Below, piece by piece: positions 1 to 64,000 of a stretch of DNA of 64,000 nt. Below the pieces are notes generated by a model. That model saw nothing but the letters and a program-made list of their open reading frames with translations, made no database searches and was not told the origin of the DNA. Origin of the DNA: Elusimicrobiaceae bacterium (lineage in GTDB: Bacteria > Elusimicrobiota > Elusimicrobia > Elusimicrobiales > Elusimicrobiaceae); the NCBI GenBank assembly GCA_017534965.1, contig JAFXVA010000008.1, positions 139,409 to 203,408 of the forward strand, read 5' to 3'. The first letter of the stretch is position 1. Every line of letters starts with the position of its first letter. The position numbers were made by a program, and so were the translations under genes.

Positions 1-30
1 TTTTGGATGTATCATAAAAGAAGAAAAATC

Positions 31-582
31 TTACCTCACAAAAACGGCAGCAGCAACAACGGTTGTCCAAACGCCGTCAACGCAGATGGCAGATTGGGTA
101 ATGTTTGTGCTTTTAACAATTTTACCGCTCATTTTCCAAATTTCTTCTTTTTGGTTCCAAGTGGTATTGTTATCAAATTCAATACCAAGGGTGGTAGATA
201 ACATCATGGCAGCCAAATCTTCGGCATAATCACCGGCTTTTTGGTCTGCTTCGCCAAAACTATGGTGTTCTGAAATATAGCCGTGGGTGTTTCTATCTTT
301 AGGAATAGCAAGACCGACGGATGCAGAAATTAAACGCCTGTTTTCATTGCTGGTATTGCGGCTGATAACACAGTGCAATATTTGACCGGGATGTAATTTT
401 TCAAGACCTTTATTTACCGTTACGACTTTGCAGCGCGGCGGGAAGATACTTGATACCGGCACTAAATTGAATTTTGCAATTTTAGCATCTCTGAGAGCTT
501 CCTCAAAGCTTGCTAATTTTTCTTTATGTCTGCCAACACCTTTTGTAAGGAATATTTCCTTAGGAACAAACGCTTCGTACAT
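31..582 (-). CDS. pdaD: Pyruvoyl-dependent arginine decarboxylase
   Basis: The 183-residue protein matches the pyruvoyl-dependent arginine decarboxylase family, which converts arginine to agmatine for polyamine synthesis or acid resistance. The family is made as a proenzyme that cleaves itself between two serines, and the second serine becomes the pyruvoyl group. Here the pair is Ser44-Ser45 in VPVSSIFPP, and the following sequence fits the large-subunit fold (ISRNTSNENRR, then SVGLAIP). The length is normal for the family. The start has a GAGG-type ribosome site about 9 nt upstream. It is transcribed away from the M3 peptidase gene, with a palindrome in the shared upstream region. Confidence 0.9.
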   Translation of the reverse strand: MYEAFVPKEIFLTKGVGRHKEKLASFEEALRDAKIAKFNLVPVSSIFPPRCKVVTVNKGLEKLHPGQILHCVISRNTSNENRRLISASVGLAIPKDRNTHGYISEHHSFGEADQKAGDYAEDLAAMMLSTTLGIEFDNNTTWNQKEEIWKMSGKIVKSTNITQSAICVDGVWTTVVAAAVFVR

Positions 583-612
583 GTTTTCTTTTCCTCTTGT
601 TTTTATTATCTA

Positions 613-626
613 CCCTTTTAAAAGGG
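613..626. promoter_or_regulatory. 14-bp perfect palindrome between divergent genes
   Basis: CCCTTTTAAAAGGG is a perfect inverted repeat in the 93-bp gap between the divergently transcribed pdaD and M3 peptidase genes. Its position fits an operator or a small hairpin in the pdaD leader. No regulator can be assigned from the sequence. Confidence 0.35.
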
Positions 627-675
627 ATAATTTATTTTATAAAATATTATAACAAAAATATAAGGAAGTTAAAAT

Positions 676-2712
676 ATGAAATTTTTAAAAATTATTTTGC
701 CTTTGTTTTTTACAACGCTATTAATGGCAGGAGAAAATGTTATGAATATGTATAATCCCGACGGAACTTTACACTTTAATTATAAAGCAGAAGAGCTTGA
801 ACCAAGCGAAAAAGCCGCAAGAGAAATTTTAGAAAAAGACCTTGCAAAAATTGTTGCCCTACCCAAAGAAAGCAGAACTTTTGAAAATACTTTGCTTGCT
901 TACGACGAAGCTTTTGATAAATATTCCAAATCACTTGGACAGGCAGGTTTTCTTGCTTATGTTTCTACCGACGAGAAACTTAGAAATGCCGCCCTTGCCC
1001 TTGAAGAAAAAATAAGTAATTATATGGTGGAAGTTGCCACAAGAAAAGATATTTACCAGGCGTTTAAAGATTATGCGGATACCAATCCTACCCTTCCTAA
1101 AATAGAAGCAAAAATGTTAAAAGATGCAATGATTGGTTTTAGAAAAAGCGGTTTGATGTTAGACGATAAAGCTTTGGAAACTTTTAAAGATTTACAAAAA
1201 AAGAAATCAAAAAATTCAATAGAGTTTTCCAAAAATATAAGAGAGTATAAAGACACTCTTGCCGTTACAAAAGAAGAACTTGCCGGTATGGGCCAAGATT
1301 ATATAAATCGTCTGGAAAAAGATGAAAACGGCAAATATATTATTACTTTAAACTATCCCGATTATGTGCCTTTTATGTTAAACGCCGACGATGATAATGC
1401 AAGAAAACAACTTGAAGAAAAATATTCAAAACGCGGTGGCGTGCAAAATATTTCTTTGTTTGAAGATAATTTATTTTTACGCTATCAGACGGCAAAATTA
1501 CTTGGTTATAAAACCCACGCCCACAACCGCCTTGATACACGCATGGCAAAAACACCTGAAAATGTTATGTCTTTCTTACAAGATTTAGAAAAGAAATTAA
1601 AACCTCTTGCCAAAAAAGAAGAAAAAGAACTTTTAAAATATAAGACGGAAAAGACAGGTGAAAAAACAAAAAAAATAGAAACTTGGCAAAGCGGTTATTG
1701 GTCTAATAAATACAAAAAAGAACACTATGATATTGACGCTGAAAAAATAAAAGAATATTTCCCCACCGACTATGTTATTAATAATATGCTTGAAATTTTT
1801 GGCAATTTGTTTGATGTCAAATTTGAAAAAGCAAATATTGATACTTGGCATAAAGATGTTGTTGCCTATAAAGTTATTGATAACGAAAAGAAAGAAATTA
1901 TCGCCTATGTTTATATGGATCTTTATCCTCGTGACGGAAAATATAAACACGCCGCTTGTTTTGATTTAGTCAGCGGTAAATTGTTAAAAGACGGAACTTA
2001 TCAAAAGCCGTTTACGGCGATTGTCGCAAACTTAAATCCCCCCTCTAAAGATACTCCTTCTTTACTTAAACACGACGAGGTTGAAACCCTTTTCCACGAG
2101 TTTGGGCATGTCTTGCATAATGTTTTAACAGAGGCAAAATATTCTTCAATTTCCGGCACAGCAACAAGTATGGATTTTGTGGAAGTTCCTTCCCAAATGC
2201 TTGAAAATTGGGTTTGGCAGCCGGAAGTTTTAAAGAAAATTTCTAAACATTATAAGACGGGCGAACCTTTAAGCGACGAAACTATAAACAAAATGATTGC
2301 CGCAAAACAATATGCAACGGGTTCTTTTTATTTAAGACAAAACTTCCTTGCCCAAATTGATATGCGCTATCATTTGACTAAGAAGAAAATTGATTCCACG
2401 GAATATTGGTCTAAATATTCTAAAAAAATCAGAGGGCATAAGTTAAGAAAAGGGGCTTACCCTCAGGCGAGTTTTGATCACTTAATGGGTGGCTATGATG
2501 CCGGGTATTATGGCTATTTATGGGCCGAAGTTATCGCTCAAGATTTCTTTAGCGAATTTGAAAAACACGGCATTTTTAATAAAGATATCGGCAAAAAATA
2601 CCGCAAAGAAATTTTGGCCGTCGGTGGCAGTTATGACGAAGAAGAACTGGTTAAAAATTTCCTCGGGCGTAAAGTGTCAAATGAGCCATTCTTAAAAACC
2701 ATTGGGTTTTAA
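676..2712 (+). CDS. M3-family zinc metallopeptidase (oligopeptidase A / Dcp-like), exported
   Basis: The 678-residue protein has the HEFGH zinc-binding motif at residues 474-478, and a downstream glutamate in the MDFVEVPSQ segment, as in M3 peptidases (thimet oligopeptidase, Dcp, oligopeptidase A). These enzymes cut short peptides. Residues 1-19 form a hydrophobic signal-like segment with no lipobox, so periplasmic action is likely and dipeptidyl carboxypeptidase (Dcp) activity is plausible. The length is typical. An AAGGAAG ribosome site precedes the start. It stands alone, ahead of the GH13 gene and divergent from pdaD. Confidence 0.9.
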   Translation: MKFLKIILPLFFTTLLMAGENVMNMYNPDGTLHFNYKAEELEPSEKAAREILEKDLAKIVALPKESRTFENTLLAYDEAFDKYSKSLGQAGFLAYVSTDEKLRNAALALEEKISNYMVEVATRKDIYQAFKDYADTNPTLPKIEAKMLKDAMIGFRKSGLMLDDKALETFKDLQKKKSKNSIEFSKNIREYKDTLAVTKEELAGMGQDYINRLEKDENGKYIITLNYPDYVPFMLNADDDNARKQLEEKYSKRGGVQNISLFEDNLFLRYQTAKLLGYKTHAHNRLDTRMAKTPENVMSFLQDLEKKLKPLAKKEEKELLKYKTEKTGEKTKKIETWQSGYWSNKYKKEHYDIDAEKIKEYFPTDYVINNMLEIFGNLFDVKFEKANIDTWHKDVVAYKVIDNEKKEIIAYVYMDLYPRDGKYKHAACFDLVSGKLLKDGTYQKPFTAIVANLNPPSKDTPSLLKHDEVETLFHEFGHVLHNVLTEAKYSSISGTATSMDFVEVPSQMLENWVWQPEVLKKISKHYKTGEPLSDETINKMIAAKQYATGSFYLRQNFLAQIDMRYHLTKKKIDSTEYWSKYSKKIRGHKLRKGAYPQASFDHLMGGYDAGYYGYLWAEVIAQDFFSEFEKHGIFNKDIGKKYRKEILAVGGSYDEEELVKNFLGRKVSNEPFLKTIGF

Positions 2713-2781
2713 TAAAAACCTTGCTTTTTATCTCTTAAAGTGGTATAACATTTTTAGAGAGAAAAAAGGGGTATTTTAAAT

Positions 2782-4251
2782 ATGAGAACCAATCCTCATG
2801 TTTTAGAAGTAAATGCAAAAATCTGGTTTCATCAAATGAAAAGAGACTTCGGCCGTTCTATCGTAACCTTGGCCGATATCCCGGAAAGTTATATCGTCAA
2901 ATTGAAATCCGCCGGATTTGATGCTTTTTGGCTTATGGGCGTGTGGGAAGAAAGTTTAACTTCCCGTCAGATTGCCCGTAACGATGGCCCCATTAACGAT
3001 TACCTTAAAAAAATTGTGCCTAATTATACGAAGGAAGATGTTTTTGGTTCACCTTATTCTATTTGTTCTTATAATGTCGATAAATATTTAGGCACCAATG
3101 AAGATCTTTTAAAATTTAAAGCAAAACTTAACGAAAATGATATTTCTTTAATTTTGGATTTCGTCGGTAATCATTTTTCCGTAGATCATCCTTTAACTTG
3201 GCAAGAGCCGGAAATGTTTATTTCTTCTAAAGAAGATCCCGGTGATAGTAAACTTTTTTATCAAAATAAAAACGGCGTTTGGATTGCCCACGGCAAAGAC
3301 CCTTATTTTGACCCGTGGACAGATAGCGCACAACTGAACCTTTTTAATCCTAAAACAAGGCAAATGTTGGAAGATTATTTAATGCAAATTGCCCCCCTCT
3401 GTGATGGCCTTAGATGTGATATGGTTATGCTTATGCTAAATAATGTCCACAGAGATAATTGGGGCAAATATCTTAAATTTGATACTCCAAATGAAGAATT
3501 TTGGCCCGGAGCAATACAAAAAGTTAAGGAAAAATACCCTTCCTTCACTTTTATTGCCGAAGTTTATTGGGGGCTTGAGGCGGAAATTCAATCTCTCGGT
3601 TTTGATTTTACTTATGATAAAATTTTGTATGACCGCTTATTATTCTCTAATCCAACCCAAATTGCAGCACATTTAGGGGCAGAACATCTTTATCAAAAAA
3701 AGACTTTAAGATTTATCGCAAATCACGACGAAGAAGTCCCCCTTGCTGCTTTTGGTTCTAAAGAAAGATCTTTTGCAGCAGCAGCCGTTGCCTATACTTT
3801 ATCTGGGGCGCGTTTATTTACGGCCTCTCAACTTTGCGGTGATAAGTTCCGTTTGCCAATACAATACCAACCTTTAGTTAGGGATGTCGATATTGAAGTT
3901 AAAACCTTCTACATGAAGTTTTTAGATATTATTAACCATCCTTGCTTCCATGGCGGTCAATGGGCTTTAAAATCGGCAAAATCTTGCGACGGGCAAAATT
4001 TATCTTATCAAAATATTTTAACTTGGACTTGGACTCAAAATACTACTTGCAAAGTTGTAGTAATTAATTATAGTGCCGAGCAATCAAAATTTAGAATTTG
4101 TGTAGATAAGCTTCCTAAGACGGAAAATATTTTCTTAAAAGATGAATTTACGGGAAGTATGATTTCTTCTTCTTATGAAGAATTAAAGAATAAAGGGCTT
4201 GAAATTGAAATGGCTCCTTATGAGTTTAAAATATATTCCGTTGATTTTTGA
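2782..4251 (+). CDS. GH13 alpha-amylase family glycoside hydrolase
   Basis: The 489-residue protein carries the four conserved GH13 regions: DFVGNH (126-131), GLRCD with the predicted nucleophile Asp213, IAEVYW with the acid/base Glu260, and ANHDE with Asp316. The C-terminal 80 residues look like the usual beta-sandwich domain. There is no signal peptide, so it probably acts on intracellular alpha-glucans such as glycogen or maltodextrin. Exact specificity (amylase, transferase or trehalose-related) cannot be read from the sequence. AAAGGGG precedes the ATG. A TreT-like glycosyltransferase lies about 3.3 kb downstream, but in a separate unit. Confidence 0.85.
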   Translation: MRTNPHVLEVNAKIWFHQMKRDFGRSIVTLADIPESYIVKLKSAGFDAFWLMGVWEESLTSRQIARNDGPINDYLKKIVPNYTKEDVFGSPYSICSYNVDKYLGTNEDLLKFKAKLNENDISLILDFVGNHFSVDHPLTWQEPEMFISSKEDPGDSKLFYQNKNGVWIAHGKDPYFDPWTDSAQLNLFNPKTRQMLEDYLMQIAPLCDGLRCDMVMLMLNNVHRDNWGKYLKFDTPNEEFWPGAIQKVKEKYPSFTFIAEVYWGLEAEIQSLGFDFTYDKILYDRLLFSNPTQIAAHLGAEHLYQKKTLRFIANHDEEVPLAAFGSKERSFAAAAVAYTLSGARLFTASQLCGDKFRLPIQYQPLVRDVDIEVKTFYMKFLDIINHPCFHGGQWALKSAKSCDGQNLSYQNILTWTWTQNTTCKVVVINYSAEQSKFRICVDKLPKTENIFLKDEFTGSMISSSYEELKNKGLEIEMAPYEFKIYSVDF

Positions 4252-4327
4252 AAAACAATAAAAATGTCGATTTTTCGGTGCTTTTTCCGCAAAACTATAG
4301 ATTTGTTTAACTAAAATAGGAGATATG

Positions 4328-5284
4328 ATGGAACAGACGCTTTTAATTACTGGTATTTTTGCTTTTATTTTTGCCAAAATTTCTATATATTTAAAAAATA
4401 AAAAGAAATTAGATAACAAAAATAATTTAAAAATATGGGCTTTTGCCGGTATTACCTTAGCAGGTATTTTAGCGTATTATATCTTCAATTTTATGGCTAC
4501 TAACGGGGTTAGCGGTGGCCTTCCTATAAAACATACTATATTTCTTTGTGCGATAGTTTTAGGTCTTATTTATTGGTCTTACTCCCAAATAAAAAAAGGT
4601 AATAAAAAAGTTTATTCTACAATTTTAGATTGGGCAGAAACAATTTATTTTGCTGCTTTTTTTGCTTCTATTGTTATGTTCTTTTTTGTCCAAGCTTTTA
4701 AAATCCCTTCCGGCTCTATGCGTAATACTCTTTTAGAAGGGGATAATTTGTTTGTAAATAAAATAGTTTATGGCTTTAGACTTCCTTTTATGAAAGATAA
4801 ACTCGTAGAGTTTAAACCTATAAAAAGGGGGGATATAATTATTTTTAAATTTCCAGCTGAAAATAAACAACAAATAAATTGTGGTGAGAGCCAATATGGC
4901 AGAGATTTTGTTAAAAGAGTTATTGGACTACCCGGTGATAAAGTAGAACTCCGAAATAAACAACTCTATATAAACGATGAGCTTATGCCTACGCAAGATT
5001 ATGAGGTTTATGACGACCATCTAAGAGAAGAATATATGGTTAATATTCCCCAAGAAGAATACCAAAAAATGTGGGAAAGCCGAACTTTAGAACATACCTT
5101 AGGCCTTTATTTGAGAGATTATTTCGGGCCTGTTATTGTCCCACAGGGGCAATATTTTGCTATGGGCGACAATAGAGATTTTTCTTGCGACTCTCGTTTT
5201 TGGGGCCCTGTCCCTAAAGAAAATATTAAAGGCAAAGCTTGGCTTTTACATTGGCCTTTAAATAGAATCAGATTTATCAAATAA
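4328..5284 (+). CDS. lepB: Signal peptidase I
   Basis: This is a type I signal peptidase (S26), which removes signal peptides from exported proteins at the membrane. The catalytic serine is in IPSGSM and the lysine in FVKRVIGLPGD. The C-terminal GDNRDFSCDSRFWGPVP box is intact. The N-terminal part is unusually long, with about four hydrophobic segments before the catalytic domain where one or two are usual. The gene starts ATGATG. The second ATG lies 5 nt after AGGAG (4318-4322), against 2 nt for the first, so I chose 4328. Confidence 0.92.
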   Translation: MEQTLLITGIFAFIFAKISIYLKNKKKLDNKNNLKIWAFAGITLAGILAYYIFNFMATNGVSGGLPIKHTIFLCAIVLGLIYWSYSQIKKGNKKVYSTILDWAETIYFAAFFASIVMFFFVQAFKIPSGSMRNTLLEGDNLFVNKIVYGFRLPFMKDKLVEFKPIKRGDIIIFKFPAENKQQINCGESQYGRDFVKRVIGLPGDKVELRNKQLYINDELMPTQDYEVYDDHLREEYMVNIPQEEYQKMWESRTLEHTLGLYLRDYFGPVIVPQGQYFAMGDNRDFSCDSRFWGPVPKENIKGKAWLLHWPLNRIRFIK

Positions 5285-5294
5285 TACTTATTTT

Positions 5295-5310
5295 GTTTTC
5301 ACGTGAAAAT
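5295..5310. promoter_or_regulatory. parS-like site 1
   Basis: The segment contains TTTTCACGTGAAAA (5296-5309), a perfect palindrome. It shares the 12-bp core TTTCACGTGAAA with the bacterial parS consensus TGTTTCACGTGAAACA, and only the outer two bases on each side differ. It lies about 120 bp upstream of parA, which fits ParB binding for chromosome segregation. Confidence 0.7.
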
Positions 5311-5337
5311 TTTTAATAAAATAAAAACTTCTTTCTA

Positions 5338-5353
5338 GTTTTCACATGAAAAC
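5338..5353. promoter_or_regulatory. parS-like site 2 (one central change)
   Basis: GTTTTCACATGAAAAC repeats site 1 43 bp downstream, with CACATG in place of CACGTG at the centre. It may be a weaker ParB site. The two sites together occupy the 145-bp lepB-parA gap. Confidence 0.55.
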
Positions 5354-5382
5354 TTTTTACCCCCCCTTTTTTTATATAATGC

Positions 5383-5412
5383 TTGACAAAAGACATTATA
5401 TTATGTTTTAAT
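5383..5412 (+). promoter_or_regulatory. Predicted parA promoter
   Basis: TTGACA (5383-5388) is followed after 18 bp by TTTAAT (5407-5412), and the parA ribosome site AAGGAGA (5419-5425) comes next. An alternative TATAAT lies at 5375-5380. Confidence 0.5.
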
Positions 5413-5429
5413 ATTAGTAAGGAGAATAT

Positions 5430-6263
5430 ATGGCAGAAATAGTTTGCGTAGCAAATCAGAAAGGCGGTGTTGGTAAAACAACAACTTCCGTCAATCTTTC
5501 ATACGCTCTTGCCTGTTTAGGACAAGAGGTTTTACTTATTGATTTAGACCCGCAAAGCAACGCTAGTTCCGGCGTTGGCGTTGTGGTAAAAGAGGGGGAA
5601 AAGTCTGTATATAATTTACTTACAAAAACCGCTCCTTTTAGGGAAGTAGTTCGCCAAACAAGCAATGAACTTTTAGATGTTTTGCCCGCTAGCAAAGATT
5701 TAGCCGGTGCGGAAGTTGAGTTCGTTAATATACAAGGTAGGGAAAAGGTTCTAAAAGAAACCCTCAGCACTATAAGAAATATGTATAATTTTATTATTAT
5801 AGATTGCCCCCCTTCTTTAAGTTTGCTTACAATTAATGCTTTGGTTGCGGCCGATAGCGTTATTACTCCTATACAATGTGAGTATTATGCTATGGAAGGT
5901 CTTGCCCATTTTATAAATACAACCGGCAAGGTTAAACAATTTTTAAGCCCTAACTTAAAGGTTGATGGCGGTATTTTAACAATGTATGATGCCAGAATGA
6001 ATTTGGCTAATCAGGTTAAAGATGAAGTTTCTAAATTCTATGGTGATAAAGTTTACAAAACCGCTATTCCAAGAAATGTTCGCTTGGCGGAAGCACCAAG
6101 TTATGGACAAAGTATTATAGAATACGATCCCTCTTGCAGAGGAACAAAAGCTTATATAGAACTTGCCAAAGAGTTCTTAATTCGCAGAGGTTTTAAAGAA
6201 GAAGATTTGAGAGATTATAATTTAGCAACGGCACAAAATGCCGGCTTTGATTTTGGAGGTTAA
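5430..6263 (+). CDS. parA: Chromosome-partitioning ATPase ParA (Soj)
   Basis: The 277-residue protein is a deviant Walker-A ATPase with KGGVGKTT (K11-T17 region), IIDCPPSL as the A' / Walker B region, and the ARMNLANQV and NVRLAEAPSYG segments typical of chromosomal ParA/Soj. It moves the origin region together with ParB bound at parS. AAGGAGA lies 4 nt before the ATG. parB follows 6 nt after its stop, and two parS-like sites precede it. Confidence 0.95.
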   Translation: MAEIVCVANQKGGVGKTTTSVNLSYALACLGQEVLLIDLDPQSNASSGVGVVVKEGEKSVYNLLTKTAPFREVVRQTSNELLDVLPASKDLAGAEVEFVNIQGREKVLKETLSTIRNMYNFIIIDCPPSLSLLTINALVAADSVITPIQCEYYAMEGLAHFINTTGKVKQFLSPNLKVDGGILTMYDARMNLANQVKDEVSKFYGDKVYKTAIPRNVRLAEAPSYGQSIIEYDPSCRGTKAYIELAKEFLIRRGFKEEDLRDYNLATAQNAGFDFGG

Positions 6264-6269
6264 TTTATT

Positions 6270-7145
6270 ATGAGACAGGCTTTAGGTAAAGGCCTTGATG
6301 CCCTTTTAAATGGTTCTAATATTGAAGGATCACAGGATAATGGTTCTAATACAAGAATACAAAGAATCCCTTTAGATAAAATTATTCCTAACCGCTTTCA
6401 ACCCCGTAAAACTTTTAATGAAGAAAGTTTACAAGAGTTAGCACAATCTTTAAAACAACATGGTTTAACACAGCCAATAGTTGTTATTTATGATGGCGGC
6501 TTAGATAAATACGAAATTGTCGTAGGGGAAAGACGCTATAGAGCAGCAAAAATTGCCGGCTTTACTGAAATTGATTGCGTAGTTCATACTAAACTTGATG
6601 ATAAACAAATGTGTGCTTTAGCCCTTATTGAAAATATTCAAAGGGAAGACCTCAACCCTATAGAAACTGCTTTAGGTTATAAGAGTTTAATACAAAAATT
6701 TATGGTTTCCCAAACAGAACTTGGCGAATATTGCGGCAAATCAAAAGCCGCTGTTTCCAATTCTTTAAGACTTCTTAATTTGGAAGAAAATATACAAGAT
6801 GCTCTTAGAAATGGTGTTATAAGTGAAGGCCATGGCCGCGCTCTTTTAATGTTGCCAAGCGGAGCAAAAAGAGATGCTTTATTTAATAAAATTATCTCTT
6901 CAAAAATATCCGTTCGCCAAGCAGAAGCTGCGGCTCAAAATGCTTTGGAAGATAAACCTGTTAAGACAAATAAAAAAGATGCCGATATTGTTGCTTTTGA
7001 ACAAAATTTACAGGAAGCACTTGGAACAAAAGTTGAACTTAAAACTTCCGGCAAAAGTGGCAAAAAAGGTATTTTGTTAATCCACTATGATAATTTGGAA
7101 CAATTAGATTCCATTGCTGAAAAATTAAAAAGTAAACTTTTATAA
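6270..7145 (+). CDS. parB: Chromosome-partitioning protein ParB (Spo0J)
   Basis: The 291-residue protein starts with the usual ALGKGLDALL segment. It then has NRFQPRKTF, the CTP-binding motif GERRYRAAK, ENIQREDLNPIE, a helix-turn-helix around SQTELGEYCGKSKAAVSN, and a C-terminal dimerisation domain. ParB loads at parS and slides as a CTP-dependent clamp. It is co-transcribed with parA and followed by an intrinsic terminator. Confidence 0.95.
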   Translation: MRQALGKGLDALLNGSNIEGSQDNGSNTRIQRIPLDKIIPNRFQPRKTFNEESLQELAQSLKQHGLTQPIVVIYDGGLDKYEIVVGERRYRAAKIAGFTEIDCVVHTKLDDKQMCALALIENIQREDLNPIETALGYKSLIQKFMVSQTELGEYCGKSKAAVSNSLRLLNLEENIQDALRNGVISEGHGRALLMLPSGAKRDALFNKIISSKISVRQAEAAAQNALEDKPVKTNKKDADIVAFEQNLQEALGTKVELKTSGKSGKKGILLIHYDNLEQLDSIAEKLKSKLL

Positions 7146-7169
7146 TTTTTAAAGGTTACTGATTTTTAT

Positions 7170-7207
7170 AAAACCGCTTTTCCAAAAAGAAGGCGGTTTT
7201 ATTTTTT
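7170..7207 (+). terminator. Intrinsic terminator after parB
   Basis: AAAACCGC and GGCGGTTTT form a stem around an A-rich loop, followed by ATTTTTTT. It lies 25 nt after the parB stop. Confidence 0.75.
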
Positions 7208-7555
7208 TGTTTATAAAAAATAATTAAAAATAGTTATTTTATTGCTAAAAATCAAAAAATCTCAGTCGTAAAAAAACAATAATCCACAAAAACGGCTCTG
7301 TTTTTAATTTTTATTTTAATTAAATAAAACTGATTCAAATTTCATGAAAAATCAAAAATAAAGGCGTTTTTGGCTAAAAACCCCTATTTTAAGTGTTTTT
7401 TACAAAAAAGATATTTCTTTTTTTAAGCTTTAAAACAAAAGAATTAAATTTTAATAAATTTATAAAAGCGGGCCTATTGAATTTTTAAAAATTAAAATTT
7501 ACAAAATAGGTAAAAAGACCCTTGTTTTATTTTTTTAAAAAATAACAAAAAAAAC
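7208..7555. other. Very AT-rich gene-free gap
   Basis: About 350 bp between the parB terminator and the next gene, dominated by A and T runs, with no convincing ORF. It contains one DnaA-box-like TAATCCACA (7280-7288, one mismatch to TTATCCACA) and a loose inverted repeat CCTATT...AATAGG around 7475-7510. I see too few DnaA boxes to call an origin. Confidence 0.4.
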
Positions 7556-7566
7556 TATAATATAGT

Positions 7567-8757
7567 ATGGCAAAGTTAGAAGATATACAAAAAAAGTTTG
7601 GCATAGGCACCTCGGATATAAAAGAAACGTTTTCGCCGCTAAATGGTATAAAAATTACAATGATAAGTGCGGCTTCTTACGGCAGCGGGGTTAGTGAAAG
7701 CGCAAAAACTTTGCACGATTATTTTGCCGAACTTGGTTTAAAAGTTTCTTGGCAAACGATAGAGGCCCCACAAGAATTTTTTGAAATATCAAAAAAGATT
7801 TCTGATTCTCTAATCGGCATAACGGAAATTTCTTCCGAAGAATTAAAAATTTTTAAAAATTTATCTTCTCAAATTAAGATTGATACAGATACCGATATTT
7901 TATATTTGCACGATCACCCTGCCTTAATTGCGGCAAGTTATTTTACGCATATTCCAAAAATTTATCGTTGTCATTTTGATATTTCACGCGCTTCATTAAA
8001 CACTTGGCAATTTATAAAACCTTATATCAAAAAATGTCAGGCGGCAATATTTACTTTGCCAAGTTTCCACCGCGATTTAGAAACTTTTAAAAACAAAATT
8101 TCTTATATTTTGCCGTCCATAGATCCTCTTTCCGTAAAAAATACTTTTGCCACCCCGGAGCAAATAAAAGAAGTTTTTAATAAACATCAAATTTCTTTAA
8201 AAGAACCTGTCGTTTTGCAAGTTTCCCGTTTTGACAGATTAAAAGATCCTTGTGGTTTAATTGATGCTTTTAATCTTGTTCAAAAAGATTTTCCCTCAGC
8301 CCAACTTGTTATTGCCGGTGCTCTTGCGCCCGACGATACTAAAGCAGAACTTTGCTACCAAGAAACTTTGAAAAAAGCGCAAGGAAATAAAAATATAAAA
8401 ATACTTTCTCTAAACAAACAAGATGCGCAAATTTCCGCTTTACAAAGCGGGGCAACACTTATTGTTCAAAAATCTCTTGCCGAAAGTTTCGGCCTAGCTA
8501 TTACCGAAGCGCTTTGGAAAGCAAAACCCGTCGTTGCCAGCAAAGTGGGGGGAATACCTTTGCAAATTACCGATAGAAAAACCGGCCTTCTTTGCTCTGA
8601 TGTTGAAACTTGTGCAGAGAATATTTTGCGTTTACTTAAAGATAAAGCCCTTGCCTTGCGTCTTGGCAAAAACGGTCAAAATTTAGTAAAAGAAAAATTT
8701 CTTATTACGCGCGAACTGAAAGAGCATTTAAAAATCTTTAAAAAAATACTACAATAA
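7567..8757 (+). CDS. GT4 glycosyltransferase, trehalose synthase TreT-like
   Basis: The 396-residue GT-B glycosyltransferase matches TreT-type proteins by recalled signatures: MISAASYGSGVSES near the donor-domain start, YRCHFDIS, PSIDPLS, LQVSRFDRLKDP and ALWKAKPVVASKVGGIPLQI. TreT makes trehalose from NDP-glucose and glucose, and some relatives are trehalose phosphorylases. Residues 1-31 precede the usual family start. No ribosome site is visible before either methionine, and TATAAT (7556-7561) ends only 5 nt before the first ATG, suggesting a leaderless mRNA. The ATP synthase operon starts 7 nt downstream, so the two may be co-transcribed. Confidence 0.7.
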   Translation: MAKLEDIQKKFGIGTSDIKETFSPLNGIKITMISAASYGSGVSESAKTLHDYFAELGLKVSWQTIEAPQEFFEISKKISDSLIGITEISSEELKIFKNLSSQIKIDTDTDILYLHDHPALIAASYFTHIPKIYRCHFDISRASLNTWQFIKPYIKKCQAAIFTLPSFHRDLETFKNKISYILPSIDPLSVKNTFATPEQIKEVFNKHQISLKEPVVLQVSRFDRLKDPCGLIDAFNLVQKDFPSAQLVIAGALAPDDTKAELCYQETLKKAQGNKNIKILSLNKQDAQISALQSGATLIVQKSLAESFGLAITEALWKAKPVVASKVGGIPLQITDRKTGLLCSDVETCAENILRLLKDKALALRLGKNGQNLVKEKFLITRELKEHLKIFKKILQ

Positions 8758-8764
8758 AATTAAG

Positions 8765-9004
8765 ATGGGAAAAAGTCGCTTTATCTCAAAAAAAGATTTT
8801 GCCCTTATTAGCACTTTAGGAATAGAGTTTGCTTTAATAATGTGTCTTGGTACTTTTGGCGGATACTATCTTGATAAAAAGTTAAGCACTTATCCCTGGT
8901 TTTTACTTTTAGGTGCGTTGCTTGGTTTTGCTTTTGCTTTATATGTTTTAATTATGCACGCAAATTTAGCAACACAACTAGAAAAGACAGAAAATAAAAA
9001 ATGA
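8765..9004 (+). CDS. ATP synthase-associated membrane protein (AtpZ/AtpI-like)
   Basis: The 79-residue protein has two transmembrane segments (about residues 15-33 and 41-63) separated by a short GGYYLDKKL-type loop, as in the small AtpZ/AtpI proteins encoded at the head of F-type ATP synthase operons. The family is implicated in c-ring assembly or Mg/Ca uptake. It overlaps atpB by 4 nt, which indicates translational coupling. Confidence 0.75.
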   Translation: MGKSRFISKKDFALISTLGIEFALIMCLGTFGGYYLDKKLSTYPWFLLLGALLGFAFALYVLIMHANLATQLEKTENKK

Positions 9005-9747
9005 TACAGGAAATTTTAGAACATCATATTTTAGATCATATCGTAGATATCAAACTTTTCGGCTTTGATATAAGTTTGACCCAACATACTTTATTTATGC
9101 TCGGTATTTCTATTGCTTTACTTATCTTAATACCTCTTTTTGCGCGTTTCAAATCAGGCCGTTTTAGAACTTTTATAGAGATGTTTGTTGAGTTTGTGCG
9201 TTCAAATATAGTTTTACCGAATATCGGCCCGCACGGCAAAAAATTTGTGCCTTTCTTTTGCACAATGCTAATCTTTTTACTCTTTGCAAACTATCTTGGT
9301 ATGATGCCGGAAGCAAGAACAATAACAAGTAATATTTCTGTCACCGCCGGTATGGCAATAGCAAGTTTTCTTTTTATCGTTTTTTTGGGTATAAGGGAAA
9401 ACGGCCTAGGCGGTTTTATTAAATCTTTTGTGCCGGGTGGTGTGCCTATATGGCTTATTCCCATGATGTTTGTTTTAGAAGTTTTCAGTTTATTTATTAA
9501 AACTTTTGTTTTGGCTATTCGTCTTTTTGCAAATATGACGGCAGGCCATATTATTTTGCTTGGACTTTTTTCTTTTATTTTCTTAGTCGGGCAAAAAAGT
9601 TTACTCGCAGGTTACGGCTCTAGCGTGCCTGTTTTGTTTATGACCCTTTTTGTTAGTATTTTAGAGTTGCTTGTAGCCGCAATACAGGCCTATGTTTTTA
9701 CTTTACTTACGGCCATTTTTGCAGGTTTACAAAGCCACGCACATTAG
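9001..9747 (+). CDS. atpB: ATP synthase F0 subunit a
   Basis: The 248-residue, multi-spanning subunit a forms the proton half-channels against the c-ring. The conserved arginine lies in the LAIRLFANMTAGH segment, and the C-terminal IQAYVFTLLTAIF is typical. It follows the AtpZ/AtpI-like gene with a 4-nt overlap and precedes atpE. Confidence 0.95.
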   Translation: MIQEILEHHILDHIVDIKLFGFDISLTQHTLFMLGISIALLILIPLFARFKSGRFRTFIEMFVEFVRSNIVLPNIGPHGKKFVPFFCTMLIFLLFANYLGMMPEARTITSNISVTAGMAIASFLFIVFLGIRENGLGGFIKSFVPGGVPIWLIPMMFVLEVFSLFIKTFVLAIRLFANMTAGHIILLGLFSFIFLVGQKSLLAGYGSSVPVLFMTLFVSILELLVAAIQAYVFTLLTAIFAGLQSHAH

Positions 9748-9756
9748 GAGGATGTT

Positions 9757-9981
9757 ATGGAACTTGAAGCATTAAAATATGTTGCAGCCGGTCTTGGGGC
9801 AGGTCTTGCCGTTATCGGTGCAGCCCTTGGTATCGGTAAAATCGGTCAAGCTTCTTTAGAGGCAACCGGTCGTCAACCGGCAGTAGCAGGCGATGCAAGA
9901 ACAACAATGATTATCGCTGCTGCTCTTGTAGAAGGTGTTACCTTATTTGCTTTGGTTATTTGTCTTTTGATGACTTTATAG
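9757..9981 (+). CDS. atpE: ATP synthase F0 subunit c
   Basis: The 74-residue two-helix c subunit has the GRQP loop (38-41) and the ion-carrying Glu59 in LVEGVTL. The sodium signature (a Gln in helix 1 and Ser/Thr after the Glu) is absent: position 26 is Ile and Gly follows Glu59. Proton coupling is therefore the likelier reading. AGGAGG precedes the start. Confidence 0.95.
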   Translation: MELEALKYVAAGLGAGLAVIGAALGIGKIGQASLEATGRQPAVAGDARTTMIIAAALVEGVTLFALVICLLMTL

Positions 9982-9982
9982 T

Positions 9983-10486
9983 ATGAAAACTTTACTTGAA
10001 CCCAATTTCGGTTTGATTTTTTGGACCATAGTGAACTTTCTTATTTTAGTTTTCTTACTTGCAAAGTTCGCTTGGAAGCCCATAATCAAAGCCCTTGATG
10101 AGCGCGAGGAAAAAATAAAAAATGATATTTCTTCCGCTCAGACTGCGCGCGAAGAGGCCCAAAAAATTCAAAAAGAAATTGAAGCAAAACTTGAAGATAT
10201 TTCAAATCAAAGTATCCAAAAGTTAAAAGAAGCCCAAGTAATTGCCGATGGGGAAAAACAAAAAATTATAGACGAGGCAAACAAACAGGCCGGCATTATG
10301 ATAGAACAAGCCAAGGCCGAAATTGATGCCCAAACCCAAAAAGCAGTTGAAACTTTAAAAGCGCAAATGGCAGATACAACACTTCTTGCTTTAAAAAAGA
10401 TTATTACTAAACAAGAAGATGAAAAAACTTCCCGCGCACAAGTGCAGAAAGTTTTAAAAGAAATAGAAGAAAAAGCAAATAAATAA
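9983..10486 (+). CDS. atpF: ATP synthase F0 subunit b
   Basis: The 167-residue protein has one N-terminal transmembrane helix (about 10-28) followed by a long charged coiled-coil, the peripheral stalk of the F-type ATPase. It starts 1 nt after the atpE stop and ends 1 nt before atpH. Confidence 0.93.
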   Translation: MKTLLEPNFGLIFWTIVNFLILVFLLAKFAWKPIIKALDEREEKIKNDISSAQTAREEAQKIQKEIEAKLEDISNQSIQKLKEAQVIADGEKQKIIDEANKQAGIMIEQAKAEIDAQTQKAVETLKAQMADTTLLALKKIITKQEDEKTSRAQVQKVLKEIEEKANK

Positions 10487-10487
10487 T

Positions 10488-11012
10488 ATGAAAGCCCAAA
10501 ATACTTATTTAGCGCAAAAATATGCAAAGGCCTTTGACTTATGCGCCAAAAACACAAAGGAAGCAAAGGCAAACTTATCTTGCTATCAAAAAGCGTTAAA
10601 AAGTATTAAACAGGTAGAAGATATTATAAAAAATCCTGCTATTGCTTTTAATGTAAAAAAGCCATTGCTTGATAAAGTTTTAGGGCAGGATATCGGGGCT
10701 TGTTTTATAAGTTTACTTGTGGAAGAAAAAAGATTTTATTTAGCACCTTTTATAGAACAAGAACTAGCTTTACTCTTAGATAAAAGGCAAGGTCTAGCCC
10801 GTGTGCAAATAACAAGTGCTTTGCCACTTAATACTTCTGAGCAAAAGCAAATAGAACAAGTGTTAAGTAAATATTTTAATACTTCTTTAAACCTTTCCTT
10901 TAAAGAAGATAAAAATATTTTAGGCGGGCTTATTATTAAAAAAGAAGATGAAAGTATAGATGGCAGTATTTTAGGCCAATTAAAAAATTTAGAGCAAGCA
11001 TTAAAGAGGTAA
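10488..11012 (+). CDS. atpH: ATP synthase F1 subunit delta
   Basis: The 174-residue protein has the OSCP/delta pattern: the N-terminal YAKAFDL helix, central ISLLVEEKRFYLAPFIEQE, and C-terminal ILGGLIIKKEDESIDGSILGQL. It links the peripheral stalk to F1 and sits between atpF and atpA. Confidence 0.92.
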   Translation: MKAQNTYLAQKYAKAFDLCAKNTKEAKANLSCYQKALKSIKQVEDIIKNPAIAFNVKKPLLDKVLGQDIGACFISLLVEEKRFYLAPFIEQELALLLDKRQGLARVQITSALPLNTSEQKQIEQVLSKYFNTSLNLSFKEDKNILGGLIIKKEDESIDGSILGQLKNLEQALKR

Positions 11013-11018
11013 TTAAAA

Positions 11019-12536
11019 ATGGCAATAAGGCCTGATGAAATAACAGCAATAATAAAAGAAAAAATAGAAAATTGGAATGCTTCTACAAATATTAGAGAAG
11101 AAGGCCAAGTTATCAGTGTCGGTGATGGTATAGCCCGTATTTACGGACTAGAAAAAGCCGTTGCCGGCGAATTATTAGAATTTGAAAGCGGTGTTAAAGG
11201 TTTAGTTTTAAATTTGGAATATGATAATATCGGTTGCGTCTTAATGGGCTCCGATACTCTTGTTAAAGAGGGGGAAAAAGTTTACCGAACAGGCAAAGTT
11301 ATGAGTGTGCCTGTGGGGGATGAACTTCTTGGCAGAGTAGTAAACCCGCTTGGCCTTGCCCTTGACGGCAAAACAGCCATAAAAACAAAAGAAACAAGAC
11401 CTCTTGAAATTATTGCTCCCGGTGTTGTGGAAAGGCAACCCGTAAACGAACCTTTACAAACAGGCCTAAAAGCTATTGATGCCATGGTGCCGATAGGTAA
11501 AGGCCAAAGGGAACTTATTATCGGCGATAGACAAACCGGTAAAACGGCTATTGCTATTGATACAATTATCAATCAAAAACAACAAGGCAAAGAAGTTATT
11601 TGTATTTACTGCGCTATCGGCCAAAAACAAAGCACTGTTGCTCAGGTCGTGCAAACCTTAAAAGATTTTGGTGCAATGGACTATACTATTGTCGTTAGTG
11701 CAAGTGCTTCTGACCCTGCTTCGCTTTTATATGTTGCGCCTTATGCTGCTTGCGCTATGGGCGAATATTTTATGTGGCAAGGCAGAGATGTTTTAGTTGT
11801 TTATGATGACTTATCAAAACACGCTCAGGCCTATCGCCAAATGTCCTTGCTTTTAAGAAGACCGCCCGGCAGAGAAGCTTACCCCGGGGATGTTTTTTAT
11901 TTGCACTCTCGCTTGCTTGAACGCGCTTGCCGTTTAAATAAAGAAAATGGTGGCGGTTCTTTAACTGCTTTACCGATAATTGAAACCCAGGCAAACGATA
12001 TTTCTGCTTATATTCCGACAAATGTTATTTCAATTACCGACGGACAAATTTATCTTGATGCAAATATCTTCCGCTCTGGCAGAAAACCGGCTATTGATGT
12101 CGGTTTATCCGTATCCCGCGTGGGCGGTAGCGCACAGAAGAAAGCTATGCGTAAAGTGGCTGGCACTTTGCGTATTGACCTTGCCCAGTATCAGGAACTT
12201 GCAAGTTTTGCCCAGTTTGGCAGTGAACTTGATAAAGAATCACAATTTCAACTTGCGCGCGGTCAACGCTTAACGGAACTTTTAAAGCAAACCCAATATA
12301 AGCCAATGCTTGTTGAAGATCAAACTTTAGTTTTATTTGCCGGCACAAAAGGTTATCTTGATGAAATTGCGGTAAACAAAGTTCTTGCTTATCAGGAAGA
12401 ATTACTTAATTTTGCCCGCGCAAAACACGCAGATTTACTTAAAGAAATCGCAGAAACAAAAACCCTTGACGGCGAACTTGAAAATAAAATTAAAGCAATT
12501 TTAGACGAATTTAAAACACTATTTAAAGGAAAATAA
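11019..12536 (+). CDS. atpA: ATP synthase F1 subunit alpha
   Basis: The 505-residue alpha subunit carries the P-loop GDRQTGKTA and the signatures [14 protein letters not shown] and [14 protein letters not shown]. It is the regulatory nucleotide-binding subunit of F1. Length is normal. The next gene is not atpG but an epimerase gene 15 nt downstream. Confidence 0.96.
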
Positions 12537-12551
12537 AAAGGAGAAAAACTT

Positions 12552-13472
12552 ATGCCACAAAAAAAATATTTAGTTACAGGTGGAGCCGGCTTTATCGGCA
12601 GTAATATTGCTTGGGAGCTTGTTAAACAAGGCCACGCCGTTACAATCGTTGATGATTTTTCTTCCGGTCATTTTAAAAACTTACTCGGCTTTAAAGGCGA
12701 TATTATTACCGCAAACTTAGCCGAAACTTTACCCCCGGCAGATTATTATGATGCTATTTTCCACGAGGCCGCCATTACCGATACCGATATTCACGACCAA
12801 AAATTAATGATGCAGGTTAATGTTGAGGCCTTTAGAAATATTTTAAATTATGCAGCTGATAATGAAATTAAAAGAGTTGTCTATGCTTCTTCTGCCGCTA
12901 CTTACGGCAATGGTGCTTGCCCAATGAGTGTTAAACAAGATCCCGCACCGGAAAATATTTACGGATTTTCCAAAGCTATTATGGATAATGTCGCACGCGA
13001 ATTTGCCGCCGATAACCAAGATATGAAAATCGTCGGTCTTCGCTATTTTAATGTTTATGGCCCGGGCGAATATTATAAAGGCAAAACTTCAAGTATGATT
13101 TATCAGCTTTATAATCAAATGAAGAAAGGCCACAACCCCAAAATTTTCAAAATGGGCGAACAACAAAGAGATTTTGTTTATGTCAAAGATATTATTAAAG
13201 CAAATATGTGTGCTTTAACGGCAAAAGATAGTTGTGTCGTTAATGCCGGCTCCGGTGTTGCAAGAAGTTTTAACGATATTGTTAAATGCTTAAATGCCGA
13301 ACTTCAAACAACTTTACCGGCGGAATATATTGATAATCCTTATAGTTTTTATCAATTAAAAACAGAAGCAGATATTGCTTTAAGCAAAGAAAAAATCGGT
13401 TATACTCCCGATTGGACCCTTGAACTTGGCATACAAGATTATGTAAAAGTTCTTGAAGAAAGGAATAAATAA
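12552..13472 (+). CDS. NAD-dependent sugar-nucleotide epimerase, ADP-glycero-manno-heptose 6-epimerase (HldD)-like
   Basis: The 306-residue extended SDR has GGAGFIG (10-16) and the catalytic pair Tyr137/Lys141 (YGFSK). The segments GLRYFNVYGPGE..KGKTSSM and RDFVYVKDI follow the HldD pattern. HldD makes the L,D-heptose donor for LPS core. The gene lies inside the ATP synthase operon: 15 nt after atpA, with its own AGGAG site, and atpG starts at the next base after its stop. It is therefore co-transcribed and probably coupled to atpG. Specificity could instead be another UDP-sugar epimerase. Confidence 0.8.
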   Translation: MPQKKYLVTGGAGFIGSNIAWELVKQGHAVTIVDDFSSGHFKNLLGFKGDIITANLAETLPPADYYDAIFHEAAITDTDIHDQKLMMQVNVEAFRNILNYAADNEIKRVVYASSAATYGNGACPMSVKQDPAPENIYGFSKAIMDNVAREFAADNQDMKIVGLRYFNVYGPGEYYKGKTSSMIYQLYNQMKKGHNPKIFKMGEQQRDFVYVKDIIKANMCALTAKDSCVVNAGSGVARSFNDIVKCLNAELQTTLPAEYIDNPYSFYQLKTEADIALSKEKIGYTPDWTLELGIQDYVKVLEERNK

Positions 13473-16207
<2,735 letters not shown>

Positions 16208-16210
16208 CTT

Positions 16211-16342
16211 TTTGCTTCGGCTTTTGCGTTTATATTGCGTTGCTCGTTGCTCGCATATGCGGGGTTGCCACCCGCTCAAGATATGCTTCGCTCCTTGCGC
16301 CTTATCTAAACGCAAAATCCTTGCAAAAACAATTTGCTCTGT
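16211..16342 (+). repeat. Dispersed intergenic repeat, copy A
   Basis: This gap begins with GCTTCGGCTTTT and has a palindromic core (GCATATGCGGGG - TTGCCA - CCC..ATATGC, 16253-16286). It ends in AAAATCCTTGCAAAAACAAT followed by TTGCTCTG (about 16315-16341). The core and right end recur near 18785-18900 and on the other strand near 43005-43096. Confidence 0.55.
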
Positions 16343-16369
16343 TTTAGAGTATAAAAAAGGAATTTTGTT

Positions 16370-17254
16370 ATGGAAAACAATTTAATACCCCCGATTTCTT
16401 ATGAAAAACTCGTAAAAAAATTAAAAATAATAAAATTTTTCCTATTTTTTACAACTATTATTTGTTGTGTATTGATTTTTTTTATAATTAATAATCTTTC
16501 CGAAAAATCTTTTTGGCCTTTTTTCATAGTTTTATTTTTAATTCTTCTTGTTGGGGTTGTTTTTTTACTTTTAGGAGAATTTAATACAGCAATAGTTCGG
16601 GAATTAGCAAAATTTTATAATTGGCCTCAAGAAAAAACTAATAATGATATTTTAAGAGTTGCTATAAAAGATTTCAAGGAAAGAAATGAAGCTCCTGAAC
16701 ATGTTGTTGAAGATTTAGAAAAGTTTAATGTATACAGTATTAATCCTTCAATGACAACAGAGTTCTTATTAAAAGGGCATTTTTGTAATAGAAACTTTTG
16801 CCTATATCAGGTAGATATTGTTGAGCTTAGCCGTTTGTATACAAGATATTTGTTAATGAAAACAGATCCAATTTTTAATTTTAATAAAACTATCTTAATT
16901 AGACCTAGACAAATTTTTTCTTTGGGGCTGGGAAATTTTATAAAGCAGAAAACTCTTAAAGAAGCGCAGGTTAATACTCACAATTTATTTAGAATTTATA
17001 CAGATAATTTACAGGATATAGATAAGGATATATCGGCAAAATTTTTAGAGCAATTGTGCTTATATGGTAAAAATGTTTGTAAAGATGTTTTGATTTTAAT
17101 TACTCCTAAACATATATTAATTACCAAGATATTCCGAGTAGTTGATATTTCTTCGTTTTTTTTACCAGTAAAAAAATGTATTCTTAAGCAAAGACAAAAA
17201 GCAGAAGATTTTTTAAAGTTGTTAGACCTTATAAATCTTTTAGAAAAGAAATAA
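16370..17254 (+). CDS. Membrane protein, diverged relative of the DUF3137-like proteins at 31-36 kb
   Basis: The 294-residue protein has two adjacent transmembrane helices (about 22-42 and 48-68) and a cytosolic C-terminal domain. By eye, residues about 203-270 (NLFRIYTDNLQDIDKDISAK...ILITPKHILI) line up with the C-terminal block of the four tandem genes at 31292-35565 (KIFADDQVEARYLL...). It lacks their shared last nine residues. AAAGGAA precedes the ATG. Function is unknown. It is a single gene after the atp operon, followed by a bidirectional terminator. Confidence 0.55.
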   Translation: MENNLIPPISYEKLVKKLKIIKFFLFFTTIICCVLIFFIINNLSEKSFWPFFIVLFLILLVGVVFLLLGEFNTAIVRELAKFYNWPQEKTNNDILRVAIKDFKERNEAPEHVVEDLEKFNVYSINPSMTTEFLLKGHFCNRNFCLYQVDIVELSRLYTRYLLMKTDPIFNFNKTILIRPRQIFSLGLGNFIKQKTLKEAQVNTHNLFRIYTDNLQDIDKDISAKFLEQLCLYGKNVCKDVLILITPKHILITKIFRVVDISSFFLPVKKCILKQRQKAEDFLKLLDLINLLEKK

Positions 17255-17273
17255 ATAAAAAATGTTTTAAAAC

Positions 17274-17306
17274 AAAAACGCACTCTTTTTACCGAGTGCG
17301 TTTTTT
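17274..17306. terminator. Bidirectional intrinsic terminator
   Basis: AAAAACGCACTC (17274-17285) pairs with GAGTGCGTTTTT (17294-17305), with T or A runs on both sides. It serves the convergent genes at 16370 (+) and 17320 (-). Confidence 0.85.
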
Positions 17307-17319
17307 ATATCTTATAAAC

Positions 17320-17733
17320 TTATTTTCTTAATGGTCTTTTTATTCTGCTTGGCTCAAGTTTAACAACATCTCTAAAATATTTTGGCCATTTGCCAAGGCG
17401 GCCTTCTTTACTAACGCAAGCAAGCGAGGTTGTTCCTTCCGTCAGCAATTTTCCGTCTTGGTTAAAAATCTGATATTCATAAACAAGTCTAACTGCGCTC
17501 ATTTCAATAGGGTAGGCCTGCACATCAATCACGTCCCCATACATGGCAGGTGCGCGGTAAAAAATCTCTTGATGGTTAACAACAAAATAGCAATTATCTT
17601 GCATAAGTTGCTTAACGGTTAAACCCATTTTTTCAAGTTCATAAGTTCTTGCTTCTTCAAAAAATCTTAAATAATTTGCGTGGTAAACAACACCGCCGCA
17701 ATCGGTATCATAGTAGTAAATATTTCTTTTCAT
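17320..17733 (-). CDS. YbgC-family acyl-CoA thioesterase
   Basis: The 137-residue hot-dog-fold protein has YYDTDCGGVVYHANYLRFFE at its N-terminus, with the catalytic Asp of the 4-hydroxybenzoyl-CoA thioesterase/YbgC family. YbgC proteins hydrolyse short acyl-CoAs and are often tied to the Tol-Pal envelope system, but no tol genes are adjacent here. It is a single gene between two intergenic gaps. Confidence 0.85.
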   Translation of the reverse strand: MKRNIYYYDTDCGGVVYHANYLRFFEEARTYELEKMGLTVKQLMQDNCYFVVNHQEIFYRAPAMYGDVIDVQAYPIEMSAVRLVYEYQIFNQDGKLLTEGTTSLACVSKEGRLGKWPKYFRDVVKLEPSRIKRPLRK

Positions 17734-17806
17734 AAAGCCCCCAAAAAATAAAAAAATTAAAAAATACCTCTAAAAATATCATATCATTTTATGCTAAAAT
17801 AATCTT

Positions 17807-18565
17807 ATGAGCAATCAAGAATCAAATAACTTTTTAAATATTATAATTTTATTATTTCTTGCAGTGGTAATTGCATACCCTGTCAGTTCTTTTATAAAGA
17901 ACAGAAGCGATTTATCAACAGCAATTACGCCGGAACAAAGGGATTCTTTTGTTTCCAATGAAGTTTTTAATCAAAACGCCCAAAATAATTTAACGCCTCT
18001 TGACCCCGGTTCTCGCGTAGGAGAAGGTTATAAAAGTGTTTCTTATGCAAATGACGGCCACGCAATTATTTGTGTTACAATAAACAATGTCGCTAATTTA
18101 ACTAAAGAAGAATTTTATTCCGTAGGATACACTCCTTTTAGTTTACTAAATACCGTTCGGGCAAACATCAGAACACCGCAAGTTTTGGATGTCGTTTTTA
18201 ATGATGATATTATTGTCGGCGCTTTTTTTGAAAGAGAATCTACAAAAAAAATATTAAACAATCCCCAAACTTTGCTTAATATGATAAGCCGTAACGATAA
18301 AGAAGTTTCCGATTTTATTAATCACCCTGCTTTTCAAGAAGCTTTATCTAGCAAAGAAGTTTTAAATGCTATTGCCGGCAGTCAAATGGTAGCAAATATT
18401 TTAGCAAGTCCAACCGGTAAATTCTTTTTAACTAATCCTGATGAAATTAAAAGATTAATTAATCAAAACGAAGATATAAGAAATTTATCTAAAAATGAAA
18501 ACTTGCGCAATCTCTTACTAAATTTTGAAGGCACAAAACAGGCAGCACGCATTGCCCTTAATTAA
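17807..18565 (+). CDS. Membrane-anchored protein of unknown function
   Basis: The 252-residue protein has one N-terminal transmembrane helix (about 11-29). A short linker and a small mixed region follow, then a helical C-terminal half (about 145-250) made of NP/HP-initiated helices such as NNPQTLLNMIS, HPAFQEALSS and NPDEIKRLIN. I do not recognise the family. There is no ribosome site; the extended -10 TGCTAAAAT ends at 17800, six bases before the ATG, suggesting a leaderless mRNA. The tRNA-Gly gene follows. Confidence 0.65.
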   Translation: MSNQESNNFLNIIILLFLAVVIAYPVSSFIKNRSDLSTAITPEQRDSFVSNEVFNQNAQNNLTPLDPGSRVGEGYKSVSYANDGHAIICVTINNVANLTKEEFYSVGYTPFSLLNTVRANIRTPQVLDVVFNDDIIVGAFFERESTKKILNNPQTLLNMISRNDKEVSDFINHPAFQEALSSKEVLNAIAGSQMVANILASPTGKFFLTNPDEIKRLINQNEDIRNLSKNENLRNLLLNFEGTKQAARIALN

Positions 18566-18580
18566 ACAAGATAGACAAAT

Positions 18581-18609
18581 TTGGCAAAGTTAAAAAAATT
18601 TGTTATAAT
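18581..18609 (+). promoter_or_regulatory. tRNA-Gly promoter
   Basis: TTGGCA (18581-18586), a 17-bp spacer and TATAAT (18604-18609), ending 17 nt before the tRNA. Confidence 0.8.
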
Positions 18610-18626
18610 AAATATATACAGATTTT

Positions 18627-18700
18627 GCGGGCGTGGTTCAATGGTAGAACGCGACCTTGCCAAGGTTGAGACGAGAGTTCGATTCTCTTCGCCCGCTCCA
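18627..18700 (+). tRNA. tRNA-Gly(GCC)
   Basis: A 74-nt cloverleaf. The acceptor GCGGGCG pairs with CGCCCGC, the D loop is TTCAATGGTAGAA, the anticodon stem-loop is CCTTGCCAAGG with GCC as anticodon, and the T arm is GAGAGTTCGATTCTCTT. The 3' CCA is encoded. It has its own promoter upstream and an intrinsic terminator downstream. Confidence 0.97.
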
Positions 18701-18703
18701 TTT

Positions 18704-18740
18704 AAAAGGCCTCTTTCATTAAGAAAGAGGCCTTTTGCTT
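18704..18740 (+). terminator. Terminator after tRNA-Gly
   Basis: AAAAGGCCTCTTTC (18704-18717), loop ATTAA, GAAAGAGGCCTTTT (18723-18736). Confidence 0.85.
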
Positions 18741-18902
18741 TGGCTTTTTGGTAAATTTTAATTTTTTTCAAACTTCTGATACTCGGGCTTGCCAGCCCCT
18801 CTTGGTATACCTCATTTGAAAGAACCGCTTTTTTCTAAAAGAAAAAAGCTAATTAAAATTTCCACGGAAAATCCTCGCAAAAATCATTTGCTTTGTCTTA
18901 CG
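18733..18902 (+). repeat. Dispersed intergenic repeat, copy B
   Basis: It starts TTTTGCTTTGGCTTTTTGGT (18733-) and continues AAATTTTAAT. It has the core GATACTCGGGCTTGCCAGCC with TTGGTATACC, and ends AAAATCCTCGCAAAAATCAT plus TTGCTTTG. Its left end matches 42271-42298 almost exactly, and its right end matches copies A and C. It fills most of the 392-bp gap before uvrB. Confidence 0.55.
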
Positions 18903-18921
18903 GCTTTTTTGCTTACTCTGC

Positions 18922-18951
18922 TTGGCGGGTTTTAAACTCTTTTTATATAAT
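18922..18951 (+). promoter_or_regulatory. uvrB promoter, placing the start at the ATG
   Basis: TTGGCG (18922-18927), an 18-bp spacer and TATAAT (18946-18951). The uvrB ATG is at 18958, so transcription should begin at or within a few bases of the start codon. Confidence 0.6.
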
Positions 18952-18957
18952 TTATAT

Positions 18958-20988
18958 ATGGGAATATTCAAACTTGTTTCTCCTTTTAAAGCGGCAGCCG
19001 ATCAGCCGCGTGCGATAGAGAAACTCTCTCAAAACATTTTAAACGGCGTAAAACAGCAAACTTTGCTTGGTGTTACGGGCTCGGGCAAAACTTTTACTAT
19101 GGCAGGTGTTATAGAAAAGTTAGATAGACCTGTTCTAATAATGTCGCCAAACAAAGTTTTAGCAGCGCAACTTTACGGCGAATTTAAGCAATTTTTTCCT
19201 GAAAATGCGGTAGAATATTTTATTTCTTATTATGATTATTATCAGCCGGAAGCCTATATTCCCCAAACAGATTCTTATATAGAAAAAGACGCTTCTATTA
19301 ATGAAAATATAGAAAAACTCCGTCTTAAAGCAACGCACTCTTTACTAACTAGAAAAGATACTATTGTTGTTGCCTCTGTTTCTTCAATTTACAATATCGG
19401 CTCGCCGGAAAGTTTTGAAAAATTAAGAATTTTCCTTCAAAAAGGCGCGCCGTTAAACCGCACTGCCCTAACCAAGCATTTAATTAAAATTTTATATGAA
19501 AGAAGCGAAATGGAATTTATACCCGGCACTTTCCGTCTGCGTGGTGCTTGTGTGGATATTTTCCCGCCCTATAGTCAAACGGCACTTAGAGTAGAAATTG
19601 AAAATAATATAATAAAATCTTTAAGCGAAATTCATGCTATAACAGGCCAAACTATCCAAGAATTAAAAGATGTTTGGCTTTCTCCGGCAAAACAATTTGT
19701 TTCCGAAGATGAAAAGTTATCTTTTGCCCTTGAAAGCATCCGTGCTGAAGCAAAAGAAAGAGAACAATTTTTCCTTTCCCAAAATAAACTTGTTGAAGCG
19801 CAAAGAATTAAACAGCGCACTAATTATGACCTTGAACTTTTGGAACAAACCGGCTTTTGCAGCGGTATAGAAAACTATTCACGCCAACTTGAGTTAAGAG
19901 AGCCGGGCAGTCGCCCGAATTGCCTTTTAGATTATTTTAGAAATTATAAAGATTTTGTTGTTTTTGTTGACGAATCCCATGTCGCTATTCCGCAAATACG
20001 CGGTATGTATAACGGCGATAGAGCGCGCAAACAAATGCTTGTTGATTTTGGCTTTCGGTTGCCAAGCGCGCTTGATAACCGCCCTTTAAAATTTGAGGAG
20101 TGGGAAAGTCTTATAAAAAATGTTGTTTTTGTTTCGGCAACTCCGGGGCCTTATGAGTTAAGCGTAAGCAAAAACAATATTGTAGAACAAATTATTCGTC
20201 CGACAGGTCTTGTTGATCCTCCTGTTAAAGTTTTAAAAACCGAAGGCCAAATTTTAGATTTGCTGGAAAGAATAAAAGCAAAAACCGCCGTCAAACAGCG
20301 CAGTTTAGTTTTGGCTTTAACCAAAAAAACGGCGGAAGATTTATCAAGTTTCTTGCTTGAAAAAGGCATTAAAGCGCGCTATTTACACAGCAGTATTGAA
20401 GCCCTAGACAGAATAGAAATTTTAAGGCAATTTGCCGCAGGGGAGTTTGATGTTCTTGTCGGTATAAATCTTTTAAGAGAAGGGCTTGATATTCCGCAAG
20501 TGGGGCTTGTTGCCATTTTAGAAGCCGATAATGAGGGCTTTTTAAGAAACCAAACAACCTTAATACAAATAGCAGGCCGTGCCGCCAGAAATGTGGATGG
20601 GGAAGTTGTTTTATATGCTCAGCGCACAACGCCTTCAATGAAGCAAGCTCTTTTTGAAATGGAGCGCAGACGCACTATCCAACAGGCCTATAACAAAGAA
20701 CATAATATAACACCTCGCACAATTCAAAAAGCACAAGTTAAAATGGATGAATTTGAAAATATTTCAAAAGGCAGTGCTTTAAATGCAATTCATAGTGTGG
20801 AAGAGGCCTTGCCAAGTGCCAAGAACTTGCCAATGTTTGTTAAAGATTTAGAAAATCAAATGAGAGACGCGGCCGATAATCTTAACTTTGAACTTGCCGC
20901 CACTTTAAGAGATAAACTTTTTGAACTTAAAGATATGATGGCCCAAAACAAGAAAACAAAGACAATAAAAAAAGGAAAGAAAAAATGA
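18958..20988 (+). CDS. uvrB: Excinuclease ABC subunit B
   Basis: The 676-residue UvrB helicase verifies DNA damage in nucleotide excision repair. It has the Walker A GVTGSGKTF, the beta-hairpin YYDYYQPEAYIP, FVDESH, the helicase C motifs ending QIAGRAARN, and the C-terminal UVR domain (LENQMRDAADNLNFELAATLRD). I chose ATG 18958 (MGIFKLVSPF) because it matches the family N-terminus. An in-frame ATG at 18922 lies inside the predicted promoter. It overlaps birA by 4 nt. Confidence 0.95.
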   Translation: MGIFKLVSPFKAAADQPRAIEKLSQNILNGVKQQTLLGVTGSGKTFTMAGVIEKLDRPVLIMSPNKVLAAQLYGEFKQFFPENAVEYFISYYDYYQPEAYIPQTDSYIEKDASINENIEKLRLKATHSLLTRKDTIVVASVSSIYNIGSPESFEKLRIFLQKGAPLNRTALTKHLIKILYERSEMEFIPGTFRLRGACVDIFPPYSQTALRVEIENNIIKSLSEIHAITGQTIQELKDVWLSPAKQFVSEDEKLSFALESIRAEAKEREQFFLSQNKLVEAQRIKQRTNYDLELLEQTGFCSGIENYSRQLELREPGSRPNCLLDYFRNYKDFVVFVDESHVAIPQIRGMYNGDRARKQMLVDFGFRLPSALDNRPLKFEEWESLIKNVVFVSATPGPYELSVSKNNIVEQIIRPTGLVDPPVKVLKTEGQILDLLERIKAKTAVKQRSLVLALTKKTAEDLSSFLLEKGIKARYLHSSIEALDRIEILRQFAAGEFDVLVGINLLREGLDIPQVGLVAILEADNEGFLRNQTTLIQIAGRAARNVDGEVVLYAQRTTPSMKQALFEMERRRTIQQAYNKEHNITPRTIQKAQVKMDEFENISKGSALNAIHSVEEALPSAKNLPMFVKDLENQMRDAADNLNFELAATLRDKLFELKDMMAQNKKTKTIKKGKKK

Positions 20989-21551
20989 ATTTTAATTTTA
21001 GTTTGTCACAAATAATTGAACTTGAAGAAGTTCCTTCAACGCAAGATTTAGCAAAAGAACTCGCAAAAAAATCTACCTTAACTGATAATCTGGCAATTTG
21101 CGCGCAAAGTCAAACAGCGGGGCGCGGTCGTTTTGAGCATACTTGGCAAAGTAATAAAGGCGGTTTGTATATCAGTCTTTTATTAAAACCCTCTAAAAAA
21201 ACAGCTTCTCTTGCAGAGTTAAGCATTAAAACAGGCCAAGCTGCAGCCCTTGCTTTAGAAGAAATGTATAATTTAAAAACCTTAATTAAACTGCCCAATG
21301 ATGTTCTTGTAAAAACAAAAACTGGCGAAAAGAAAATTTGCGGTGTTTTAATTGAAAGTGCCGTTTCAAGCGATAAACTTGAGTGGCTTATCGTCGGCGT
21401 AGGTGTTAATCTCAATAATAAAGTTGATAAAAACTTAAATGCTATTAATGTTAAAGAAATAATTAAAAAAGAGGTTGATATCTTTGAATTCAGGCAAGTT
21501 TTTCTAAAACATTTTACTACAAAATATATTGAGTGGCAACTTTCCAAATAA
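20985..21551 (+). CDS. birA: Biotin--[acetyl-CoA-carboxylase] ligase
   Basis: The 188-residue protein has the biotin ligase core: STQDLA, QTAGRGRFEHTW, LLLKPS, IKLPNDVLV, KICGVLIES and VGVGVNLNN. It attaches biotin to the carrier protein of acetyl-CoA carboxylase. The N-terminal HTH repressor domain and the usual C-terminal SH3-like domain are absent, so it is a short, enzyme-only form. It is translationally coupled to uvrB (ATGA overlap). Confidence 0.88.
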   Translation: MNFNFSLSQIIELEEVPSTQDLAKELAKKSTLTDNLAICAQSQTAGRGRFEHTWQSNKGGLYISLLLKPSKKTASLAELSIKTGQAAALALEEMYNLKTLIKLPNDVLVKTKTGEKKICGVLIESAVSSDKLEWLIVGVGVNLNNKVDKNLNAINVKEIIKKEVDIFEFRQVFLKHFTTKYIEWQLSK

Positions 21552-21581
21552 AAAAAGCCCCATTTAAAAACGGGGCTTTTT
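21552..21581. terminator. Bidirectional terminator birA / receiver gene
   Basis: AAAAAGCCCC (21552-21561) pairs with GGGGCTTTTT (21572-21581) between convergent genes. Confidence 0.85.
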
Positions 21582-21598
21582 CTTCTTTATAAAACTTC

Positions 21599-21964
21599 TT
21601 AATCGCCCATAATTTGTTTAACTTTATCAAGTAAATTTTTAGGGCTAAAAGGTTTTAAGCAAACACCTTTAACCATAGGTTTGCCAAGGAACATGTGTCC
21701 TGCTGTTTCCAAGGCAGAAAGTATAAGAACGGAAGTTGAACTTATATCATCATCTTTCTCCATTTCGGCTACAATAGTTTTTCCGTCCATACCGGGCAAC
21801 ATTAAATCAAGCAAAACCAAATGCGGTCTGATTTCTTTTATTGCGGGGATAGCATCTCTGCCGTTTTCGCAAATAGTGACCTCATAACCGGCTCTTGTTA
21901 AAATCATATTAACAAGTTCCATAATATCTCTATCGTCTTCTACTACTAAAATTTTCTTTTTCAT
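21599..21964 (-). CDS. Single-domain response regulator (receiver only)
   Basis: The 121-residue CheY-like receiver domain has VVEDDRD, the phospho-acceptor Asp53 in LLDLMLPGMDG, LILSA, and the conserved lysine in CLKPFSP. There is no output domain and no histidine kinase nearby, so the partner is unknown. AGGGGAAGGA precedes the start. Confidence 0.88.
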   Translation of the reverse strand: MKKKILVVEDDRDIMELVNMILTRAGYEVTICENGRDAIPAIKEIRPHLVLLDLMLPGMDGKTIVAEMEKDDDISSTSVLILSALETAGHMFLGKPMVKGVCLKPFSPKNLLDKVKQIMGD

Positions 21965-21979
21965 ATATTTTCCTTCCCC

Positions 21980-22008
21980 TTGCTAATCTTTTAATATTCT
22001 ACTAAAAT
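21980..22008 (+). promoter_or_regulatory. tilS promoter
   Basis: TTGCTA (21980-21985), a 17-bp spacer and TAAAAT (22003-22008). The -10 ends 10 nt before the tilS ATG and no ribosome site is visible. Confidence 0.5.
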
Positions 22009-22018
22009 AAAAAGTAAT

Positions 22019-22750
22019 ATGAAAGACCCTAAATTTCAAGCTACTATATGGCAAACTTTAGTAAATTTTGCTAAAGAAAACAAATTTTTTAAACCGAAAG
22101 ATAAAATCTTAGTCGGTCTTTCCGGCGGGGCGGATTCTGTCGCCCTCTTACATTTTATTTGCCAGCTTGCCAAAAAACAGCAATTTTATGTTTATGCTTG
22201 TCATGTGGATCATCAATTAAGATCAAACTCTAAAAAGGATGCTACCTTTGCCAAAGACTATGCAAAAACTTTGGGGGTTGATTGTGTCGTAAAAAAAGTT
22301 AATGTTAAAGCCCTTGCCAAAAAAGAAAAGAAAAGTTTAGAACACGCCGCAAGAACTTTAAGATATAAAGCTTTTGAAGAAGTAGCAAAAAAATTTAATT
22401 GTTCAAAAATTGCTCTTGCCCACCACGCAGATGATAATACGGAAACTTTCTTTTTAAATCTCTTACGCGGTACAAAAGCCAAAGGGTTATGTGGTATTCC
22501 CGTTATGCGTAAAGCAGGTAAAAGGCAAATTATAAGGCCGTTTTTATGTATTACGCGCCAAGATATCAAAAAATATTTAGCGCAATATAATCTTAAAAAT
22601 GTGGAAGATCAAACCAATCAAGAAGATATTTATTTGCGCAATTGGCTAAGATTAAAAATTATTCCGCTTTTATTAGAAAAACAACCTTTGTTAAGGCAAC
22701 ATGTTTTATCTATAACCAAAGAACTTTCTAAGCAGCTAAAGCAGCAATAA
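22019..22750 (+). CDS. tilS: tRNA(Ile)-lysidine synthase, short form
   Basis: The 243-residue N-type PP-loop ATPase has the ATP loop LSGGADSV, HVDHQLR, HHADDNTETFFLNLLRG, and IRPFL...KYL. TilS converts the anticodon C34 of tRNA-Ile2 to lysidine. The protein ends soon after the catalytic domain, so the TilS substrate-binding and C-terminal domains of long forms are missing. The gene converges with the next one and overlaps its 3' end by 23 nt. Confidence 0.85.
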   Translation: MKDPKFQATIWQTLVNFAKENKFFKPKDKILVGLSGGADSVALLHFICQLAKKQQFYVYACHVDHQLRSNSKKDATFAKDYAKTLGVDCVVKKVNVKALAKKEKKSLEHAARTLRYKAFEEVAKKFNCSKIALAHHADDNTETFFLNLLRGTKAKGLCGIPVMRKAGKRQIIRPFLCITRQDIKKYLAQYNLKNVEDQTNQEDIYLRNWLRLKIIPLLLEKQPLLRQHVLSITKELSKQLKQQ

Positions 22751-23285
22751 ATCCTATCATAAAACACAAGAAGAAGAAACACGCAGCAAAAGGTAAAACA
22801 AAAGAGCCCATAAAAGCAATCATGCTGGTACTTCTTGCTATGCCGTAAACTTGTTTTATAGCGTTTAAAACAAAATATATTTGTGCGGCTATTATTCCCA
22901 AAACGAGAAGAGGCACAAAAGGCAACATTAAAGGGAAAGCTTTTGCTATTAAAAAGCAAGGTATAGTTAAAGACCAAATTACCTGGGAAAGCCCCAAAAA
23001 TATAAAAATACCTAAAGAAGAGCTTTGATTTTCCGTCATTTCAAGTAAGGTATTACAAATTGCAGCCAAAACAAAGTTTAAGATAATATTTGTAATGAAC
23101 CAAAAAATAAAAGCAAAAGCAAAACCTACAATGGAACCTGTTGTATTAAACCCCAGTTTAATTGCGAAATATAAACTTATTATTCCAAAGGCATAGCCAA
23201 AACAAGCATAGGAAAGTTTTTTGCCTTCGGCAAGATTTTTTAGACAAATTTCAGGGTTTTGGATAAATTCTGTTAATATTTTCAT
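22728..23285 (-). CDS. Yip1-like multi-spanning membrane protein
   Basis: The 185-residue protein has about five hydrophobic helices and resembles the Yip1/YIPF-like domain proteins often found next to SppA in bacteria. Residues NPEICLKNL after the N-terminus fit that family. I start it at ATG 23285 (MKILTEF), two bases past the sppA stop, rather than 48 nt upstream inside sppA. Function is unknown; a membrane-protease helper role is only suggested by context. Confidence 0.65.
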   Translation of the reverse strand: MKILTEFIQNPEICLKNLAEGKKLSYACFGYAFGIISLYFAIKLGFNTTGSIVGFAFAFIFWFITNIILNFVLAAICNTLLEMTENQSSSLGIFIFLGLSQVIWSLTIPCFLIAKAFPLMLPFVPLLVLGIIAAQIYFVLNAIKQVYGIARSTSMIAFMGSFVLPFAACFFFLCFMIGFIAALAA

Positions 23286-23286
23286 A

Positions 23287-24351
23287 TTAATATGTCCACA
23301 AATAATAAACTTTAGGTGTTGTGGCCTCTTCAATTTTCATATTGAATTTGCCTTGCACAGAACTAAACAAACTGCCTAAATCTGATAAAGAAGTAAAGTT
23401 TGCTTGGGCAAATTTTATATTTTTTTGTCCGGTTAAATTTTCAAGCACTTTTTTAGCTTCTTCTATTCCGCCTAATTCATCAATAAGACCAAGGGCTTTT
23501 GCTTGGCTTCCGGTCCACACGCGTCCATCAGCATAAATGCGCAATTTTTCTTCCGGAATATTCGGGCGGGATTTTTTTACAACATTAAAAAATTGTGCAT
23601 AAGTATCATTTATCATATCTTGCAGGAGTTGTTCTTCTTCCTCAGTCATTTCTCTGTAAGGGGAGCCGATATCTTTATGTTTTGCAGATTTAATAGGTTT
23701 AAAAGAAACGCCTATTTTTTCAAGCAAAGGCGTAAAGTTTGCTCCTTGCATAATAACACCGATAGAGCCCGTTATAGTGCCCGGTTGGGCAACAATTTTA
23801 TCAGCAGCAGTGGCAATATAATAACCGCCACTTGCGGAAATATCTCTAAACATAGCAACTACGGGTTTGTTTTTACTTTTAAAATAAGTAAGAGCGCTAT
23901 AAATATCTTGAACAGAAGCAACTGTTCCACCCGGAGTATTAATATCTAAAAGTAAAGAGTGAACATTTTTATTTTCGGCTAATTCTCTTATTTTTGTGGC
24001 AATTTGGCTTGGACTTTGAGAAGAAGACCAAGAAGAATTTTGCCCTTCTTGTATAGTTCCGCGTATTTTTATTACAGCCGTTACCCCACCGCTATAGTTT
24101 TCCTTTTTAGAAAAAGATTTAATTCCGCTTTCTATTTCTTCCCCATCATTATAAAGTTGCCCGGGCGTAAAAACGATATAAGCCGCACTTATTAAAGAAA
24201 GACCAAAAAGGCAAATTAAAATAGTAAGCAAAGTATTTGTAAAGAAAGAACTTCTAAAAGAAGCAGGTTTTTTGTAAAAAATTTCTTCTTGTTTGAAACT
24301 AGGTGGTGCAGGGGGGACCCCTTGATTATTTTGATTATTAAAGTCTTGCAT
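23287..24351 (-). CDS. sppA: Signal peptide peptidase SppA (S49)
   Basis: The 354-residue protein has one N-terminal transmembrane helix (about 37-60) and an S49 protease domain. The catalytic serine is in DISASGGYYIA and the lysine in IKSAKHKDIGSP. INTPGGTV and TGSIGVI are also conserved. It degrades cleaved signal peptides on the outer face of the inner membrane. AGGAGG precedes the start. It is divergent from dapA and coupled to the Yip1-like gene. Confidence 0.93.
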   Translation of the reverse strand: MQDFNNQNNQGVPPAPPSFKQEEIFYKKPASFRSSFFTNTLLTILICLFGLSLISAAYIVFTPGQLYNDGEEIESGIKSFSKKENYSGGVTAVIKIRGTIQEGQNSSWSSSQSPSQIATKIRELAENKNVHSLLLDINTPGGTVASVQDIYSALTYFKSKNKPVVAMFRDISASGGYYIATAADKIVAQPGTITGSIGVIMQGANFTPLLEKIGVSFKPIKSAKHKDIGSPYREMTEEEEQLLQDMINDTYAQFFNVVKKSRPNIPEEKLRIYADGRVWTGSQAKALGLIDELGGIEEAKKVLENLTGQKNIKFAQANFTSLSDLGSLFSSVQGKFNMKIEEATTPKVYYLWTY

Positions 24352-24421
24352 AAAAATCCTCCTATCTTAATTATATCAATAAATGATACAATTATCTTGT
24401 AGAATATTGGGAGGGCTTTTT

Positions 24422-25306
24422 ATGTTTAAAGGTGTTTTAACGGCTTTAATAACGCCGTTTAAAGATAATAAAATTGATTTTCGCTCTTTAGAAGTTTTAA
24501 TTGAAAGACAACTTGCCAGCGGTGTCAGTGGTTTTGTAGTTTTAGGAACTACTGCCGAAACGCCTGCTTTAAACGAACAGGAAAAAGAAGCTTTAATAAA
24601 ATTTTGCACGGAAAAAGTTAATAAGAGAGCAAAAATTATTATTGGTGCCGGTAGCAATAACACACAAGCAATGCTTAAAAATTGCGAAATTTCTTGTAAA
24701 TATGATCCCGATGGCCTTTTGATAGTTACGCCTTATTACAACAAACCTAACTTAAGCGGTATGATAGCCCATTATACCCTTGCTTCCCAATTTAATAAAC
24801 CGATAGTTTTATATCATATTCCAGGCAGAACAGGCCAAAAACTTTCCATAAAATTTTTTGAAGAACTTTTAAATAATGTTCCTCAAATTATGGCGATAAA
24901 AGAATCTTGCTATGATATTTCTCATCTAACGGAAATGGCTGTTAAATTTGCTCCAAAACGCATAAATTATATTTGCGGTAATGATGATTTGTGGCCTGTC
25001 TTTTTAGGGCTTGGCTCACGCGCAATTATCAGTGCGGCAGCAAATACAATGGCCCCTTTCTTTGTTAAAGTTTATAATTTGTTTACAGAAGGTAAAACTC
25101 AAGAAGCGATGGCTCTTTTCTCTCAAGGATATTCTTTGATAAAAGCAAGTTATGCAGAGGTCAACCCAACTTGTGTAAAATATCTTTTATCTTTAATGAA
25201 TCTTGCAAGTGATGAAGTTCGTTTACCTCTTGGATCAATCAGTGATGAAAATAAAAAAATGCTTAAGCATATTTACGAACAAACCCCACAAGGAATACTT
25301 TTATGA
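24422..25306 (+). CDS. dapA: 4-hydroxy-tetrahydrodipicolinate synthase
   Basis: The 294-residue DapA condenses pyruvate with aspartate semialdehyde in the DAP/lysine pathway. FKGVLTALITPF, GTTAETPAL, ITPYYNKP-type VTPYYNKP, YHIPGRTG and the Schiff-base lysine in IMAIKESCYD are seen. The start at 24422 follows GGGAGGG and matches the family N-terminus; an upstream in-frame ATG has no ribosome site. It overlaps the kinase gene by 4 nt and heads a tight five-gene operon. Confidence 0.95.
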   Translation: MFKGVLTALITPFKDNKIDFRSLEVLIERQLASGVSGFVVLGTTAETPALNEQEKEALIKFCTEKVNKRAKIIIGAGSNNTQAMLKNCEISCKYDPDGLLIVTPYYNKPNLSGMIAHYTLASQFNKPIVLYHIPGRTGQKLSIKFFEELLNNVPQIMAIKESCYDISHLTEMAVKFAPKRINYICGNDDLWPVFLGLGSRAIISAAANTMAPFFVKVYNLFTEGKTQEAMALFSQGYSLIKASYAEVNPTCVKYLLSLMNLASDEVRLPLGSISDENKKMLKHIYEQTPQGILL

Positions 25307-26034
25307 ACAAACAAATTTGTGTTTTAAAATTTGGTGGCAATACTCTTGCCAATAAAGAAAAAATTTTACTTGCCGTTAAACTTATTAAGCAACGCTGGGA
25401 GGAAGGTTGTCTGCCTGTTATAGTTGCTTCTGCTAACGGCAATTTTACAGATATACTTTTGGATAACGCTTATAGTTTAAGTCCCGATCCTAATAAACGC
25501 GAACTTGATATGTTAATTACTACCGGCGAAAGAATAAGCGTGGCCCTTTTATCTATTGCTTTAAATGAGGCCGGGCTTCCTTCTGTTTCTTTAACAGGTT
25601 CCCAAATCGGGCTTATAACAACTTCTACTCACGCAGGTGCGCAAATTGTGGAAATTAAAAGCGATCGCCTTAAACGCGAACTAGAACAAGGCCATATTCC
25701 CATAATTGCCGGCTTTCAGGGTATTGGTCAAAACAAAGAAATTACCACTTTAAAAAGAGGTGGCTCTGATGTTTCAGCAGTATTTATTGCCTCTTTCTTG
25801 GGTGCAGACCATGTGGAAATGATTAAAGATGTTGACGGCGTTTACGATAAAGACCCCAATAAAAATAAAGATGCCAAAAAGTTAAACCTTTTAGATTTTG
25901 ATGTTATGTATAAACTTGCCCTTGAAGGAGCAAATGTTTTGCATCCCGATGCAATAACTTTGGCTAAAGAAAAGGGTATTGAAATTAGAATAATTTACTA
26001 TAAAACAGGTGTGGCAGGCACGATAATAAAATGA
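25303..26034 (+). CDS. Aspartate kinase, catalytic domain only
   Basis: The 243-residue aspartokinase has KFGGNT (9-14), ITTGERIS, GGSDVSAVFIASFLGAD and KDVDGVYDKDPN. It ends right after the kinase fold, so the two ACT domains that bind lysine or threonine are absent. This should remove the usual feedback control, although a separate ACT protein could exist elsewhere. It sits between dapA and asd with 4-nt overlaps on both sides. Confidence 0.9.
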   Translation: MNKQICVLKFGGNTLANKEKILLAVKLIKQRWEEGCLPVIVASANGNFTDILLDNAYSLSPDPNKRELDMLITTGERISVALLSIALNEAGLPSVSLTGSQIGLITTSTHAGAQIVEIKSDRLKRELEQGHIPIIAGFQGIGQNKEITTLKRGGSDVSAVFIASFLGADHVEMIKDVDGVYDKDPNKNKDAKKLNLLDFDVMYKLALEGANVLHPDAITLAKEKGIEIRIIYYKTGVAGTIIK

Positions 26035-26909
26035 TTAAAATAGCAATTTACGGAATAAACGGCCTTGTAGGTCGTTTGATGGAAGAACAATTAAAACATT
26101 TAAAACAACCCTATGAACTTTTAAGAGTTGGCAGTCAAGATAAACCCGTTGAAAGTGATATCGCAATTTTATGCACGGATGATGAAATCAGTTTCAAACT
26201 TGCGCAAGTTTTAAAAGACAAAACAAAATTTATTGTTGATATGTCTGCCAAGTTTAGAAATGAACCTGATATTCCTTTAGTTATACCGGAAATTAACCCC
26301 CACGCAATTACTAAAGAAACACAACTTATTTCAAGTCCAAACTGCACAACAACAGGGCTTGTAATGGCTCTTAATCCTTTAAAGAAGAAATATACCCTTG
26401 AAGAAGTTTTCTTTTCTTCTTATCAGGCAATCAGTGGCGGTGGTAAAAAACTTTTGGAAGATTTTAAAAATCCCGAATCTTTATACCGCGCAAATTGTGT
26501 TCCTTTAATTGGTTCTATTAAAGAAAATCTCTGGACGAGCGAAGAACTTAAAGGGCTAAACGAAACACGTAAAATTTTGGAACTTCCCAAAATAAAAGTG
26601 CGCTGTCATTGTGTGCGCGTTCCGGTGGAAGTTTCCCATAGTTTATGTGTTTCTTTGCGTGCAAAAGAAGCTTTTGATTTAAAAGAATTACCTTCTTTAT
26701 TTGCCACACAAAAAGGGCTTGTTTACGATGAAAAAATTCACACACCTAAAGAAGTTGCCGGCCAGGAAGAAGTTTTTGTCAGCCGTCTTAGACTTGATCC
26801 GGAAGATAAAAATTATATTCATTTTTGGATAACTTTTGACAATCTTTTAAAAGGGGCTGCCTTAAACGGCAGGCAAATTGTTGCTTACTTAATGGAGAAA
26901 TTTTTATGA
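26031..26909 (+). CDS. asd: Aspartate-semialdehyde dehydrogenase
   Basis: The 292-residue protein has the NADP-binding YGINGLVG start, the catalytic Cys105 in SSPNCTTTGL, SYQAISGGGKK, and CVRVPVEVSHS with the catalytic His. It reduces aspartyl phosphate to the semialdehyde. It is somewhat shorter than the usual 330-370 residues. It overlaps both neighbours by 4 nt. Confidence 0.93.
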   Translation: MIKIAIYGINGLVGRLMEEQLKHLKQPYELLRVGSQDKPVESDIAILCTDDEISFKLAQVLKDKTKFIVDMSAKFRNEPDIPLVIPEINPHAITKETQLISSPNCTTTGLVMALNPLKKKYTLEEVFFSSYQAISGGGKKLLEDFKNPESLYRANCVPLIGSIKENLWTSEELKGLNETRKILELPKIKVRCHCVRVPVEVSHSLCVSLRAKEAFDLKELPSLFATQKGLVYDEKIHTPKEVAGQEEVFVSRLRLDPEDKNYIHFWITFDNLLKGAALNGRQIVAYLMEKFL

Positions 26910-27559
26910 TAAAAGTTTTTTTAAATGGTTCAAGTGGCCAAATGGGCCAATTAATTGCCAAAAATATTGAATCTTACGACGATATGCAAATTGTCGGCAA
27001 AAAAGATAAAGATGTTTTTGAAAAAGGCGAACAATTTGATATTGTTATTGATTTTAGTTTGCCGGAAGGTTCAAAAGAGGCCTTTCAAATTGCAAAGCAA
27101 AACAAAGCAGCTTTTTTATGTGGAACAACTAATTTATCCCATAATTTTATACAGGCCTTAAAGAGCGAAAAAGAAATTCCTGTTTTTTGTGCCCCTAATG
27201 TAAGTATCGGTGTTTTTCTTTTTAGCCGTCTTTTAAAAGAAGCGGTGCAAAAATACCAAGGTTATAATTTTGCTTTGCACGAGGAGCATCACGCTAAAAA
27301 GAAAGATGCCCCAAGCGGAACAGCAAAATCTTTAGCCGCTTTTATAGGTTTTCCGGAAGAAAAAATAACATACGTGCGCAAAGGCAAAGTGCCTGGCACG
27401 CATAGTTTAACTATAACTTCTTCCGTAGGAGATGAAGAAATTTTATTACAACATAAAGCTTTAGACCGCAATTTATTTGCCTCTTCTGCAGTTAAAATTG
27501 CAAGGTGGCTTGTTAATCAAAAAGGCGGATTTTATACAATGGAGAATTTTGTAAAATGA
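26906..27559 (+). CDS. dapB: 4-hydroxy-tetrahydrodipicolinate reductase
   Basis: The 217-residue DapB has the NGSSGQMG nucleotide loop, GTT, APNVSIGVFL and the family motif EEHHAKKKDAPSGTA (catalytic His128/His129 region). It makes tetrahydrodipicolinate for DAP. It is shorter than the E. coli enzyme (273) but complete in motifs. Its stop overlaps the Mur ligase start. Confidence 0.95.
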   Translation: MIKVFLNGSSGQMGQLIAKNIESYDDMQIVGKKDKDVFEKGEQFDIVIDFSLPEGSKEAFQIAKQNKAAFLCGTTNLSHNFIQALKSEKEIPVFCAPNVSIGVFLFSRLLKEAVQKYQGYNFALHEEHHAKKKDAPSGTAKSLAAFIGFPEEKITYVRKGKVPGTHSLTITSSVGDEEILLQHKALDRNLFASSAVKIARWLVNQKGGFYTMENFVK

Positions 27560-28890
27560 AAATACATTTTGTAGGTATCGGTGGCGTAGGCATGAGTGCT
27601 CTTGCCCAACTTCACGCAATGAACGGCGATGAAGTCAGCGGTTCAGACCGCTTAATAAATAATGGCTTTACCCAACTGCCTATTTGGCAAGCATTAATAA
27701 AACTCGGCGTAAAAGTTTTCCCCCAAAACGGCAGCGCAATCACGCCTGATACAGATGCCGTTATTTTAACTTCGGCAATAGAACCTGATAATATTGAAAT
27801 TAAAAAAGCAAAAGAATATGGCATTCCTGTTTTACACCGCTCTGATTTACTTGCAAAACATGTCAAAACCCATCACACTATTGCTGTTTCCGGCACAAGC
27901 GGTAAAAGCACAACAACGGCTATGCTTTTTGAAATTTTGCGCCAGGCCGGCAAAGAACCTTCTTTAATTACAGGCGGTTTTCTACTTTCTTTGCAGAAGG
28001 AAGGCTATTTCGGTAATGTCTATAAAGGCAAAAGTGATATTCTTGTTATAGAAGCCGATGAATCAGACGGAACTCTTGTTAACTATCACCCTAAAATCGG
28101 CCTTATGCTTAACCTTGCCAAAGACCATAAAGAACTTGATACTTTAAAAGGTTTCTTTAAAAAATTTAGAATTAACTGCGATAAATTTATTTATAACGCG
28201 GATCAAGCCGATTTGGAAGAAATCGGTAAAGGTGCTTTAACCTTCTCTTTAAAAGATGCCAACAATATCAAAATGGATGGCTTTTGCTCTACTTTTGAAA
28301 TTGAGGGCGTGCCTTTCAAAATCAATTTGCCGGGCGAGCACTATATAAAAGATGCTCTTGGGGCAATAGCCGCAGCCCGTCAGGAAGGCGTTAGTCTTGA
28401 AGACTGCGCTATCGCGCTTGAAAACTTTAAAGGTGTTTGGCGCCGTTTTAATTCTATCGGCGTTAAAAACAAAATAGAAGTTATTGATGATTTTGCCCAC
28501 AACCCGCATAAACTTGCCGCTACTTTAAAAGCGGCACATTTGCGCGGTAAAAGAGTCCTTGCGTTTTTCCAACCGCACGCTTTTACAAGCGTTCAACTTT
28601 TGCTTAAAGAATTTATTGACGAGTTTAGCGCAAATATTAAAGAACAAGATCACTTGTGGCTTGGCGAGATTTATTATGCCGGTGGCACAATTCCGCCTAA
28701 TATTTCAAGCAAACTTATTTATGAAGGTCTTAAACATAAAGGCACACCCGTTAGTTTTTTAAGTGGCAGAGATGATACCGCCAAAGATATTGCAGCAAGT
28801 GCAAAGCCCGGTGATGTTATTTTGGTTATGGGCGCACGCGACCCGACATTGACCGACTATGCAAAGCAAATTTTTAATATGTTAAAATAA
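27556..28890 (+). CDS. UDP-N-acetylmuramate ligase, MurC/Mpl type
   Basis: The 444-residue Mur ligase has GIGGVGMSALAQLH at the N-terminus, the ATP loop SGTSGKSTTT, IEADESDGT, and the C-terminal domain motif VIDDFAHNPHKLAA. Most features suit MurC (adds L-Ala to UDP-MurNAc), but DDFAHNP is also close to Mpl (tripeptide recycling ligase). Its position at the end of a DAP-synthesis operon is compatible with either. murE and murD lie 10 kb away. Confidence 0.8.
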   Translation: MKIHFVGIGGVGMSALAQLHAMNGDEVSGSDRLINNGFTQLPIWQALIKLGVKVFPQNGSAITPDTDAVILTSAIEPDNIEIKKAKEYGIPVLHRSDLLAKHVKTHHTIAVSGTSGKSTTTAMLFEILRQAGKEPSLITGGFLLSLQKEGYFGNVYKGKSDILVIEADESDGTLVNYHPKIGLMLNLAKDHKELDTLKGFFKKFRINCDKFIYNADQADLEEIGKGALTFSLKDANNIKMDGFCSTFEIEGVPFKINLPGEHYIKDALGAIAAARQEGVSLEDCAIALENFKGVWRRFNSIGVKNKIEVIDDFAHNPHKLAATLKAAHLRGKRVLAFFQPHAFTSVQLLLKEFIDEFSANIKEQDHLWLGEIYYAGGTIPPNISSKLIYEGLKHKGTPVSFLSGRDDTAKDIAASAKPGDVILVMGARDPTLTDYAKQIFNMLK

Positions 28891-28905
28891 CTTAGAGGTT
28901 TTTAT

Positions 28906-31288
<2,383 letters not shown>

Positions 31289-31291
31289 TTC

Positions 31292-32380
31292 ATGGAAAAT
31301 AATGCCCCTGACAAAAAATATTATGAAGTTACAGATGTTAAAAGTCAAAAGAAATATCAAGTTGAAAAAAGTTTTTCTTCCTATGAGCCTATAAGTAAAA
31401 AATTAGATATTTTAAATTTTGACCCCAATCAATTTAACCGAGTTTATTATAATGAAATTGCTCTAATTCTCTTAGCCGAGCAGCGTTCTTCATCATCAGA
31501 AAAAGAAGGTCTTGCTCTTACAAAAAGAGTTTGTTGGACTCTTATGATAGGCAGCTCTTATTTTATTATTATGTGTTTTATAGCTGCGTTTACTGAAAAA
31601 CAAGCAGACAAAAGACTTGCCGCTTTAATCTTTGGTATTATTTTTCTTTGTTCTCATATTGGTGTCTCTTCTTTTATGCTTTTTTCTGTAAGAAAAGTAG
31701 ATAGATATTCTCTTAAAGAGAGATTCTTTTCTTTTTTCAATGTGAAATATTCAAGATATACTCATATTGAAAGGGAATACAACAAAGCGCATATATATGG
31801 TAAAACACTAAGTGAAGATTTTGATCTTGCAATGGAAAAAATGGCAGTAAGTTCGGTAAAATTTACAAACGATGAAGGTTTAACAATTCCTTATAATGAC
31901 AAAACCCTTGAACTTGTGGAATTAAATGCCCGTATAGGCTCAAAAAGCCGCTTGCTGGTTTCTTATTTTATCAATAAAAATTTTAAGGGTGAAACAATAA
32001 TTAAGCCTATAAAAGAAGCCTCAAAATCTAATTTTGCCTCAAAGCAAGAAGTTTATTTAGAAGATTCTGTTTTTAATAAAAATTTTAAAATATTTGCTGA
32101 TGACCAAGTGGAAGCTCGCTATCTTTTAACTACTGCATTTATAGATAGACTTTTAAGTTTCCAAATGGCGCATAATTGCACTATAAGCGTTCTTTTTAGC
32201 AATATTAGCAAAAAATCAAATATATTTTTATGTATAGATTTTGGTAAAGATTTCTTTGAACTCCCAAAGGGCAAAGGTTGGATACACGATTCTTCACATT
32301 TCTATAAGATTTGTCAAGAAATAAGAGAAATAGCCGAAATTCTTGACGCTCTTAAACTAGACCAAGATATTGGGATGTAA
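31292..32380 (+). CDS. DUF3137-like membrane protein, subtype A, copy 1
   Basis: This 362-residue protein is the first of four tandem paralogs. Subtype A opens with YEVTDVKSQKKYQV. A pair of transmembrane helices follows (about 85-105 and 110-130). The cytosolic C-terminal domain has FINKNFKGETII and FADDQVEARYLLTTAFIDRLL, a pattern I associate with DUF3137. It ends LKLDQDIGM. The gene starts 3 nt after ligA and uses GGAG within ligA. The link to LemA downstream is a known genomic association of this family; the function is not known. Confidence 0.7.
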   Translation: MENNAPDKKYYEVTDVKSQKKYQVEKSFSSYEPISKKLDILNFDPNQFNRVYYNEIALILLAEQRSSSSEKEGLALTKRVCWTLMIGSSYFIIMCFIAAFTEKQADKRLAALIFGIIFLCSHIGVSSFMLFSVRKVDRYSLKERFFSFFNVKYSRYTHIEREYNKAHIYGKTLSEDFDLAMEKMAVSSVKFTNDEGLTIPYNDKTLELVELNARIGSKSRLLVSYFINKNFKGETIIKPIKEASKSNFASKQEVYLEDSVFNKNFKIFADDQVEARYLLTTAFIDRLLSFQMAHNCTISVLFSNISKKSNIFLCIDFGKDFFELPKGKGWIHDSSHFYKICQEIREIAEILDALKLDQDIGM

Positions 32381-32392
32381 AAGAGAAAAATT

Positions 32393-33427
32393 ATGAACGA
32401 AGAACAAAAAAGTATAAATGTTTTTGAAATGTCAGGTTATCAGTTTAATAAGTATTTTTCTGATACTATTTTGCCAAATTTAATAGATATTGCTTCTGCT
32501 AATGTGGAATATTTTTCGGAACACGCAAAAAATAAAAAAATAGGTATAACTCCCCAGTTTGCGATTGGAAAATATCCTCTTTATATAGGGCTTTTTATAA
32601 TGTTTTTAGTTTTGCCGAAGTTATTTTTAGTTTGTGTGGTAATATGGTTTATTGCGCAATTTTTTAAAAAAGATAAACCGAGTTGGAAAGATAAAAATGA
32701 AACCCTTAATGGTGAGATTAGGAAGAAAGTTTTTTCCTATTTCAATATCGACATAAAGCGCAATTTAGAGCAACATCCTTTTGATTTTCCTATGCTTAAG
32801 CTAATGGGAATAAGTGGCTATAAGGTGGAAGATGTTTTAGATTTTACCTATAAAGATTTGCCTATACAGATAAGTGAAACGCTAATTCTTGATAAGGGGC
32901 AGAATCCTCTTGCCTCTGTTATTTCTTTTTCCACAAAATTAAATAAAAATTTTAAAGGACGCACGACAATTGGCTATGCACCTCAAAATAGTGGCAGAGG
33001 AGGCCCCCCTTTAATACAAATGAATAAACAAGCAAATGCCAGCGCTCCAATTTATATCGGACAAAATTTTTCTTCTGTAGAGCAATCTTCCCAGGAAAGA
33101 GTCCTTTTGGAAGATGTTGTTTTTAATGAAAAATTTTATGTTTTTTCTTCAGATCAAGTGGAAGCGCGTTATCTTTTAACACCTACTTTTATGAATAGAA
33201 TGTTAAAATATAACACTTCGCAAACATCTTGTATTACAACCGTGCTGTTTGATAACATGTTTTCTCCTACGGCAAATGTTTTCTTAACCATTTATACGGG
33301 CAAAGATTTTTTCGAAAATAGCGCAGATCCTTTAAGTGCCAAAGTTTATTGGGATATTTTACAGGACATAAAAGAAATTGTCCAAGTAGTAGAAGGTCTT
33401 AAACTAGACCAAGATATCGGAATGTAG
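32393..33427 (+). CDS. DUF3137-like membrane protein, subtype B, copy 1
   Basis: This 344-residue paralog starts with the subtype B segment VFEMSGYQFNKYFSDTILP. It has a hydrophobic region of one or two helices around residues 62-90. The domain contains TKLNKNFKGRTTI, then a low-complexity insert of about 30 residues. FSSDQVEARYLLTPTFMNRML follows, and it ends LKLDQDIGM. It begins 12 nt after copy A1 with only a weak GAGA ribosome site. Confidence 0.7.
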   Translation: MNEEQKSINVFEMSGYQFNKYFSDTILPNLIDIASANVEYFSEHAKNKKIGITPQFAIGKYPLYIGLFIMFLVLPKLFLVCVVIWFIAQFFKKDKPSWKDKNETLNGEIRKKVFSYFNIDIKRNLEQHPFDFPMLKLMGISGYKVEDVLDFTYKDLPIQISETLILDKGQNPLASVISFSTKLNKNFKGRTTIGYAPQNSGRGGPPLIQMNKQANASAPIYIGQNFSSVEQSSQERVLLEDVVFNEKFYVFSSDQVEARYLLTPTFMNRMLKYNTSQTSCITTVLFDNMFSPTANVFLTIYTGKDFFENSADPLSAKVYWDILQDIKEIVQVVEGLKLDQDIGM

Positions 33428-33437
33428 GGATAATTTT

Positions 33438-34553
33438 ATGATAAATAACGAAAACGATAATTATGAAATTATAGATATAAAGAATCAGGCAAAATATAAA
33501 GTTTGGCAAGAAACATCAGATAGAAAAAGATATAGTTCTGATTTAAGAAACCCGTATAACAATATAGATTTTTCTAATTTTGAAGCACAAAATTACGGCA
33601 AAGTTTTTAAAAGGACAATTTCCCCACAAGTAAAACAAAAAGAAAAATCAATGCTAGCTAAAATTATCGGCATACTTGCTATCGTTTATTTTATTATGTG
33701 GTTGATATTGTCGGCAGTGCTTTTTATGATAGATTTATTTGGTCCTTCTGAAATTCATTATTCCTTGCAGGAAGACACCTCTGTTTTTGCTCCTTTTATT
33801 GGGCTTTTTGCCCTTGTGTTTTTTATACTATCTTTATTCTTTTTATTTTTAGTTCCGAAATTTTTATTGGGTTTTTTTATACAAAAAGCTACGCCGAAGA
33901 TCTCGGACGCTCTTTATAAAAGTCTTAGCAAACCAACCCTTGCAGATTTAAAGAAGAAATTTTTTAATGCTTTAAACATAGAATATTATCCTATTAATAC
34001 GGTTTTATCTCAAGTGGATAATATAAGCGAACTCATGGCTAAAATAAACCCCGCTTACAAAAAATTTGTCAGAGCGGATGATTTTATTTCTCTTAATCAT
34101 AATAATTTGCCTATTAGCATTGTGGAGTATAGATCAGTCGGACGCGAAGCCAGCAGTTGCGTTTTTATAGCAACAAAAATAAATAAGCATATTACCAGAG
34201 AAACTTTTGTAAAAGCAAAAGATTCTTCTATACAAAGTGTTTCTTTTTCAGATAATTTTTTGGTGCAATCTTTTAACCCGGCGGAAGCACGCACCCTTTT
34301 AACCCCTGCTTTTAGGGCAAGATTGTTAAAGTATAGAAAAGAGCATAATAATTGCCAAATTGATATTTTGTTTAGCAATAAAGTATCTGATAAAGAAAAT
34401 ATTTTTATTTGTATTCCTTCTCAAAAGAATTATTTTGAAATGCCCGAACAAGATTGGAAGGACGAAAGCAAGTCTTATCAAATCATCAGCGAAATAAGAG
34501 AAATTTTGCTTATAGTTGACGCCCTTAAACTAGACCAAGATATAGGAATGTAA
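33438..34553 (+). CDS. DUF3137-like membrane protein, subtype A, copy 2
   Basis: The 371-residue protein begins YEIIDIKNQAKYKV, matching copy A1. It has two transmembrane helices (about 75-97 and 118-145). The core shows TKINKHITRETFV and FNPAEARTLLTPAFRARLL, so the usual DQVEARYLL is changed to NPAEARTLL. This is the most altered core of the four, yet the LKLDQDIGM end is intact. It lies 10 nt after copy B1. Confidence 0.7.
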   Translation: MINNENDNYEIIDIKNQAKYKVWQETSDRKRYSSDLRNPYNNIDFSNFEAQNYGKVFKRTISPQVKQKEKSMLAKIIGILAIVYFIMWLILSAVLFMIDLFGPSEIHYSLQEDTSVFAPFIGLFALVFFILSLFFLFLVPKFLLGFFIQKATPKISDALYKSLSKPTLADLKKKFFNALNIEYYPINTVLSQVDNISELMAKINPAYKKFVRADDFISLNHNNLPISIVEYRSVGREASSCVFIATKINKHITRETFVKAKDSSIQSVSFSDNFLVQSFNPAEARTLLTPAFRARLLKYRKEHNNCQIDILFSNKVSDKENIFICIPSQKNYFEMPEQDWKDESKSYQIISEIREILLIVDALKLDQDIGM

Positions 34554-34557
34554 AACT

Positions 34558-35565
34558 ATGGTAGAACAAAATAAAAATACACAACTGCAAAAAGATATTT
34601 TTGATTTAAGCGAAGCGGAATTTATTTATTATTTTCAAGAAAAGATATTTTCTTTATATTGTAGTGTAAAAAACAAAAAGATATATCAAAAAGTAGCCGA
34701 CCCTGCTAGTTGTTTAAAGTCTATTTTTTTTGTTTTTATTTCCATAGTATTATTAATTCTGTTATTTTGGTTTATAATGACTTCGTTTACTAATATGTCC
34801 TTTTTAATCGCTTTGACATCTATGCTGTTTTTAGCCTTTTGGTGTCGTATAGTTGCTAGATTCTTCATTAGCAAGATAAATATAATAAAAAAAGAAAGTC
34901 CAATTAGCGAAGAAGCTATTAACTTACATTTTAAAAAAGCAGTTTTTAATATGCTTGGTTTATCCCATGAGGATATCAATTTAGGGATAGATATGCGAGT
35001 TTTAATACGTTTTTATGATATCTTTAAACAGCTTTTTGGCCAAGTAAATGGAAATATAGAAGAAATTTTTACGGGTGCTTACCATAAAATACCTTTTACG
35101 ATGGTCGAACAATTTAACGGCATTTCTCACGATGTCTTACTTATAACAAAAACATCAAAATCTTTTAAAGGGGAAATACAAATTGTCAGTTCTACAAGGC
35201 CGACACTTGGTAAGGGCTTCCAGCCGGTTAATTTGGAAGATGTTAAATTTTCAAAAGAGTATAATGTCTATGCTCAAGACCAAGTGGAAGCCCGCTATCT
35301 TTTAACCCCTGCCTTTTTGGAAAGAGTAAAAAGATACAGAAATGTAAAACTCTGTGATATGGAAATTGCTTTTTCTCAAAAATATCCGCAATTTGGCAAT
35401 GTTTTTTTTCATATTAAAACAGGCATGGATATGTTTGAATTGCCCGCAAATAATATGGGTAGTAAAGAAGCAAGGGCCAAAGCAGTATATAATATTTTAT
35501 TTGAAATAAAAGATATTCTTAGAATCGTAGATACTCTTAAACTAGACCAAGATATAGGGATGTAA
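34558..35565 (+). CDS. DUF3137-like membrane protein, subtype B, copy 2
   Basis: The 335-residue protein opens with IFDLSEAEFIYYFQEKIF, matching the B1 N-terminus. It has two transmembrane helices (about 55-75 and 80-100). The core has TKTSKSFKGEIQI and YAQDQVEARYLLTPAFLERVK, and it ends LKLDQDIGM. It begins 4 nt after copy A2. lemA follows after 48 nt with a separate promoter-like element. Confidence 0.7.
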   Translation: MVEQNKNTQLQKDIFDLSEAEFIYYFQEKIFSLYCSVKNKKIYQKVADPASCLKSIFFVFISIVLLILLFWFIMTSFTNMSFLIALTSMLFLAFWCRIVARFFISKINIIKKESPISEEAINLHFKKAVFNMLGLSHEDINLGIDMRVLIRFYDIFKQLFGQVNGNIEEIFTGAYHKIPFTMVEQFNGISHDVLLITKTSKSFKGEIQIVSSTRPTLGKGFQPVNLEDVKFSKEYNVYAQDQVEARYLLTPAFLERVKRYRNVKLCDMEIAFSQKYPQFGNVFFHIKTGMDMFELPANNMGSKEARAKAVYNILFEIKDILRIVDTLKLDQDIGM

Positions 35566-35577
35566 TTTAAAAAATAA

Positions 35578-35586
35578 TGTTATAAT
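35578..35586 (+). promoter_or_regulatory. Extended -10 promoter before lemA
   Basis: TGTTATAAT (35578-35586) sits 27 nt before the lemA ATG and ahead of its AAAGGAGG site. lemA may thus be transcribed alone as well as with the DUF3137-like genes. Confidence 0.45.
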
Positions 35587-35613
35587 ATAAAAAAACAAAG
35601 GAGGTTGTAATAT

Positions 35614-36186
35614 ATGGGTGCAGTAATTTTACTTTTAATAGTAGTAGTTTCTGTTGCAACAATAATTTTATATTCAAGTTATGTCAAAGTTGTTAAAAGT
35701 GGCAATGCTGTCAGAGAAGCCAAATCAAGTATAGATGTTCAATTTAGAAAACGCTATGATCTTTTGCCTAATATTTTGACAATCGCCCAAAGATTTATGA
35801 CGCACGAAAAAGAAATTTTTACAAAAATTACCGAACTTCGCAGCCAAGCAATAAATGCCCCTGCCGGCAGCCAAGAGGCCTTTGAGTGTAATAAAAAACT
35901 TGATAGCGTGCTCGGTCAGCTAAAAGTTTCTATGGAAAATTACCCCACTTTAAAATCTGATGCCACAATGACCCAAGCAATGAAAACTTATAACGAAGTG
36001 GAAGAACATATCGCCGCCGCAAGAAGATTTTACAACTCCGCTATTACTCAACTTAGAAATTATGTAATGATTTTTCCTACCAGTTTATTTAAAGGTTATG
36101 TGCAGGAAGAAATGCAAAATTCTTATTATGAAATAGAAGATAAAAATATGACTAAAGCCGTTAATGCCGCCGACTATTTAAAATAG
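35614..36186 (+). CDS. LemA family protein
   Basis: The 190-residue protein has an N-terminal transmembrane helix (about 2-22) and the LemA helical domain: VREAKSSIDVQFRKRYDLLPNI, ENYPTLKSDATM and AARRFYNSAITQLRN. LemA proteins are small membrane-anchored helical bundles of unclear function, often next to DUF3137 or TPM-domain genes. A strong AAAGGAGG site precedes it. It closes the nusB-ligA-DUF3137 cluster. Confidence 0.9.
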   Translation: MGAVILLLIVVVSVATIILYSSYVKVVKSGNAVREAKSSIDVQFRKRYDLLPNILTIAQRFMTHEKEIFTKITELRSQAINAPAGSQEAFECNKKLDSVLGQLKVSMENYPTLKSDATMTQAMKTYNEVEEHIAAARRFYNSAITQLRNYVMIFPTSLFKGYVQEEMQNSYYEIEDKNMTKAVNAADYLK

Positions 36187-36205
36187 TTTTGTAAAAACAG
36201 ACAAC

Positions 36206-36247
36206 AAAAAACCTTTGCTTTCATAAAAAGGAAGCAAAGGTTTTTTT
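36206..36247. terminator. Bidirectional terminator after lemA
   Basis: AAAAAACCTTTGCTT (36206-36220) pairs with AAGCAAAGGTTTTTT (36232-36246). Confidence 0.85.
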
Positions 36248-36255
36248 ATGATTAA

Positions 36256-36762
36256 TTAATCTATTTGCGAAAAAAGTAATTTGTTTGCTTTTTGCCAAGA
36301 TTTTTTCAAGTCCACTTTTTTATATTGTTTATAATTAAGATTATCGGAAACAATTTTAATTGATTTAATTTTTGGGAAAATCGTTGCCAAAATATATAAT
36401 TCCATATCAAAAATGCCATTATGTTTAGATTTTTCCACAAAATCAGTTGAGGTATAGCATTTAACTTTTGATTTTTTATCAAGGGTGTAAGTTCTATCTT
36501 TAGCAAAGTTTGAAGGTCTTTCCCTGCCTGATTTGCCGACGACTACAACCTCGCCCACATCAAAAGCATTAGCACCGCAGTAGCCGATATTAAAAAACTT
36601 ATCGTCTTCTTTAAAAACACCTTTTTTAAATAGTTTAATTATGGTTCTTAAGGTTGCATATTCGCCAAAACCGGTAATTATTATTTTTGCTTTACTTTCC
36701 AATTTTTTAGGTATTTTAACTTCCTTTGCTTCTAATTCTTCTGCTATAAAAATATAATTCAT
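36256..36762 (-). CDS. Nucleoside phosphorylase-superfamily protein, short
   Basis: The 168-residue protein shows the order of MTA/SAH nucleosidase-type motifs: NIGYCGANAFDVGEVVVVG (the usual NxGxAGG...GDVV), YTSTDFV, FDMELYILA (the FDME substrate motif) and IKIVSDN with the catalytic Asp. It is about 60 residues shorter than MTAN, and the N-terminal part is reduced. A nucleoside or futalosine-related hydrolase role is possible but not proven. The ankyrin gene lies 25 nt upstream, so they may be co-transcribed. Confidence 0.6.
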   Translation of the reverse strand: MNYIFIAEELEAKEVKIPKKLESKAKIIITGFGEYATLRTIIKLFKKGVFKEDDKFFNIGYCGANAFDVGEVVVVGKSGRERPSNFAKDRTYTLDKKSKVKCYTSTDFVEKSKHNGIFDMELYILATIFPKIKSIKIVSDNLNYKQYKKVDLKKSWQKANKLLFSQID

Positions 36763-36787
36763 TTTTTAAATTTCTCCTTAATATTTT

Positions 36788-37498
36788 CTATTTCGCTCCG
36801 GCGGATTTTAATAATTCAATAATTTCTTTGTTTCCTATCTTTTCGGCATATCTTAATGGCGAAGTCGCAAAATTACAATATGGGTTTTTAAAATCTGCCC
36901 CTTCGTCTATTAACTTTTTAGTTGCTTCTAAATCTTCTCTTATAATGGCAGAACAAAAATCGTCTTTTACTCCAGCAGAAAGTTGCTTTTTAACAATATC
37001 TATACGCTTTGCTTTGCTAGCCATATGTAAATATATTTCTTTATTAATATCAGCCCCATTTTCTATTAAAATTTTTATAATTTCAGGATTCTTATCTTTC
37101 TCTAAAGCAATTGATACTACAGAAGGAAAATCTCCTAACGGGCAATCTAATATAAATATTCCTGGAGCATGACACTTATAGTATGGCAAATTGCCATCTG
37201 CTCCTTGTTCAATGAAATATTTAACTGCTTCTGTATTATTTGCTTTTACGGCATAATATAGAGGAGTGTAATGATTGTAATAAGCATTTATTCCTTCTTT
37301 TAAATTTAATTTCTTTAATTTTTCAAAATCATTTGCTTTAAGATATGCTTTTATTTTGGCAGCAGTAGAAAAATGTTTATAATAAAAATCATGAATTTCT
37401 ACTCCGAAAATTAATAGAAGGAATAATATTATTCCAATTAAAAAAAGGACGAGTATAGTCTTAACTAAAAATATAAGAAATGAAAGAAATTTCTTCAT
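36788..37498 (-). CDS. Membrane-anchored ankyrin-repeat protein
   Basis: The 236-residue protein has a long N-terminal transmembrane helix (about 5-32), then ankyrin-like repeats: YTPLYYAVKANNTEAVKYFI, VSIALEKDKNPEIIKILIEN and SPLRYAEKIGNKEIIELLKS. Ankyrin repeats bind other proteins; the partner is unknown. Its ATG overlaps the stop of the upstream TIGR02757-like gene. Confidence 0.8.
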   Translation of the reverse strand: MKKFLSFLIFLVKTILVLFLIGIILFLLLIFGVEIHDFYYKHFSTAAKIKAYLKANDFEKLKKLNLKEGINAYYNHYTPLYYAVKANNTEAVKYFIEQGADGNLPYYKCHAPGIFILDCPLGDFPSVVSIALEKDKNPEIIKILIENGADINKEIYLHMASKAKRIDIVKKQLSAGVKDDFCSAIIREDLEATKKLIDEGADFKNPYCNFATSPLRYAEKIGNKEIIELLKSAGAK

Positions 37499-38259
37499 AA
37501 ATTCTCCTTAATGTTTTTCTTTTTAAAATCTGGGTGTATGCCAAAACGCGTAATACAAAAATCGTATTTTATCGGGTCCTTTTGGCAAAATTTTGCAAGA
37601 GAAGCGGAAATTTCTAAAGCGGTTTTCATATCGGTTTGATTGCGTTTTGTTAGGCCAAGTGCGCGCGCGTTTCTATGCATATGAACATCAAGTGGCACAA
37701 TAAGGCACGCCGTCGGTATTTTGGTCCATAAACCGCAATCCACATTATCTTTACGCACGCACCAGCGCAAAAACAAATTTATTCTTTTAAGTGCGCTTTT
37801 TTTATCCGGGTCCGGCACTAGAGATTTTACATTCCCAAAAGAACGCAAGGTTTTGCAAAAATTATTTAAAGCAAATAAAAAATCTCTTTTCCCTTGCAAA
37901 TAGAACTTATAAAAAAGATTTTCCAAAGATTTTTCTTTTTCCAAAATTGTTTTTATCGCAAAAAGGAAATTGACAAGTTCTTCTTCGGTCGTAAAGCGGT
38001 ATTTAAAATTTTTAAAATCTTTTTTAAAATCTTGTTTTGTTTTGGTAAAAAGATATTTTTTGGGAGAAGATCCCATAACCGCAAAAATGCCCGTCAAATT
38101 TTTTATTATCTGCTTAACATTGCCGTAAGCAAAACACGCACTAATTAAAGCAACAACCTCTCTATCGCCGATATTTTTATATCGGTAAACAAACATTAAG
38201 GGGTCGGGTTCAATCAAATCAAAGCGGTTATATTTTTTATAAAGTATTTCCAAGTCCAT
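37495..38259 (-). CDS. TIGR02757/DUF2400-type protein
   Basis: The 254-residue protein matches the TIGR02757 family by VYRYKNIGDREVVALISACFAYGNVKQI, NLFLRWCVRKDNVDCGLW, PLDVHMHRNARALGL and the Cys/Asp-containing end YDFCITRFGIHP. The family may have a helix-hairpin-helix glycosylase-like fold, with no proven function. The start at 38259 (MDLEILYKKYN) is the family start; longer in-frame versions would run backwards through murE. Only 25 bp separate it from the divergent murE. Confidence 0.8.
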   Translation of the reverse strand: MDLEILYKKYNRFDLIEPDPLMFVYRYKNIGDREVVALISACFAYGNVKQIIKNLTGIFAVMGSSPKKYLFTKTKQDFKKDFKNFKYRFTTEEELVNFLFAIKTILEKEKSLENLFYKFYLQGKRDFLFALNNFCKTLRSFGNVKSLVPDPDKKSALKRINLFLRWCVRKDNVDCGLWTKIPTACLIVPLDVHMHRNARALGLTKRNQTDMKTALEISASLAKFCQKDPIKYDFCITRFGIHPDFKKKNIKENL

Positions 38260-38284
38260 TAAATAAATGTTAGCATATATGTAT

Positions 38285-39751
38285 ATGAAATTAAATGAAC
38301 TCTTTGAAGATAACTCTTTGCCCGCAACGGAAATTACTGGCCTTACGCAAAACTCCGCCAAAGTAAAACCTGGTTTTGTGTTTTTTGCCGTCAAAGGATA
38401 TAGTGTTGACGGACATTTATTTATTGACGACGCTATTAAAAACGGCGCCGTTGCCGTTGTAAGCGAGCAAAAATTATCTTTAAAAGAAGTTCCCTCAATT
38501 TTAGTTAACAATATCACAATTTCTATGGCGCGTGCCGCCTGTAAATTTTACAATTACCCGTCTGATAAATTAAAAGTTATCGGACTAACCGGCACAAAAG
38601 GCAAAACAAGCACCGCCTATTTAACGGAAAGTATTTTATTTGCTTCGGGTTTAAAACCGGCAGTCTTTGGCACAATAAATTATCGTGCAAACGGCGAGCT
38701 TATTAGCCAAGCGCCAAACACCACGCCCGAGCCACTTGTTTTAGAAGAGATGATAGATTATAGCGTTAAGCAAATTTGCGACACGCTTGTTATGGAAGTT
38801 TCTTCCCACGCTTTAGAATTACACCGCACCGAAGGCATAAATTTTGATATAGCCCTTTTTGCCAATCTTCAAAGGGATCATCTCGATTTCCACTTAAATT
38901 TTGAAAATTATTTCGCCGCAAAGGTTAAACTTTTTGATAATCTTATTTCTGCGCAAAATACCAAAAAAGAAAAAACCGCCGTCATAAATATAGATGATGA
39001 ATACGGCAAAAAACTTTATAATTATTTAAACGGCAAAGTTAAAATTATCACTTACGGCATTAAGGAAAAAGCCGATTTACATGCCACAAATATTAAACCT
39101 TCTTTAGAAGGTGTTGATTTTGAAATTAACGGCAAAAAAGCGCATATTAATTTGCTTGGCGCGCATAATATTTATAATGCACTTGGTGCGGCTGCCTGTG
39201 CTTTGGCGCGCGGTATTTCTTGGGATGCAATTTTGGCAGGCCTTAACAATTTAAAAGGCGTTCCCGGCCGTATGCAAAGGGTTGACGAAGGCCAAAACTT
39301 TTATGTTTTTGTAGATTTTGCCTATACCAACGAAGCCCTTTTAAGAGCTTATGAAACTTTAAAACCCTATCAAAAGGGCCGTCTTATAACTATTTTTGGT
39401 TGCGGCGGTCAGCGCGATAGAACAAAAAGGCCACTTATGGGCGCAAGCGCCACCGCTAACAGCGATTTAGTTTTTTTAACAAACGATAATCCCCGTAAAG
39501 AAGACCCAAAAATTATTTTTGAAGATATTTTAAAAGGTATTAGCGATAAATCAAAAGTTATTTTAGAGCCCTCGCGCCGCGCGGCAATTCAAAAAGCAAT
39601 TTCCGAAGCCAAAGAAAATGATATTATTATAATTGCTGGCAAAGGCCACGAAGATTATCAAATTTTACCGACGGGCAAAATACATTTTTCCGATACGGAA
39701 GAAGCAATAGAGGCAATAAAAAATGTTCAAGCACACACTTTACAAAAATAA
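38285..39751 (+). CDS. murE: UDP-MurNAc-tripeptide (meso-DAP) synthetase
   Basis: The 488-residue Mur ligase has the ATP loop GLTGTKGKTST, NTTPEP, VSSHALELHR, ANLQRDHLDFH and the DAP-selecting motif DNPRKEDP. The Arg of DNPR contacts meso-DAP, so peptidoglycan is DAP-type, in agreement with the dap operon. I chose ATG 38285 because MKLNELFED fits the family; two in-frame ATGs lie 6 and 18 nt upstream. It overlaps murD by 29 nt. Confidence 0.94.
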   Translation: MKLNELFEDNSLPATEITGLTQNSAKVKPGFVFFAVKGYSVDGHLFIDDAIKNGAVAVVSEQKLSLKEVPSILVNNITISMARAACKFYNYPSDKLKVIGLTGTKGKTSTAYLTESILFASGLKPAVFGTINYRANGELISQAPNTTPEPLVLEEMIDYSVKQICDTLVMEVSSHALELHRTEGINFDIALFANLQRDHLDFHLNFENYFAAKVKLFDNLISAQNTKKEKTAVINIDDEYGKKLYNYLNGKVKIITYGIKEKADLHATNIKPSLEGVDFEINGKKAHINLLGAHNIYNALGAAACALARGISWDAILAGLNNLKGVPGRMQRVDEGQNFYVFVDFAYTNEALLRAYETLKPYQKGRLITIFGCGGQRDRTKRPLMGASATANSDLVFLTNDNPRKEDPKIIFEDILKGISDKSKVILEPSRRAAIQKAISEAKENDIIIIAGKGHEDYQILPTGKIHFSDTEEAIEAIKNVQAHTLQK

Positions 39752-41045
39752 AACAGCCGTAATTTTAGGTGCAGGTAAAAGCGGGCTTGCCTGCGGTTCT
39801 CTTTTAAAAAAGAAAGGCATAAAATTTTGCTATTGGGATGAAAACAAAAAACTTTTCCCCAAACAAGATATTTTAAGTTATGATTTTTTTATTAAAAGCC
39901 CCGGTATTTCTTGGCAAAATAAAGTTTTAAAACAAATCAAAAAAGCCAAAAAACCTGTTTTTAGCGAACTTGAAGTCGCAATTTCTTATTTACCCAAAGG
40001 CTGTAAACTTTTTGCAATTACAGGCACAAACGGCAAAACCACAACAACTACAATGCTAGGCGCAATTTTAAAAGAATATTGTAAAGAAGAAGGCAAACAC
40101 CGCCAAGTTTATGTTGTAGGTAATATCGGCACACCGATAGCAAGTAAAATCGGTAAGATAAAAGAAAATAGTTTAGTTGTTGTTGAGGTTTCAAGTTATC
40201 AACTTGAAGATAGTTCTTATTTTAATCCGCACGCCTCGGCTGTTTTAAATATCACGCCGGACCACCTTGAACATCACGGCTCTTACAAAAAATATATAGA
40301 GGCAAAAGCAAAAATTTTCAAACATCAAAAGGCCCAGCAAGTTTTGGTTATAAACGGCTCTGACGTGGTTTGTTCTTCCTTTGCTAAAAAAGCAAAATGC
40401 CGCATTTTCAGTTTTTCAAGCACACCTAAAAAGATACTTAAAAGTGATGTTTTTTACGACGGAGATGAAATTATTTTTGCCTCCGGTTATCATATAAGGC
40501 CACCCAAAGATTTAATTGGCATACATAATATTGAAAATGTTATGGCGGCCTCTCTGGTTGCTTTTGCGTGCGGCGTTCACCCAAGCAGCGTGCAGCGCGC
40601 TATGGATAAATTTAAAAACATAGAACACCGCATAGAATATTTTGCTACCAAAAAAGGCGTTAAATATTATAATGATTCAAAAGCAACCAATGTTGATTCA
40701 ACTTTAATTGCCTTAAAAGCACTTCAAACAGATAAAAAACTTTGGCTTATTCTTGGCGGTCTTGATAAAGGCGCACCCTATACTCCACTTGTTCCTGAAA
40801 TAAAGAAAACCTGCAAGCATATTGTTTTAATCGGCTCTGCCGCGCCTAAAATTGCAAAAGAGTTAAAAAATCTCTGCCCTATTACAGATTGTAAAGACCT
40901 GCAAACCGCAGTAAAATTTATTTACAAAAACGCAAAAAAGGGGGATATTTGCCTGCTTTCTCCGGCGTGCGCCTCTTTTGACCAATTTAAAAGTTTTGAG
41001 CACCGCGGCAAAGTTTTTAAAGAACTTGTAAGCAAACTTAAATAA
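39723..41045 (+). CDS. murD: UDP-N-acetylmuramoyl-L-alanine--D-glutamate ligase
   Basis: The 440-residue MurD has VILGAGKSGLA, SPGISW, the ATP loop ITGTNGKTTTTTM, VEVSSYQLE, NITPDHLEHHGS and YNDSKATNVDST. It adds D-Glu to UDP-MurNAc-L-Ala. The start lies inside the end of murE, giving coupled translation. Confidence 0.94.
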   Translation: MFKHTLYKNKTAVILGAGKSGLACGSLLKKKGIKFCYWDENKKLFPKQDILSYDFFIKSPGISWQNKVLKQIKKAKKPVFSELEVAISYLPKGCKLFAITGTNGKTTTTTMLGAILKEYCKEEGKHRQVYVVGNIGTPIASKIGKIKENSLVVVEVSSYQLEDSSYFNPHASAVLNITPDHLEHHGSYKKYIEAKAKIFKHQKAQQVLVINGSDVVCSSFAKKAKCRIFSFSSTPKKILKSDVFYDGDEIIFASGYHIRPPKDLIGIHNIENVMAASLVAFACGVHPSSVQRAMDKFKNIEHRIEYFATKKGVKYYNDSKATNVDSTLIALKALQTDKKLWLILGGLDKGAPYTPLVPEIKKTCKHIVLIGSAAPKIAKELKNLCPITDCKDLQTAVKFIYKNAKKGDICLLSPACASFDQFKSFEHRGKVFKELVSKLK

Positions 41046-41052
41046 ATTTTGG

Positions 41053-41077
41053 TATAATATAATAGTCCCTTTGGGAC
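41053..41077 (+). promoter_or_regulatory. infC promoter -10 and short leader hairpin
   Basis: Overlapping TATAAT hexamers (41053-41058 and 41058-41063) are followed by GTCCC-TTT-GGGAC (41065-41077), 4 nt before the infC ATG. The hairpin occupies the normal Shine-Dalgarno position. Confidence 0.45.
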
Positions 41078-41081
41078 AGTT

Positions 41082-41615
41082 ATGAAAATAAACAATAACA
41101 GAAGTAGTAAGGATCTTTTAAGAAAGAACGAACACATACGCGCAGAACAAGTCCGACTTGTTGACACAGACGGCAAAATGATAGGCATTGTAAGCCTTCG
41201 CGAAGCCCTCTACAAAGCGCGTGAAAAAGAGCTTGACTTGGTGGAAATTTCGCCAACGGCGCAGCCTCCTGTCTGTAAAATATTAGATTACTCCAAATAT
41301 ATTTACGAACAGGGTAAAAAAGAAAAGGACGCAAAGAAAAAACAAAAAGCAGTATCTTTGAAAGAGATTAGAATGAAATCTCGCATTGCGCCCCACGATC
41401 TTGAAGTTAAGGTTAAGCAAATAGAAGGATTTCTTAAAAAGAAAGACATGGTCCGCGTGTCAATCGTGTTCTATGGACGCGAAAACCAGCATAAAGACAT
41501 CGGCCTAACGATGTTAGACGATATGAAAACCCGTTTAGCACCTGTCGGCGATGTTGATGGCACAATACAATCACAGGGCAACAGGATTTCAATAACCTTT
41601 GTCCCTAAAGTTTAA
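41082..41615 (+). CDS. infC: Translation initiation factor IF-3
   Basis: The 177-residue IF-3 has the N-terminal NEHIRAEQVRLVDTDGKMIG, the KILDYSKYIYE linker and the C-terminal SRIAPHDLEVKVKQIEGFL domain. It blocks premature subunit joining. It starts with ATG, not the AUU/AUC codon that autoregulates infC in E. coli. rpmI and rplT follow in the conserved order. Confidence 0.95.
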   Translation: MKINNNRSSKDLLRKNEHIRAEQVRLVDTDGKMIGIVSLREALYKAREKELDLVEISPTAQPPVCKILDYSKYIYEQGKKEKDAKKKQKAVSLKEIRMKSRIAPHDLEVKVKQIEGFLKKKDMVRVSIVFYGRENQHKDIGLTMLDDMKTRLAPVGDVDGTIQSQGNRISITFVPKV

Positions 41616-41635
41616 AGAAGAGGAATATAGTTAAT

Positions 41636-41839
41636 ATGCCAAAATTGAAAAATCATACCGGTGCAAAAAAGAGATTTAGAGTAAACGCCGCCGGTAAATA
41701 CAAAAACAGAAAGGCCGGCAGAAGGCACTTACTCGCCCCTGAAAAGGCCAGCATCAAAAGAGAAAGAAGGCAATCCAGAATTATTGCCCCTAACTCTGCG
41801 GAAGGTAAAACTTTGAGAAAATACCTTCCTATGAAATAA
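41636..41839 (+). CDS. rpmI: Ribosomal protein L35
   Basis: The 67-residue, very basic protein has KLKNHTGAKKRFRVNAAGKYKNRKAGRRH, shown here in pieces as KLKNHTGAKKRF and AGRRHLL. It is the standard L35, between infC and rplT. Confidence 0.95.
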   Translation: MPKLKNHTGAKKRFRVNAAGKYKNRKAGRRHLLAPEKASIKRERRQSRIIAPNSAEGKTLRKYLPMK

Positions 41840-41856
41840 GTTGGAGTGGTTGAAAA

Positions 41857-42213
41857 ATGAGAATAAAATTTAGCGTCGCAAGACATGCAAGAAAGAAAAA
41901 AGTTCTTAACAGAGCAAGCGGTTATTACGGTGATAAATCCCGCCGCTTAAGAATGGCCACCCAACAGGTGGACAAATCTTTAGTCCATGCTTACAATGAC
42001 AGAAAAGATAAAAAAGGAACTTATCGTTCCCTTTGGATAACCAGAATCAATGCCGCAGTCCGCGAACATGGTTTGAATTATTCTAACTTTATTAATGGCC
42101 TTACCAAAGCTAACATTACTTTAAACAGAAAAATGTTATCTGAAATGGCTATTAAAGACCCTGTATCTTTCAAACAACTCATTGATATAGCAAAGACTTC
42201 AGTTTCTAAATAG
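41857..42213 (+). CDS. rplT: Ribosomal protein L20
   Basis: The 118-residue basic protein has VARHARKKKVLNRASGYYG, RLWI-type RSLWITRINAAVREHG and the C-terminal LSEMAIKDP. L20 assembles early on 23S rRNA. It ends the infC operon and is followed by a strong terminator. Confidence 0.95.
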   Translation: MRIKFSVARHARKKKVLNRASGYYGDKSRRLRMATQQVDKSLVHAYNDRKDKKGTYRSLWITRINAAVREHGLNYSNFINGLTKANITLNRKMLSEMAIKDPVSFKQLIDIAKTSVSK

Positions 42214-42230
42214 TTTTTATTTAGACCAAA

Positions 42231-42269
42231 AAAAATATTCCCCCGTTAAAAAACGGGGGAATATTTTTT
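42231..42269. terminator. Terminator after rplT
   Basis: AAAAATATTCCCCCGTT (42231-42247), loop AAAA, AACGGGGGAATATTTTT (42252-42268). The 17-bp stem is symmetric and could also end transcription of the convergent pilin gene. Confidence 0.9.
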
Positions 42270-42270
42270 T

Positions 42271-42300
42271 CTTCGGCTTTTTGGTAAATTTTAATATTTT
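42271..42300 (+). repeat. Left end of the dispersed repeat (fragment D)
   Basis: CTTCGGCTTTTTGGTAAATT continuing TTAATATTTT nearly repeats the left end of copy B (18739-18765). It covers the last bases of the pilin gene, and the TAA stop of that gene (42291-42293, complement) lies within it. Confidence 0.5.
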
Positions 42301-42788
42301 TTATAAACTTTACCACCTTTTCCGCAATATTGGTCTGCAGTAAAAATTATATCTGTATCTGGTATCTGTTCTTGGCAAAGTTTTTGGCCCAGTTCTTGTG
42401 TGCTGCAACACCACTTTTCTGTTTGACTGGCAAATTTTCTTGCATACATAATATGTGGACTTGTTAAGGTACACGCTATAGTATTGCGCGCAGTATCATA
42501 AGTTATTACACAATTACCCCAATCAAAAGAAATCCTATTATTGTTTGAAGAAAAAGTTCCGCCTTCAATACTAATATCTAAAACACTTAAATCAAGGCTT
42601 CTTTTGCCATTTGCAAGGATATAAGTTTGCTGGGCTTGCCATATAGCATTTGCCGCAAAAAGCAACTGGGTAAATTTTGCTTTCGCAACCGCTTTTTGAT
42701 ATTGCGGAACAGCGATAGCCGCCAAAATACCGATAATCAAAACTACTACTAATATTTCTATTAAAGTAAAACCTTTTTTATTCATCAT
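42291..42788 (-). CDS. Type IV pilin-like protein
   Basis: The 165-residue prepilin has the type III signal: KKG|FTLIEILVVVLIIGILAA, with cleavage after Gly and Glu at +5 of the mature protein, then a hydrophobic helix and YQKAVAKAK. The C-terminal half is Cys-rich (WCC, CQEQ, YCGKGG), with about six cysteines that could form disulphides. AGGAG lies 7 nt before ATG 42788. No pilus assembly genes are nearby, so it may work with machinery encoded elsewhere. Confidence 0.9.
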   Translation of the reverse strand: MMNKKGFTLIEILVVVLIIGILAAIAVPQYQKAVAKAKFTQLLFAANAIWQAQQTYILANGKRSLDLSVLDISIEGGTFSSNNNRISFDWGNCVITYDTARNTIACTLTSPHIMYARKFASQTEKWCCSTQELGQKLCQEQIPDTDIIFTADQYCGKGGKVYKKY

Positions 42789-42821
42789 TTTATTTCTCCT
42801 GTTTTTTATTTTCTTATCATC

Positions 42822-42966
42822 CGTCATACCCGAGTGCTTGCCGCACGGGCACACCTTAGGTTTTGTTCTCTATCTTCCTCATCTCCGAGAGTTTTAGTCG
42901 GAGATCTTCTCCTGTTTCTAAAAACTAAGCGGAGGAGATGCCAAACAAAGACCTTTTGGCATGACG
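42822..42966. repeat. 145-bp palindromic intergenic element
   Basis: It is bounded by CGTCATACC (42822-42830) and GGCATGACG (42958-42966), inverted with one mismatch. Inside are further hairpins: CCCGAGTGC-TTGCC-GCACGGG, ATCTCCG..CGGAGAT and TGCCAAA..TTTTGGCA. It resembles REP/MITE-type elements and has no ORF. Confidence 0.5.
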
Positions 42967-43003
42967 CTCTTTATTTTTTAATTTGTTTTTGGAGAATATA
43001 ACA

Positions 43004-43096
43004 ACAGAGCAAATGATTTTGCAAAGATTTTAAATTTAGAGCAGGCGCAAGCGAGGGAGAGTATACTGTGAAAGGCCGGAGGCCGAAGTATCCGAC
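43004..43096 (-). repeat. Dispersed intergenic repeat, copy C (inverted)
   Basis: CAGAGCAAATGATTTTGCAA then AGATTTT (43004-43031) is the reverse complement of the right end of copies A and B. The core AGTATAC..GGCCGGAGGCC..GTATCC follows at 43060-43093. Confidence 0.55.
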
Positions 43097-43136
43097 CGAG
43101 GTTGCAACGTACTATAAAGTTAAAAGCTGCCGCAAA

Positions 43137-43379
43137 TAAAAAAACGGCTGTCATATTTTAGCCCTAGTAATAACCAAAATATAACAGCCGTGGCCTGCCG
43201 TTCTTTTATAAGAACGGCAAACACTCGGCACAAAACAAACGGGTAATTAGTCCGTTTGTCTTGTGCCTAATAACGCGCTGCTTTTGGACTTACTAGGAAC
43301 TTTTGATTTCTCAAAAGCTAGTTTTGCTTTAGCAAAACCTCCAAAAACAGATTGAAATTTTATATAGACTTTCGCCTAC
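43137..43379 (-). ncRNA. Predicted structured non-coding RNA, about 240 nt, family not recognised
   Basis: Read on the minus strand, an extended -10 (TGCTATACT, complement of 43386-43394) is followed by a chain of helices. First is GUAGGC-GAAA-GUCUAU (43379-43364). Next comes an 11-bp helix (43350-43340 with 43288-43278) enclosing two 7-bp hairpins, GUUUUGC-UAAA-GCAAAAC and CUUUUGA-GAAA-UCAAAAG. A two-part hairpin (43267-43227) and a 9-bp hairpin (43218-43197) follow. The last is a 20-bp terminator helix (43191-43172 with 43163-43144) ending in a U run. There is no ORF. It lies after the marC terminator, so it is a separate unit. I see no tmRNA, RNase P, SRP or clear 6S signature. Confidence 0.7.
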
Positions 43380-43385
43380 TCTTTC

Positions 43386-43394
43386 AGTATAGCA
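43386..43394 (-). promoter_or_regulatory. Extended -10 promoter of the structured RNA
   Basis: The complement reads TGCTATACT. The -35 region 17 bp upstream (TTTATC) is weak, but an extended -10 can compensate. Predicted start of transcription is about 43379. Confidence 0.55.
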
Positions 43395-43411
43395 TATTTT
43401 TTATTTGCGAT

Positions 43412-43441
43412 AAAAAACCTCTCATTTAGAGAGGCTTTTTA
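43412..43441 (-). terminator. marC terminator
   Basis: On the minus strand, AAAAAGCCTCTC-TAAAT-GAGAGGTTTTTT forms a stem with a U run, 19 nt after the marC stop. Confidence 0.8.
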
Positions 43442-43459
43442 ACATTAAATCACTAAAAT

Positions 43460-44143
43460 TTATTTTAAAGTATGTACAAATTGCGGGTCAAATAAGTTTG
43501 GTATAAGTTGGGCGATACCTTCAATAGCAAATTGTGCGGCGATAGCACACAAAATAAGACCCATCGTTCTTGATACAATTTGCATACCGTTATGACCCAA
43601 AATTTTGCTTACCCAGCGTGATAAAGACAAGATTATCCCGATAATATAACAAGCAGCGGCAAGGGCCACAATCATAAAGAAAGTTGTCAGTCCGCTTTCA
43701 CTTCTTTGTGAATACAAAATAACTGTTGTTATTGCGCCCGGGCCTACAAATATAGGTATGGCAACCGGCACAATAATACTGCCGAGTTTTTGTTTTGCCT
43801 GCATAAAAGGACTTATATTAGGTGCTTGGGTTTGCAAGGTTGAATCATCAAATTTCGGCTTACCGTGCAACATTCTTATACCAATCATCATAAGCAAAAT
43901 TGCACCCGCTATTCTAAACGCGGGTATTGTTATACCGAAAATTCCCAAAAACGGTTGGCCTACAAAATAAAAGAAAGTTGCAATAACAAAAATTGTAACC
44001 GACATTAAACGTGCGAGATTTTTTTGAACTTCCAAAGTTTCTTCACTTACATGTTGCAAAAATATAGGCACATTGCCGATAGGGTTTAAAATAGCAAGCA
44101 TTGCTATAAAAAAGTTTAATACTAAATGAAAATCTAAATGCAT
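43460..44143 (-). CDS. MarC family integral membrane protein
   Basis: The 227-residue protein has six hydrophobic helices and the MarC signatures LAILNPIGNVPIFL near the N-terminus and PVAIPIFVGPGAITT in the middle. MarC proteins are inner-membrane proteins of unsettled transport function; the E. coli member was wrongly linked to antibiotic resistance. It is a single gene between repeat-rich gaps. Confidence 0.88.
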   Translation of the reverse strand: MHLDFHLVLNFFIAMLAILNPIGNVPIFLQHVSEETLEVQKNLARLMSVTIFVIATFFYFVGQPFLGIFGITIPAFRIAGAILLMMIGIRMLHGKPKFDDSTLQTQAPNISPFMQAKQKLGSIIVPVAIPIFVGPGAITTVILYSQRSESGLTTFFMIVALAAACYIIGIILSLSRWVSKILGHNGMQIVSRTMGLILCAIAAQFAIEGIAQLIPNLFDPQFVHTLK

Positions 44144-44212
44144 ATTCTTATTTTTAATTAAAATTTGTTTTATCTATATTTTGTTTTCTCAAACTCACAC
44201 ATCGCTGCGCCT

Positions 44213-44490
44213 TTGAGGGTTAGCAAAGTGTTATATTTGCTCTATTGCGTTTGCCCGTTTTTATGATAAGAAAGCGAGGCAAAAAAGCGCAGGCAACTAG
44301 GCAAGTTGGCAAGATTTTTTAACAAAGCTTTCCATAAAAACGGCCAAACCCTGCGGGCCGCGCCCTTTTTGATTATCGCTTTATTTTTTTGTGCTTAATT
44401 AGATTAACTAAGCGCGCACAAAAGAAAGTTTGCGCTAATGCAAAAATTTCAGCGGCGCAAAGGCAAAGATAGCACTTTGTTAACCCTTAA
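44213..44490. repeat. Inverted-repeat-bounded gene-free segment
   Basis: TTGAGGGTTAGCAAAGTG (44213-44230) and CACTTTGTTAACCCTTAA (44473-44490) are inverted copies (16 of 18 bases). Inside, CCGTTTTTATG (44255-44265) and CATAAAAACGG (44333-44343) form a second perfect inverted pair. No gene is seen. It may be a degraded mobile element or an RNA. Confidence 0.4.
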
Positions 44491-44496
44491 CCCTGC

Positions 44497-44582
44497 CGCG
44501 CATAAAGCAGTTTATGCGCTACTTCCATTTTTCTAAAGAGCAAATTCCTTCTAAATTACTTCATTAAAAATGGGCAGTACAG
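44497..44582. repeat. 86-bp direct repeat, copy 1
   Basis: It matches 44691-44776 at 84 of 86 positions. It begins with the perfect hairpin GCGCATAAA-GCAG-TTTATGCGC and ends with the first 12 bases of a tRNA-Val 3' end (TGGGCAGTACAG). Confidence 0.85.
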
Positions 44583-44595
44583 AATGTTCGCCTTC
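44571..44595 (-). pseudogene. Fragment of tRNA-Val 3' end
   Basis: TGGGCAGTACAG equals the 3' acceptor and T-stem start of the intact tRNA. It is followed by a shrunken ATGTTCGCCTTCC, so the rest of the T arm and variable loop have decayed. Confidence 0.65.
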
Positions 44596-44690
44596 CGATA
44601 AAATTTCTGACGAAATTTTTCTGCAGGCCGGACTCGCGGTTTTTGCCTTGCTTCGCAAACAAAAACATCGCTCCGTCTTTCTCACCTTGT

Positions 44691-44776
44691 CGCGCATAAA
44701 GCAGTTTATGCGCTACTGCCATTTTTCTAAAGAGCAAATTCCTTCTAAATTACTTCATTTAAAATGGGCAGTACAG
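44691..44776. repeat. 86-bp direct repeat, copy 2
   Basis: This is the second copy, 194 bp from the first. It leads directly into the intact tRNA-Val gene and includes its 3' end. The hairpin 44692-44713 lies downstream of the tRNA in transcription order and could help end it. Confidence 0.85.
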
Positions 44777-44836
44777 GGTTCGAACCTGTGGCCTTCCGCG
44801 TGTGAGGCGGACGCGCTACCACTGCGCCAACTGCCC
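44765..44836 (-). tRNA. tRNA-Val(CAC)
   Basis: A 72-nt cloverleaf on the minus strand. Acceptor GGGCAGT pairs with ACTGCCC, the D arm is GCGC-AGTGGTA-GCGC, the anticodon stem-loop is TCCGC-CTCACAC-GCGGA with CAC as anticodon, and the T arm is ACAGG-TTCGAAC-CCTGT. The discriminator is A. CCA is not encoded (TTTT follows). Confidence 0.95.
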
Positions 44837-44879
44837 AATGCTTTATTACTTTTTACTACTTTCGTATTTGGGCTTCGTG

Positions 44880-44940
44880 GCCAGCGCGTCCCCGCGTTCG
44901 GCGGACGATTTAATTTAGTAAGCACTGCGCCAACTGCCCA
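44880..44940 (-). pseudogene. Decayed tRNA-Val copy (5' half)
   Basis: CACTGCGCCAACTGCCCA (44923-44940) is identical to the 5' 18 bases of the intact tRNA region. Further in, CCGCGTTCGGCGGACG recalls its anticodon arm (CCGCGTGTGAGGCGGACG), but the D arm is disrupted and no T arm is present. Confidence 0.6.
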
Positions 44941-44974
44941 AAATACAAAAAACTACTCTATATATTCTATCATA

Positions 44975-45526
44975 TTAAGAGTTTTGTAAAAAGACCTTTA
45001 AATATAAAAGTGCAATAATTGTTTTAGAATCTCTTATTTTTCCTTTTTTAATATATTCTAAACTTTGTTTTAAAGTAAGTTCTTTTGTGTTAACAAATTC
45101 ATCATCATCTAAATGTTGCTTGCCTTTTTTTAAATCTTTGGCAAGAAAAATATGCAAAATTTCCGTTGAAAATGCTACTGAGGGGTAAAACGATAACATC
45201 TTTTTAAATTTTGTGGCGGAATAACCCGTTTCCTCGGCAAGTTCGGCTTTAGCGCAGGCAAGGGGTGTTTGTTTTGGTTTTAATTTACCGGCAGGTATTT
45301 CAAGCGTAATTTTGCCAATGGGGTAGCGGTATTGCTCCACAAAAATTATTTTACCTTCTTTTGTTAAAGGGACAACGGCACTTGCTCCCGGGTGCTTTGT
45401 ATAAACGCGGCTTGCTTTTTGGCCGTTTATCAGTTTTACTTGATCTTCATAAAAACTTATAATTCCGTCATAAATTTTCTTTTGACTTACTTTCTTTTCT
45501 GTTAGTTTGCTATAATATTTAGGCAT
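44975..45526 (-). CDS. Nudix hydrolase, ADP-ribose pyrophosphatase-like
   Basis: The 183-residue protein resembles NudF/ADP-ribose pyrophosphatase: EQYRYPIGKITLEIPAGKL and a Nudix box at GKLKPKQTPLACAKAELAEETGY. Two box positions differ from GX5EX7REUXEEXGU: the first Glu is Gln and the Arg of REU is Ala, while the AELAEE acidic residues remain. The start is ATG 45526 because AAAGGAG (complement of 45538-45544) lies 11 nt upstream; the earlier ATG overlaps that site. It is divergent from dnaE. Confidence 0.82.
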   Translation of the reverse strand: MPKYYSKLTEKKVSQKKIYDGIISFYEDQVKLINGQKASRVYTKHPGASAVVPLTKEGKIIFVEQYRYPIGKITLEIPAGKLKPKQTPLACAKAELAEETGYSATKFKKMLSFYPSVAFSTEILHIFLAKDLKKGKQHLDDDEFVNTKELTLKQSLEYIKKGKIRDSKTIIALLYLKVFLQNS

Positions 45527-45581
45527 AGGTTTAAAAACTCCTTTCAAAGTTTTAATATATTTTATCTTTTTTGGTGTAAAT

Positions 45582-48500
45582 ATGGCGCAGTTTGTTCATC
45601 TTCACAATCATACAGAATATTCTTTGCTTGATGGTATGCTTCGCATTTCCAGCACAAAGCCGGGCTCTTTTTTGCAAACCTTAGCCGAGCAAAAAGTGCC
45701 TGCTATGGCTATGACGGACCACGGCAATATGTATGGTGCTCGTGAATTTTATAAAAACACCAAAGCCGTTGGTATAAAGCCAATAATCGGGTGCGAATTT
45801 TATATAACCCCTCTAAAATATACCCAAATTGATAAAGAAGTCAAAAATAATCACATAACAATTTTAGCCAAAGATATGCAGGGCTATCGCAATTTGATGG
45901 AGTTAAACTCTACTGCTTGGGTTGACGGCTTTTACTATAAACCGCGTATAGATTTTGATTTACTTAAAGAACATAAAGAAGGCCTTATAGTTTTATCTGG
46001 CTGTCTGCAAGGGCTTCTTGCGCAAACAGCTTTAAAAAAGGGGGAAGAAGAGGCCATAAAACTTGCTCTAAAATACCGCGATACTTTCGGTGCGGAAAAT
46101 TATTATATAGAAATTATGGACCATGGTATTCCCGAAGAGCAAGCCGCCCTTAAAGTCCTTTTGGAAGTTTCAAAAAAAACAGGTATTCCTTTAGTTGCCA
46201 CTAATGACTGCCACTACGAAAAACGCGAAGATTGGCAAGCCCACGATATTCATATTTGTATTGCCACCGGCAGCACTCTTGATGACAAAGAACGTTTTAA
46301 AATGGATACCCACGAGTTATTTTTTAAATCTCCCGAGGAAATGGAAAAACTTTTTAGTTTTGCGCCGGAAGCTTTAAAAAACACCCTTGAAGTTGCCGAA
46401 AAATGTAATTTGGAATTTAAAGAAGATGGCTTTGTTATGCCTGATTTTCCAATACCTGCCGAATTTAAAAATCATGCGGAATATTTGCGTCATTGTTGTG
46501 TAACAGGATTGAAAAAGAAATTAAAAACAGATAATATCCCCGAAGAGTATATGCAACGCCTTGATTATGAATTAAAAGTTATCACAGATATGGGTTTTGC
46601 CGTATATTTCTTAATTGTGGCAGATTTTATCGGCTTTGCAAGAAGTCAGGATATTCCTATAGGTCCGGGTCGTGGTAGCGGGGCGGGTTCTTTAGTCGCT
46701 TATAGTATTGATATTACGCGGGTTGATCCTTTAAAAAACAAATTGCTTTTTGAACGCTTTTTAAACCCTGACCGCGTAAGTATGCCTGATTTGGATATTG
46801 ATATTTCCGATGCAGGACGTGAAGAAGTTATCAATTATATGCGCCGTAAATACGGGGTAAAAAATGTCGCAAGTATTATTACTTTTGGAACAATGAAAGC
46901 CAAACTTGCCTTAAAAGATACGGCAAGAGTTATGGGCTTTGAGCCCGCTGAAGCAAACCGCCTTTCCAAACTTATTCCTGAGGATCCTAAAGCCACAATT
47001 GCCGGCGCTATGGAAACTAATCCCGAAATTAAAAGTGAAATCAGCAAAAACCCAAAAGTAAAACAACTTTTCAATTATGCAACAAAAATAGAAGGGCTTA
47101 AAAGGCATACCGGCGTGCATGCTTCCGGCGTTTTGGTGACTAAAGAAGAAGTTACAAAATATACACCTCTTGCCAAGGGTTCAAAAGATATTATTACAAC
47201 CCAATACGAAGGTAACACCGTTTCGGATATGGGCCTTTTAAAAATTGACTTTTTAGGGCTTCGCACATTAACCGTTATTGATAATGCTGTTAAACTTGTC
47301 AAGAAATTGCGCGGTATAGATATTGATATAGCAACAATTCCAACTGACGATAAAAAAACTTTTGAACTTTTAGATAAAGCCGAAACAACTTGTGTTTTCC
47401 AGTTAGAAAGCGGCGGGATGAAAGATCTTGTTCGTCGTTTACACCCTTCTGTTTTCAGTGATATTTCAGCTTTAGTCGCTCTTTACCGCCCCGGTCCTAT
47501 GCAAAGCGGTATGCTTGATAGTTTTGTTAAACGCAAAAACGGACAAGAAAAAATTACCGTTGAGCATAAAATCCTTGAACCTGTATTACAAGAAACTTAC
47601 GGCACAATGATTTATCAGGAACAAATTATGGAAACAGCCAAACGCTTAAGCGGTTTTACCCCCGGTCAAGCCGATACATTGCGTAAAGCAATGGGTAAAA
47701 AGAAAATTGATATTATGGAAAAATTCCGCACCAAATTTATTGATGGGGCAAAGGAAAATGGCTGTCCGGAAAAAATTTCTACTAAAATTTTTGATCAAAT
47801 GGCAAAATTTGCCGAATATGGTTTTAATAAATCTCACTCTGTTGCTTATGCTTTGGTTGCCTATCAAACGGCTTATTTAAAAGCAAATTATCCGATAGAA
47901 TTTATGTGCAGCGCTCTTACAAACGAAATTGGGCACAATGCTATTGGCTCTTCGGATAAAGAAAATAAAATTGTAACTTATCTAGAAGAAGCGCGTAAAA
48001 TGGGTTTTGAAATTTTACCGCCCGATATTCAACATTCAGAAGAATATTTTAGTGTAGAAAAAACAAAAGACGGAAAAGAGGCCATAAGAATCGGCCTTAT
48101 GGCAATTAAAAATCTTGGCGATGAAGTTTGCAAGAGTATTGTTAAAACACGCCAAGAAGGCGGTCCGTTTAAAGATTTTCTAGATGTTTGTTTAAGAATT
48201 GATTTAGAAACAGCCAATAAACGTTGTTTTGAATGCCTTATCAAAGCCGGTGTTTTTGATAGTCTTTACCCTGATGTTCCTGCGCAGGAATCACGCGCAA
48301 ATTTACTTGCTAATTTTGAAAGATTGGTAGATAAAGCAAATACAATAAATAAAGAAAAGAAGGAAGCGACTTTCAGTTTATTCGGTGATGAAATTATAAA
48401 TGTTGTTAGCACAAAAGAAGAAGAATTAAAAACTGCCGCACCTTTATCAAAAGCAATTTTACTTAACTATGAAAAAGAGGTTTTGGGCCTTTATTTATCG

Positions 48501-49076
48501 GGGCATCCTTTGGCAAAATATTCCCGTCATTTAGATAAAATTGTAAAAATGAAAATTGCTGATATAGAAAAAAACGCTATCCGCGGCCATGTGGAAGTGG
48601 CAGGCATTGTTTCCCGTCTTAAAAAACGCCAAACAAAAAATAAAGATAATTGGGCTCAAATGGTAATAGAAGATGAAGAGCAAAGTATTAACTGCAATAT
48701 TTTCAGCCGAGCTTGGGCGACTCTTAACGGCAAAATAAACATAAATGATATCGTTATTGTTAGCGGGGATATTCGCGGGGATGAACTTTCCGCTAAACCG
48801 GAAATAGTTGTTTCTTCAGTGCAAAGTCTTTTAAGTATTATTGCTTCAAAAGCAAAAAAATTAATTATTCGTTTACCGGCAGGTTTAGGGCAAGAAAAAC
48901 TTTTTGAGTTAAAAACACTTCTTAGTGCTGCCAAAGGGTTTTGCGAAGTTTCCTTTGTTTTTCAAGAGGGGACTAAAGAGACTTTTATCCGTATCCCAGA
49001 ACGCATAATGATACATAAGGCCTTAATTGATTTCTTAGACGAGAATTTGCCCCCAAATTCCTGGGATTTTGAGTAA
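45582..49076 (+). CDS. dnaE: DNA polymerase III alpha subunit
   Basis: The 1164-residue replicative polymerase has the N-terminal PHP domain (VHLHNHTEYSLLDG, DHGNMYG), the palm motif with catalytic aspartates in MPDLDIDI, GPGRGSGAGSLVAY, the fingers, tandem HhH, and a C-terminal OB domain (HVEVAGIVSRLKKRQTK). It lacks the exonuclease insertion of PolC, so it is DnaE type. There is no clear ribosome site, only GGTG 8 nt upstream. Confidence 0.96.
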   Translation: MAQFVHLHNHTEYSLLDGMLRISSTKPGSFLQTLAEQKVPAMAMTDHGNMYGAREFYKNTKAVGIKPIIGCEFYITPLKYTQIDKEVKNNHITILAKDMQGYRNLMELNSTAWVDGFYYKPRIDFDLLKEHKEGLIVLSGCLQGLLAQTALKKGEEEAIKLALKYRDTFGAENYYIEIMDHGIPEEQAALKVLLEVSKKTGIPLVATNDCHYEKREDWQAHDIHICIATGSTLDDKERFKMDTHELFFKSPEEMEKLFSFAPEALKNTLEVAEKCNLEFKEDGFVMPDFPIPAEFKNHAEYLRHCCVTGLKKKLKTDNIPEEYMQRLDYELKVITDMGFAVYFLIVADFIGFARSQDIPIGPGRGSGAGSLVAYSIDITRVDPLKNKLLFERFLNPDRVSMPDLDIDISDAGREEVINYMRRKYGVKNVASIITFGTMKAKLALKDTARVMGFEPAEANRLSKLIPEDPKATIAGAMETNPEIKSEISKNPKVKQLFNYATKIEGLKRHTGVHASGVLVTKEEVTKYTPLAKGSKDIITTQYEGNTVSDMGLLKIDFLGLRTLTVIDNAVKLVKKLRGIDIDIATIPTDDKKTFELLDKAETTCVFQLESGGMKDLVRRLHPSVFSDISALVALYRPGPMQSGMLDSFVKRKNGQEKITVEHKILEPVLQETYGTMIYQEQIMETAKRLSGFTPGQADTLRKAMGKKKIDIMEKFRTKFIDGAKENGCPEKISTKIFDQMAKFAEYGFNKSHSVAYALVAYQTAYLKANYPIEFMCSALTNEIGHNAIGSSDKENKIVTYLEEARKMGFEILPPDIQHSEEYFSVEKTKDGKEAIRIGLMAIKNLGDEVCKSIVKTRQEGGPFKDFLDVCLRIDLETANKRCFECLIKAGVFDSLYPDVPAQESRANLLANFERLVDKANTINKEKKEATFSLFGDEIINVVSTKEEELKTAAPLSKAILLNYEKEVLGLYLSGHPLAKYSRHLDKIVKMKIADIEKNAIRGHVEVAGIVSRLKKRQTKNKDNWAQMVIEDEEQSINCNIFSRAWATLNGKININDIVIVSGDIRGDELSAKPEIVVSSVQSLLSIIASKAKKLIIRLPAGLGQEKLFELKTLLSAAKGFCEVSFVFQEGTKETFIRIPERIMIHKALIDFLDENLPPNSWDFE

Positions 49077-49126
49077 TTTTTTAACTCTCTTCTAAGACTC
49101 TTGCCAAAACTCGACTAAAAAAACAC

Positions 49127-49155
49127 TTGCATATTTTAAAAATATTTATTACACT
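49127..49155 (+). promoter_or_regulatory. Promoter of the 74-residue protein gene
   Basis: TTGCAT (49127-49132), a 17-bp spacer and TACACT (49150-49155). A leader of about 40 nt and a good AAGGAG site follow. Confidence 0.65.
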
Positions 49156-49200
49156 TTTCTCATAGGGCAACTAGCCCCAATTTAAGTAAGGAGAAATACC

Positions 49201-49425
49201 ATGGCAGAAAAAGTTACCAAACTCGGTGTTGAAAGAGAAGAAGGTTTTTTATATTACATCGATAAAGATGGCGATGTATCCAGAGTCCCGATGGCTCGTG
49301 GCGGCAAAAAAGGCGGCAAAGCAAAAAAAGTCGCAAAAGCCGGCATTAAAAAAGAAAAAGGATATCTCTATTTCTTAGATAAGAAAGGTGATGTCTCCAG
49401 AGCCAAAATGGTAAACGCAAAATAA
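49201..49425 (+). CDS. Small basic two-repeat protein of unknown function
   Basis: The 74-residue protein consists of two near-copies of one unit: KLGVEREEGFLYYIDKDGDV + SRVPM (residues about 7-31) and KAGIKKEKGYLYFLDKKGDV + SRAKM (about 46-70). A Gly/Lys-rich linker (GGKKGGKAKK) joins them. I recall similar short proteins in other bacteria, without assigned function. It has its own promoter, strong AAGGAG and a terminator, which suggests abundant, independent expression. Confidence 0.8.
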   Translation: MAEKVTKLGVEREEGFLYYIDKDGDVSRVPMARGGKKGGKAKKVAKAGIKKEKGYLYFLDKKGDVSRAKMVNAK

Positions 49426-49443
49426 GCGTTATATAAAAAATTT

Positions 49444-49479
49444 AAAGCCCCACTTCTTTTTAGAAGCGGGGCTTTATTT
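49444..49479. terminator. Bidirectional terminator
   Basis: AAAGCCCCACTTCT (49444-49457), loop TTTT, AGAAGCGGGGCTTT (49462-49475), then TTTT. It lies between convergent genes. Confidence 0.85.
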
Positions 49480-49492
49480 TATGCAGATTTTT

Positions 49493-50212
49493 TTATTTTA
49501 CTTTTATAGCAAGCTTGCTATCAAAACCGCCGTGTCCATCTATTGCATAAGCGTGTCCGCCATAAGTTATATCGCCTTTTTCATTAAAGTTAAAAGCAAT
49601 ATGAATAACAGGTAGTGTCGGTTCATTATCTTTGCTTAAAACGGGGGTTATTTTTATAAGCAAATAAGAAGGTTCTGATGTTTTAGACAAGAAAAAGCTG
49701 AAATCAAAGAGATATTCATATTTGCCCAAAAAATCATTCCATTTCCAAGAAAGGGCGTTTTCCTCAATTTTTTGAGAAGTTTTTTGATCAATAAAAACAT
49801 ATTCGGCATCTTTAGCAAGTTCCAATTTGTAGTATTTAGTCTCGGCTGTTTCGCGGTGGTCTTCGTTAAAAAGCATATCTTGCAAATCAATTTTCTCTCC
49901 AGGGGCTATTTTTGTTGCTTTAAGAAACCCTTGAGTATCTTTTTCTATTTGTTCAGCTTTATTAAATTTTGTCATAGAATCCAGCGAGTCTTGATTAGCA
50001 TGTTTTAACTCTTCTAATTTTTGCATAAGTTTGGCATCTTTAAAATCTTCTTTAATCGCTAGATTTAAAGAATCTTTAACTCCCTTAATAGGTTCTACTT
50101 TAATGCTGTCTTCCCCAACTTTAATTGCCCCTGCGCTTGCTTGTGCAAAAGCACTTGTGGCACATACGGATAAAATAAGAGCCGGTAAAAATGCATATAA
50201 CATTTTTTTCAT
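49493..50212 (-). CDS. Exported protein of unknown function (paralog 1)
   Basis: The 239-residue protein has a signal peptide (about 1-24, ending SAFAQA). A charged helical stretch follows, then a C-terminal beta-rich domain with SWKWNDFLGKYEYLF, LLIKITPVL and GGHAYAIDGHG. The C-terminal domain is similar in order and spacing to the next gene at 50304 (VWKWENISSKYFYKV, LFITLTP, DGQAFGI). I do not recognise the family; it is probably periplasmic. Confidence 0.7.
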   Translation of the reverse strand: MKKMLYAFLPALILSVCATSAFAQASAGAIKVGEDSIKVEPIKGVKDSLNLAIKEDFKDAKLMQKLEELKHANQDSLDSMTKFNKAEQIEKDTQGFLKATKIAPGEKIDLQDMLFNEDHRETAETKYYKLELAKDAEYVFIDQKTSQKIEENALSWKWNDFLGKYEYLFDFSFFLSKTSEPSYLLIKITPVLSKDNEPTLPVIHIAFNFNEKGDITYGGHAYAIDGHGGFDSKLAIKVK

Positions 50213-50303
50213 AAAATTTCCTCCTGGTTGCTACCTACTAAAAGTCTATAACTTATCTTTCACGTATTCAAGGGTCAAAAGGCCCAAATTCTATCTAGGT
50301 CTT

Positions 50304-50921
50304 TTATTCAATATATAAAATAGGCCTATGAAAGGTATTATTGTTAATTCCAAAAGCTTGCCCATCAAAGAAGATAGAGTTTTCTTCTTTACTGAGGTTA
50401 AACATAGCATAACTTACATGCCAAAGCGCTTGTTCTTTTTCGGTTGTTGCCGTAATAGGTTTTTCTTCGGGCCAGCTTTGCGTAGGGGTTAAAGTTATAA
50501 AGAGGCAATTTTTTTCGTCGTCTAATTTCATGTGGACTTTATAAAAATATTTACTGGAAATATTTTCCCATTTCCAAACAACATCTTTATCGTGAGTGGT
50601 AATAATTGATTTTTCCCCTTGCCTTAGACCATATAACAGCAGGTATTTACTTTTAGGCAAATTCAATTTGAAAGTTTTTTGTTCCACCTTTATATCTTTT
50701 CCGTCTTGTAAAACTATCGTATCTTCTAAAGTTATTTCTTTTGCATAAGAATAGTTTTCTTCTTGTGCATTATTCTTATCTGCGGAACTTTCTTTAGATT
50801 TTTCAAGTTTCGTTTTTAATTCTTTTAATATTTTTTGATTTTGTTTGTTTGTATCTTTGTTAATTCCTGCTCCAAGGAGCAAAAATAAAGAAGGCAAAAC
50901 AATAAAAAATATTTTTTTCAT
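50304..50921 (-). CDS. Exported protein of unknown function (paralog 2)
   Basis: The 205-residue protein has a signal peptide (about 1-18), a Lys/Glu-rich helical segment, then a domain paralogous to that of the 49493 gene. Shared features are KxFKLNLPKSKYLLLYG against KYYKLELAKDAEYVFID, a WKW motif, and a DGQA/GGHA block near the end. It has its own ribosome site, and 91 nt separate the two genes. Confidence 0.68.
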   Translation of the reverse strand: MKKIFFIVLPSLFLLLGAGINKDTNKQNQKILKELKTKLEKSKESSADKNNAQEENYSYAKEITLEDTIVLQDGKDIKVEQKTFKLNLPKSKYLLLYGLRQGEKSIITTHDKDVVWKWENISSKYFYKVHMKLDDEKNCLFITLTPTQSWPEEKPITATTEKEQALWHVSYAMFNLSKEENSIFFDGQAFGINNNTFHRPILYIE

Positions 50922-50986
50922 AAAAATTCTCCTGCGTAAGTTAGTTAAAGTATAATACTTAAATCTAAAATATTCAAGGGTAAAAA

Positions 50987-51559
50987 TTATTTTGCGTTAG
51001 CAATAGTCATGGCCGGCCCACTGCCTGCAGTAAAATATTTTTCTAAGGCAGTTAAAGTTTTTTCTAAGGCCTGTTTTAAAAGAGGTATTTCTTGTTTTTG
51101 AAATTTTGAAAGAACAAAATCTTTGCCTTCAAAAAAAGCGGGTTTTGGCCCGATACCGATTCTAAGACGAGCAATATTTTGCGAACCCATTTGGTCAATA
51201 ATATTTTGCATGCCGTTATGTCCGCCGGCAGAGCCATTTAATTTTAAACGAATAGAACCAAGGGGTAAACTCATTTCATCAAAAATAATAATAATATTTT
51301 GTGGTTTAATTTTGTAAAAATTTGCAATGCTTGAAACTGCCGTTCCAGAAAGATTCATATAAGTTAATGGCTTAACCAAAAAAATTGTTTTGCCTTGCCA
51401 AGAAGTTTTTGCATATTCTGCTTTTGCTCCTTGCCAATTTTGCCAAGAGGTCTGTAAATGTTCTGCCAAGATATCAAGCGCCATAAAACCGGCATTATGG
51501 CGGGTTAAATCGTATTCTTTCCCCGGGTTTCCAAGCCCTACAATCAAATATGTTTCCAT
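50987..51559 (-). CDS. pth: Peptidyl-tRNA hydrolase
   Basis: The 190-residue Pth releases tRNA from stalled peptidyl-tRNA. It has IVGLGNPGKEYDLTRHNAGF with the catalytic His, KPLTYMNLSG, DEMSLPLG and GSAGGHNGM. Length is normal. It is divergent from folD. Confidence 0.95.
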   Translation of the reverse strand: METYLIVGLGNPGKEYDLTRHNAGFMALDILAEHLQTSWQNWQGAKAEYAKTSWQGKTIFLVKPLTYMNLSGTAVSSIANFYKIKPQNIIIIFDEMSLPLGSIRLKLNGSAGGHNGMQNIIDQMGSQNIARLRIGIGPKPAFFEGKDFVLSKFQKQEIPLLKQALEKTLTALEKYFTAGSGPAMTIANAK

Positions 51560-51612
51560 AAAAATATTTTATCAAAAATGTAAATATTGTAAAAATTTTA
51601 TAAAATGCTAGT

Positions 51613-52482
51613 ATGGTTATTCTTGAAGGCAAAACTTTAGCCGCGCAAATTAAAGAAAGTTTAAAACAAAGAGTGCAAAATATTACAGAAGCTCTCAATA
51701 GGCCACCGCATCTTGTCGGCATTAGTTGGCAAGGGGATTATGCGGGCTTTCTTTATTTGTCAAAAGAAGTTAAAGCCGCGCGTGCTTTAGGTATGCGTGC
51801 CGATATCGTTGAACTTGATGAAAATACAAGTCCTAAAGATTTTCTTATGCTTCTTGGTAAAGTTTACGGCGATGAAAATATTGATGCTTTGTTAATTCCT
51901 CGTCCTTTGCCCCCTGCTTTAAACGATTTAGATATAGCACCTTTGATTAATACTTCTCAAGATATTGATGGGGCTTCTTTAGTTTCTATGGGCCGTTTAT
52001 TTATGTGTAAAACTTGGCAGCAGGTTAAAAATTTAGATACTTTTATTCCCTGTTGTCCTTTAGCGGTAATGCGTCTTTTGGAATACCATAAAGTTAATTT
52101 AGAAGGTAAAAAGGTAGCGGTTATAGGCAGAAGTAATACCGTTGGCGGTCCTCTTGCAAAAATGCTTACTTGCGCAAATGCTACAATAACTTTATGCCAC
52201 ACTAAAACAAAAAATTTAAAAGAGATTTTACTTAATCAAGAAATTATTATCAGTGCAACAGGCAATGCCCGCTTTATTAAAGCGGATATGGTTGCCAAAA
52301 ATGCTACTCTAATAGATGTGGGGACAAATTTAGATGATAACGGCAAACTTTGCGGTGATTGCGATTTTGAAGCGATTAGCAAAACAAATTCTATTTCGCC
52401 TGTTCCAGGCGGTGTAGGGCCTTTAACACTAGCATGTTTGCTTGAAAATATTGTATTATCAGCAGAGAGGAAAATAAAATGA
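51613..52482 (+). CDS. FolD-like protein with substituted catalytic residues
   Basis: The 289-residue protein has the FolD fold: ILEGKTLAAQI, QDIDGASLVSMGRL, VIGRSNTVGGPLAK and the PVPGGVGPLT end. FolD makes methylene-THF dehydrogenase and methenyl-THF cyclohydrolase activities. An ungapped alignment to E. coli FolD from memory puts Glu where catalytic Lys54 lies (YLSKEVKA against YVASKRKA) and Pro where Gln98 lies (IPRPLP against VQLPLP). The Tyr and the Asp of DIDG remain. The cyclohydrolase step may be lost or altered. No ribosome site is seen; TAAAAT ends 6 nt before the ATG. Confidence 0.8.
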   Translation: MVILEGKTLAAQIKESLKQRVQNITEALNRPPHLVGISWQGDYAGFLYLSKEVKAARALGMRADIVELDENTSPKDFLMLLGKVYGDENIDALLIPRPLPPALNDLDIAPLINTSQDIDGASLVSMGRLFMCKTWQQVKNLDTFIPCCPLAVMRLLEYHKVNLEGKKVAVIGRSNTVGGPLAKMLTCANATITLCHTKTKNLKEILLNQEIIISATGNARFIKADMVAKNATLIDVGTNLDDNGKLCGDCDFEAISKTNSISPVPGGVGPLTLACLLENIVLSAERKIK

Positions 52483-52946
52483 AACAAACCCTAATATTGG
52501 TTTTATCTCTAAGTTTTTTCAGCGGATGTTTGGGCGGACACACTACTTCCAGAGGCGAGGCCGCTTCTCCTTCAAGAAGCGAAAGCAAAACTTTTGCTGA
52601 GCATTATGAAGAGTTAGAAAAAGAGCCCGTTCCGACTAGAGAACAAATGGCTGCCATGCCTAATAATTTGCAAACAGCAGATGAAAGGGCAGCTGAAGTA
52701 GCAGCACAAGCACAAGCTGAAAGAAGGGGTGAACCTCCCTTGATTGAATCAAACTATATCTTCAAAGTGCAACCTAACAAAGGGGTTTATAGTTATGACC
52801 AACATAATCAGGTTTGGAAGGATCAGCGCACCGCTAGAGAATATAAAGAAACAAAAAGACTTTGGGCAAAACCCAAAAAATATAATGCTGCCAAATATTA
52901 TGGCGAAAGCAGTTCATCAGAAGAAGTTAGTTATAGTGAGGATTAA
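52479..52946 (+). CDS. Lipoprotein of unknown function
   Basis: The 155-residue protein has a lipoprotein signal ending SFFSGC (Cys17). A Glu/Ala-rich, low-complexity middle follows, then a C-terminal segment with FKVQPNKGVYSYDQHNQVWKD. It overlaps folD by 4 nt and lies 3 nt before the ankyrin-type gene, so it is probably co-expressed with both. Function is unknown. Confidence 0.75.
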   Translation: MKQTLILVLSLSFFSGCLGGHTTSRGEAASPSRSESKTFAEHYEELEKEPVPTREQMAAMPNNLQTADERAAEVAAQAQAERRGEPPLIESNYIFKVQPNKGVYSYDQHNQVWKDQRTAREYKETKRLWAKPKKYNAAKYYGESSSSEEVSYSED

Positions 52947-52949
52947 ATT

Positions 52950-53627
52950 ATGAAAAAGACGGTTATTACTTTAATAGTTTTTATTATACTCGCCGTTGTT
53001 GCTTTTATACTTTTAAGCACAAGTGGCTTTCTTGGCGAAGATCTTAACCAAAAAGGGCAAGATCTTTCTAGTAGCTTAAGCGATATGGTCAATCAAGGCA
53101 AAGATGCTTTTGTTGAACTTACCGGCATTGGGGAAGAAGAAAAGAAACAACCAGAAATTCCTCAGGAAGATCCTAAAATTACAAAGTTTTTCCAACAATT
53201 AAAAACTGCTACTCCGGAACAACTTTCTAATATGGTAATGCAAGGCTTCCAACCTAGAAAACCTAATTTAGCAGGAGAACCGCCCATTGTTTACATGGCA
53301 CGCTATAATAATAATCCGGAAGTTTATACTTTAATGTTAAACATCGGCGCAAGTGTTGCTCAAACCAATAGAAAAGGGGAAAACGCTTTAAAAGTTGCTA
53401 TTGAACGTGGCGCACCTTTAGAAATTGTTCGTATCTTGTATGCTAATCAAGAAGAACTTGACGAACAAGCAAGACAAAGGAAAATTCAACAAGGCCCAGG
53501 GGCACAGGTTGTAGGTTCTTATTATCCTTCTATTGAAAATAGCACAGAAAAAAATGGCAGAATCAGAAACGGCAGAACTATTTATTATAACGGATATAAG
53601 AGAAACAGAAACTTACAAGGTCTTTAA
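52950..53627 (+). CDS. Membrane-anchored ankyrin-like protein
   Basis: The 225-residue protein has an N-terminal transmembrane helix (about 4-26), then a short linker. Two or three ankyrin-like helical pairs follow (PPIVYMARYNNNPEVYTLMLN, NALKVAIERGAPLEIVRILY), and the tail is basic and Asn/Arg-rich. It is similar in design to the ankyrin protein at 36788. It is likely paired with the lipoprotein encoded just upstream. Confidence 0.75.
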   Translation: MKKTVITLIVFIILAVVAFILLSTSGFLGEDLNQKGQDLSSSLSDMVNQGKDAFVELTGIGEEEKKQPEIPQEDPKITKFFQQLKTATPEQLSNMVMQGFQPRKPNLAGEPPIVYMARYNNNPEVYTLMLNIGASVAQTNRKGENALKVAIERGAPLEIVRILYANQEELDEQARQRKIQQGPGAQVVGSYYPSIENSTEKNGRIRNGRTIYYNGYKRNRNLQGL

Positions 53628-53640
53628 GAAGTAAGCCGGT

Positions 53641-54315
53641 TTACAGACTGGCACCTATTTCAAAAAAATTAGTTTGGTTTAAGACGGGGTTGTCGCTGAA
53701 AACAGCATCAATCCCGTCTTTTTTTAATTGTTCAAAAAGGGCAAGGTTATTAACCGTATAAATAAAAACTTTTATCTTTCTTTTGTGACAGAAAGCAATA
53801 ATTTCTTTATTTATTTTTTTATAACTTGTGTTTAAACTATAGGGGTTTAAATTCTCGATTTCCTGTTTATTAAAATTTTCGGTAAGACGGCCTATCTTTA
53901 ATTTAGGTAATATAGTTTTAACTTTATATAAAGAAGGTAAATAGAAAGAAGAAACCAAAATGTTTGGGTTGTTTTCCTGTCTGTATTTTTTTAAACAAAG
54001 GGCAAGTTTTTCTTCTATTTCGGGATAAATGTTTTCATTATTTTTTATTTCAATATTTAAAAAACTTCTTTTATCTAAAATCTGTAAAAGTTCTTCTAAG
54101 GTGCAAATATTAAACTTTTTTAATTCTTCCAAAGAATATTCTTTAACAGGTTTTTGATTTATAGAATAATCGTGATTTAACACTAAAAAGCCATCTTTAG
54201 AAAGTTGGATATCTGTTTCAAAAGCATTTACGCCCATAGCATAAGCGGCTTTAAATGCTTGTAAAGTGTTTTCTTTAAAAAAGGCGCTTGCGCCACGATG
54301 AGCAATTATTTGCAT
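53641..54315 (-). CDS. Glycerophosphodiester phosphodiesterase
   Basis: The 224-residue GDPD has AHRGASAFFKENTLQAF, FETDIQLSKDG, LNHD and LNIEIKN, which give the metal and catalytic His residues. It has no signal peptide, so it is a cytosolic GlpQ/UgpQ-type enzyme releasing glycerol-3-phosphate. It overlaps the upstream PHP gene by 10 nt. Confidence 0.9.
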   Translation of the reverse strand: MQIIAHRGASAFFKENTLQAFKAAYAMGVNAFETDIQLSKDGFLVLNHDYSINQKPVKEYSLEELKKFNICTLEELLQILDKRSFLNIEIKNNENIYPEIEEKLALCLKKYRQENNPNILVSSFYLPSLYKVKTILPKLKIGRLTENFNKQEIENLNPYSLNTSYKKINKEIIAFCHKRKIKVFIYTVNNLALFEQLKKDGIDAVFSDNPVLNQTNFFEIGASL

Positions 54316-55118
54316 AAATTTTGTTTTATTGAATCAAAAACTTCTTGCGGAACTTGTAAACCGGGGGCATTATCTCTGCCGCTTTTTTTGCCGTGATGAT
54401 CACTGCCCGCACTGATAAGTAAATTGTATTTTTTGGCAAGTTTTAAAAGTTCTTCTCGCATGGCTTGTTTGTGGCTTGGATAATAAACTTCTATTCCGTC
54501 AAGACCGCTATTAACCCAAGCCGGGAAATTCCAATATTCTTGCACAATTCCCAAGTGTGCCATAAAAGCTTTTCCTCCGGCTTGTTTTATTATGGAAATA
54601 ACTTCACAAACCTTCAAACCTTCGTTTGGCACATAACCTGGTTTCCCCGGTATTAAAAATTTTCTAAAAGCTTCTTGTCTTGAAGAAGTTATCTTTTTGT
54701 TTCTTATAGCATCTGCGATATGCGCTCTTGAAGCGACATTTCGGACAAGTTTAAAAACTTCTTCTTCTGTAATATTAACACCGGCTTCTTGCAGTTGTTT
54801 AATAATTTTTTTTGCACGGATATTTCGGTTTTCTCTGTTTTGTGCAAGGGCTTCCTTTAGAAGTTTATTTTGCGGGTCAATATTGTATCCCAGAATATGT
54901 AAATGGTCATGTTCGCAAGAACTTATTTCCACTCCCGGAACAAATAAAATACCTGCTTTTTTTGTTAATTCTTTTGCTTGGGGCAGAGCTTCAAGAGTGT
55001 CATGATCTGTAATAGACATGATTTGCACCCCTGCCATTAAATATGCATGCACAACTTCACTTGGGGATGAGGTCCCGTCTGAAAAAGTAGTATGTGCATG
55101 CAAATCTACAATAGGCAT
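54306..55118 (-). CDS. PHP-domain phosphoesterase (RnaAM/YciV-like)
   Basis: The 270-residue PHP protein has VDLHAHTTFSDGT, SITDHDTL, PGVEIS, HILGYNI and GSDHHG, the metal ligands of the TrpH/YciV group (5'-3' exoribonuclease or 3',5'-nucleotide phosphatase). It lies between the Nfu-like gene and GDPD in one operon, 1 nt after the former. Confidence 0.88.
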   Translation of the reverse strand: MPIVDLHAHTTFSDGTSSPSEVVHAYLMAGVQIMSITDHDTLEALPQAKELTKKAGILFVPGVEISSCEHDHLHILGYNIDPQNKLLKEALAQNRENRNIRAKKIIKQLQEAGVNITEEEVFKLVRNVASRAHIADAIRNKKITSSRQEAFRKFLIPGKPGYVPNEGLKVCEVISIIKQAGGKAFMAHLGIVQEYWNFPAWVNSGLDGIEVYYPSHKQAMREELLKLAKKYNLLISAGSDHHGKKSGRDNAPGLQVPQEVFDSIKQNLCK

Positions 55119-55119
55119 A

Positions 55120-55344
55120 TTATATTTTTTCTACGGCAGTAATTTGCGGGAGAGCTTCTTTTAAATATTTTTCAATTCCGTTTTTTAAAGTTAAAGTTGC
55201 CATCGGACAAGAGCCACAAGCACCTTGCAAGCGCACTTTAACTACGCCGGTTTTTTCATCAAAAGAAATAAATTCCACATCTCCGCCGTCGGCTTGGAGC
55301 ATCGGGCGCACTTTTTGTAAAAGTTCAACAATTTTTTGTTCCAT
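55120..55344 (-). CDS. NifU C-terminal-domain (Nfu) Fe-S scaffold protein
   Basis: The 74-residue protein is a stand-alone Nfu domain: VRPMLQADGGDVEFI and the cluster-binding CGSCPMA. It can carry an Fe-S cluster to target proteins. A full NifU with the same domain at its C-terminus is encoded 1.2 kb away. Confidence 0.9.
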   Translation of the reverse strand: MEQKIVELLQKVRPMLQADGGDVEFISFDEKTGVVKVRLQGACGSCPMATLTLKNGIEKYLKEALPQITAVEKI

Positions 55345-55447
55345 AATTTTTCTCCTTATATATATAATAACATTTTATAAGCCATTGTTAAAATCCTTGC
55401 AAATATGCTATACTTTTTTTAGGTTGTAATTAAAGGAGTGTCTAAAT

Positions 55448-55912
55448 ATGAAAAATATGAACAAAGTAGTTTTTGCCTTTGTCGCAATGTTTTTAGCCGT
55501 AAACTCTTTTGCCGCTGCAAGATTTGCCAGCGTTAGCGTAAAAGAAGGTAATGTCCGCAAATGCGCAAGCACACAATGCGGTGTTAAATTTAAAGTTTGG
55601 AAATATACTCCGCTTGAAATGTTATCTGTTAGCAAAGATAAACAATGGGTAGAAGTTAGAGATTTTGAAGGGTTTACCGGTTGGATTCATAAAGATTTAC
55701 TTTGTGAAACTCCCGGACTTAGCGCAAAAGTTGATGCCAATATCCGCCAAAACCCCAGTGGCTCTGCCGATGTCGTTTGGGTTGTGGAAAAGGGCTATCC
55801 TCTTAAATTTGTAAAGAAACAAGGTTCTTGGCTTAAAGTAACTGATGGCGAAGGCCTTACCGGTTGGATAAGCGCTTCTTTAACTTGGGGCTTTTTAGAA
55901 TATAAGAAATAG
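55448..55912 (+). CDS. Exported SH3-domain protein
   Basis: The 154-residue protein has a signal peptide (about 1-23) and two bacterial SH3-like repeats: GNVRKCASTQCGVKFKVWKY..EGFTGWIHKDL and ANIRQNPSGSADVVWVVEKG..EGLTGWISASL. These domains commonly bind peptidoglycan or proteins in the envelope. AAAGGAG lies 9 nt before the ATG. The next gene starts 8 nt after its stop. Confidence 0.85.
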   Translation: MKNMNKVVFAFVAMFLAVNSFAAARFASVSVKEGNVRKCASTQCGVKFKVWKYTPLEMLSVSKDKQWVEVRDFEGFTGWIHKDLLCETPGLSAKVDANIRQNPSGSADVVWVVEKGYPLKFVKKQGSWLKVTDGEGLTGWISASLTWGFLEYKK

Positions 55913-55920
55913 GTTTTTAT

Positions 55921-56394
55921 ATGAGAATTTTTCTTATCATTTTTACTTTAGCAGTTGCCGCTTGGGGCACTTGGACTTTGAGCAAAGAACCCATTAACGA
56001 AGGGTTTAATTTGGCTGGCAAAGTTGAAGTTGCACCGCGTCTTTTAAAATCTGCTCAAGCAAATAATGTTTCTTGTTCTATTATCGTTAAGAACGAAGCA
56101 GATGTTCCCGTCGCAATTAAAAGAATAATTAATCCGCAGTTTCCTTTAGATTTTTCTATGGATAACAGCGATTTGTTGATAGAAGGTTACCAAGGAAATT
56201 TAAAAGTAGAAGTTCAAATAAATTCTCATGGTAAACTTGGTGTTTTACAAAGCGGTGATATTTTTAGCGAAGAAACAAAAACCTATGTTTCCGGTCAAAA
56301 AGATATTGTTCTTGTTGCCGATAAAATGATGGGTAAACCTACTTTAGCCGGCAATAACAATAGAGGAAATTTCTTTAGAACAGCCGCTCGCTAA
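55921..56394 (+). CDS. Membrane-anchored protein with a CcmI/CycH C-terminal-like domain
   Basis: The 157-residue protein has an N-terminal hydrophobic segment (about 2-18). Residues about 32-128 recall the C-terminal domain of cytochrome c biogenesis proteins CcmI/CycH: VPVAIKRIINPQFPLDFSMD, then LKVEVQINSHGK and LQSGDIF. No cytochrome biogenesis genes are nearby, so the domain may act elsewhere in the envelope. It is likely co-transcribed with the SH3 protein and followed by a terminator. Confidence 0.6.
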   Translation: MRIFLIIFTLAVAAWGTWTLSKEPINEGFNLAGKVEVAPRLLKSAQANNVSCSIIVKNEADVPVAIKRIINPQFPLDFSMDNSDLLIEGYQGNLKVEVQINSHGKLGVLQSGDIFSEETKTYVSGQKDIVLVADKMMGKPTLAGNNNRGNFFRTAAR

Positions 56395-56405
56395 TATTTT
56401 TTTAT

Positions 56406-56446
56406 AAAAACCCTGCTTTTAATTTTTATTAAGAGCAGGGTTTTTT
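56406..56446 (+). terminator. Terminator after the CcmI-like gene
   Basis: AAAAACCCTGCTTTT (56406-56420) pairs with AAGAGCAGGGTTTTT (56431-56445), with one mismatch, then T run. Confidence 0.82.
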
Positions 56447-56510
56447 ATTCTCTAATTTTTACCATATAACTATAAATAATATATAATATATATATAGGGA
56501 GTTTTAGAAT

Positions 56511-57359
56511 ATGTGGGAATATACAGATAAAGTGATGGAACACTTTAAAAATCCAAAAAACGCAGGCGAAATTAAAGATGCTGACGCTACAGGCCAAGTC
56601 GGCAGTCTTGTCTGTGGGGATGCCTTAAAATTAACTTTAAAAATTGATAAAGAAACCCAAATTATTAAAGAGGCGAAATTTTTAACTTTCGGTTGTGCAA
56701 GTGCGATAGCCTCCTCTTCTGTCTTAACAGAAATGATTATCGGCAAAACTTTAGAGGAAGCTTCAAAAATCACCAATCAGGATATTGCCAGCGAGCTTGG
56801 CTCTCTTCCCGAAGAAAAAATGCACTGCTCTGTTATGGGTATGGAAGCCCTTGAGGCCGCCATCCAAAGTTATAAACAAGGCGGCAAACCGGTCATTTAC
56901 GAGCAGGAAAGTTCTTCAAAAATTGTTTGCAAATGCTTTAATGTAAGTGAAGAAACTATAATTAAAGCAATTCATACAAATAAGCTAACAACAGTAGAAG
57001 ATATTACCCACTTTACTAAAGCAGGGGGTGCTTGTGGTAAATGTAAAGCGGAAATTCAGCAAATTTTAAATAAAGTTTTAGCATGTGAAAATCCTATTTC
57101 CGCTAAGAAACAATTTAAAGATTTAACTATTGTTGAAAAAATAAAAGAAGTAGAAAAAGTTTTAAATGAAGAAGTTAAACCGCGCCTTAATTTAGACGGC
57201 GGAAGTATAGAACTTATTGATATACAAGGTAATATTATTTCCGTTCGCATGCTTGGTATGTGTGGTGGTTGCGTTAATGCCAAAAACACCATTAAATCTT
57301 TTGTGGAAAAAGTTTTAAAAGAAAAACTTGATTCTTCCTTAGAGGTTCGCCAAGCATGA
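56511..57359 (+). CDS. nifU: Iron-sulfur cluster scaffold NifU
   Basis: The 282-residue three-domain NifU has an N-terminal IscU-like scaffold (VCGD, FGCASAIASS, MHCSVMG), a central BFD-like [2Fe-2S] domain (CKCFNVSEE..GACGKCK) and a C-terminal Nfu domain (LDGGSIELI..CGGCVNA). It assembles Fe-S clusters with NifS, whose gene overlaps by 4 nt. No nitrogenase genes are present, so it serves general Fe-S biogenesis. Confidence 0.94.
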   Translation: MWEYTDKVMEHFKNPKNAGEIKDADATGQVGSLVCGDALKLTLKIDKETQIIKEAKFLTFGCASAIASSSVLTEMIIGKTLEEASKITNQDIASELGSLPEEKMHCSVMGMEALEAAIQSYKQGGKPVIYEQESSSKIVCKCFNVSEETIIKAIHTNKLTTVEDITHFTKAGGACGKCKAEIQQILNKVLACENPISAKKQFKDLTIVEKIKEVEKVLNEEVKPRLNLDGGSIELIDIQGNIISVRMLGMCGGCVNAKNTIKSFVEKVLKEKLDSSLEVRQA

Positions 57360-58531
57360 AGGATGTAATTTATTTTGATAATAATGCAACAACCCGCATT
57401 GCTCCTGAAGTCCTTGAAGAAATGCTACCTTATTTTTGTGAAAAATATGGCAATGCTTCAAGTATGCACACTTTCGGCGGTTCCAATAAAAGAGCTATTG
57501 AAAAAGCAAGAGCAAATGTTGCCTCTTTAATAAACGCCGACCCTCAGGAAGTTATTTTTACTTCCGGCGGCACAGAATCAGATAGCACGGCAATATATTC
57601 TTCTATCAATAGTTATCCAAATAAAAAACATATTATCACTTCTGCAGTGGAACATCCTGCCGTTTTGGAAGTTTTCAAAAAACTTGCTTCCCAAGGTTAT
57701 AAAGTGGATTTTATCGGTGTAGATACAAACGGCCGTTTTGATATGGAAAGTTTTAAAAAACTTATTGATGATAATACGGCTTTAGTTTCTGTTATGTGGG
57801 CAAATAGCGAAACAGGCACAATTTTCCCTGTCAAAGAAATTGCTAAAATTGCTCACGCCCGCGGCGCGCTTTTCCACACAGATGGGGTGCAGGCCCTTGG
57901 TAAAATAATAACGGATGTAAAAGAAACAGATGTTGATTTGATGTCTTTTTCTTCTCACAAAATAAACGGGCCTAAAGGTATGGGCGGTTTATATATCAAA
58001 ACCGGCACAAGATTTTTGCCCTTTATGGTTGGCGGTCATCAGGAAAGATTACGTCGCGCCGGCACGGAAAATGTGCCAAGCATTGTCGGTTTTGGTAAAG
58101 CGGCCCTTTTAGCAAAAGAGCATTTAAAAGACACTGGCAAAATTGCTGCTCTTAGAGATGCTTTAGAGCAAGGGCTTACAAGTTCTATTGAAAACACCAA
58201 AGTTAATGGCGACACTCAAAACCGCTTGCCTAATACAGCAAATATAAGTTTTGGGTATATTGAAGGTGAATCAATTTTAATGATGCTTGATGAGTATGGC
58301 ATTTGCGCTTCTTCCGGTTCTGCTTGCACTTCCGGTTCTCTTGAGCCATCTCATGTATTAAGAGCAATGCAAGTGCCCTTTCAATTTGCCCATGGCTCAA
58401 TAAGATTTTCTTTAAGTAGATATAATACTATTGAAGAAGTTAATAAAGTTTTGGAGGTTATGCCAAAAATCGTCAGCAGACTTAGGGCTTTATCTCCGTT
58501 TAATCCCAGCACATTTAGTGCAGTAAAATAA
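57356..58531 (+). CDS. nifS: Cysteine desulfurase NifS/IscS
   Basis: The 391-residue PLP enzyme has IYFDNNATTRIAPEV at the start, the PLP lysine in SFSSHKINGPKG, and the catalytic Cys in SSGSACTSGSLEPSHVL. It supplies sulfur to NifU. It is coupled to nifU and lies 9 nt upstream of secA. Confidence 0.94.
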   Translation: MKDVIYFDNNATTRIAPEVLEEMLPYFCEKYGNASSMHTFGGSNKRAIEKARANVASLINADPQEVIFTSGGTESDSTAIYSSINSYPNKKHIITSAVEHPAVLEVFKKLASQGYKVDFIGVDTNGRFDMESFKKLIDDNTALVSVMWANSETGTIFPVKEIAKIAHARGALFHTDGVQALGKIITDVKETDVDLMSFSSHKINGPKGMGGLYIKTGTRFLPFMVGGHQERLRRAGTENVPSIVGFGKAALLAKEHLKDTGKIAALRDALEQGLTSSIENTKVNGDTQNRLPNTANISFGYIEGESILMMLDEYGICASSGSACTSGSLEPSHVLRAMQVPFQFAHGSIRFSLSRYNTIEEVNKVLEVMPKIVSRLRALSPFNPSTFSAVK

Positions 58532-58540
58532 AGAGGTTTT

Positions 58541-61117
58541 ATGATTACAAATTTAATAGAAAAAGTTATCGGAACAAAAAGCGAAAGACAATTAAAAAAA
58601 CTTTATCCTATTGTCCAAAAAATAAATGATTTAGAAAAAACAATAGCACCTTTAACAGATGAAGAATTAAAAAATAAAACTCAAGAATTTAAAGATAGAC
58701 TCGCTAAAGGGCAAACTCTTGATGATATCTTGCCGGAAGCTTTTGCCGTAGTCAGAGAAGCTGCAAAAAGAGTTTTGGGTCTTCGCCATTATGATGTGCA
58801 ATTACTTGGCGGTATGGTTTTACACCAAGGCAAAATTGCCGAAATGCGCACCGGCGAAGGTAAAACTTTAGTTGCTACTTTGCCTTCTTACTTAAATGCT
58901 TTAACAGGTAAAGGGGTCCACGTTGTTACTGTTAACGATTATCTTGCTAAACGCGATAGAGAGTGGATGGGCCCTGTTCATGAATTTTTAGGTCTTAGTG
59001 TCGGTTTTATTAGTCACGATATGGATAATGCCCAAAGGCAAGAGATGTATCAAAAAGATATCACTTATGTTACCAACAATGAACTTGGCTTTGACTATTT
59101 AAGGGATAATATGGTCGTCCGCGCACAAGATAGAGTGCAACGCCCCTTAAATTTCTGTATCGTTGACGAAGTGGACTCTATTTTAATCGATGAAGCAAGA
59201 ACGCCTTTAATTATTTCCGGCCCGACAGATGATAAAACCGATAAATATTATATTGTTAATCGCTTAGTTCCGCAATTTAAAGTTCGCAAAATTACTGAAA
59301 GAGATGAAGTTAACGCTAAATATGCAGGCGAAGATCTTGCCAAAGGTTATGATGCTTTAATTGATGAAAAAAACCAAACTGTTACTTTAACGGATCAAGG
59401 GGTTGCCGCAGCAGAAAAAATGCTTGGTATTCCCAATTTGTATGATGATGTTCAATCAGAGTGGGTGCACCATATTAATCAGGCTTTGCGCGCCCATCAT
59501 CTTTACAAAAGGGAAGATCACTACATTGTTAAAGATGGCGAAGTTATTATCGTAGATGAATTTACCGGCCGTCTTATGCCGGGACGCAGATGGTCTGATG
59601 GTTTACACCAAGCTATAGAAGCCAAAGAACATATCGCAATTAAAGAAGAAAACCAAACTCTTGCTACAATTACTTTCCAAAATTTCTTTAAACTTTATAA
59701 TAAACTTTCCGGTATGACAGGTACTGCCATGACCGAGGCAAATGAATTTTGGACTATTTATAAACTTGATGTGGTTGAAATTCCTTCCAATAAACCTTGC
59801 CAAAGAATTGACTATCCGGATGTGGTCTTCCGCACAGAAGATGAAAAATTTGATGCCGTTGTAGAAGAAATTGAAAAACTTTGGAGAAAGGGCCTTCCCG
59901 TCTTGGTAGGCACGCGTTCTATTGAAAAATCAGAGCATCTATCCGAAATGTTAAGACGCAAAGCCATACCGCACAAAGTTTTAAATGCTAAATATCACGA
60001 GATGGAAGCCCAAATCATCAGCCAAGCCGGCAGAAAAGGCGCTGTTACCATTGCAACAAATATGGCAGGGCGCGGAACAGATATTGTTTTAGGCGGAAAT
60101 CCTGTTAATAAAGAAGAACAAGAATTTATTGAAGCAAACGGCGGCTTAACTGTTATTGGCACAGAACGTCACGAAAGCCGCCGTATTGATAACCAGCTTC
60201 GCGGTCGCTGCGCAAGACAGGGAGATAAAGGTTCAAGCCGTTTCTATGTCGCATTAAACGATGAACTTATGCGCCTTTTCGGCAGTGAAAAAATTTCTAC
60301 CATTATGGGCCATTTAGGTATGAAAAAAGGTGAGGCCTTGGAATCTTCTCTTTTGTCTTCCCAAATAGCCCGCGCTCAAAGAAGAGTTGAAGGCCATAAC
60401 TTTGATATCCGCAAACATTTGCTTGATTATGATAAAGTTATGAATCAACAGAGAACAGCCGTTTATAACTTAAGAAATGCCATTTTAGACGGAGTTAATT
60501 TTAACGATAGAACGCACGAAATGATAGCTGAAACAGCAGCTGATTTATTTTATAAATTTTATAATGAAAAGCACCCCACCAGATCTGATTTTAACTCTAT
60601 AAACACTCTTTTTAAGAGAATTTTTACTATAGATATTAATTTAGACAGCGAAAATATTAAAGGAAAGAAAGCCGATGATCTTTTGCAAGATTTAACAGAT
60701 AAAGCAATAGAAGCTTGCAAACAAAGGGCAAATTACTTTAAAGAGCAAGGCATAGATTTTTCTGAAATTGAAAGAATGCTCCTTTTACAACTTTTGGACC
60801 AAGCTTGGAAGCAACATCTTTACGAACTTGACCAAATGCAAAAGAGTATTAATTTGCGTGCTTACGGCCAAAAAGATCCTTTAATTGAATATCAAAAAGA
60901 ATCTTATTCTCTGTATCTTGCAATGATGAACAGGATCAGAGATCTTTTTGTAGAATATATCTTCCGTTTGCAGTTGCCTCCGCAAAGAAGGCCTGTGCAG
61001 CAAGTAAGACATGAGCAAACAAAAGATGCTCAAGGTCAGGAGATACATAAAATCGGGCGTAATGATTTATGCCCCTGCGGAAGCGGTAAAAAATATAAAA
61101 AGTGTTGTGGAAAATGA
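58541..61117 (+). CDS. secA: Preprotein translocase ATPase SecA
   Basis: The 858-residue SecA has [11 protein letters not shown] (Walker A), [35 protein letters not shown] and the C-terminal zinc motif [13 protein letters not shown]. It drives Sec-dependent export with SecYEG. It overlaps lnt by 4 nt. Confidence 0.97.
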
Positions 61118-63003
61118 ACAAAGAGGAATTAATAAATAAAATAAAAGAAATTTCAATTAAAACGTTTTCTGTAATAAAACAGAAAGCCCAAGAAGTTTTT
61201 GCTAATTTAAAAGCTAAATATCAAGCGGCAAAAGCTAAAAAAGAAAACTCTGTCAAACCTATGAATATTTATGAAGATAAAAATAGAGAGTTAAACCCTG
61301 CAACGGCTACTTTTTCTTTAAAGCCAATGTCTCTCAGCGGGCAAAAAGTTTCTATTAAAAGATCTTTGCTTTCTTCTTTGAAAGGTTTTTCTTCTCCTTT
61401 TAAGAATCGCCATATCAGTGGTTTTACTGCTGCAGTTTTGTTTTTAGGCTCTTCTGTTCTTTCTGCTTGGCTTTTAGGGCTAAGTTTTAATACGGAAGCT
61501 AAACCCTATTGTGCTTTTATAGCCTTTTTCTTAATAGGTTTTGCCATTAAAAATATAAAAACAGCAAAGGGAAGTTCCTTTTATGGTTTAATTACAGGTC
61601 TTTTATCCAATATCTTTATTTGCGGTTGGATTTATGATACGGTTTTTGGTGGCACGGCTAATTCTACAATGTCTTTGTGGGCTTTAATTGGTTTATCTTT
61701 AGTTCTTACAATTCCTTATATTCTTTTTGCTTTTTTCGCCTGGCAGTATAAACATAAAATTATTCTATATCCTTTTGCCAGTGCTTGCGCTTGGGTTGCT
61801 CTTGAAGTTTTGTTTCAACTTATTTCATATAAATGGATGGGCTTTCCTTGGTTTGTTTTGGGTTATACTCAATATGCAAATTTGGAACTTATTCAAATCA
61901 GTTCTGTTTTAGGTGTTTACGGTATTAGTTTCTTTATAGTATTTTGTTCTTTTAGTGCGTCTGTTGTATTAGGAAAGGATATAAAGTTTAAAGATAGATT
62001 CACAGGTTTTCTATTCATTGTAATTGCTGCCTTTTTATTTTTGGGTTATGGCAAAAAACAATTAGAAGCCGCTTCTCAACCTAAAGAAGAAAGTAAAATT
62101 ATAAAAGTTGCTATCGTTCAACCCAATACTCATAAAGATATGTTTGAGGGCAATATCCAGGTTGTGCAACAAAAACTTAATAATATTGCTTATGCCTTAC
62201 AAAATTATCCGGATTTAGATTTAGTTGTTTGGCCGGAAAGCACTTTGCCCGATTATTTAGAAGAAGGTTCTTTGAAAGATTTTATGGCACAACTTTCCGC
62301 TAATGTAAAAACCTATCAAATTGCAGGCGGTTCCTCTCTTGTTAAAGCAGATACTAAACAAGATAAAGAAACCGAAGATTCCGTCCAAGAGTTTGTTGCT
62401 GCCGGTTTATATCATCAGGGCAAACTAATAGATAAACATTATAAACGTAAACTTGTTCCTTTTGGCGAATATTTACCTCTTAATAAATATTTAAAAGATG
62501 TCTATGAAAAAAATGAAATCTCTTCTTTAACAGGCACTTATGTCAGTGGTAGTGGTCCTGCCAAAGTTTTTGTTTTACAGGGCGAAAAGGAAAGTTCTTT
62601 TGGTCCGCAAATTTGTTTTGAAAGTATTTTCCCTATTTTATGGCGTTTACAAGTTCTTAGCGGGGCAGAATTCTTTGTTAATCTTTCTAATGATGGCTGG
62701 TTCTTAAAAACTGCCGCTCCTTATCAACATTTACGCCTTAATGTTTTTAGGGCAGTGGAAAATAACCGCCCTATTTTACGCAGCACAAACAATGGCATTT
62801 CTGCTTATATAAACAATATCGGTAAAATAGAATATCATAGCACTCTTGATGAGCAAGATATTAAATTTATAGATCTTGTTTTGCCTTTAAACCAAAATAA
62901 AACTTTCTATTCCCGCTATGGCGATATTTTTGGCTTTTTATGTTTATTTTTAACTTTAATTTTTTCTTATAGTTGTTTAGATATTACAAAAGAAAATGAT
63001 TGA
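61114..63003 (+). CDS. lnt: Apolipoprotein N-acyltransferase
   Basis: The 629-residue Lnt has about six to eight membrane helices and a periplasmic nitrilase-like domain with the catalytic triad in VWPESTLP (Glu), [13 protein letters not shown] (Lys) and [10 protein letters not shown] (Cys). It adds the third acyl chain to lipoproteins. About 105 polar, Lys-rich residues precede the first helix, longer than usual. I start it at ATG 61114, overlapping the secA stop (ATGA). Confidence 0.92.
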
Positions 63004-64000
63004 AAATAAAGACATACAAAATCAACTAGATGATTTTACTTCCCGTTTAGAAACTATTTATAAAGTCCAAAATATTGCACAGAAACAAGAAGATTTAAAA
63101 AAACTGGAAGAGGTATCTTCTGCGCCTGATTTTTGGAATAACGCTGAAAAAGCAAAAGAAATTTCTAAACAAATAGATATTTTAAAAACAGCAATATCTT
63201 CTTATCAAGAATTAAAAAAAGAATTAGAAGATAATAAAACCCTTTTTGAACTTGCGCTTGATATGCAGGATGAAAAAGAACTTGAAAATCTTGCCTCAAG
63301 TTTAATTAATTTTGCCGCTAAGTTAAAAGCTTTGGAATTTAAAACAAAACTTTGCCACCCTAATGATAAATTAAATGCAATTGTCAGTATTCACGCAGGG
63401 GCAGGCGGCACGGAATCTTGCGATTGGGCTGATATGCTTCTTAGAATGTATACCCGTTGGGCAGAAGCACATGGCTATAAAATACATATAACAGATGTTT
63501 TACCGGGTGAAGAAGCTGGTATAAAAAATATAACTTTCTTTGTGGAAGGCCCCTTTGCTTACGGATTTTTAAAAAGCGAAAACGGCGTTCACCGCCTTGT
63601 CAGAATATCACCTTTTGATGCAAACAGCCGTCGTCATACTTCTTTTGCTTCTTTGGATGTTTTACCCGATATTGAAGACGATATTAATATAGAACTTTTA
63701 GATAAAGATTTAGAAATTACCACTTGCCGTTCCGGTGGGGCTGGCGGGCAAAATGTTAATAAGGTGGAAACAGCTGTGCGTATTCTGCATAAACCAACAG
63801 GCATAGTTGTTGCTTGCCAAGTGGAAAGAAGCCAACTTCAAAACAAAACGCGCGCTTTAAAAATGCTTAAAGCAAAACTTTATGAAATGGAACTTGATAA
63901 AAAGCGTAGTGAAATGGAACGCCACTACGGCCAAAAAGGTGATATTGCCTGGGGTCATCAAATTCGCTCTTATGTTTTTATGCCTTATCAAATGGTAAAA
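62996..64000 (+). CDS. prfB: Peptide chain release factor 2 (5' part, runs off window)
   Basis: 335 codons are in the window and the gene continues beyond it. SPF (codon recognition, in [15 protein letters not shown]) identifies RF2, and [11 protein letters not shown] holds the GGQ motif. The reading frame is continuous from ATG 62996 with no in-frame UGA, so the +1 programmed frameshift common near codon 25 is absent. The start overlaps the end of lnt by 8 nt. Confidence 0.93.

Follow-up and report, generated by a model that had tools for sequence, protein, structure and literature searches.

Four DUF3137 genes followed by LemA

What does a protein family with almost no literature do when it occurs in four consecutive copies, and how does such a row arise? 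The question is posed by a rumen bacterium (Elusimicrobiaceae, contig JAFXVA010000008.1), in which a stretch of 64,000 nucleotides, here called the window, carries four DUF3137 genes in a row (31292-35565), then a gene of the LemA family and a strong terminator hairpin (Table 1). The family assignment, made in the first-pass annotation by reading the sequence, is borne out by Pfam: all four proteins match DUF3137 (PF11335), with E values of 1e-23, 3.3e-19, 8e-13 and 4.8e-19 for genes 1 to 4 and scores of 48.9 to 84.2 bits, above the curated cut-off of 26.1. They are the only matches to this profile in the whole genome at E <= 10. The LemA protein (PF04011, E 5.7e-34, 117.5 bits against a curated cut-off of 26.2) has its hydrophobic helix at residues 1 to 19, and its gene lies 48 nt behind gene 4 on the same strand. 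The surrounding genes we take, judging by their sequences, to be dapA, dapB, murC, nusB, ligA, murE, TIGR02757 and valS. Short gaps and the terminator suggest that the array is co-transcribed behind ligA. The hairpin was absent from the output of a simple terminator scan; a similar sequence lies 3' of LemA in one sister species (G015). A promoter scan returned 36 promoter-like sites versus 23.4 expected, so no promoter was assigned, and a 168-aa frame at 36256-36762 matched no Pfam family above cut-off.

Table 1. Features of the DUF3137-LemA locus, in window coordinates
Feature	Position	Strand	Details
DUF3137 gene 1 (A1, W1)	31292..32380	+	362 aa; N-terminal extra prefix; hydrophobic membrane region; DUF3137 core at the C-terminus
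20-nt sequence CTTAAACTAGACCAAGATAT	32351..32370	+	3' end of gene 1; encodes LKLDQDI
DUF3137 gene 2 (B1, W2)	32393..33427	+	344 aa; lacks the prefix; has a long loop rich in G/N/S
20-nt sequence CTTAAACTAGACCAAGATAT	33398..33417	+	3' end of gene 2
DUF3137 gene 3 (A2, W3)	33438..34553	+	371 aa; recent exchange with the G027 lineage
20-nt sequence CTTAAACTAGACCAAGATAT	34524..34543	+	3' end of gene 3
DUF3137 gene 4 (B2, W4)	34558..35565	+	335 aa; orthologue of G015_3
20-nt sequence CTTAAACTAGACCAAGATAT	35536..35555	+	3' end of gene 4
LemA family gene	35614..36186	+	190 aa; single N-terminal hydrophobic helix
Intrinsic terminator hairpin, operon end	36207..36245	+	-20.9 kcal/mol, z -6.3, 0/200 shuffles as good
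Ankyrin-repeat gene	36788..37498	-	236 aa; hydrophobic N-terminus; Pfam

Alternation by descent

The A-B alternation is real by descent. An unrooted whole-length tree of the four window copies and four copies from sister species splits genes 1 and 3 with their orthologues from genes 2 and 4 with their orthologue (support 97/96), and the same split is found with the N half (93/92) and the C half (71/72). The rival pairing of A1 with B1 is rejected over the full length (p-AU 0.027), although not on either half (0.072 N, 0.252 C). When outgroups are added, the tree does not resolve a B clade (63/54). The split between A1 and A2 is older than the sister species; that between B1 and B2 is likewise older, if B1 stands outside the pair of B2 and G015_3.

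The N-termini had been described as two alternating types. They alternate, but they are not unrelated: the start of B1 (NVFEMSGYQFNKYFSDTILPNLI) aligns with the segment that follows the prefix in an A protein of a sister species (G015_2, DIFNIDPYQFSQLYNNKIVPALI), with none of 2000 shuffles as good, so that homology is detectable. The remaining eight A/B segment pairs gave p values from 0.0185 to 0.57 in the same comparison. The A types carry an additional leading prefix of the form YExxDxKxQ, about 40 residues long. An A-like prefix in the B lineage (N-terminal stretch of G015_3) was considered and dropped, only one of five comparisons falling below 0.05 (p 0.0085).

Every copy has a hydrophobic region N-terminal to the core, resolved into two clearly separate segments in A1 and A2, whereas in B1 and B2 the hydrophobic windows adjoin or overlap. 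Net charges in A2 (+3/-2 flanking TM1, -2/+3 flanking TM2) point to a cytosolic C-terminal domain; the patterns of A1 and B1 give no clear topology. The DUF3137s of Pontibacillus and Thermus have a further hydrophobic hairpin, absent from the window copies; in B1 the G/N/S-rich loop occupies its position. In the alignment, the window copies share the core motif (D-Q-x-)E-A-R and a C-terminal LxL...I motif with these distant members and with those of G168, a distant Elusimicrobiota genome. EAR..T is present in all eight copies from the window and the sister species, A2 having NPAEAR instead of DQVEAR.

Reordering and exchange among sister species

Copy number and order, surveyed in two sister species, vary at the same locus. 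In G015 the order is ligA-A2-A1-B2-LemA, and in G027 ligA is followed by A2 with neither LemA nor any B copy; the ankyrin-repeat gene is absent there as well. The spacer between ligA and A2 is identical in both. A-B-A-B is thus confined to the window genome among the three compared. Orthologues in G015 share 61% (A1, with G015_2), 38% (B2, with G015_3) and 80% (LemA) of their amino acids; none was seen for B1 in the two sister loci, and B1 alone as a query found no relatives in the genome-contig collection. A2 has been recently exchanged between species, since its dS to the G027 copy (G027_1) is 0.14, versus 0.51 in ligA, 0.68 in murC and 0.42 in murE.

The first-pass annotation had explained the array by duplication of an A+B pair, with a complex of A and B as a possibility; in its full form this reading makes the duplication a tandem one and A and B obligate heteromers. 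The A/B split in the tree and the order in the window genome would fit this, but the sister loci (A2-A1-B2 and a lone A2, with a common ligA-A2 junction), the unresolved B clade and the presence of A2 in G027 without any B argue against it. Because the sister orders differ, the A1/A2 split is older than the species and A2 was recently exchanged, duplication of an A+B unit is unsupported, and we regard the whole reading as improbable.

DUF3137 orthologues evolve fast, with dN/dS of 0.23, 0.39 and 0.45 versus 0.04 to 0.08 in murC, nusB, ligA and murE. Such raised ratios, together with a sister species that keeps a single copy, might indicate redundant paralogues drifting under relaxed constraint and having no distinct roles. 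This seems rather unlikely to us: every frame is intact, the EAR..T motif is universal among the eight copies, seven of them have the C-terminal LKLDQDI, and dS between paralogues reaches 1.2 to 1.6, i.e., the copies have long been retained.

The locus also has the look of a hypervariable island between conserved genes, with DNA identity to G015 of 54 to 69% in the alignable 300-nt windows of 31283-35183 versus 76 to 91% upstream. It is present in 3 of 18 genomes of the genus. These features, the exchange of A2 and the location of plasmid homologues close to transposase or recombinase genes could suggest a conflict or defence locus, whose membrane proteins were diversified by recombination in an arms race with phages or competitors. 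Against this, PADLOC recovered no families with the five proteins (E <= 0.1), PHROGs gave no convincing match to the four DUF3137 proteins (nor anything useful, as with NCBIfam), a phage search found no match, the array sits behind housekeeping genes and dN/dS is below 1. A conflict or defence role is, in our judgment, a long shot.

LemA neighbors and ankyrin fusions in other bacteria

The first-pass annotation named LemA as a neighbor of DUF3137 in other bacteria, and this held. A plasmid of Pontibacillus sp. ALD_SL1 (NZ_CP062975.1) has LemA-DUF3137, and two of Thermus brockianus, pTB1 (NZ_CP016313.1) and pTbrSNM4-1b (NZ_AP025594.1), have LemA-DUF3137-DUF3137. As in the window, the genes are adjacent and on one strand; however, LemA comes first in all three plasmid records and in G168, but last in the window and G015, and it accompanies one or two DUF3137 copies on the plasmids versus four here. 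The pair is not obligate, because LemA is far commoner (53 of 60 genomes of the family, versus 12 of 60 with DUF3137), the G027 locus has no LemA and most of the Elusimicrobiota DUF3137 loci examined lack it (LemA HMM matches in 2 of 18). The window LemA also matches the model of the magnetosome protein MamQ (E 4.1e-13), but its 49 bits are far below the MamQ cut-off of 250, which makes it a LemA family member and not a MamQ. According to PMC4902198, no LemA member other than MamQ is tied to a process, and MamQ may serve as a hub in the membrane.

Fusions of DUF3137 with ankyrin repeats were found in four of eight relatives examined, and the ankyrin-repeat protein encoded downstream is a possible partner.

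Predicted fold

Structure models of B1 and A2 resemble two accessory proteins of membrane machines. The pair of models is of modest quality, with mean pLDDT values of 68.5 and 68.6 and seven alignment rows each. For B1, the best Foldseek match was TtfA, the MmpL3 transporter accessory factor (6t84, E 3.4e-4, probability 1.00), the sole one below 1e-3, with TM scores that are not high (TMq 0.29, TMt 0.47). VIA, in which Z values of 7 to 8 are common without kinship, also placed TtfA first (Z 11.1, rmsd 3.5, 170 of 178 residues), followed by three chains of ER translocons (Z 8.8, 7.7 and 7.3), the next unrelated row being at Z 4.0. With A2 the same two led (TtfA Z 8.7, a CCDC47-type chain Z 8.5). 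Foldseek found no match below 1e-3 for A2, and TtfA was not among the best 50 rows listed; rows for CqsB2, SadB and PR-10 allergens were dismissed as noise. The translocon chains (7tm3, 6w6l, 9i78) are probably CCDC47, and the aligned range of 9i78_4 (76-368) fits the CCDC47 stretch 76-370 given in PMC12572126.

TtfA is described as membrane anchored, with a cytosolic C-terminus, and as needed for MmpL3 transport (PMC6593404). Its layout resembles the one predicted for DUF3137, in which a membrane anchor precedes a globular domain, probably cytosolic, that may have the TtfA fold. It differs in having a single transmembrane helix, and its BLAST homologues, per its authors, are in mycolate producers (PMC6593404). 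CCDC47, of the ER multipass and SND3 translocons, likewise belongs to a larger machine, as a cytosolic subunit anchored in the membrane (PMC12572126); it differs in being eukaryotic and in its C-terminal latch/coiled-coil helices, which reach the ribosome exit tunnel, while both models stop just after one terminal helix and have no such helices. At the sequence level 6t84 was matched neither by a 4-row profile (E <= 5) nor by a 12-row one (E <= 10), and the DUF3137 profile search found no link to CCDC47. Literature searches found no paper treating both CCDC47 and TtfA and, in titles and abstract openings, nothing tying either to bacterial DUF3137.

As the best fold match is TtfA, for which its authors suggest possible direct binding of the lipid TMM (PMC6593404), DUF3137 might bind lipid or other hydrophobic cargo for delivery to a transporter, the cargo differing by paralogue, and not act as a scaffold. 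Weak START-domain rows for A2 would agree with this, but at Z 5.0 and lower they lie within noise, and the other fold match, CCDC47, is described as a translocon subunit. We consider a cargo carrier unlikely, if worth keeping in mind.

A proposed role

We tentatively favor, at a little short of an even chance, DUF3137 as a membrane-anchored cytosolic adaptor that works with LemA and that in this clade has been expanded and reshuffled by recombination. The hydrophobic region probably forms a hairpin of two helices, its two ends facing the cytosol, and would tether the TtfA/CCDC47-like globular domain to the inner face of the membrane as a cytosol-facing accessory subunit. Together with LemA, in what we infer to be a complex, it may serve as a scaffold, docking onto larger membrane machines (for transport or for the insertion of membrane proteins or lipids) and modulating them. 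An ancestral LemA-DUF3137 pair would have grown into a row of as many as four paralogues, probably transcribed together behind ligA. Recombination enlarges, shrinks and reorders this array, sister-species exchange included, and its members diverge fast, presumably to suit different partners.

The predicted resemblance to accessory parts of lipid export and membrane-protein insertion gives a first guess at the role of DUF3137 and, with the recurring LemA neighborhood, a concrete hypothesis for an anonymous family, testable in cultured Thermus and Pontibacillus. In a search of 5.39 million papers, DUF3137 is named in 2, once in each. If the hypothesis is true, LemA, nearly without an assigned function, would be connected to membrane-machine assembly. 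The array itself demonstrates amplification and sister-species shuffling of the module. A broader and more doubtful extension, which we think unlikely as a whole, is that DUF3137 is a widespread bacterial branch of the CCDC47/TtfA fold, LemA-DUF3137 a general accessory module for membrane machines, perhaps the bacterial equivalent of the CCDC47-type translocon accessory, and the array of this clade a combinatorial system, made by recombination, whose four subunits are interchangeable.

A shared 3' tail

All four genes carry the same 20-nt sequence, CTTAAACTAGACCAAGATAT, near their 3' ends, four exact matches versus 0.02 expected by chance, with none elsewhere in the window at up to 3 mismatches. 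Among the 18 genomes of the genus (<= 2 mismatches) it occurs at seven places in only three genomes, always at this locus; in the genome-contig collection it was found on two contigs, those of the sister genomes, and in viral contigs not at all. A DNA-level role (gene conversion, recombination site or RNA element) was rejected, because tail columns with one shared codon are not significantly enriched (6/8 versus 11/24 elsewhere, Fisher p 0.23), the codons after the tail differ between copies and distant DUF3137s share related C-terminal peptides (LNLNTRIW, LELNVDIW). Protein-level constraint plus shared descent suffices to explain the tails. Slightly odd is the presence in all seven tails of CTA, a rare codon that accounts for 4% of Leu codons; in sister-genome comparisons CTA was retained in 9/23 and 6/16 cases.

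Gene array and neighbours

The four DUF3137 genes (PF11335; W1 to W4) and LemA are consecutive and on one strand, and all pass their Pfam cut-offs, which confirms the set described in the first-pass annotation. A profile search (E <= 10) found no further DUF3137 in the window's genome. The spacers are short, 3 nt between ligA and W1 and then 12, 10, 4 and 48 nt down to LemA. LemA is followed by a strong hairpin (z -6.3) that carries a T run; the hairpin is absent from the list of a simple terminator scan, and a similar hairpin sequence also follows LemA in the sister-species genome G015. We infer a single transcript that would run from the housekeeping genes through to the terminator after LemA.

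Positions of the array and of two downstream frames
Feature	Position	Strand	Evidence	Shared 20-nt 3' end
W1, DUF3137 (A1)	31292-32380	+	ORF, Pfam cut-off passed	32351-32370
W2, DUF3137 (B1)	32393-33427	+	ORF, Pfam cut-off passed	33398-33417
W3, DUF3137 (A2)	33438-34553	+	ORF, Pfam cut-off passed	34524-34543
W4, DUF3137 (B2)	34558-35565	+	ORF, Pfam cut-off passed	35536-35555
LemA	35614-36186	+	ORF, own family cut-off passed	
168-aa frame	36256-36762	-		
Ankyrin gene	36788-37498	-		

DUF3137 was detected in 14 of 340 genomes of the phylum (E <= 1e-8). Within the family, LemA is much commoner (53/60 genomes) than DUF3137 (12/60, E <= 0.01). A locally built LemA model had matches in two of the 18 fetched DUF3137 loci, several of them on short contigs, namely G015 and the distant Elusimicrobiota genome G168, where a frame-broken LemA is upstream of DUF3137. 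At the latter locus (155-3436) two frames hold the pieces of LemA, and another DUF3137, in divergent orientation, also looks broken, which could be assembly error or decay. All three plasmid records with a DUF3137 match have LemA directly upstream, overlapping DUF3137 by 4 nt in the Pontibacillus plasmid, and no match was found in the phage records searched. The window array is a new variant of a known LemA-DUF3137 gene pairing. In two Thermus brockianus plasmids another DUF3137 follows on the far side of a transposase insertion; in pTB1 the two DUF3137s share 61% identity (217/356). Transposase genes and TnpB lie between the tandem DUF3137s behind LemA in pTB1 (4784-5981), and transposase genes are placed likewise in the second plasmid.

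In four of the eight relatives examined, DUF3137 is fused to ankyrin repeats. The window's ankyrin gene, which encodes a hydrophobic N-terminus, is near the array and co-occurs with LemA and several DUF3137s; it is missing from the other sister genome, G027, which is also without the locus LemA. This is a hint, and no more, that the ankyrin protein might be a DUF3137 partner.

Descent and exchange of the copies

The window genome belongs to the same genus group as G015 and G027, and these three are the only ones of 18 genus genomes with DUF3137 after ligA, a count in which three others are not judgeable (the contigs of G037 and G039 end in or near ligA, and G025 keeps ca. 0.5 kb). A genome-wide search of those three found DUF3137 in G039 only, away from ligA. 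The same locus reads A2-A1-B2-LemA in G015 and A2 alone in G027, without LemA or the neighbouring ankyrin gene. The A-B-A-B order is therefore found in just one genome of the three, and one duplication of an A+B unit, the origin proposed in the first-pass annotation, is not the simplest account and finds no support in these loci. The ligA-A2 spacer is identical in G015 and G027, with a different junction in the window; LigA did not resolve the branching order of the three genomes.

The alternation of types itself was recovered. An unrooted tree of eight sequences (W1 to W4, three copies from G015 and one from G027) splits A (W1, W3, G015_1, G015_2 and G027_1) from B (W2, W4 and G015_3) with support of 97/96. 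Pairing W1 with W2 was rejected over the whole length (p-AU 0.027) and not rejected for the N half (0.072) or the C half (0.252). With four outgroups, the A clade was supported (91/91) and the B copies were not resolved as a clade (63/54), suggesting that A is the derived form and that B might be older. This fits the finding that the start of W2 is homologous to a segment of G015_2 located behind the A prefix (0/2000 shuffles); the other eight pairs of A and B N-terminal segments gave 0.0185 to 0.57 in the same test.

W3 and G027_1 have a dS of 0.14, against 0.51, 0.68 and 0.42 for ligA, murC and murE of the same genomes, and identical codons at 93% of 339 identical residues versus 76% of 607 in ligA (Fisher p 8e-12, from rounded percentages). 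The downstream 168-aa frame is also unusually close to G027 (95% same codons), so the exchange between species may have taken in a tract longer than W3. Similarity to the sister genomes downstream of LemA points to more exchange tracts. There, identity to G027 is 99% in the segment starting at 36403, and 37283-37583 is 100% identical to G015 over 300 nt. Between window and G015 orthologues, the DUF3137s are 61, 50 and 38% identical and LemA 80%; most flanking genes reach 82-98%, apart from two upstream frames (49 and 69%) and the ankyrin gene (73%). For dN/dS, the DUF3137s give 0.23, 0.39 and 0.45, LemA 0.15, and murC, nusB, ligA and murE 0.04-0.08; the 168-aa frame gives 0.20, at a low dS.

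Predicted fold and possible role

The part worth following is the fold. AlphaFold2 models built from 7-row alignments had a mean pLDDT of 68.5 (W3) and 68.6 (W2), with C-domains mostly at 70-90 and weak loops. For W2, the only Foldseek match below 1e-3 was TtfA, the mycobacterial MmpL3 accessory factor (6t84; E 3.4e-4, prob 1.00, TMt 0.47), and VIA gave Z 11.1 and rmsd 3.5 over 170/178 residues, followed by 7tm3_4 (8.8), 9i78_4 (7.7) and 6w6l_7 (7.3), the next row being 4.0. W2's two leaders came up again for W3 by VIA (Z 8.7 and 8.5), for which Foldseek returned no match below 1e-3. CCDC47 is the most likely identity of the three translocon chains, since 9i78_4 was aligned at 76-368 and CCDC47 was modelled over residues 76-370 in the SND3 paper (PMC12572126), and 6W6L was deposited with the TMCO1 translocon paper, which describes a globular cytosolic CCDC47 domain (PMC7505659). 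Profiles of 4 and 12 sequences retrieved neither TtfA nor CCDC47 as sequence relatives among solved structures. We therefore speak of a fold and stop short of homology: W2 probably shares the TtfA/CCDC47 fold, and its extension to the whole DUF3137 family is tentative.

TtfA, a membrane-anchored protein whose C-terminus is cytosolic, binds MmpL3, and MmpL3 transport depends on it (PMC6593404). CCDC47 is likewise a membrane-anchored, cytosolic translocon subunit (PMC7505659, PMC12572126), and the magnetosome protein MamQ, stated to be the sole LemA protein tied to a process, is a proposed hub organising other membrane proteins (PMC4902198). By analogy with these roles, and given the LemA-DUF3137 neighbourhood, LemA and DUF3137 could form a membrane scaffold that docks on larger membrane machines; the number of paralogues and their fast divergence would let one LemA serve several partners. 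DUF3137 is named in two papers of the literature surveyed, mostly outside subscription journals, and occupies one line of an expression table in one of them, PMC10434189; the same survey found no paper covering both CCDC47 and TtfA.

In all window copies, a hydrophobic region lies between an N-terminal segment and the DUF3137 core at the C-terminus. It consists of two clearly separated hydrophobic segments in W1 and W3, and of adjoining or overlapping ones in W2 and W4. The positively charged flank of a membrane helix faces the cytoplasm (positive-inside rule), and the net charges around the W3 helices (+3/-2 and -2/+3) would thus place both ends in the cytoplasm. The patterns of W4, G015_3 and G027_1 agree roughly with W3, and those of W1 and W2 are ambiguous. 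In the Pontibacillus and Thermus DUF3137s the core contains a further hydrophobic hairpin that the window copies lack, W2 having a long G/N/S-rich loop at its position. The invariant core of DUF3137s is centred on E-A-R, and the C-terminal LKLDQDIGM of the window copies is the counterpart of the LNLNTRIW and LELNVDIW ends of distant members. A2-type copies read NPAEAR or NPPEAR where the other types have DQVEAR or NQVEAR, and this variant may mark A2 as a subtype with a distinct function. All four window genes share an identical 20-nt 3' end, found otherwise only at the sister-species loci, each copy of it using CTA, a rare Leu codon.

What the first reader, a model, noticed from the sequence alone, without database searches (positions are those of the whole stretch)
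43137..43394. Candidate new structured RNA with its own promoter and terminator
A minus-strand transcript of about 240 nt would consist almost wholly of helices: a GAAA-capped hairpin at the 5' end, an 11-bp helix enclosing two hairpins (one GAAA-capped), a two-part hairpin, a 9-bp hairpin, and a 20-bp terminator helix. An extended -10 lies directly upstream, after a separate marC terminator. I cannot match it to tmRNA, RNase P RNA, SRP RNA or 6S RNA. GNRA tetraloops and nested helices suggest a folded functional RNA and not just a repeat.
Basis: partly seen in the sequence, partly recalled or inferred. Interest (0 to 1): 0.78.

Follow-up and report, generated by a model that had tools for sequence, protein, structure and literature searches.

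The report
New switch-like RNA leader before pilins
The folded RNA is real and undescribed: it is not a free RNA but the start of an mRNA, a candidate on/off switch that ends or lets through transcription of pilin and other cell-surface genes, repeated up to at least 26 times per genome in gut bacteria of the phylum Elusimicrobiota.

Summary
The fold at 43137-43394 (-) is real (z = -11; no Rfam match), but it is not a stand-alone RNA. It belongs to a dispersed family: at least 8 copies in this genome, and copies in 99 of 341 genomes of the phylum (Elusimicrobiota, including Endomicrobium), from 1 to at least 26 each. The copies share a variable 5' hairpin P1, a three-way junction (P2 enclosing P3 and P4), usually P5, then P6 and an intrinsic terminator P7. 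In 75 of 78 copies the next gene downstream is on the same strand, most starting about 30-95 nt after the U-tract. About 44 are type IV prepilins; most others are cell-envelope genes. The P2 3' strand can instead pair with the 5' strand of the terminator, and this complementarity covaries between subclasses. P2 and this antiterminator are nearly isoenergetic at the decision point (0.2 +/- 1.1 kcal/mol). Best reading: a new class of transcription-attenuating leader, an orphan riboswitch candidate for surface genes. The regulator is unknown. In the window the controlled gene would be the pilin at 42291-42788, across an unusually long 350-nt gap.

The parts
43386..43394 (-). extended -10 promoter element TGCTATACT of the leader
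   Evidence: sequence; a -10-like hexamer lies upstream in 72 of 78 copies (loose consensus, no control)
43364..43379 (-). P1: 5' hairpin, GAAA loop here; sequence differs between copies
   Evidence: fold; a hairpin-forming 50-nt upstream stretch in 73 of 78 copies
43340..43350 (-). P2 5' strand (CUGUUUUUGGA), closes the three-way junction
   Evidence: pairs 98.2% kept over 55 copies
43320..43339 (-). P3 hairpin
   Evidence: all 6 pairs of the model with double changes
43299..43319 (-). P4 hairpin, GAAA loop
   Evidence: 7 of 8 pairs with double changes
43290..43297 (-). pseudoknot strand a (J4/2, CCUAGUAA), pairs with 43163-43170
   Evidence: 9 of 9 model pairs covary, 94.3% paired in 55 copies; self-complementary in 15/15
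43278..43288 (-). P2 3' strand (UCCAAAAGCAG); with the next bases (to 43274) the antiterminator strand
43227..43267 (-). P5: 16-bp hairpin; absent from the short subclass
   Evidence: 16 of 16 pairs with double changes; short subclass
43192..43224 (-). P6 hairpin
   Evidence: 12 of 12 pairs with double changes
43144..43191 (-). P7: intrinsic terminator stem-loop; its 5' strand (43174-43191) also pairs with 43274-43287 as antiterminator
43163..43170 (-). pseudoknot strand b (UUACUAGG) in the P7 loop
43137..43143 (-). U-tract of the terminator
   Evidence: sequence
42291..42788 (-). presumed controlled gene: type IV prepilin, N_methyl PF07963; start codon about 350 nt after the U-tract
   Evidence: PF07963 E 7.5e-9
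43017..43135 (-). a different dispersed repeat lying between leader and pilin in this copy
   Evidence: 87% and 85% identical copies elsewhere in the genome

Best explanation
It is a cis-acting 5' leader that decides transcription of the gene behind it. RNA polymerase starts just upstream of P1 and makes P1 and the junction domain P2/P3/P4, then P5 and P6. When the 5' strand of P7 emerges it can either invade P2 by pairing with the P2 3' strand (CCAAAAACAG(C)UCG with CGGCUGUU-AUA-UUUGG), giving an antiterminator so that the gene is transcribed, or stay free and pair with its own 3' strand, giving the terminator so that the gene is off. The pseudoknot ties the loop of P7 to the strand abutting P2, so it locks P2 and the terminator together in the off state. 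A signal that steadies or loosens the junction domain would set the choice; a small molecule is my first guess. Shown computationally: structure, pseudoknot, placement before genes, complementarity and near-equal energy of the two states. Inferred: that they switch, the direction, and the existence and kind of a ligand.
For: Fold far beyond chance. 55 non-redundant copies: 95.7% of cells paired, 64 of 81 pairs with double changes, covariation score 0.526 against 0.214 shuffled and at most 0.135 for slid partners; pseudoknot 9/9 pairs covarying. The pseudoknot strand matches its own loop by at least 7 pairs in 69 of 70 copies (mostly 10), against a mean of 5.3 with other copies' loops. 75 of 78 copies have a same-strand gene next; most start codons 30-95 nt after the U-tract. 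Antiterminator energy -13.9 (main class) and -12.6 (short subclass), against -6.4 and -5.6 for shuffled strands and -6.3 and -9.5 when the strands are swapped between subclasses. P2 and antiterminator states differ by only 0.24 +/- 1.13 kcal/mol in the transcript ending after the P7 5' strand.
Against: No transcript, ligand or regulation data. In the window itself the pilin starts about 350 nt after the terminator, across another repeat, so control of this gene is less certain than at other copies. P2 and antiterminator both use a nearly invariant sequence in the main class, so the covariation for the switch rests on a few short-subclass sequences; in 3 of 7 of those the antiterminator is much stronger than P2. 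The controlled genes are not one metabolic pathway, so no metabolite is implied.
Confidence: 0.82

Rival explanations
1. A stand-alone structured RNA: transcribed from its own promoter and ended by its own terminator, acting in trans, for example as a small regulatory RNA.
For: It has a promoter and a strong terminator. In this copy the next gene starts 350 nt away. A terminated leader would in any case yield a roughly 240-nt RNA that could act on its own.
Against: 75 of 78 copies precede a same-strand gene, usually too near for another promoter; conserved antiterminator. Pseudoknot and P1 sequences differ between paralogs, so no common guide sequence is seen.
Confidence: 0.08
2. The leader is a transcription attenuator (as in the best explanation) but worked by a protein or by another RNA, not by a small molecule.
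For: The controlled genes (pilins, outer-membrane barrels, glycosyltransferases, polysaccharide pyruvyl transferase, sulfatases, lipoproteins) share a cell-surface theme rather than a metabolite. P3 and P4 loops are often GNRA-like or GNRGA, which proteins or helices can dock on.
Against: Only one NusG-family protein per genome where found, so no sign of an RfaH/LoaP-like specialised paralog. The large, strongly conserved junction plus pseudoknot is more typical of ligand-binding leaders (general knowledge).
Confidence: 0.3
3. A mobile or MITE-like repeat carrying inverted repeats, without RNA function.
For: Dispersed, many copies, very unequal copy number between genomes (1 to at least 26).
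Against: Compensatory changes in nearly every helix and in the pseudoknot, fixed orientation to downstream genes, copies only about 70% identical, none in viral contigs by an exact pattern.
Confidence: 0.03
4. Ribosome-mediated attenuation through a very short upstream reading frame.
For: GGAG lies 20-75 nt before P2 in 36 of 78 copies, against about 9% expected by shuffling.
Against: Absent from more than half of the copies, including the window copy; no common reading frame seen by eye in the aligned stretches.
Confidence: 0.05

Closest known systems
ZTP/ZMP (pfl) riboswitch
   Same: A junction strand pairs with the loop of a downstream hairpin that lies at the terminator; decision made during transcription (PMC7337938).
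   Different: There the pseudoknot opposes the terminator (on-switch); here it joins the terminator's own loop and can coexist with it. No Rfam match to this class. Much larger, with a three-way junction.
Fluoride riboswitch (crcB)
   Same: Pseudoknotted domain in competition with an intrinsic terminator (PMC11077080).
   Different: Small, different fold, different genes; no Rfam match.
Cyclic di-GMP riboswitches I and II
   Same: Known to stand before pilin and surface genes in other bacteria (general knowledge).
   Different: No Rfam match. GGDEF and PilZ genes are present in most relatives examined, but also where the leader was not found, so c-di-GMP is neither supported nor excluded.
T-box leaders
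   Same: Large leader with mutually exclusive terminator and antiterminator (general knowledge).
   Different: No Rfam match; downstream genes are not amino-acid genes.
Termite-flg and Termite-leu candidate RNAs (RF01729, RF01730)
   Same: Structured RNAs from termite gut bacteria (PMC2864571).
   Different: Both are in Rfam and neither is matched here.

Membership tests
Transcription-attenuating mRNA leader | lies in the 5' untranslated region, same strand as the next gene | tested here: met
   75 of 78 copies; for the window copy the gap is long, about 350 nt
Transcription-attenuating mRNA leader | intrinsic terminator before the gene | tested here: met
   P7 with U-tract, 94% of cells paired in 55 copies
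Transcription-attenuating mRNA leader | alternative, mutually exclusive antiterminator | tested here: met
   conserved complementarity covarying between subclasses, near-equal energies; computation only
Transcription-attenuating mRNA leader | conditional read-through in cells | not testable with these tools
   needs transcription assay or RNA-seq
Riboswitch | conserved, structured sensor domain linked to an expression platform | tested here: met
   junction P2/P3/P4 plus pseudoknot: counted in the main class; in the short subclass seen by eye in the eight sequences printed
Riboswitch | specific binding of a ligand by RNA alone | not testable with these tools
   none
Any Rfam 15 family (incl. 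ZTP, c-di-GMP, T-box, tmRNA, RNase P, SRP, 6S) | covariance-model score above the gathering threshold | tested here: not met
   window and 20 loci holding other copies: only tRNAs match
Stand-alone small RNA | transcription unit unlinked to a downstream gene | tested here: not met
   by position only; no transcript data

The most novel reading that the evidence does not exclude
A new riboswitch class of the phylum Elusimicrobiota, built so that the sensor junction grips the loop of the terminator itself, which senses one intracellular signal (perhaps a second messenger) and sets a surface regulon of up to dozens of pilin and envelope genes in gut symbionts.
Probability: 0.45. Interest if true: 0.88.

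Novelty: new variant of a known kind. Interest (0 to 1): 0.77.

Why it matters
It is a large, very well supported RNA class absent from Rfam and, as far as the papers held here show, undescribed. It gives a first handle on how the many pilin and envelope genes of Elusimicrobiota, which are non-motile and whose Endomicrobiaceae bear only pilins as appendages (PMC11257099), are turned on together. The ligand question is directly testable. A pseudoknot reaching into the terminator loop, with two states of near-equal energy kept over dozens of diverged copies, would be a useful model for co-transcriptional switching.

Tried and rejected
Rfam at gathering and at E up to 10: nothing convincing. First covariance model R1 had helix P6 one base out of register; corrected in R2. 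Viral origin: exact pattern gave no viral contig. NusG paralog as antitermination factor: one NusG per genome at most. Cyclic di-GMP by gene presence: uninformative, GGDEF is also in genomes where the leader was not found. Literature on Elusimicrobia with pilin, riboswitch or structured RNA: no description found in the open papers held; subscription papers are not covered.

Full report
What is there. The minus-strand stretch 43394-43137 starts with an extended -10 (43386-43394) after the marC terminator (43412-43440) and folds almost wholly into helices: -109.7 kcal/mol against -57.6 +/- 4.7 for shuffles, z -11.2. Rfam has no match at its thresholds and nothing credible below them.

It is a family. 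A DNA search of the window's own genome finds 8 copies, the others 69-73% identical to the window's. Among 60 relatives 26 have recognisable DNA copies. A pattern scan of named genomes gives 93 stretches, nearly all titled Elusimicrobiota (Elusimicrobiaceae, Elusimicrobium, one Endomicrobium), many from rumen, faeces and other gut metagenomes; a few are titled only 'uncultured bacterium', and one hit in Algibacter is probably chance. No viral contig has the exact pattern.

Architecture. Copies share: a variable 5' hairpin P1, a conserved AATTT stretch, three-way junction P2/P3/P4, P5, P6, and terminator P7 with U-tract. The stretch between P4 and the 3' strand of P2 is complementary to the apical loop of P7: in 15 of 15 first copies by 7-11 pairs, each matching its own loop best or nearly so. 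On 55 copies under 80% alike, the whole structure with pseudoknot keeps 95.7% of cells paired, and 64 of 81 pairs show changes on both sides; no shuffle and no slid version comes near. All nine pseudoknot pairs covary, with three or more pair types at every position. Over 70 copies that could be parsed, 69 have at least 7 pairs with their own loop, mostly 10, against a mean of 5.3 with foreign loops. The pseudoknot strand abuts P2 directly and its partner abuts the upper part of P7, so P2, pseudoknot and P7 could stack (inference). Other genomes (for example G294, G305, G023, G136, G021) have a shorter form lacking P5 but with the same junction, pseudoknot and terminator (read from the sequences).

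It stands before genes. Of 78 copies with flanks, 75 have a same-strand gene next (simple ORF calling); some copies are orthologs, so these are not 78 independent events. Most start codons lie 30-95 nt behind the U-tract. By N-terminal motif 44 of 78 encode prepilins; samples of the rest are outer-membrane barrels, glycosyltransferases, polysaccharide pyruvyl transferases, sulfatase-like enzymes, TM2/zinc-ribbon proteins, a nuclease homolog, an HsdR-like protein, and lipoprotein-like or secreted proteins by eye. In the window's genome 30 prepilin genes are found and 5 of them follow a copy. In the window the gene is the prepilin 42291-42788, but at about 350 nt, because another dispersed repeat lies between.

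Why a switch. If the terminator always formed, genes starting some 40 nt behind it could hardly be expressed. The 3' strand of P2 with the following bases (CCAAAAACAG(C)UCG) can pair with the 5' strand of P7 (CGGCUGUU-AUA-UUUGG). Duplex energy is -13.9 on average in 55 main-class copies and -12.6 in 8 short-class copies, against -6.4 +/- 2.4 and -5.6 +/- 2.9 for shuffled strands. The two classes differ in sequence at both strands, and swapping strands between classes weakens pairing to -6.3 and -9.5, so both sides changed together. Folding transcripts that end after the P7 5' strand, the P2 state and the antiterminator state differ by 0.24 +/- 1.13 kcal/mol over 55 copies whose total energies are around -64 to -83 in those listed. 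In the short class 4 of 7 are within 3 kcal/mol and 3 favour the antiterminator by 10 or more.

Mechanism proposed. P2 and the terminator go together (off) and are bound by the pseudoknot; the antiterminator excludes both (on). What steadies P2 is not known. NusG paralogs were not found. GGDEF and PilZ proteins are present in most genomes with the leader, so cyclic di-GMP is possible, but also in relatives where the leader was not found. Papers held describe the phylum as non-motile and the Endomicrobiaceae as having only pilins as appendages (PMC11257099), and type IV pilins and competence genes in Endomicrobium (PMC8809381), but none found describes this RNA.

Comparison. It works like pseudoknotted attenuators such as ZTP and fluoride riboswitches (PMC7337938, PMC11077080), but its pseudoknot goes to the loop of the terminator and is compatible with termination. 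It matches no Rfam family. It can be called a transcription-attenuating leader on anatomy; to call it a riboswitch needs a ligand.

Noticed in passing
window 43017-43135 (-): A second, unrelated dispersed repeat between the leader and the pilin; copies at 85-87% identity elsewhere in the genome, one of them (G000:C39:21738-21861) also shortly before a prepilin gene.
   Followed up: partly
upstream of P2 in 36 of 78 copies (e.g. L017, L018, L029): A Shine-Dalgarno-like GGAG 20-75 nt before P2, several times as often as expected, sometimes followed by tiny reading frames (ATG-TAG, TTG-TTA-TAA). Two kinds of upstream region seem to exist: -10 close to P1, or -10 further up with GGAG between.
   Followed up: partly
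P5 loop, alignment A3 columns 115-124: P5 loops fall into a few recurring sequence types (CUAAUUAC, AAGUCAUGAG, CUGAUCCC, CUUAUAAUC, GUAGCUCC) that recur in different genomes and mix within one genome.
   Followed up: no
window about 44500-44590 and 44700-44840: A partial duplication of some 90 nt next to the tRNA gene at 44765-44836 (-), including the end of the tRNA (AAATGGGCAGTACAG).
   Followed up: no
L024, L033, L035, L026: Leader copies before an HsdR-N-like gene or its neighbours, with a serine-recombinase-like gene 2-3 kb on: the leader may also ride on a mobile element shared by several species.
   Followed up: no
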